From a virus: a DNA stretch of 20,011 nucleotides. Below the pieces are notes generated by a model. That model searched no databases and was not told the origin of the DNA. It saw only the letters and a program-made list of their open reading frames with translations. A program made the position numbers and the translations under genes. How positions within the stretch are numbered: position 1 is the first letter of the stretch; the number at the start of each line of letters is the position of its first letter. Positions 1 to 20,011 of this stretch are shown piece after piece. The stretch lies in IMG/VR virus record IMGVR_UViG_3300047443_000141, positions 1 to 20,011 of that record; one strand, given 5' to 3'.

Positions 1-211
1 GCAGCGCAAGCGCCTCGTAGTAGAAGGACTCGTGCAGGCGGCCCACAAACATCCAGAGCTCCTCGGACGGCACCTTCGCCGCCAGCTCCATCAGCTCCTC
101 AGCCATCTCGCCGAACGTCCGGGCCAGTACCTCACGGTCACCGGACTCCAGGGCGGCGGCGAGAGAAGCGAGGTGGGCGGTGGGGGTCGGGGTGGGGGTT
201 GCGGTGGTCAT
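1..211 (-). CDS. unknown protein, N-terminal part (runs off left edge)
   Basis: The gene starts at ATG 211 and continues past position 1, giving about 70 visible residues. Its start overlaps the stop of the upstream HTH gene in an ATGA junction, and GAGGAGG lies just upstream as ribosome binding site. The N-terminus is a Thr/Pro-rich tail (TATPTPTPTAH). It is followed by an acidic, probably helical stretch with alternating Leu/Glu (GEMAEELMELAAKVPSEELW). I recognise no family. Coupling to the excisionase-like HTH gene suggests joint expression and a control or early phage role, but that is inference. Confidence 0.7.
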   Translation of the reverse strand, partial: MTTATPTPTPTAHLASLAAALESGDREVLARTFGEMAEELMELAAKVPSEELWMFVGRLHESFYYEALAL

Positions 212-456
212 GCCGCCTCCTCGGTAGACGGAGCGATCAGGACGTCGGTGCGGACGGTGGCGCTATCGAGGAAGGCGGCGAGCGCCGTCTCGGAGACGCG
301 GAAGCGGGGGCGGCCGTGGCCCTTGGCGATGTCGATCGCTTCGATGCGGCCGGACTTGATCAGTTCACGCACGTGCTGCGGAGTGCCGCCTATGCGGATG
401 GCGACCTCTCCGGTGGTGAGGAAGCCGCCCGTGGGGGCGACGGAGATTGGCGTCAC
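208..456 (-). CDS. small excisionase/MerR-like helix-turn-helix protein
   Basis: An 82-residue protein with a single HTH domain of the excisionase/MerR N-terminal type. It reads GFLTTGEVAIRIGG, then a recognition-helix-like QHVRELIKSGRIEA, then a wing GHGRPRFRVSETALAAFL. This is the shape of recombination directionality factors and small phage regulators. I chose GTG 456 over an ATG at 519 because GGGGAG lies at good spacing before the GTG, and the extra N-terminal residues look non-coding. The promoter region upstream holds several GCTCT half-sites like those near the GntR gene, so it is probably under that repressor. No integrase is in the window, so an excisionase role is unproven. Confidence 0.75.
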   Translation of the reverse strand: MTPISVAPTGGFLTTGEVAIRIGGTPQHVRELIKSGRIEAIDIAKGHGRPRFRVSETALAAFLDSATVRTDVLIAPSTEEAA

Positions 457-512
457 TAGGTGCTCCCCTGCGGTCGACTGGGGTGGACGACTCCATGGAA
501 GCAGACTGCTAC

Positions 513-546
513 AGAGCAATCAATAGCTCTAGAGCGGATAGAGCGG
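513..546. promoter_or_regulatory. probable operator cluster (GCTCT half-sites) upstream of the HTH gene
   Basis: The palindrome AGCTCTAGAGC at 525-535 is flanked by AGAGCA at 513-518 and TAGAGCGG at 539-546. The same element occurs around the GntR gene (1384-1407 and 1464-1473). It lies between the HTH start at 456 and the terminator of the GntR gene, where the promoter for the HTH gene must be. I infer it binds the GntR/UTRA protein. Confidence 0.5.
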
Positions 547-558
547 TTCCAGGACAGC

Positions 559-589
559 AAAAAGGCCCCCACCCCGAGGGGTGAGGGCC
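559..589 (-). terminator. intrinsic terminator of the GntR gene
   Basis: A 12-bp stem with one mismatch (564-575 with 578-589) is followed on the minus strand by a run of five T (559-563). It lies 13 bases after the stop of the GntR gene and separates that gene from the HTH operon. Confidence 0.8.
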
Positions 590-601
590 AGAAGCGGCAG
601 G

Positions 602-1360
602 TCAGGCAGGGAAGTCGTAGACGAGGAGGAATCTCGATGCGTCCAGAACCATTCGGTTGACCTCGACGACACGGCCGTCAGCCCGCATCGCCGAGCGGTG
701 CTGCTCGATCACAGGGGCGCCAGCTGCCAGACGCAGGTCATCCACCTCGGCCGGACTGGCAAGGCGACAGCGCAACTGCTCACGGAACTCGACAGGGCCG
801 TGGCCGACCTCGCGCAGTCGGGCATAGGTGCCGCCAGGACCGGTATCGCTCTCGGTGATCCGCGTGTCGCGGGCGAGGTCGTCCGGGATGAACGACGTGG
901 CTCGCATGACGATCTCGCCATCGACGGCGTACCTACGATCCCTCTTCCACACCCGCGCGTCCGTATCCATATCGAGGGCGCGGGCGACGTCCTCAGGTGC
1001 ATTGATCAGCTCGACTTGCGTCTGACCAACGACTTCCATACGGCGGTCGTCGATGTCGACGTCCCACATGGAGCGACCTTCACCCCACTGCGTAGCGGAC
1101 AGCCGCTTCATGGCGTTGCGGACGATCGGCCGCCACTCGGCCACGAACCAGCCTGAACCGACCCGCGACTCGACGATGCCTTCGTCCCGCAGCACACCGA
1201 GAGCCTGCCGGATGGTCATCTGCGAAGCGCCGTATTCCTCGGTGAGCTTCCGCTCGGCCGGCAGTTTGCGCTTCTCTCCGAACTCCTCGGCATGGATGCG
1301 CCTACGCAGGTCGTCGGCGATCTCCCGGTACTTGTGCGTCTCGCCGGGCTTGCGTGGCAC
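602..1360 (-). CDS. GntR-family (HutC/UTRA type) transcriptional repressor
   Basis: A 252-residue DNA-binding regulator. Residues about 9-74 form the GntR winged helix (KYREIADDLRRRI, LPAERKLTEEYGASQMTIRQ, RDEGIVESRVGSGWFV). The C-terminal part, about residues 95-250, looks like a UTRA ligand-binding domain (RDRRYAVDGEIVMRATSFIP, VIEQHRSAMRADGRVVEVNR). Relatives in actinobacterial plasmids and phages act as copy-control or immunity-type repressors such as KorSA of pSAM2. I chose GTG 1360 because AGGAGA lies 4 bases before it; an ATG at 1384 has no such site and abuts the operator. A 7-bp inverted repeat overlaps its own promoter, so autoregulation is likely. Confidence 0.85.
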   Translation of the reverse strand: MPRKPGETHKYREIADDLRRRIHAEEFGEKRKLPAERKLTEEYGASQMTIRQALGVLRDEGIVESRVGSGWFVAEWRPIVRNAMKRLSATQWGEGRSMWDVDIDDRRMEVVGQTQVELINAPEDVARALDMDTDARVWKRDRRYAVDGEIVMRATSFIPDDLARDTRITESDTGPGGTYARLREVGHGPVEFREQLRCRLASPAEVDDLRLAAGAPVIEQHRSAMRADGRVVEVNRMVLDASRFLLVYDFPA

Positions 1361-1385
1361 AGGCTCTCCTAGGGACGGATTCATC

Positions 1386-1407
1386 TAGAGCAACGCTACC
1401 TGCTCTA
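1386..1407. promoter_or_regulatory. operator: 7-bp inverted repeat over the GntR promoter
   Basis: TAGAGCA (1386-1392) and TGCTCTA (1401-1407) form a perfect inverted repeat with an 8-bp spacer, so the half-sites lie 15 bp apart centre to centre. It sits just upstream of the GTG start of the GntR gene and encloses a possible -10 hexamer. This is the expected geometry for a dimeric winged-helix repressor controlling its own gene. Confidence 0.65.
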
Positions 1408-1423
1408 TATCTCCGCTGGTCAA
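1393..1423 (-). promoter_or_regulatory. possible promoter of the GntR gene
   Basis: On the minus strand TTGACC (1418-1423) and TAGCGT (1393-1398) fit sigma70-type -35 and -10 elements, though the 19-bp spacer is slightly long. The -10 lies inside the spacer of the operator at 1386-1407. Confidence 0.4.
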
Positions 1424-1458
1424 TGGGAGTCACGGCCCGACATTGCGGACGGGGTAGC

Positions 1459-1473
1459 TAGGATTGCTCTAGA
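1459..1473 (+). promoter_or_regulatory. possible -10 element and GntR half-site upstream of the GIY-YIG gene
   Basis: TAGGAT (1459-1464) resembles a Streptomyces -10 hexamer and overlaps TTGCTCTAGA (1464-1473). That 10-mer recurs exactly, in opposite orientation, at 1384-1393 next to the GntR start. No good -35 is visible at 17-18 bp. The arrangement suggests the repressor also controls the plus-strand gene. Confidence 0.35.
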
Positions 1474-1550
1474 ACGGTACGGTGCTCCGTAGTCGAGCTG
1501 TGACAGTGAGCACATCCCGGCTAGGGATACGTCTGCCTTGAAGGGGTCCC

Positions 1551-2108
1551 ATGCCCGATTCTCCCGAACGAACCGCGCTCTACCGCTACTTCGACGCCAC
1601 CGGCGATCTGCTCTACGTCGGGATCTCGATCGATCCAGACGGCCGACTGAAGGCCCACCGCGACAGCCACGAGCCGTGGGTCGGTGATGCCGCCAAGCGC
1701 ACCGATGAATGGCACGACTCCCGCCCGCTCGCCCTCAAGGCCGAGGAAGCAGCGATCAAGGCGGAGCGCCCGCGCTACAACGTGAAGCACAACTACGACG
1801 ACGCGGCCTTTGATCCCGCCTCGTGGTCCGAGATCGCCGACTTCCACAAGGTGCCTGGCGTTGCGGAACTGATGCGCACCGAGATCACCAGCGGAAGGTG
1901 GGCACCGGGCCAGCGCATCCCATCGCTCCGAACCCTGGGGGAGGCAGCAGGCGTGAGCATCCGGATCGCCAGCAAGGCCTCGACTCAGCTGCAAAACGAA
2001 GGCCTTCTCAACTTCCAGCCGGGACACGGCGTCTTCGTCGCGCGCCCCCAGGAGCCTCGCCCGAAACTGCCGCACAACTTCTTCTGGGGACTCGGCTTCC
2101 CCGGATAA
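1551..2108 (+). CDS. GIY-YIG nuclease domain fused to GntR-type winged helix
   Basis: A 185-residue two-domain protein. Residues 8-80 match a GIY-YIG endonuclease: LYR at 10-12 for the GIY, YVG at 22-24 for the YIG, then Arg32, His36, Glu65/66 and Asn77 in the expected order. Residues about 100-165 are a GntR-type winged helix (VAELMRTEITSGRWAPGQRI, LRTLGEAAGVSIRIASKAST, GLLNFQPGHGVFV). GntR domains normally sit at the N-terminus before a ligand domain; here the helix follows a nuclease. ATG 1551 has GAAGGGG upstream. A sequence-guided nuclease, or a regulator carrying a reused nuclease fold, are both possible. A hairpin follows the stop. Confidence 0.8.
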   Translation: MPDSPERTALYRYFDATGDLLYVGISIDPDGRLKAHRDSHEPWVGDAAKRTDEWHDSRPLALKAEEAAIKAERPRYNVKHNYDDAAFDPASWSEIADFHKVPGVAELMRTEITSGRWAPGQRIPSLRTLGEAAGVSIRIASKASTQLQNEGLLNFQPGHGVFVARPQEPRPKLPHNFFWGLGFPG

Positions 2109-2113
2109 GCGAA

Positions 2114-2139
2114 CGGCCGGGCGCAGCAACGCCCGGCCG
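2114..2139 (+). terminator. GC-rich hairpin after the GIY-YIG gene
   Basis: A perfect 10-bp stem (2114-2123 with 2130-2139) closes a CAGCAA loop only six bases after the stop. The T-tract is poor (GTTCATC), as is common for Streptomyces terminators. Confidence 0.65.
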
Positions 2140-2203
2140 GTTCATCAACCAGCGGTTCCAGCCGCTGATCCGTAATCCGTCCCGTCAGAAAAGGACTACA
2201 CCC

Positions 2204-2662
2204 ATGACCTTAGCAATCCCTGCTCCCGCCGTCGCCACCTCCGCGCCTACGGCGTCCGTCACTCCGTCCGCCGCGCCCGGTTTCCGTCTGGTGCCCGCCA
2301 GTGTCGGCCGGCCGGGTCGCGTCCAGGTGGTTCACGTCTCTTGCCCGGCCTGGTGTGTCCTCGACCATGTGGCCGAGTGGGTCGTCTCTGTTGAGGACAT
2401 CAGCCATCGCGGCCGGGTTGACCATGTGGAGGTGCCGACGATGGGGGACGACCTCTACTCGGTGTTCGAGATTTACTCGCAGCTCTTCGCCGATCCGATC
2501 AGCGAGGACCCGCGGATGCGGGCGGCGGCCGTCGTCGTGACCGACGGCTCGAACGACGCCTACCTGACGCCGGATATGGCGGACGAGTTCGCGGACGGCC
2601 TGGTGGCGTTCGCGGAGCAGGTACGAGCGCTGGCGCGGACCGCCCGGGGCGCGCAGTCGTAG
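2204..2662 (+). CDS. DUF6907-like protein
   Basis: A 152-residue protein. After a low-complexity Ala/Pro/Ser/Thr N-terminus (about 1-25) the core begins with VSCPAWCVLDHVAEW, the C-P-x-W-C-x5-H motif I associate with the actinobacterial DUF6907 family. It ends in an acidic-to-helical tail (MADEFADGLVAFAEQVRAL). Function is unknown; the Cys/His pattern could bind metal. ATG 2204 follows AAGGA at 8 bases. Such genes are common as single accessory genes in Streptomyces plasmids and prophages, and here it lies between two hairpins as its own unit. Confidence 0.75.
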   Translation: MTLAIPAPAVATSAPTASVTPSAAPGFRLVPASVGRPGRVQVVHVSCPAWCVLDHVAEWVVSVEDISHRGRVDHVEVPTMGDDLYSVFEIYSQLFADPISEDPRMRAAAVVVTDGSNDAYLTPDMADEFADGLVAFAEQVRALARTARGAQS

Positions 2663-2673
2663 CTGTCGTAGAG

Positions 2674-2702
2674 GAGCCCCGGCCATTCGGTCGGGGCTCT
2701 TT
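2674..2702 (+). terminator. intrinsic terminator after the DUF6907-like gene
   Basis: An 11-bp stem with one G-U pair (2674-2684 with 2689-2699) is followed by a short T-tract (TCTTTC). The apex contains GCCATTCG, which recurs in the hairpin at 3442-3473. Confidence 0.8.
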
Positions 2703-2803
2703 CATAGATCGCCTCCCGCCTCGCCCGTATCACCTGGACTTCCGTCCCTCGCCTGTTCGCCTGCTCTTAAACTGGCCCCGCCGCCACGAAAGGACCGTCC
2801 GTT

Positions 2804-3193
2804 ATGCGCCCCGCCGATTACCGCGACTACCTGATTGACGTGCTCAAGAACACCCCTGGCGTGCAGCGGGTGGAGGTGTTGGAGGGCGGCAGGCAGCCGT
2901 TCGCTCTGGCCGTGTCGGTCGGCAGCCGTGACCTGCGCTGGCAGGTGATTGGCCAGTTGGCTGACGGCGCGAAGCACGACACGCCCACGGCGGCCGTTCA
3001 GTCCGGCCCGCCCGCGTTCACGGCCGCCCCGGTGGGTGGCGCGCCTGATGCGTGGCTGGCCGGGGTGATCGGCGCTGCGGAGCCGGCGGACACCGAGCGC
3101 ATCGAGGTGTGGTCGGCTCGCGAGGGCAAGCAGGACGCCGGGCTGACGGTGTACTTCCACAACGGCGAACGCGCCTTCGTGCGCCTGTTCTGA
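2804..3193 (+). CDS. unknown protein, 129 aa
   Basis: I do not recognise a family. The protein has a compact N-terminal part (YRDYLIDVLKNTPGVQRVEV, LAVSVGSRDLRWQVIGQLAD), a Pro/Ala/Gly-rich middle (about 58-80), and a C-terminal part ending in beta-strand-like segments (IEVWSAREGKQDAGLTVYFH). There is no signal peptide or membrane segment. ATG 2804 has AAAGGA about 10 bases upstream. GC3 is high, as in real genes here, and the gene stands alone between intergenic segments of 141 and 76 bases. Confidence 0.75.
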   Translation: MRPADYRDYLIDVLKNTPGVQRVEVLEGGRQPFALAVSVGSRDLRWQVIGQLADGAKHDTPTAAVQSGPPAFTAAPVGGAPDAWLAGVIGAAEPADTERIEVWSAREGKQDAGLTVYFHNGERAFVRLF

Positions 3194-3269
3194 GCCTTCC
3201 CGCGGCTGGCTGGCTGCCGCAGTCTGATTGCGCACGACGCACCGTCCCCGCCGATTGAGGGAGTTGCTC

Positions 3270-3419
3270 ATGCGCGACCATGTCGACCCTGCCCAGTGCT
3301 CAGCGTGTTGCTCGGTCTGTGGCGCCTACGGTGGTGCGGAGCCCGGTCAGCCGATGGCGCCACACCAGCCGCAAGGAAGCCGGGAGATGTGCCCGGGGAG
3401 CGGCCAGCCCGCCGTCTGA
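3270..3419 (+). CDS. small Cys-rich protein, 49 aa
   Basis: A 49-residue protein with Cys10, Cys13, Cys14 and Cys17 (C-x2-C-C-x2-C) and a later Cys in EMCPGSGQP, which suggests a small zinc-binding fold. Short proteins ending in a CPGSG-type motif are frequent in Streptomyces. I prefer ATG 3270 because GAGGGAG lies 6 bases upstream; an earlier in-frame ATG at 3228 lacks a site. Function is unknown. A hairpin follows the stop. Confidence 0.65.
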   Translation: MRDHVDPAQCSACCSVCGAYGGAEPGQPMAPHQPQGSREMCPGSGQPAV

Positions 3420-3441
3420 CCGAGCTGTAGCCCGTTCGGCT

Positions 3442-3473
3442 GAAGGCCCCTGCCATTCGCGGCCGGGGCCTTC
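3442..3473 (+). terminator. hairpin after the small Cys-rich gene
   Basis: GAAGGCCCC (3442-3450) pairs perfectly with GGGGCCTTC (3465-3473), with further inner pairing around a GCCATTCG apex. The T-tract is weak. Confidence 0.65.
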
Positions 3474-3507
3474 TAGCGTGTCCGGCAGTCGATCGAGGGA
3501 GGCTGTG

Positions 3508-3663
3508 ATGGAGGAGCTGGCGCCGGGTCCGGCGGGTACGGAGATGCGCACGGTCGAGTTCCCGGATGGGACGCGCGGGGTGATCGCTGTGACGGCCGGC
3601 TTGTCGCAGGATGAGGCGGATCTGATCGCCGCGCAGGTGTGGGCGGAGATTCCAACCGAGTAG
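3508..3663 (+). CDS. unknown small protein, 51 aa
   Basis: A 51-residue acidic protein. It has a strand-like start (MRTVEFPDGTRGVIAVT) and a helical C-terminus (LSQDEADLIAAQVWAEIPTE). ATG 3508 has GAGGGAGG five bases upstream, one of the best ribosome binding sites in the window. No family is recognised. It stands as its own unit between two hairpins. Confidence 0.65.
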   Translation: MEELAPGPAGTEMRTVEFPDGTRGVIAVTAGLSQDEADLIAAQVWAEIPTE

Positions 3664-3677
3664 CTCCTGCCCCTCTC

Positions 3678-3707
3678 GCCCCGCCTGTCAAGCACGGGCG
3701 GGGCTTT
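3678..3707 (+). terminator. intrinsic terminator after the 51-aa gene
   Basis: GCCCCGCC (3678-3685) pairs with GGCGGGGC (3697-3704), followed by TTT. It starts 15 bases after the stop at 3663. Confidence 0.75.
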
Positions 3708-3790
3708 GGCGTGTGCGCCCTTGTGGCCGCACCGTGCACAGATGACCGTGGACGGTCAGCGGGGTGGCGTACCGACGACAGGGGGACGAC

Positions 3791-4036
3791 GTGCGACGCA
3801 GGTTGGACGACGTGGCTGGCCGGCTGTTGCTGCGGCTGGCGGTTGTACTGCACCGCACCGTGGCGAGCCGGGTTGCGAACGACCGGTTACAGGCCCGGCG
3901 GAACAGGGCGATACGGGCCGCGCATCAGCGGGGCGTGCCGGTGGAAGTGCTGGCAGAGCGAATGCGGCTGACGCCGAGCTGGATCCGGCAGGTGCTGGCC
4001 GGGAAGAGGCCGCCGGCGGTGGAGGAGGCCGCGTAG
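3791..4036 (+). CDS. small helix-turn-helix protein, 81 aa
   Basis: An 81-residue basic protein. The N-terminal half is an Arg-rich, probably helical region (RLDDVAGRLLLRLAVVLHRT). The C-terminal half is a helix-turn-helix (RAIRAAHQRGVPVEVLAERM, LTPSWIRQVLAG) of the kind that senses or binds DNA in small actinobacterial regulators. GTG 3791 is preferred over GTG 3764 because AGGGGG precedes it at about 5 bases. It converges on the minus-strand operon and shares the hairpin at 4050-4083 with it. Confidence 0.65.
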   Translation: MRRRLDDVAGRLLLRLAVVLHRTVASRVANDRLQARRNRAIRAAHQRGVPVEVLAERMRLTPSWIRQVLAGKRPPAVEEAA

Positions 4037-4049
4037 GCGGACAGCAGAG

Positions 4050-4083
4050 CGCCCCCGCACCGGGAGATTCCCGGCCGGGGGCG
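4050..4083. terminator. bidirectional terminator between converging genes
   Basis: CGCCCCC (4050-4056) pairs with GGGGGCG (4077-4083), with a nested CCGGG/CCCGG stem inside. It lies between the plus-strand HTH gene ending at 4036 and the minus-strand run ending at 4092, so it probably ends both. Confidence 0.7.
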
Positions 4084-4091
4084 TCGTCGTG

Positions 4092-4586
4092 TCACGGCTG
4101 CTCCCCCGCCGCCGCCTCTAGCTCCGCGGGCTGCTCGAGGACTCGGTCCAGTTTCCCCAGCAGGATGGGGTCGGCGAGCTTGAGCCGGTTCCGGTTGGCG
4201 GCGATGAGCAGGCGGACCTGGGCGAGGGCGGCCTGATCGCGGATCAGCTGGGCGCGGGCGGCGAGCTGCTGCTGCTCGCATGCGTCTTCCCCCCCGATCG
4301 TCTGGTGGGGGATCTCGCAGATCTTCGGGGCGGGCTGCACGGGCGACTGCAGTTCGAGCAGGGTGGTGGCGGCGTCGGGTTCGGGGCATTCGATGCGGCG
4401 GCAGGTGATGTAGCCGCCCGAGCCGACGAAGAGGCTTTCGCCGCCACAGGCCGGGCATCGGCCCTGTACGTCCGGGAAGCCACCCGGGGCCGTCTGTGGC
4501 GGCTTCGGGGCGTCCGGCTGCGGTCCGGGGCCGACGGGGGCGTCCTGGTCGGTCACGGGGGCACTGGCGGGCGTCTGGTCGGTCAC
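4092..4586 (-). CDS. zinc-ribbon protein (DUF6085-like)
   Basis: A 164-residue protein. After a disordered Pro/Ala/Asp N-terminus (about 1-40) comes a zinc ribbon GRCPACGGESLFVGSGGYI, then TCRRIECPEPDAATTLLEL, giving C-x2-C plus two more Cys. This resembles the actinobacterial DUF6085 proteins. The C-terminal half is a long helix rich in Gln, Leu and Ala (ARAQLIRDQAALAQVRLLIA). The GTG start at 4586 overlaps the upstream stop (GTGA) with GGAG upstream. It is the last gene of this transcript. Function is unknown. Confidence 0.7.
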   Translation of the reverse strand: MTDQTPASAPVTDQDAPVGPGPQPDAPKPPQTAPGGFPDVQGRCPACGGESLFVGSGGYITCRRIECPEPDAATTLLELQSPVQPAPKICEIPHQTIGGEDACEQQQLAARAQLIRDQAALAQVRLLIAANRNRLKLADPILLGKLDRVLEQPAELEAAAGEQP

Positions 4587-4864
4587 GGGGTCTCCTCGGT
4601 GGCGATGCCGGGGATGTCCCGGTAGCTCTCCTCGCGGATGGCGTTGATCTCGTCGGTGTACAGCTCGGTGGCCCGCTGGATCTGCGTCCACAGGGTGTGG
4701 AGCGAGGTGCCCTCTTGCGGCGCCCATCCGTCGAGGACGTCACGGACGGCCTGGACGCGGGAGCCCTGCAAGTCGCCGATGCGGGCTGCGAGATGGTGCT
4801 GTTTGAGCTCGGCGTTCTTGCCCTCCATCAGCGAGAGGAGGGCGGGCGGAAGCTGGTCGGTCAC
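4583..4864 (-). CDS. unknown protein, 93 aa
   Basis: A 93-residue, mainly helical protein (LLSLMEGKNAELKQHHLAAR, SLHTLWTQIQRATELYTDEI). No family is recognised. GTG 4864 overlaps the stop of the XRE-type gene as GTGA and has AAGGAG six bases upstream. It opens with VTDQ, as does the next protein, which may reflect a favoured translation-initiation context. Confidence 0.7.
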   Translation of the reverse strand: MTDQLPPALLSLMEGKNAELKQHHLAARIGDLQGSRVQAVRDVLDGWAPQEGTSLHTLWTQIQRATELYTDEINAIREESYRDIPGIATEETP

Positions 4865-5094
4865 TGCTGCTCCTTGGGTTTGATCATGATGGCGATGTCG
4901 GTGTCGAGGTCGAGCCAGACGAGGAGCGAGACGAGGGCGTCGGCGTCGGGCCGGTTGCCGTCGGCGAGGCGGGAGAACGTCGATGGGCTGACGTCGACGC
5001 GGTCGGCTATCTGCCGCCAGGTCAGGCCCCGTTCCCGCCGCCTCACATCGAGGCGGCGGTACAGCTCGGGGACGTCGAGGAGGTGGGTGCTCAC
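4861..5094 (-). CDS. XRE/Cro-type helix-turn-helix protein, 77 aa
   Basis: A single-domain DNA-binding protein. Residues about 10-60 form a Cro/C1-type HTH: YRRLDVRRRERGLTWRQIAD, RVDVSPSTFSRLADG, then NRPDADALVSLLVWLDLD. This is the size of phage Cro-like regulators. GTG 5094 overlaps the upstream stop (GTGA). It sits in the downstream half of the replication transcript, so it could feed back on early transcription. No operator can be assigned. Confidence 0.8.
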   Translation of the reverse strand: MSTHLLDVPELYRRLDVRRRERGLTWRQIADRVDVSPSTFSRLADGNRPDADALVSLLVWLDLDTDIAIMIKPKEQQ

Positions 5095-5714
5095 GCTGCC
5101 GCCTCGCCGAAATCGCCTGAGCGGCCCTCTGTGGCCTTGGGGACACCCCGGACGTCCCGAGCGCCGTCCACGGCATCCTGGACGCCCTGAGGGCCGCCTA
5201 CGCCCTCCTGGGCCCCCTCTGTGCCCGTCGCGGCCTCCAGCTCCGCCATACGCGCCTCCAGGCGCCGTATCTCGGCGTCCGCGGCTTCCCGGTTCCGCTG
5301 CAACGCCCGGGTCGTCTCGCCGAGACTGCGGCGGGTCTTGTCGGCGAGCTCCCGTTCCGCCCGCCAGTAGTCGGCCAGGACAGCCGCCTCCGGAACGCTG
5401 AGCACACCGTGCAGGGCGCGCCGGAGCAGGATCTCGATCGCGGCCTGGCGTTGGGCACGCTCGTGCTCGTTCGGTTTCGGGGCACGGACCGCGGGACTCC
5501 GACGGCTGTTCACGGCCGGCCCCCGTTCTTGATCCGCCCGTTGGGCAGGAGCAGCCCGTTCGGCGGGCGCCGACGGCGCGGCGGCACCCCGGGATGCGTC
5601 GTAGGCGGCGAGCAGCTCCTCAGCCTCATCCCACGGCATGCCATGCGCTTCCGGGACGGGATGCCAGTCGGGCGAGGACAGGGCGGACAGGACAGCGATG
5701 CGGGGGTCGGTCAT
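5091..5714 (-). CDS. unknown coiled-coil protein, 207 aa
   Basis: A 207-residue protein. It has a short conserved-looking N-terminus (ALSSPDWHPVPEAHGMPWDE), a low-complexity Ala/Pro linker (about 45-80), then a helical region ending in a coiled coil (LGETTRALQRNREAADAEIR, RLEARMAELEAATG). The tail is rich in Gly, Val and charged residues in a loosely repeated pattern (EGVGGPQGVQDAVDGARDV). ATG 5714 follows AAGGAG at 8 bases, just after a strong hairpin, so it restarts translation after a gap. Function is unknown. Confidence 0.7.
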   Translation of the reverse strand: MTDPRIAVLSALSSPDWHPVPEAHGMPWDEAEELLAAYDASRGAAAPSAPAERAAPAQRADQERGPAVNSRRSPAVRAPKPNEHERAQRQAAIEILLRRALHGVLSVPEAAVLADYWRAERELADKTRRSLGETTRALQRNREAADAEIRRLEARMAELEAATGTEGAQEGVGGPQGVQDAVDGARDVRGVPKATEGRSGDFGEAAA

Positions 5715-5751
5715 GGTGTGGCTCCTTGATCGTGCGAGAGGATTGGGGGGT

Positions 5752-5780
5752 CGGCCGCCCCGGTTCGAGCGGGGCGGCCG
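5752..5780 (-). terminator. strong hairpin within the minus-strand run
   Basis: A perfect 11-bp stem (5752-5762 with 5770-5780) closes a 7-base loop. It lies 11 bases after the stop at 5792. There is no T-tract, so attenuation or an mRNA-stabilising role is as likely as full termination. Confidence 0.55.
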
Positions 5781-5791
5781 GTGCGCGGGGG

Positions 5792-6070
5792 TCACGGGGT
5801 GGGGCGGAGCGGGATCACGTCGGCCAGCCGCTCGACGGTCTGACCCGCAGCCGCAAGACACGCGGCGACGATCACGATCACCGGGACGTCCGACGGAAAG
5901 TCGGCGGCCCAGCCGTCGGCGGACAGGCCCGAGTCGCCGGAGTCGTTGGTGATGGCGAAGCAGACGCCGTTCTTGCGGAGGATCTCCAGCGGATAGTCCT
6001 CGTCGGCCTCCCAGCCCGCGGCTTCCAGGGCTTCCGTGATGTCGAGGCGCTCGTACCAGCGGTCGGTCAT
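5792..6070 (-). CDS. unknown protein, 92 aa
   Basis: A 92-residue protein beginning MTDRWYERLDITEALEAAGW, with ILRKNGVCFAITNDSGDSGL and a hydrophobic segment VPVIVIVAACLAAAG near residues 63-77. That segment is short and could be a buried strand-helix rather than a membrane span. ATG 6070 overlaps the upstream stop (ATGA). No family is recognised. Confidence 0.7.
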   Translation of the reverse strand: MTDRWYERLDITEALEAAGWEADEDYPLEILRKNGVCFAITNDSGDSGLSADGWAADFPSDVPVIVIVAACLAAAGQTVERLADVIPLRPTP

Positions 6071-6264
6071 CGCTGCGCCCCCTCGACTGCGGCCTGCGGC
6101 TGCCAGGTCCCGGCCGCGATCTGGTCACGGCGGGTCGCCAGCAGGCCGCGGAGGACGGACGCCTTGCGGTCGTAGCGGTCGCGGGTGGCCTCGGCTTCGA
6201 TGATGGCGCGTTCGATCTCTGCGGGGGTGGCGTCGGTCATGAAGTGCGGGGCGATGTAGGTCAT
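6067..6264 (-). CDS. unknown helical protein, 65 aa
   Basis: A 65-residue charged helical protein (PAEIERAIIEAEATRDRYDR, KASVLRGLLATRRDQIAAG). ATG 6264 has AAGGA five bases upstream; an in-frame ATG at 6240 has none. Its start overlaps the stop of a short open frame at 6261-6389, and its own stop overlaps the next start (ATGA). Function is unknown. Confidence 0.7.
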   Translation of the reverse strand: MTYIAPHFMTDATPAEIERAIIEAEATRDRYDRKASVLRGLLATRRDQIAAGTWQPQAAVEGAQR

Positions 6265-6389
6265 GGGGTTCCTTGTCTGGTGGGCGGTTCGCTGGGGTTT
6301 GTGCCTACTGCGGGCGGGCCTGTCGGTCGGGCTGGTGTGCGCCGTTTCCCCGGCCCGAGGGTCGGGCGGCAAACAACGGGCGAGGTCAC
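6261..6389 (-). CDS. possible 42-aa Pro/Arg-rich peptide
   Basis: A GTG at 6389 overlaps the methyltransferase stop as GTGA, and the frame ends in the ATGA junction with the next gene at 6264, so it fills the gap exactly. The peptide is basic and Pro-rich (MTSPVVCRPTLGPGKRRTPA) with no recognised fold. No clear ribosome binding site is visible; translation would have to be coupled. The two matching overlaps are the main evidence. Confidence 0.4.
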   Translation of the reverse strand: MTSPVVCRPTLGPGKRRTPARPTGPPAVGTNPSEPPTRQGTP

Positions 6390-7339
6390 GCGGCTACTGC
6401 GGCTCGTGCGAGGGCTGCGGCGATTGGGGGCGGGCAGGCGTTCCCAACCTGCTGCGAGATGTCGCCCCCGGCCCACGGCCAGTCCGGCGGGAAGCCCTGC
6501 AGCACTCCGGCCTCCGACGCGGTCAGGCGCGGGAGTTCGCGCCCGTCGGGGTCGACGAGCCGTAGCCGCGAGATCTTTCCGGTGACGGTGAACGCCGGCT
6601 CGGCGCTGGTCCGACGGCCGCGGTTCTTCGGATCGCCGCCGGTGCCGTAGTTGGAGATCACGGTGAACGGGCCGCGGTGCGGGAGCGCCTCCCCCATCGA
6701 CACCCACGGCAGCAGGCCCGGGTCGCCCTCGTGCTGCGGGACGCCCTTGCGGTACGGCCTGTGCGTGGGCTTCGGCAGCGCGACGTCGGCCCCGCGTCGG
6801 GCGATCAGCACCGCCCGCTTGCGGGTCTGCGGCAGCCCGTACTGCTCGGTGGCCAGCACGCCGGTGGCGACGCCGTAGCCTTCGCGGCGCAGCACGCCGG
6901 CGTAGGCCTCCCAGACGGGCAGGACGGCCGGCACCTGCTCGAGGACGATCGCCTTGTAGCCGATGCCCTTGTCGATGGCCTCGAGCATCCAGCGGAGGGG
7001 TTCGAGGACGAGGGCGGTGCGCGGGTCGGAGAACACGGTCGGGTCGACGGTCTCGCGGGCCTCGAGGAGCTTGACGCCTTCGAGCACCCGCTCGAGCTCG
7101 GCGCGCCCTTCGCCGTTGCCGGCGATCGTGAACGTCTGGCAGGGCGGCCCTCCGGTGAGGACGGTTGCCGGAATGTCGGCGGGCCCGTAACGGGTGACGT
7201 CGCCGTGCACCGTGGCCAGGCCCGCGGCGACCCGGGTCGCTACCGCGTTCGGGTCCAACTCGATGCCGATGCCGGGCAGTCCGGCACCGTGCTCCAGACC
7301 GCCGGGGCCGGCGAAGAGGTGGAGGGCGAAGGTGATCAT
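6386..7339 (-). CDS. DNA (cytosine-5)-methyltransferase
   Basis: A 317-residue C5 methyltransferase transferring methyl from S-adenosylmethionine to cytosine. Visible motifs are I (LFAGPGG, 8-14), IV (GGPPCQTF, catalytic Cys67), VI (LEQVPAV, 133-139), VIII (QTRKR, 171-175) and X (QVGNACPPP, 297-305). The target-recognition region lies between VIII and X. Motif VI reads EQV rather than the usual ENV. ATG 7339 overlaps the upstream stop (ATGA) and has AAGGAG upstream. There is no restriction enzyme beside it, so it is probably a solitary phage methylase that evades host restriction or marks phage DNA. The recognition sequence cannot be read from the protein. Confidence 0.92.
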   Translation of the reverse strand: MITFALHLFAGPGGLEHGAGLPGIGIELDPNAVATRVAAGLATVHGDVTRYGPADIPATVLTGGPPCQTFTIAGNGEGRAELERVLEGVKLLEARETVDPTVFSDPRTALVLEPLRWMLEAIDKGIGYKAIVLEQVPAVLPVWEAYAGVLRREGYGVATGVLATEQYGLPQTRKRAVLIARRGADVALPKPTHRPYRKGVPQHEGDPGLLPWVSMGEALPHRGPFTVISNYGTGGDPKNRGRRTSAEPAFTVTGKISRLRLVDPDGRELPRLTASEAGVLQGFPPDWPWAGGDISQQVGNACPPPIAAALARAAVAA

Positions 7340-7635
7340 GCGGCTTCTCCTTCCTGGCGCTGGTGCGGGCGGGGCAGGGCGACAACGGCGGCTTGCTCGC
7401 ACAGCGGGCAGGTGCAGCGGCCGTGCGTCGGGGTGGGGCCGGTGGCGGTGGTGCCGATGGGCCAGCCGCCGGTGTGGGCGATCCGGTAGCCGGGCTCGAC
7501 GGGGGCCGCGGCGACCGGGGCCGGCTTCGGGGCGGCGGTGCGGCCGGTGAGCGAGACCAGGTACGCCTTCAGGTCGCCCTGTTCACGCAATGCAGCGATG
7601 TCTTCGATCTCCTGCAGGGTGGGCTCGTGCATCAC
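7336..7635 (-). CDS. unknown protein with a Cys motif, 99 aa
   Basis: A 99-residue protein. It has a helical N-terminus (LQEIEDIAALREQGDLKAYL), a Pro/Ala linker (about 31-50), and a C-terminal CTCPLCEQAA Cys cluster that may bind zinc. GTG 7635 overlaps the HNH stop as GTGA; ATG 7632 is the next codon and may be used instead. Its stop overlaps the methyltransferase start, so the two are coupled. No family is recognised. Confidence 0.7.
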   Translation of the reverse strand: MMHEPTLQEIEDIAALREQGDLKAYLVSLTGRTAAPKPAPVAAAPVEPGYRIAHTGGWPIGTTATGPTPTHGRCTCPLCEQAAVVALPRPHQRQEGEAA

Positions 7636-8219
7636 GCCGCCTTCTTCCGGGCCTTGAGTGCGTTGTTGCAGGCGCGGCAGTACCGCCGGCCGTCGTAGAC
7701 GTGGGTGTTCTCGCTGTCGTAGGGGTGGTCTTGCGGGCAGTGCGTCTTGGTCCCGTTGATGGCCCAGCTCTTGCCGCGACGCGTGTTCTCCGCACCGGTG
7801 ACGGGCTCGAGGTGCTCGACGTTGATGCAGCGCCGGTGCGCGCAGTCGTCGCCGCCCATGCAGGACACATCCCGGTTGTGACAGGTGTGGTCCAGGTCCA
7901 AGCCGTCAGGTATCGCTCCGACCGTCAGTTCGTAGATGGCGCGGTGCGCGAGCTTCTGGGTTCCGTTGACGCTGATCTGGCCGTAGCCGCGGTTGGTGAT
8001 GCAGCCGGTGTACAGAACGCACCCGTCGGGGCCGGGCTCGGATCGCTCGAGCAGCTTCTCGAGCGGCGCGCCGTGGACCACGAGCAGGGTGAAGCTCCCG
8101 GCTCGCTTCTGCTGCCTGCGATACCGGCCGTAGCAGGTCTGGCAACGGCCGCGGGCGTAGTACTTCGCCGAGCCGCACTCGATGCACTGGCGCCCGACGG
8201 GCGCGGACGCGGCGCTCAC
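7632..8219 (-). CDS. HNH endonuclease with N-terminal zinc ribbon
   Basis: A 195-residue protein of the phage HNH type. It has a zinc ribbon (C-x2-C at 12-15 and 26-29), a beta segment (GCITNRGYGQISVNGTQKLA) and the HNH core: HRAIYELTVG (92-101), LDLDHTCHN (107-115) and CINVEHLEPVTGAENTRRG (131-149). The C-terminus has the Cys/His-rich tail HCPQDHPYDSENTHVYDGRR, YCRAC, typical of these enzymes. Free-standing HNH enzymes often nick DNA near replication genes as homing endonucleases. GTG 8219 overlaps the helicase stop (GTGA). Confidence 0.85.
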   Translation of the reverse strand: MSAASAPVGRQCIECGSAKYYARGRCQTCYGRYRRQQKRAGSFTLLVVHGAPLEKLLERSEPGPDGCVLYTGCITNRGYGQISVNGTQKLAHRAIYELTVGAIPDGLDLDHTCHNRDVSCMGGDDCAHRRCINVEHLEPVTGAENTRRGKSWAINGTKTHCPQDHPYDSENTHVYDGRRYCRACNNALKARKKAA

Positions 8220-9580
8220 ACCACGGCCATATCTACAAACCGTGCAAAGTGGCCCTGGAAGGCGACCGTCACGGTGGCCATGGGCCCGCCGCGGTGCTTG
8301 CCGACGATGATGTCGGCCTCGCCGGCGCGGGGACTTTCCCGCTCGTACACGTCGGGGCGATGGAGCAGGATGACGATGTCGGCGTCTTGCTCGATGGAGC
8401 CGGACTCGCGGAGGTCCGAGGCGACGGGGACCTTGTCCTGGCGCTTCTCGGATTCCCGGTTGAGCTGGGCGAGGACGACGATCGTGATGCCGAACTCTTT
8501 GGCCATCAGCTTCAGGTTGCGGGAGATCATCGACACGGCGACCTGGCGGGACTCGGCCGGCGGCGCCTGCATCAGCTGCAGGTAGTCGATGTAGACGACC
8601 CTCAGGCCGAAGGTGCGCACGAGGTTGCGGATGGTGGCGCGCAGGCCGGGCAGGGTCAGGTACGCGTTGTCGTCGATCTTCAAGGGGGCCGCCGAAATGG
8701 TCGGCAGCATCCGCGCGGCGCGCGCGATCACCGCGTTTTCGACGATGCCCTGCTTCACGTGATGCAGGGGAATCTTCACCTCGCCGCACAGGATCGTGGT
8801 GGCGAACTCGGCCTTGCTCATCTCCAGCGACCAGATCGCGGTCGGCACCTTGTTGGTGATCGCGGAGGCGCGGGCGAGTCCCGCCGCAAACGTCGACTTG
8901 CCCATGGCGGGGCGGGCGGCGATGACCACGAACTGGCCGGGCGCGAAGCCTCCGGACAGCACGCCGTCGAGGTCGATGATGCCGGTCGGTACGCGGTCTT
9001 CGAGGGTGGGCGGGGTGACGGCCCGCTCCAGTACCGCGGGCAGCAGATCGCCGAGATCCGCCATCTCCGACTGGCTGGCGGGTCGTACCAGATTGTCGAC
9101 CTCGGCCTGAATGGCGGCGACGTCCGTGTCGGGGTCGAAGGCCGGATTGGTGGCGCGGACCCGGATGTTGGTGCCGAGTGCGGCGGCCCGGCCGGCAATG
9201 GCCGCTCGGGTGACCTCGGTTGCCCAGTACTCGTGGGCGCCGGGGTGGGCGGCCATGTACAGCTCGCCGAGCTCGTACTCGGTCAACGGCCGGGCCGTCA
9301 TTCGGCCTTCCGCGTGCCAGATGGCCAACTTGTGGGCGACGGCCTGCCAGCGGATCGCCGTGCCGGCGAGGGTGGTGGCGAGGTCTTCGACGGCGTACCA
9401 GACCATGCGGTAGCGCTCGTCGCCGATGTCGGCGGGGTCGAACCCGGCGGCGGCGAGGGTGTCGACGCAGCCAGGGTCGGCCATGGCGGTGGCGGAAAGG
9501 ATCCGCTCGGCCTCCGTGTTGCCGGTCGGGGCGAGGGCGGCAGCCTCGTCGGGGCCCCAGACGTCGATGTCGGTGCTCAC
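8216..9580 (-). CDS. dnaB: replicative DNA helicase, DnaB family
   Basis: A 454-residue hexameric 5'-3' helicase that unwinds the fork. The N-terminal helical domain (about 15-190) precedes a RecA-like ATPase core with Walker A ARPAMGKST (222-230), Walker B VVYIDYLQL (about 327-334), SGSIEQDADIVILLHR (393-408) and GKHRGGP (427-433). The length is normal for phage and bacterial DnaB, and no primase domain is fused. I chose GTG 9580 because it forms a GTGA junction with the loader stop and has AAGGGGG upstream. It lies after the loader and initiator genes in one transcript, a compact replisome-loading module. No polymerase is seen, so host enzymes probably complete the replisome. Confidence 0.93.
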   Translation of the reverse strand: MSTDIDVWGPDEAAALAPTGNTEAERILSATAMADPGCVDTLAAAGFDPADIGDERYRMVWYAVEDLATTLAGTAIRWQAVAHKLAIWHAEGRMTARPLTEYELGELYMAAHPGAHEYWATEVTRAAIAGRAAALGTNIRVRATNPAFDPDTDVAAIQAEVDNLVRPASQSEMADLGDLLPAVLERAVTPPTLEDRVPTGIIDLDGVLSGGFAPGQFVVIAARPAMGKSTFAAGLARASAITNKVPTAIWSLEMSKAEFATTILCGEVKIPLHHVKQGIVENAVIARAARMLPTISAAPLKIDDNAYLTLPGLRATIRNLVRTFGLRVVYIDYLQLMQAPPAESRQVAVSMISRNLKLMAKEFGITIVVLAQLNRESEKRQDKVPVASDLRESGSIEQDADIVILLHRPDVYERESPRAGEADIIVGKHRGGPMATVTVAFQGHFARFVDMAVV

Positions 9581-10197
9581 GCGGCAACCCCCTTGCGGCG
9601 GTCGGGGCCGGTGAGGCGGATGACGCTGGAGCCGCACATCTCGGCGAGCCGGGACGCGACCCGCGGGCCCGTCACTTCGGACAGGGCGCTGGGCAGCACG
9701 TCACACGTGATGATCACGGGCCGCCTGCGGATGTACCGCTCATCGAAGATCTCGAACAGTCGTTCCTGCGTCCACGTCGACGGACGGGCCGCGGCCAGGT
9801 CGTCGATGAACAGCAGCTCGACGTTCTGCAGCTTCTTCGACAGCGCGCGCCCTTCGCCCTCCGGAGCGTCGGGGCGAAGCGCGTCGAACAGGGCGGTCGA
9901 GCGGTACGCCTTGATGATCGGCGAGCCCTGCCACGGCTGGCCCGGCGCGTACTGCGCCTCCAGCCAGCTGCGGCACGTCTTCCACGCGGTGTGCGTCTTG
10001 CCGACACCGATCGCGCCGGTGAGGAACAGGCTCCGGCCGCCGAAGCCGGCAATCCAGTCGGCGACCTCCTGCGGCAGCTCGATGGGCTTGCGGTAGATGT
10101 CCGGGGTCTCCTCGTCGAACCGGTTGAGCGCCACGGACTGACGCTCCAGCAGGACGGTTTCGCGGGGGCTGAGCTCGTCAGCGGAAGCGGAGGTCAT
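9577..10197 (-). CDS. helicase loader, DnaC/IstB-like AAA+ ATPase
   Basis: A 206-residue AAA+ ATPase of the DnaC/IstB/DnaA group. It has Walker A GAIGVGKT (61-68), Walker B LLFIDDLA (128-135), a sensor I-like VIITCDVLP and an arginine-finger region RVASRLAE (179-186). Such proteins load DnaB onto DNA at the origin. ATG 10197 follows AGGAGA at six bases; an in-frame ATG at 10212 has no site. It overlaps the end of the initiator gene by 20 bases and the helicase start by four. IstB transposition helpers share the fold, but the neighbouring dnaB argues for a replication role. Confidence 0.88.
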   Translation of the reverse strand: MTSASADELSPRETVLLERQSVALNRFDEETPDIYRKPIELPQEVADWIAGFGGRSLFLTGAIGVGKTHTAWKTCRSWLEAQYAPGQPWQGSPIIKAYRSTALFDALRPDAPEGEGRALSKKLQNVELLFIDDLAAARPSTWTQERLFEIFDERYIRRRPVIITCDVLPSALSEVTGPRVASRLAEMCGSSVIRLTGPDRRKGVAA

Positions 10198-11056
10198 CGG
10201 GGTTCTCCTCATCGTCGTGGGAGGCAGTGGGCGGGCCCTGCGGTGCGCGCTTGGCCTGGTCGGCGGTGGCTTGGCGGCGAAGGGTGGGGTACTTCTCGCG
10301 GAGCTTGGCCGGGCTGAGGATGTGCGCCTGCCAGAAGCTGTTGGCGTGGGCCCAGTCGATGGCGGTCATGGCCTGGTCCGGGGTGATCCCGTCGATGTCG
10401 AACAGGCGCCGCATGTCGGTTCGCCACTTGGCGCTGATGCGGGGGCGCTTGTCGCCGCCGTTCTCGATCACGGTGGCGAGGTGCTTGCAGACCTGCTCGA
10501 CGTCCTCGCGAGGAAGGTCATCCGAGGACTTCGCAGAAGTTCGAGAAGTCTTTTGTTCTTCTTCTGTCTCTGTCTCTGTCTCTGGTTCGCTTTTGCTTCG
10601 CGGTTGCTTCACCAAATCCGAAGCAAGTGCTTCGTCGTTTGCTTCGGCAGTGGAAGCGGCTCGACGGGACTCTCCGGAGCGCTTGCCACCCCTCTGACCT
10701 GCTGCTGCTCGCTTGGCTCGGAGGTCTGCGACCTCGGAAGCGGAACGCTGGTGGTCGAGGTAGTCGTGGATGACGTAGGCGTCGGGCGCTGCGGGAGGGC
10801 AGCTGGGGCAGGCGTGTTCGCCTTCGTGCCACAAGCCAACGCGAACCAGTGCCGAAGCACTTGCTTCGGGATTGCTTCCGTCCGTGAGCCGGCGGACAAG
10901 GCGCTTGGAGATGACGCCGTCGGTGAGCTGCCGGGAGGCATAGGCGAGTCCGCAGATGTACAGCCAGCCAGCTTCCCCACCCGCCTCGATGATCTTCGGG
11001 TGGTCCGGCAGACCGTCGTGCACCTTGACGTAGGTGCGCTTGTCCTTCTCGGTCAT
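10178..11056 (-). CDS. phage replication initiator-like (DnaD/O-like) protein
   Basis: A 292-residue protein in the position of a phage initiator or replisome organiser. Residues 1-100 look like a winged-helix domain (TYVKVHDGLPDHPKIIEAGG, GWLYICGLAYASRQLTDGVI). Residues about 115-185 are a charged, low-complexity linker including ETETETEEE. The C-terminal part (RPRISAKWRTDMRRLFDIDG, AMTAIDWAHANSFWQAHILS) matches the type of domain that recruits helicase or loader. The loader and DnaB follow directly. The linker-coding DNA has weak GC3 and carries repeats resembling an origin. ATG 11056 has only a weak upstream purine run. Assignment rests on domain layout and context, not on clear homology. 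Confidence 0.75.
   Translation of the reverse strand: MTEKDKRTYVKVHDGLPDHPKIIEAGGEAGWLYICGLAYASRQLTDGVISKRLVRRLTDGSNPEASASALVRVGLWHEGEHACPSCPPAAPDAYVIHDYLDHQRSASEVADLRAKRAAAGQRGGKRSGESRRAASTAEANDEALASDLVKQPRSKSEPETETETEEEQKTSRTSAKSSDDLPREDVEQVCKHLATVIENGGDKRPRISAKWRTDMRRLFDIDGITPDQAMTAIDWAHANSFWQAHILSPAKLREKYPTLRRQATADQAKRAPQGPPTASHDDEENPDDLRFR
10527..10583. other. AT-richer pyrimidine tract with CTGTCT tandem repeat (candidate unwinding region)
   Basis: This stretch starts with an inverted repeat GACTTC (10527-10532) / GAAGTC (10545-10550) and continues as an almost pure pyrimidine run on the plus strand, ending in a tandem CTGTCT repeat that codes for ETETETE. It is much less GC-rich than the surroundings. 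It adjoins the TTGCTTC cluster at 10593-10645 and could be the DNA-unwinding part of an origin. Confidence 0.45.
10593..10645. repeat. TTGCTTC iteron cluster A (candidate origin)
   Basis: TTGCTTC occurs at 10593-10599, 10604-10610 and 10639-10645, and its complement GAAGCAA at 10620-10626. The last forms a palindrome CGAAGCAAGTGCTTCG at 10619-10634. The first two copies are 11 bp apart, one helical turn. The same unit recurs in cluster B at 10852-10878. The repeats force A/T-ending codons that neighbouring genes avoid, which points to selection on the DNA itself. Confidence 0.6.
10852..10878. repeat. TTGCTTC iteron cluster B (candidate origin)
   Basis: The 18-bp perfect palindrome CCGAAGCACTTGCTTCGG (10852-10869) contains TTGCTTC at 10861-10867, and a second TTGCTTC follows at 10872-10878, again 11 bp away. 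Its 16-bp core is the exact reverse complement of the palindrome in cluster A, 233 bp away. It lies in the N-terminal coding part of the initiator-like gene. Confidence 0.6.
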
Positions 11057-11124
11057 CGGAACTTCTTTCAGAGAGAGCTAGAGGGGTTTTGGGCGCGTGG
11101 AACCAGGGCGCTTAGGGCGGTGTG

Positions 11125-11157
11125 TTCAACCCCTCCCCGCTGTAGCTATCATAGCTA
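11125..11157 (+). promoter_or_regulatory. promoter and TAGCTA operator of the Phd-like gene
   Basis: TTCAAC (11125-11130) and TATCAT (11147-11152) fit -35 and -10 hexamers with a 16-bp spacer. The -10 is framed by two TAGCTA palindromes (11143-11148 and 11152-11157). Phd/YefM proteins bind short palindromes over their own promoters, so this is a likely autoregulatory site. It also lies in the shared space with the divergent initiator gene. Confidence 0.5.
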
Positions 11158-11186
11158 AGAAAGGCGTCAAAGCTAAGGAGACTAAG

Positions 11187-11507
11187 ATGACCATTGCGGC
11201 TATCAGCTACGATCTGCTCATGAGCGAGCGGCCGACCGTCCACCGGAACCAGATCGCCGAGGCGCGCAACGTCCTCGGCAAGGTCATCGCCCGTGCGCGC
11301 TTCGCCGGCGAGCCCACCGTGCTCGTCAACCGCGGCGAGGAAGCAGCCGTGATCGTCAGCTACGAGGACTACGCCACGCTGCGCGAACTCCGCGCCTACG
11401 TGGAGGAGCTCGAAGGCGGCGACACGCCGGACGCGAAGCACAAGGCGCGCATCCTCGGCGAGGCATTGGCCACGGCCAAGCACCGCGCGGCTCTCGACTC
11501 GACCTGA
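11187..11507 (+). CDS. Phd/YefM-family antitoxin-like regulator, no toxin beside it
   Basis: A 106-residue Phd/YefM-like protein. The N-terminal DNA-binding fold is visible as TVHRNQIAEARNVLGKVIAR, then EPTVLVNRGEEAAVIVSYED, followed by a helix YATLRELRAYVEELEGG. The tail (DAKHKARILGEALATAKH) would normally wrap a toxin. ATG 11187 has AAGGAG six bases upstream. The only downstream element is a terminator, and the neighbours are replication genes, so no RelE/Doc/YoeB-type toxin is present. It may be an anti-toxin decoy against host modules or a regulator of the divergent initiator gene. Confidence 0.85.
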   Translation: MTIAAISYDLLMSERPTVHRNQIAEARNVLGKVIARARFAGEPTVLVNRGEEAAVIVSYEDYATLRELRAYVEELEGGDTPDAKHKARILGEALATAKHRAALDST

Positions 11508-11530
11508 CCTCATCGCTCCTCCTCTCCTCC

Positions 11531-11555
11531 AAGCCCCGCCTGTACGGCGGGGCTT
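11531..11555. terminator. bidirectional terminator between converging genes
   Basis: AAGCCCCGCC (11531-11540) pairs perfectly with GGCGGGGCTT (11546-11555) around a 5-base loop. It lies between the Phd-like gene ending at 11507 and the minus-strand regulator ending at 11569, and the arms give A/T ends on both strands. Confidence 0.85.
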
Positions 11556-11568
11556 CGTCGTGTGCGGG

Positions 11569-12561
11569 CTAGGCGGCTTTGACCAGCTGAGGCTTCGCCG
11601 GTTCCGCCTTGGCCGGCGCGGGGTGCCGTTTGAGCGCCTGGTGAAGGTGCGGCCGGGTGACGTCGAGCCGTTCGGCGGCCTGCTCGGTGGTGAGCCCGGA
11701 GACCCGCATCAGTTCGCGGGCGTCGTGGGCGAGGTCGGCTTCCCGGGTGGTTGCGGCGGCGCGGGCGCGGAAGCGTTCCTGGTTGAGCTCCTGCATGGAC
11801 AGGTGGCCGTGCTCGTCGAGCCACTCGGCATGCGCCTGCTCGCAGCGTGGGCACATCGGCAGCTGCTGGCGCTGGTGCATCCAGTAGCCGCGGTCCGACC
11901 CGCAGTGCCCGGTCCACTCGGGTTCGGCGTTCGGGTCGTCGATGTCGTCCCAGGCTCCGAGGGGCGGCCAGCCTTCGCGGAGTGCGCGGGCGCGGGCGGC
12001 GCTGTCGGTTCCCAACTGGTCCCGGAGGACCGCGACGGCTTCCCGGACGGCCATGTCGGTCTTGAGGGTGACGTGGCCGTAGGCGCCGCGGGCGATGTCG
12101 ATGAGGCGGGTTTCCGCGGTGTCCATGATCGCGCCGACCTTGCGCGGGCCGTGGCCGGCGGCGTACAGGCCGCGGACGCGCCGCATGGTTCCGATGGAGG
12201 GCCGGTAGCCGTCGGCGCTGAAGTCGCCAACCCGGACGGCGAGGATGCGTTCGGCCTGGCTGCGCTGGCATTGCGCGTCGGGTCGGCGGAGGAGGCGGCT
12301 GATGGTGGACTGGTTGACGCCTGCCTGGCGGGCGATGAGGCCCTGGGTCATTCCGGCGGCCAGGCAGTCGCGGAGGTGGGCGAGGACGGGGGCGGCGTTC
12401 ATGCGGCGGGGGCGTCCGGCGAGGCGGTCGAGGGTGCGTTCTTGGCCGGCCCGGGAGGCGCAGGCGACGCACTTGGGGCAGCGGCATGGCGGGCGGCTTC
12501 CGCTGGCGGTTCCCTTGTAGCGGCCCTGCGTTCCGTGCGGCGGTGTGGGGCGGGTGCTCAT
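11569..12561 (-). CDS. double-HTH Cys-motif actinophage regulator, 330 aa
   Basis: A 330-residue protein. The N-terminus has HGTQGRYKG followed by Cys26, Cys28, Cys31 and Cys34 (PPCRCPKCVAC). This motif is common at the start of actinophage DNA-binding proteins. A helix-turn-helix follows at about 60-93 (HLRDCLAAGMTQGLIARQAG, VNQSTISRLLRR). A central Cys pair lies in GYWMHQRQQLPMCPRCEQAH, and a second HTH is near the C-terminus (LTTEQAAERLDVTRPHLHQA). It is probably a DNA-binding regulator, possibly of late genes. ATG 12561 overlaps the upstream stop (ATGA) with GGAGG upstream. It is the last gene of this run, facing a terminator. Confidence 0.8.
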   Translation of the reverse strand: MSTRPTPPHGTQGRYKGTASGSRPPCRCPKCVACASRAGQERTLDRLAGRPRRMNAAPVLAHLRDCLAAGMTQGLIARQAGVNQSTISRLLRRPDAQCQRSQAERILAVRVGDFSADGYRPSIGTMRRVRGLYAAGHGPRKVGAIMDTAETRLIDIARGAYGHVTLKTDMAVREAVAVLRDQLGTDSAARARALREGWPPLGAWDDIDDPNAEPEWTGHCGSDRGYWMHQRQQLPMCPRCEQAHAEWLDEHGHLSMQELNQERFRARAAATTREADLAHDARELMRVSGLTTEQAAERLDVTRPHLHQALKRHPAPAKAEPAKPQLVKAA

Positions 12562-12839
12562 CGTCCGGCCTCCTCTCGTGTGGGCTGGTTCCAGGCGCGG
12601 CGGATGGTCCAGTAGTCGTCGCAGGCTTGCGGGGTGGCGGTCTGCCGTGGTGCGGGCCGGCTTTGCATGCGGGCGAGGTCCCAGTGGTGCCGCATCCGGC
12701 GTCCGGTCCAGATGGCGCAGTGGGTGGTCCAGTAGCCGGCGGTGACGGTCACGGCCGCGGTGGTGACGGCGAGGATCGTGGCGGATATGGCCAGGCCCCA
12801 GTAGGCGGCGTCGAGGACGGCGGCCAGGTTGTCCCTCAC
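12558..12839 (-). CDS. small membrane protein, 93 aa
   Basis: A 93-residue protein with one clear transmembrane helix at about 12-38 (YWGLAISATILAVTTAAVTV) followed by a basic, Trp-rich cytoplasmic-type tail (RRMRHHWDLARMQSRPAPRQ). GTG 12839 overlaps the upstream stop (GTGA) and has GGAGG five bases before it. Its partner upstream is another mini membrane protein. Holin-like or superinfection roles are possible but nothing in the sequence decides. Confidence 0.7.
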   Translation of the reverse strand: MRDNLAAVLDAAYWGLAISATILAVTTAAVTVTAGYWTTHCAIWTGRRMRHHWDLARMQSRPAPRQTATPQACDDYWTIRRAWNQPTREEAGR

Positions 12840-12952
12840 GTCCGCCTCCAGGGCTTGCTGCACAGCCAGCCGATGAGGACTCCGAGCCCGCTGGAGGCGA
12901 CGAGACCGAGGTACAGCCAGCCGAGGTTCGCGTGGTTGAGGCGGTCCATCAC
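12836..12952 (-). CDS. mini membrane protein, 38 aa
   Basis: A 38-residue peptide with a single hydrophobic helix (GWLYLGLVASSGLGVLIGWL) and a short basic C-terminus (CSKPWRRT). It starts at GTG 12952, overlapping the upstream stop, or at the adjacent ATG 12949. Its own stop overlaps the next start. The hydrophobic stretch and the fit in the chain support it; function is unknown. Confidence 0.6.
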   Translation of the reverse strand: MMDRLNHANLGWLYLGLVASSGLGVLIGWLCSKPWRRT

Positions 12953-13356
12953 GCTGCCCGCCTTTCCTGCCGGCGGGCGGCCCTGCGTGCGGCGCGTTCT
13001 TCGCGGCGGCGGGCGGCGACCATTTCCCGCATGGCGACGGGGACGCCGATCCACACGTGGACGAGGGACTGGTGGGCGCGCTGGCTGCCGCCGAAGCCGT
13101 GGTGGCGGATGATCCCCGCGTCCTGCAGACGTGCCGGAAGCGATCCCCACTGGCTGGCCGGGCGGAGCGGGTCGGGCAGCTGCTTGCGGGCGGCGACGTC
13201 GGCGATCGTGAACGGTTCACGGGAGTCCGCGGCCTCAACGAACGCGTCCCAGACCTCGGTGACCCAGGCTTCGAAGTCGTCGACTATGCGGCGGGAGACG
13301 GACGGGGCCGCGGCGGCGAGTTCGGAGCCGTCGAAGGCGGGTGCGATGTGGGTCAT
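12949..13356 (-). CDS. winged-helix-like phage protein, 135 aa
   Basis: A 135-residue protein. The middle resembles a winged helix (EPFTIADVAARKQLPDPLRP, WGSLPARLQDAGIIRHHGFG, VHVWIGV), as found in many phage early proteins. The C-terminus is a very basic helix (MREMVAARRREERAARRAAR). ATG 13356 overlaps the stop of the preceding gene (ATGA) with AAGGAG upstream. It is probably a DNA-binding protein; the target is unknown. Confidence 0.65.
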   Translation of the reverse strand: MTHIAPAFDGSELAAAAPSVSRRIVDDFEAWVTEVWDAFVEAADSREPFTIADVAARKQLPDPLRPASQWGSLPARLQDAGIIRHHGFGGSQRAHQSLVHVWIGVPVAMREMVAARRREERAARRAARRQERRAA

Positions 13357-13601
13357 GACGCGGACTCCTTGATTTCGGCGAGCTCCATGCCGGCGGCCGG
13401 GCTGAAGGGGACGGCGCCGACGACGGGCCATGCGGCGACGGTCTCGTCGGGCTCGTATCCGGTGGAGCCCCAGCGGTCGGTGACCATCCAGCGGGCGGGG
13501 TGCGGCGGGGACGGCCAGAGGACGGCGAGACGAGTGCCTTCCGGCGAGCGGCGGACGGAGCCGATCAGGTCGGCGAGGTGGATGGTGGGCTTCTTGGCCA
13601 T
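13353..13601 (-). CDS. unknown protein, 82 aa
   Basis: An 82-residue protein (MAKKPTIHLADLIGSVRRSP, then WMVTDRWGSTGYEPDETVAA). No family is recognised. ATG 13601 has AAGGAGAG about ten bases upstream and follows a hairpin that separates it from the annealing-protein gene. It begins the next coupled block. Confidence 0.65.
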   Translation of the reverse strand: MAKKPTIHLADLIGSVRRSPEGTRLAVLWPSPPHPARWMVTDRWGSTGYEPDETVAAWPVVGAVPFSPAAGMELAEIKESAS

Positions 13602-13624
13602 GGGGTGTGCTCTCCTTAGTGGTG

Positions 13625-13661
13625 CCGGGGCCCCGCCTGATTTCGGCGGGCGGGACCCCGG
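13625..13661 (-). terminator. hairpin between the annealing-protein gene and the next block
   Basis: CCGGGG (13625-13630) pairs with CCCCGG (13656-13661), and CCCGCC (13632-13637) with GGCGGG (13645-13650), leaving an asymmetric internal loop. It sits 11 bases after the stop at 13673. With no T-tract it may attenuate rather than end transcription. Confidence 0.5.
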
Positions 13662-13672
13662 ACTTGGGTGGG

Positions 13673-14533
13673 CTACTTGGTGGGCTCGCCGGCCCACGGG
13701 TCGTCGTTGGGCGGGGCCTGCTGCTTGCCGCGGCTGGCGTTGCTCTTGATCTCGCCGCCCGTGATCCGGGCCTGGGGGAACTCGTCCTCGACGGCGATCT
13801 CTCGCCGGTCGATCGACTTGTGGGTGATCAGCAGCTGGGCGATGTCCGCGCCGGTCCACTGCTCCTTCTTGCGGCCGAGCTTCTGCTCCAGCCGCTCTTC
13901 GCTGACACCGAGACCCTTGAAGACGCCGATGGCGCCCTCGATGCGCTGCTCGATCGGCTTGCCGTCGCCCTTCTGGAGGGTCTCCCGGCACAGCTCCTCG
14001 GCCTCTTCGATGAACCAGTCGGGGATCACGGCGAAGATCGCCTCGCGGAGCCGGCGGGCACCGTTGTTCGCGTTGTTCTCGTAGATGTCCCGCAGGTCGA
14101 TGAGGGCCTCGACCTTGCCCTTCACGAACTTGGCGTGAGGGACGATGAAGGTGAGGACGTGACGGGTGTTGGCCTCGACGTCCCACGCCCACGCCTGCAT
14201 CTCGGACTGGCGGTACTCGTCGTCGCGGCGCATCTCGGTGACGCCGTACTGAATATTTCCCCAGGTCTGGGCCAGCGCCTTGGCCAGGTGGATGGTGGAG
14301 CCTTCGACGGCGCCACCAGCTCGCGGGAAGCGGAAGCGGGACTTTTCGGCGAGGGCCATGGAGCCGCAGGCGGACTGCGTGGCGTTGCGGGCGCGGCCGA
14401 TCTCGCGGGGGAACTGGCGGGCCACGTAGATGGCGGCCTGTACTTCGGCGACGGCGCGGGACTGTTCGACGGCGGTGGCTTGGCCAACACGGTCGGGGCC
14501 GGTCACGGCCTGCTGCTGGGCGGGGAAGTTCAC
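13673..14533 (-). CDS. putative single-strand annealing recombination protein
   Basis: A 286-residue protein of a phage recombination-associated family. Key segments are AAIYVARQFPREIGRARNAT, LAEKSRFRFPRAGGAVEGST, IHLAKALAQTWGNIQYGVTE, then AWDVEANTRHVLTFIVPHAK and RDIYENNANNGARRLREAIF. The tail after about 250 is disordered and charged, ending near DDPWAG. The upstream gene is a RecE/YqaJ-like exonuclease, the usual partner of RecT/Bet-type annealing proteins. GTG 14533 overlaps that gene's stop (GTGA) with AAGGAG at 8 bases. I infer annealing activity from family pattern and context. Confidence 0.65.
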   Translation of the reverse strand: MNFPAQQQAVTGPDRVGQATAVEQSRAVAEVQAAIYVARQFPREIGRARNATQSACGSMALAEKSRFRFPRAGGAVEGSTIHLAKALAQTWGNIQYGVTEMRRDDEYRQSEMQAWAWDVEANTRHVLTFIVPHAKFVKGKVEALIDLRDIYENNANNGARRLREAIFAVIPDWFIEEAEELCRETLQKGDGKPIEQRIEGAIGVFKGLGVSEERLEQKLGRKKEQWTGADIAQLLITHKSIDRREIAVEDEFPQARITGGEIKSNASRGKQQAPPNDDPWAGEPTK

Positions 14534-15402
14534 AGGTAGATCTCCTTGTCGCGGTTCTCGGCATAGCCGGGTAGGGCGAGGTAGTTGGGCTCGTGGTCGG
14601 CGTAGCCAGGCCAGTAGCTGGTGCTCATGCACTCGGCGAAGGTCTCGATGGCGCGGCGGTTCTTGGCGCCCGCGATGACGCGGGAGCCGAATTCGATGCC
14701 GATGACGTTGACGAGGTAGGGGGCCTTCTTCTCCTGTGCGATCAGGAGGAGTTCGGCGTTCTGGTCGCCGAGCCCGAGGGCCCTGGCGCCGGTCTCGTAC
14801 CAGTCGGCTTGCTGGTTGTAGCCGTACTTGGCGATGTCCTTCTGCATGGCTTCGTCGCTGGCGTCGGTGGTGGTCTTGTAGTCGGGGATGATCAGCCGGC
14901 CGCCCTGGATGGAGGGCAGCCAGTCGAAGCGCACGCGGCACCGGATCCCGCTGGGCTCGTCGATCCAGAAGCCGGACTGCTCAGGCGCTCCGTAGGCGGG
15001 GTCGAGGAGTGCGGCGGCGAGGGGGTGGCGTCGGATGGCGTCGGCCATGTCCTTGACCATCTGCATCTCGTGGTCCTTGAGCGGGATGCCGCCGCGCTCA
15101 CGAATCTCGGCGATCTTCGTCTTGGTCGGGCCGGTGTCCCAGCGGGCGCCGGGGACGACTTCGAGGTCGGGCCCGTTGCCGAGGACGGTCTTGTGGGCGG
15201 CGTTGCCGTAGTCGAAGGTCTTGGTGGCCGGCTGCGGGTTGTCCTGCTCGTACCGGAACTTGGCGGGGCAGGACGGCGGCAGGAGCTTGCGGGCACCCGA
15301 CGAGGAGAGGGACGTCTTGTCCGCGTGGTACGCCTCGTTGGACAGGTCGGTGTGGAGGCCCAGGGCGGGCGCTCCGACTGCTGGTTCGGCGATGGTGGTC
15401 AT
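14530..15402 (-). CDS. PDDEXK exonuclease, RecE/exodeoxyribonuclease VIII-like
   Basis: A 290-residue nuclease of the RecB/RecE superfamily. Motifs in order: SLSSSGARKLLPPSC (31-45), FDYGNAAHKTVLG (His70), Glu141 region, RVRFDWLPS (Asp160), IIPDYKTTTD (Asp174-x-Lys176) and YGYNQQADWY (193-202). These fit the catalytic E/D-ExK-QxxxY pattern. It would resect duplex ends to give single strands for the neighbouring annealing protein. ATG 15402 overlaps the upstream stop (ATGA); the ribosome binding site is weak, so coupling is likely. Confidence 0.85.
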   Translation of the reverse strand: MTTIAEPAVGAPALGLHTDLSNEAYHADKTSLSSSGARKLLPPSCPAKFRYEQDNPQPATKTFDYGNAAHKTVLGNGPDLEVVPGARWDTGPTKTKIAEIRERGGIPLKDHEMQMVKDMADAIRRHPLAAALLDPAYGAPEQSGFWIDEPSGIRCRVRFDWLPSIQGGRLIIPDYKTTTDASDEAMQKDIAKYGYNQQADWYETGARALGLGDQNAELLLIAQEKKAPYLVNVIGIEFGSRVIAGAKNRRAIETFAECMSTSYWPGYADHEPNYLALPGYAENRDKEIYL

Positions 15403-15899
15403 GCGGCGGCGCCTTCGATGAGTGACGTGTAGTAGCAGTGGCCGGGCCGCTCGCTGTGGAGTTCGAGCAGGCCGCGGCGGTGCAGGGCGTCGAGGTGGCG
15501 GTGGGCCACGGACCGGTAGATGTGGGTGCCTGCGGCGCGGCGGAGGACGACCTTGGCCCGCCCCGGCGTCCACTCGCCGCCCTCGTTGGCGATGGCCTGC
15601 ATGAGGGCGAGTTCCATCTGCTGCGCGGTGACGGGGTGACGGTCGGCTGGCTTGGGGTTGGGCAGGTAGGCCCGCTGGTCGTCGACGGTGACGGGGAGGA
15701 GCTGGCCTCGGCGGGCGAGGTCTCGCAGGTCTCGGCGTGCGGCATTGCGGCCGATGCCGGACCACGGGGTGACGCTGTACAGGTCTTGGGCGAGCCTGGT
15801 GGTGACGGGCCGCCGCGGGCCTTCCTTGATGAGCGCGAAGAGACTGTCGCGGCGTGCGGTGACGTCCAGGGCGCCCCTGGTCTCGAGCATGGCGGTCAT
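15399..15899 (-). CDS. tandem winged-helix DNA-binding protein, 166 aa
   Basis: A 166-residue protein with two winged-helix-like units. The first is at about 15-75 (RRDSLFALIKEGPRRPVTTR, GIGRNAARRDLRDLARRGQL). The second is at about 90-165 (QMELALMQAIANEGGEWTPG, RSVAHRHLDALHRRGLLELH). It probably binds DNA and sits just before the exonuclease gene in the transcript. ATG 15899 overlaps the coiled-coil gene stop (ATGA). The partner or target is unknown. Confidence 0.7.
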   Translation of the reverse strand: MTAMLETRGALDVTARRDSLFALIKEGPRRPVTTRLAQDLYSVTPWSGIGRNAARRDLRDLARRGQLLPVTVDDQRAYLPNPKPADRHPVTAQQMELALMQAIANEGGEWTPGRAKVVLRRAAGTHIYRSVAHRHLDALHRRGLLELHSERPGHCYYTSLIEGAAA

Positions 15900-16093
15900 C
15901 GGTTGAGGTCCCTTGCGAGTTCGTTGACCAGGTCTTTGGCGGTGTCGACCTTCTCTTCGAGTTCGTCGTGGCGTCGCTTCAGCTCGTCGCGCTCGTCGGT
16001 GAGCTCGCGGACCTGGTCGGAGAGTTCGTCGTTTGCGGCCTCAAGCTGCTCGATGCGGGCTTCGAGCTCGTCGGGTTCGATCGTGGTCGTCAT
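15896..16093 (-). CDS. small coiled-coil protein, 65 aa
   Basis: A 65-residue protein that is almost entirely heptad-like coiled coil (ARIEQLEAANDELSDQVREL, TDERDELKRRHDELEEKVDT), strongly acidic. ATG 16093 overlaps the DnaQ stop (ATGA) and its own stop overlaps the next start. It may be an oligomerisation or adaptor piece for the nuclease neighbours; that is inference. Confidence 0.75.
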   Translation of the reverse strand: MTTTIEPDELEARIEQLEAANDELSDQVRELTDERDELKRRHDELEEKVDTAKDLVNELARDLNR

Positions 16094-16743
16094 GAGGCAC
16101 CGTCCACGAGGTTGACGCGGTAGCGCTCGCGGGCGCCGGGGCTGGAGCAGACGGTGGTGTACAGGTCGAAGGCCCAGCGCGCGTCGGGGAGGGCGGTGTG
16201 CCGCTCGCCCGGTCCGGGCTGGCGGACGCCCATGTGCTTGCTGACGTCGCTGGTGGAGAACGAGTAGGCCTCGCCGGGCATTGCGCCGGGCTCGGCGGAG
16301 TAGAGGAAGCCGGCGGCGAACGTGGCGACGCAGAGCGGCCGGTAGTGCCACGGGGCGGCGCCGAGCATGCGGCGGAGGAAGTCGGCGTCGAAGGCGCCCA
16401 CGTTGGAGCCGATGAGGATGGCGCCGTCGAGCAGCTGGTGGATCTCCTTGAAGAGCTCGCCGAGGCTGAGTGTCTGACTGGTGATCATGTCGATGGCTTC
16501 GGCGCCCTCGGGGACGGTCATCCGCTCGTGGTAGCCGTTGATCTCCAGGGCCTCGGGGTCGGCTTCGAGGAGGGCCTGCTCGCTCGGCCGTTTCTGCCAG
16601 AGGTACTCGGAGACCATGCCATCGACTCCGCGGTAGACGATGGCGATTTCCCAGGCGTCGTGGCGCTCCGGGTCCAGGCCGGTGGTCTCCAGGTCCACTG
16701 ACGCCAGCGGCCTGGGCTGCTTTGTGGTGCTTTCGGTACTCAT
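16090..16743 (-). CDS. DnaQ-like DEDDh 3'-5' exonuclease
   Basis: A 217-residue exonuclease with all three Exo motifs: ExoI SVDLETTGLD (Asp17, Glu19), ExoII GSNVGAFDADFL (Asp119) and ExoIII HTALPDARWAFDLY (His182, Asp187). The His in ExoIII places it in the DEDDh class with DnaQ. It could proofread host polymerase products or trim ends in recombination with the RecE-like enzyme downstream. ATG 16743 has a weak AAAGCGAG site and follows a 168-base intergenic region with two hairpins. Confidence 0.9.
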   Translation of the reverse strand: MSTESTTKQPRPLASVDLETTGLDPERHDAWEIAIVYRGVDGMVSEYLWQKRPSEQALLEADPEALEINGYHERMTVPEGAEAIDMITSQTLSLGELFKEIHQLLDGAILIGSNVGAFDADFLRRMLGAAPWHYRPLCVATFAAGFLYSAEPGAMPGEAYSFSTSDVSKHMGVRQPGPGERHTALPDARWAFDLYTTVCSSPGARERYRVNLVDGAS

Positions 16744-16771
16744 GTGACTCGCTTTCGGATAAGGGGTGCCG

Positions 16772-16815
16772 GGCCTCGCCGCCCGTGACCGGGGGGTTGT
16801 TGGGGCGGCGAGGCC
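16772..16815 (-). other. long intergenic hairpin with 13-bp perfect stem
   Basis: A perfect 13-bp stem (16772-16784 with 16803-16815) closes an 18-base loop. It lies in the gap between the HNH gene and the DnaQ gene, closer to DnaQ. No T-tract follows on the minus strand. It could be an attenuator or an RNA processing site. Confidence 0.55.
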
Positions 16816-16871
16816 TCGGCTGGCCGCGGAGTTGGGGGGACTCGACGCGGCCGGTATGGGAGGTGTTGATC

Positions 16872-16907
16872 GCCCCGCCGCCAGCCGGTGTCATCCGACG
16901 GCGGGGC
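16872..16907 (-). other. hairpin with conserved loop, copy 1
   Basis: GCCCCGCCG (16872-16880) pairs with CGGCGGGGC (16899-16907) around an 18-base loop. The loop contains AGCCGGTGTCATC (16883-16895), identical to the loop of the hairpin at 18054-18091, while the stems differ. It begins four bases after the HNH stop at 16912. Confidence 0.6.
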
Positions 16908-16911
16908 TGGC

Positions 16912-17319
16912 TTAGGCGGCGCCCACGTCGGCCTGCTTCGTGCTGCTCGGGTCGACGTAGAACTCGTCGACGCCGAAGAGGCCTTCGTCCTGCGGCGCCA
17001 TCTGCTTCTCGGCCTTCTTGAAGATCCGGCGGACGCCGTCGTAGCAGTCGGGGCACAGGGCGATCAGGCGACGAGCGGGCAGCTGCGCGGCGGTCACGAA
17101 GTCGCCCTCGTTCACCGGGTCGCGGGGTGTCGCGATCAGGTGGATGCGGGCCTTGCGCTTCGACACGTACTCGTCGTTGGTGAGCTCGCAGCGCCCCGGC
17201 TTCCGGGTGCGGTCCGCGTGCTTCGCGCCGCACACTCCCTTGCATTCGCAGCGGCCCTCGGCCCGCTTCATCACCGCGGTCCACAGGGCGGCGCCGACTA
17301 TCGGCGGGCGGACGGTCAT
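16912..17319 (-). CDS. HNH-like nuclease, 135 aa
   Basis: A 135-residue protein with an HNH-like metal/Cys layout. It reads VMKRAEGRCECKGVCGAKHA, then GRCELTNDEYVSKRKARIHL, then ALCPDCYDGVRRIF, with paired Cys before and after the central His. The classical second His/Asn pair is not obvious, so activity is uncertain. ATG 17319 overlaps the upstream stop (ATGA). The hairpin with the conserved loop follows its stop. Confidence 0.65.
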   Translation of the reverse strand: MTVRPPIVGAALWTAVMKRAEGRCECKGVCGAKHADRTRKPGRCELTNDEYVSKRKARIHLIATPRDPVNEGDFVTAAQLPARRLIALCPDCYDGVRRIFKKAEKQMAPQDEGLFGVDEFYVDPSSTKQADVGAA

Positions 17320-17984
17320 GCTGCCCCCACCGCCTCCGGCACCGGGTGCTTCTCGATGACCGCGCGGATCGCCTTGATCGGCGGGGTGTCGTGCGGGCCC
17401 CTGCGGTCAGGGGTCGTGCACAGTCCGAACGAGGTCCGGCGGGCGACACCCGGGGCGACGAAGTACGACAGGTCGTACTGCCACTTCGAGCCGTCTGCGG
17501 CTGCCCGGCCCACTCGGGTCTGCAGGACGAAGCCGTCGTCACGCGGGGCCCACGCCTGCTGAACGGCCCAGCCGTTGGCCTCGGCGAACGCGAGCAGGGA
17601 GGCGACCGGTTTGGGCAGGGCGTAGCCGGCCGGCGCCGTGTCCGTGATGCCCGCCCGGAGGCGAGCCACTGTGGTGTCCCGGACGTTCTGCTCGGCCGGG
17701 GTCAGCACGTTGTCGCGCGCCAGGGCGGCGTCCAGCGTCACGGTCCGGCCGGAGTAGCGGCAGGTCCACCCGATGCCGGTGGCGTCACGGATGACCGCGC
17801 GCCGCTGTCCGCTCAGGTCCCACATCGACTTCGGCTCGTGCGTGGTCAGCGCTCCGTCGCGGACGCCGGTCGAGTTGCCGCACTCGCAGCGCACCCAGAC
17901 GCAACGGAACAGCTCGTACCACCAGTTCGGCGGGAGGATCGACGGGTCGTACTTCGCGGTGGCAGTCTCGGCTGTGATGGTCAC
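17316..17984 (-). CDS. unknown protein, 222 aa
   Basis: A 222-residue protein with a Trp/Cys-rich N-terminal region (LPPNWWYELFRCVWVRCECG) that may bind zinc, and a C-terminal domain (VASLLAFAEANGWAVQQAWA, KWQYDLSYFVAPGVARRTSF). No family is recognised. GTG 17984 follows GGAGGGA; an upstream in-frame ATG at 18077 lies in the loop of the hairpin at 18054-18091 and would add a Pro/Lys-rich leader, which I consider less likely. The last 4 bases overlap the HNH start. Confidence 0.7.
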   Translation of the reverse strand: MTITAETATAKYDPSILPPNWWYELFRCVWVRCECGNSTGVRDGALTTHEPKSMWDLSGQRRAVIRDATGIGWTCRYSGRTVTLDAALARDNVLTPAEQNVRDTTVARLRAGITDTAPAGYALPKPVASLLAFAEANGWAVQQAWAPRDDGFVLQTRVGRAAADGSKWQYDLSYFVAPGVARRTSFGLCTTPDRRGPHDTPPIKAIRAVIEKHPVPEAVGAA

Positions 17985-18053
17985 TGGATCCCTCCGTGGG
18001 ATGCTGGTGTCGAATCCCCGGGCGGTTCCGACGCTCGGGGGTTTCTTCTTGGG

Positions 18054-18091
18054 CGCCGGGCCGCGAGCCGGTGTCATCTGGCGGCCCGGCG
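18054..18091 (-). other. hairpin with conserved loop, copy 2
   Basis: CGCCGGGCCGC (18054-18064) pairs perfectly with GCGGCCCGGCG (18081-18091) around a 16-base loop. The loop holds AGCCGGTGTCATC (18066-18078), the same 13 bases as in the hairpin at 16872-16907. It starts two bases after the stop at 18094. Confidence 0.6.
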
Positions 18092-18093
18092 AG

Positions 18094-18546
18094 TCAGGTG
18101 GCGGCGACGTGGCCGGGGTCGGTGACGGGACCGAAGACTCCTCCGTCGCCCCGGGCCTTCAAGGCGGCCAGTTGTGCGGTGTCGACGGCGGTCAGCGGTG
18201 ACTCGGGCAGCGGCAGGACGCGCGTGATGACCGGGATCTCCTGCGTCCGCGCGGCGGCGGCTTCGGCGAAGGTCCGGATGTCAAGGCGGCGTTCGAGGTC
18301 GGCGATCTGGTCTTCCAGCCCGCGGACGATCTCGCCGTGACGTTCGTCGATGCGGGCGATGACCTCGGCGTGCCGGGCTTCGGCGTCATCGAGTTGGATG
18401 CGCAGGGTCTTGATGAGAAGGTCGGCGCCGGCGCGAAGGATTTGCTGGCGTTCGACCTCGTCGACAGCCCGGTGCTGGGGGTGGCGCGGCTTGCGGACGG
18501 GACGCTCGAAGAGTCCGAGCCGAGGCAGGTAAGCGGTGAGCGTCAC
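18094..18546 (-). CDS. coiled-coil protein, 150 aa
   Basis: A 150-residue protein. The centre (about 30-95) is a long charged helix (LLIKTLRIQLDDAEARHAEV, HGEIVRGLEDQIADLERRLD), likely a coiled coil, and the C-terminus is unstructured-looking. GTG 18546 overlaps the upstream stop (GTGA) with AAGGGG close by. Function is unknown. Confidence 0.7.
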   Translation of the reverse strand: MTLTAYLPRLGLFERPVRKPRHPQHRAVDEVERQQILRAGADLLIKTLRIQLDDAEARHAEVIARIDERHGEIVRGLEDQIADLERRLDIRTFAEAAAARTQEIPVITRVLPLPESPLTAVDTAQLAALKARGDGGVFGPVTDPGHVAAT

Positions 18547-18662
18547 TGCTCCCCCTTGATCGCGGCCGGGGCGGCCTGGGACAGGTAGCGGACCTCGCGG
18601 ACGACGATCAGCAGCCAGATGCAGCCGATGACCGCGACGGCGATCCAGATAGCGGTGCTCAC
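18543..18662 (-). CDS. mini membrane protein, 39 aa
   Basis: A 39-residue peptide starting MSTAIWIAVAVIGCIWLLIV, a single transmembrane helix, then a short tail (VREVRYLSQAAPAAIKGEQ). GTG 18662 and the TGA at 18543 both fit four-base overlaps with the neighbours. Two such peptides lie side by side here, so they may act in the membrane together. Confidence 0.6.
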   Translation of the reverse strand: MSTAIWIAVAVIGCIWLLIVVREVRYLSQAAPAAIKGEQ

Positions 18663-18757
18663 TGCCCCTCCCGGGTGTTGCGGTTGCGGCGGTCGTCGCG
18701 GGCGCTGGCGAGGAGCAGGGTCACGGCTGCGACGGCGATGAATAGGCCGGCGATCAC
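18659..18757 (-). CDS. mini membrane protein, 32 aa
   Basis: A 32-residue peptide (MIAGLFIAVAAVTLLLASAR plus a charged tail DDRRNRNTREGQ), one transmembrane helix with a positive-charged end. GTG 18757 overlaps the upstream stop (GTGA) and has AAGGAG five bases before it; its stop overlaps the start of the 39-residue peptide. Confidence 0.6.
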   Translation of the reverse strand: MIAGLFIAVAAVTLLLASARDDRRNRNTREGQ

Positions 18758-19104
18758 GGCATCTCCTTGCCGATGCGGTCGGTGAGCGCGTTCGTGTCCG
18801 CCCGCCAGCTCTGCGGGTGATCCCAGTTCGCTGCCGGATAGGCGCCCTGCAGGAGTGCGGTAATCTGCCGGGACCCGCCTTGCTGGAACTTGAGGATCTG
18901 TCCGTCGGCAGTGAGAGCGCGGGCGACGAAGTGGCGGCAGCCGGTGCCGGTGGTGTCGGTCCACAACGGCGTGACCAGCACGGTGGCGGCGCCCGGGGCG
19001 ATCCGGCGGATACGCATGGCTAGCCGGGTCTGGTGGCGGCGACGTCGGGACGCGGACGCTTTGCGCGGGTGCAGCGGCAGGGCTTCGAGGATGGTTGCCA
19101 TCAC
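18754..19104 (-). CDS. unknown protein, 116 aa
   Basis: A 116-residue protein with a basic N-terminus (HPRKASASRRRRHQTRLAMR) and a domain with strands and helices (AATVLVTPLWTDTTGTGCRH, GGSRQITALLQGAYPAANWD). No family is recognised. It starts at GTG 19104 or ATG 19101; the GTG overlaps the upstream stop. Confidence 0.65.
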   Translation of the reverse strand: MMATILEALPLHPRKASASRRRRHQTRLAMRIRRIAPGAATVLVTPLWTDTTGTGCRHFVARALTADGQILKFQQGGSRQITALLQGAYPAANWDHPQSWRADTNALTDRIGKEMP

Positions 19105-19433
19105 GCCGCAGCCTTCGGGGCGAGGTGCTCGTCGGCGATCCGCAGCGTGTGGTCGGTGAGTTCGACGATCCGGTCCGCAGCCGCCTGCATGCCTTCAATC
19201 CGCAGCCGGTTGGCGAGGTCCCCGACGAACTCCCGCAGCAGCGGGTCGACCTTGACCGCGGGCCTCGGCTTGGACCTGCCGGCCTCCAGGGAGTCGAGCA
19301 GGGCCTGCATGGTCGAGGTGAGGTAGCCGATCGCCTCGGCCGACTGGACCCGGTCGTGAATGTTCTTCTGCTGGGCCAGCGCCAGGTACTTGCGGGCGGA
19401 GGCTTCGGCGATGTGGAGCGGAGCTGCGGTCAC
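19101..19433 (-). CDS. unknown helical protein, 110 aa
   Basis: A 110-residue, mostly helical protein (ASARKYLALAQQKNIHDRVQ, EAIGYLTSTMQALLDSLEAG, RIVELTDHTLRIADEHLAP). GTG 19433 overlaps the upstream stop (GTGA) and follows GAGGAGAA at 5 bases. Family unknown. Confidence 0.7.
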   Translation of the reverse strand: MTAAPLHIAEASARKYLALAQQKNIHDRVQSAEAIGYLTSTMQALLDSLEAGRSKPRPAVKVDPLLREFVGDLANRLRIEGMQAAADRIVELTDHTLRIADEHLAPKAAA

Positions 19434-19627
19434 GACTTCTCCTCGGGCGTGCAGGTGCAGTTCTCGGGGTGGGCGCAGGCGAGGAGGTCGAAGACCTGCT
19501 CATACCAGGCGTTGGGCTGGAGGGCCTTGCCGTGGCCTGCGGGCGGCGCGGCAAGCAGCGAGTTCAGGCGGGCATCCGCCTCCACGACCGTGCTACGCAC
19601 GTCCAGGTCGCGGATCGGGCGGGTCAT
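19430..19627 (-). CDS. unknown protein, 65 aa
   Basis: A 65-residue protein (MTRPIRDLDVRSTVVEADAR, then NAWYEQVFDLLACAHPENCT) with two or three Cys near the end (CAHPENCTC) that could bind metal. ATG 19627 overlaps the upstream stop (ATGA). Family unknown. Confidence 0.65.
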   Translation of the reverse strand: MTRPIRDLDVRSTVVEADARLNSLLAAPPAGHGKALQPNAWYEQVFDLLACAHPENCTCTPEEKS

Positions 19628-20011
19628 CGGGCCGCCTCCTCGTCGGTGAGGTTGAGCGGCGACGAGTTCCGCGCGCCTTCGAGCAGCGCCTCCGTGATCA
19701 CCTCGTCCACCAGGTCGACTGCCTTGGTCCTGGCCGTCTCCGGCATGTAGGGGCGGAGCATGCGGATCAGCTCGGTGCGGAGCTGGTGCCAGCGGGGGGT
19801 GGCGGGCTGCGGCGCATAGTCCGCCGACAGCGGGACACCCGTAGCGGCGATCCGGGCGGCCAGGGAGGGGTCGATGGCGGTCATGCCGTCACCGCCCTCG
19901 GTGAGTTGGTGGATGTCACTCGCGTCGCGCGCCTCACGGAAGGCCTCGGCGCGGACGGCGCTACGGAATGCTTCGATCAGCTCGGCGGCCTGTTCGGACG
20001 AGACGCTGAGG
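19624..20011 (-). CDS. unknown protein, C-terminal part (runs off right edge)
   Basis: The frame is open from the right edge to the TGA at 19624, giving about 128 residues. The first visible part (SVSSEQAAELIEAFRSAVRA) is coding-like with high GC3, so the ATG at 19884 is probably internal rather than the start. The C-terminus is helical (TKAVDLVDEVITEALLEGAR). No family is recognised. Confidence 0.6.
   Translation of the reverse strand, partial: LSVSSEQAAELIEAFRSAVRAEAFREARDASDIHQLTEGGDGMTAIDPSLAARIAATGVPLSADYAPQPATPRWHQLRTELIRMLRPYMPETARTKAVDLVDEVITEALLEGARNSSPLNLTDEEAAR

Follow-up and report, generated by a model that had tools for sequence, protein, structure and literature searches.

The two hairpins studied here lie in a run of minus-strand genes in the window, the whole 20,011-base IMG/VR virus record that was analysed, and both are read as RNA on the minus strand, on which the other parts of the window given below also lie. 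Along this strand, a gene for a 150-aa protein (18094..18546) of family c2, with a basic N-terminus and a coiled coil and without a PHROGs or Pfam match, ends in UGA (TGA, 18094-18096). After a 2-nt gap comes copy 2 of the hairpin, hereafter the element (18054..18091), in which a 14-position stem (5′ arm 18091-18078, 3′ arm 18067-18054) closes the loop AUGACACCGG (18077-18068). Between it and the next gene are a purine-rich spacer, CCCAAGAAGAAACC (18040..18053), common to many other copies of the element, and a terminator-like hairpin B, CCCCCGAGCG...CGCCCGGGG (18016..18041), an arrangement that is the same after the element in many members of the family described below. The next gene (17316..17984) encodes 222 aa from a GTG start with a GGAGG ribosome site, and has no homology to the genes downstream of most other copies.

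Copy 1 (16872..16907) lies 4 nt beyond the UAA stop (TAA, 16912-16914) of an HNH endonuclease gene (16912..17319; PHROG 1571, E 6e-12). It has a 13-bp stem (5′ arm 16907-16895, 3′ arm 16884-16872) around the same loop, AUGACACCGG (16894-16885). Downstream are a further 13-bp hairpin whose loop includes CAACAACCCCCC (16772..16815), with similar C-rich-loop hairpins in L070 and L019, and a DnaQ-like exonuclease (16090..16743; PHROG 192, E 9e-31; Pfam RNase_T above the cut-off). The run continues with a RecE-like exonuclease (14530-15765) and, further along, a DnaB helicase (8216-9637).

Several other features of the region deserve mention in their own right. A second conserved intergenic module, CACCTCCCATACCG(G)CCGCG..CTCCGCGG followed by a strong hairpin with a C-rich loop of the CAACCCCCC type, sits after some element copies and was seen at 16772-16871 of the window, at about 11480-11580 of L019, and in L070, L111, L128, L150, L153 and L176. 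The c2 family (window 18094-18546, alignment A5) is undescribed and carries a C-terminal motif, VPPMxRDT..ATxPIxV, after its coiled coil. At 10102-10165 (minus strand) the window shows a weak likeness to a type II hammerhead ribozyme (26.7 bits against a cut-off of 37, E 0.28), which is probably due to chance.

The sequence-only reading had described two perfectly paired hairpins, starting 2-4 bases past minus-strand stop codons, with an identical 13-base loop. Both hairpins are indeed present at that spacing and fold stably: with flanks, copy 1 has a folding energy of -29.5 kcal/mol (z -2.5; 3 of 200 dinucleotide shuffles as stable) and copy 2 of -28.9 kcal/mol (z -3.4; 1 of 200). Pairing is perfect in the 13-bp stem of copy 1, but copy 2 has a C-C mismatch at the third pair counted from the loop. 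The shared 13-mer, GATGACACCGGCT, occurs exactly twice in the window, both times at the hairpin loops, but comparison across the family assigns its flanking G and CU to the covarying stem, leaving a loop proper of 10 nt, AUGACACCGG. By a rough estimate several exact 13-mer pairs are expected within 20 kb, and so the shared 13-mer by itself is at chance level; its significance rests on its position in hairpin loops and on its relatives.

A hairpin family with a varying stem and a constant loop

When viral contigs were scanned for the loop, most of the 73 CNGATGACACCGGCTNG stretches returned, indeed nearly all, were stemless. Three contigs (L016, L019 and L070) show the same hairpin at a comparable intergenic position, and these three also carry orthologues of copy 2. 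Further members were gathered with two relaxed loop patterns and with CCCAAGAAGAAACCCC, a spacer that flanks the hairpin; in genomes, the pattern scan found members with the hairpin in Streptomyces only. Among 393 Streptomyces genomes, a covariance model then located the element in 10, and a wider model did so in 18 of 395 Streptomycetaceae, numbers that come with rough E-values and from a sample of species. A class-wide sample gave six matches, four of them recurring in the Streptomycetaceae search; L262 and L263, outside that family, proved false on inspection. Some of the weaker Streptomyces matches, L214 and L273 among them, could be spurious too, and L214 remains among the 74 matches that were aligned. 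Altogether the family has 73 distinct members from viral contigs and Streptomyces genomes, plus six divergent ones reached through the downstream gene. The window's copies, both part of the training sets, match at 16863-16914 with 57.1 bits (copy 1) and, with model R2, at 18046-18097 with 70.7 bits, the top of the 74 (copy 2). Members were thus found among Streptomyces phages and prophages, where the sequence-only reading had proposed to search.

The stem pairs change together. In a MAFFT alignment of 30 sequences, made without structure, 10 of the 14 stem pairs had changed on both sides (39 cells against 10.8 after shuffling), and in a 41-sequence alignment 11 of 14 had done so. When the 74 matches (73 distinct) were aligned to the model, all 14 pairs showed compensatory changes, with 145 double-changed cells against 42 after shuffling and a score of 0.409 against 0.102 (0 of 500 shuffles); this last alignment was fitted to the structure, while the two smaller ones, which agree with it, were not. 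The earlier proposal of a structured RNA, made from a kept loop on changed stems, is therefore borne out by other genomes in which the loop accompanies compensatory stem changes. As far as sequences can show it, the stem varies freely while the 10-nt loop hardly changes: 63 of 73 members have AUGNSACCGG, and the loops of other hairpins in these phages are short, generic and diverse. The stem, about 14 bp long and in many cases with a single bulged or mismatched A in its 3′ arm, is followed by a CCCAA-type sequence in place of the U-run of an intrinsic terminator. The second pair, counted from the loop, is G-C in most members but A-U or G-U in the two copies of the window.

Two further ideas about the loop were dropped. 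Pairing between the inner 5′ arm and the CCGG of the loop was not retained, since window-type members switch to CCAG/CUGG in their outer pairing with CCGG unchanged in the loop. A resemblance between UGNNACCGG and the T-box bulge was abandoned because the G that it needs is variable.

We also approached the family blind to the hairpin, through the RecE-like exonuclease. This search returned 28 viral loci, and the element is present, at 34-69 bits, in all nine close relatives (at least 75% identity) whose upstream sequence is long enough. L299, L300 and L305 lie on contigs already known, and L301-L304, L306 and L308 had not been used in the models; upstream sequence was too short in L307 and L324. 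At 60% identity, L309 has neither the element nor c2, and the distant relatives searched (L310-L314, L317, L325 and L326; 29-42%) have no element. In the six divergent copies stem and stop spacing are kept while the loop drifts, strongly so in L303, L304 and L306. No pairing of loop type with the N-terminus of c2 was seen: L291 and L303 have similar N-termini and different loops.

None of the sequenced phage records that were searched has the element. Rfam 15 cmscan (E up to 5; window, L078, L100 and L105) reported nothing at its position, and consensus elements compared by blastn with INPHARED phages and PLSDB plasmids gave only partial, chance-like matches. The Streptomyces phages OnionKnight, Alderaan and Austintatious, which have related genes, gave no model match in the regions read. 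Rhodococcus phage Mbo4 and two M. abscessus prophages were judged from annotation only: most of their genes upstream of the exonuclease abut or overlap one another. A description of the element was not found in Rfam or in the literature covered by our incomplete search. Its free stem and constant loop point to a putative RNA control signal, so far undescribed, with a loop that some partner would have to recognise. To judge from sequence, its carriers are temperate Streptomycetaceae phages of a mostly unisolated group; the assignment to a Streptomyces host rests on genome-derived relatives, among them L168 and L193 from S. griseoflavus JCM 4479 and S. cinereus JCM 3040, and the window's own record names no host.

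Stop-codon spacing and place in the early operon

The element keeps a narrow distance from the preceding gene. From the end of the stop codon to the first loop base there are 15-19 nt in 62 of 73 members, so that the stem begins 1-5 nt past the stop, whereas 100 other hairpins of at least 9 bp after stops (21 segments) spread wider, mostly 3-19 nt away. The stop itself is UGA in 51 cases, UAG in 14 and UAA in 7. The next gene may be in any frame (25, 27 and 14 of 66), and the next same-strand gene starts 64-120 nt after the stop in many members. Matches occur in 35 of the 37 genomes or records searched, nearly all with one copy each, although the carrier phages are related and these counts are not independent events. 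The second match in G413 is weak (25-bit). G008 has two strong copies, apparently in two related prophages, because the contig also carries a pair of exonuclease genes that match the query with 96-100% identity. The window is an exception, with two copies in one operon, the second accompanying the HNH gene.

An HNH gene with its own element copy after its stop was seen in the window, L111, L308 and L301, and copies on both sides of the HNH gene in the window only. L111 and L308 have a c2 gene upstream, yet the HNH-side copy is the only one found in them. The HNH gene and the element may have moved together, or the element may be a joint for recombination.

A common plan, from which L294 departs, emerged from heuristic gene calls on the window and 20 phage segments. 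Integrase and repressor are on one strand; on the other come a cro-like gene, an excisionase-like gene, several small genes and the element, followed by a beta-clamp-like or other gene, the exonuclease, RecT and further genes. The distance from the element to the integrase-bearing end is about 3.5-12 kb in most prophage-like contigs. The gene just upstream is mostly c2, and otherwise encodes an HNH protein, a 116-aa protein or other small proteins; since these vary, the element is no mere appendage to a single gene. Within the limits of gene calling, the element marks the border between small regulatory genes and recombination/replication genes.

Other hairpins in these operons form patterns of their own. 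Downstream in L276-L295, many early-operon genes are followed, 8-16 nt past their end, by perfect GC hairpins of 10-16 bp that lack U-tracts; some of these hairpins have the recurring loops CCCGAAT, CGGGAAT and GGCAA. L016 has a second stop-following hairpin (9944-9996, minus strand) with another loop type, ACGGTGATCCGCTCCCGCA, and a weak model match of 21.8 bits; it precedes the same GCCCAAGAAGAAACCCC spacer and hairpin B.

What the element may do

We tentatively favor a model, possible though short of probable, in which the element, as a cis-acting RNA site read via its loop, governs the passage of transcription into the replication genes by readthrough or antitermination. It would form in the early transcript, on the early-operon strand, and a factor, be it RNA polymerase or a protein of the host or the phage, would recognise the loop and set whether transcription passes the hairpins downstream, as nut and put sites do in lambdoid phages. 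The fixed stop spacing suggests that a terminating ribosome could cover the 5′ arm or hold it open, in which case the element might also sense translation of the preceding gene. The sequence-only reading had named an RNA-binding protein site, an antiterminator target and a processing signal as possible roles; the evidence leans toward readthrough control because the loop is fixed and hairpins are commoner downstream. Strong gene-end hairpins follow 6 of 155 genes before the element and 36 of 255 after it, with more downstream in 17 of the 19 phages that show a difference (p 7e-4), a count that is inflated by wider gaps after the element. The contrast would suit a site that readies transcription for the hairpin-rich stretch, for which put RNA (PMC9378689) and the dfn hairpin with LoaP (PMC12691694) are precedents. 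These downstream hairpins mostly lack U-tracts and may thus not be terminators. Also against readthrough control, the element lies kilobases into the operon, unlike putL and putR, no phage protein is present in all carriers, and several divergent copies keep stem and place and change the loop. A bolder version, which we consider doubtful, is that the element is a loop-specific RNA switch, standard in temperate Streptomyces phages, that would be locked to the stop codon and gate the recombination/replication genes, and would be read by a host factor or RNA polymerase, not by a dedicated phage protein.

The main rival is a regulated transcript end, a rather unlikely explanation that gains from U-less stem-loops being common as Streptomyces 3′ ends (PMC8269248; PMC8780764). 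The U-less GC stem would end the immediate-early mRNA, as a terminator or as a block to 3′ exonucleases, with the loop as a recognition or stability feature, and a very stable stem directly after a stop, often with a second hairpin next, would suit this role. Yet a generic end needs neither an invariant 10-nt loop nor a single copy per genome, the varied short loops of other hairpins in the same phages differ from that of the element, and the next same-strand gene often begins close by.

It is unlikely that the element is a processing or stability site, at which an endonuclease (RNase III or other) or a protecting protein would act on the stem and separate the regulatory from the replication messages, much as RNase III does in the early region of T7. 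An intergenic stem of this length with its frequent bulged or mismatched A, at a module border, would fit, but the bulge is not universal, and we know of no need for such a loop sequence on the part of RNase III in bacteria. A site acting as DNA, such as a replication origin hairpin or a recombination or homing target that needs a folded strand, is very unlikely: about one copy per genome, adjoining replication genes, and a second copy in the window beside an HNH gene, as if moved along, would agree with it, and covariation is equally compatible with single-stranded DNA, but a DNA role has no need of a same-strand stop at fixed spacing and of the operon's direction, which are nearly always kept. 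Least credible is a translational element, despite the AUG in nearly all loops, at which the sequence-only reading had hinted, and the constant spacing from the stop codon. A start codon was rejected because two members have AAG and two others have AUG directly followed by UGA; stop readthrough and a bacterial SECIS were rejected because stops are UAG or UAA in 21 of 72 and the next gene may be in any frame, and these objections also apply to a reinitiation aid for the next gene.

How early genes are switched on in Streptomyces prophages is poorly known, and an invariant loop in a fixed place offers a direct handle on the release of the replication genes. The element might lead to a Streptomyces transcription or RNA-binding factor. 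It also provides a marker for a large group of phages, most of them unisolated, and is a candidate part for controlling expression in GC-rich hosts.

Among known systems, the early genes of T7 have hairpins between them, several per operon, that are cut by RNase III, whereas the element occurs about once per phage and has an invariant loop. The boxB of lambdoid nut sites, like the element, is a small early-operon hairpin with a sequence-specific loop and a variable stem; nutR lies after the cro stop codon, and its boxB hairpin is bound by N. The boxB loop has 5 nt and that of the element 10 nt, with no boxA-like partner noticed; an N-like protein is not in all carriers, and the c2 protein with its basic N-terminus is missing in several.

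As with nut and put, we find an RNA site in the early operon, about one per operon, with two in the window. The putL and putR sites of HK022 are likewise nascent RNA structures in temperate-phage early operons, one per operon, needed for readthrough of terminators further on (PMC9378689). The put RNA is about 70 nt with two stem-loops near the promoter, and the passages cited describe no stop-codon anchoring (PMC9378689), while the element is a stop-anchored single hairpin kilobases downstream; a second hairpin follows it in only some members, and no sequence kinship with put was found, nor any Rfam match. Streptomyces transcript ends that lack U share with the element a stable GC stem-loop without a U-tract after a gene; unlike the element, they have no conserved loop or fixed stop spacing in the part of the account cited (PMC8269248). 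The dfn hairpin is a UNCG hairpin in the 5′ leader of antibiotic operons, whereas the element is intergenic, belongs to phages and has another loop; with dfn and LoaP, a single hairpin brings an antitermination factor to a long operon that contains several terminator hairpins (PMC12691694).
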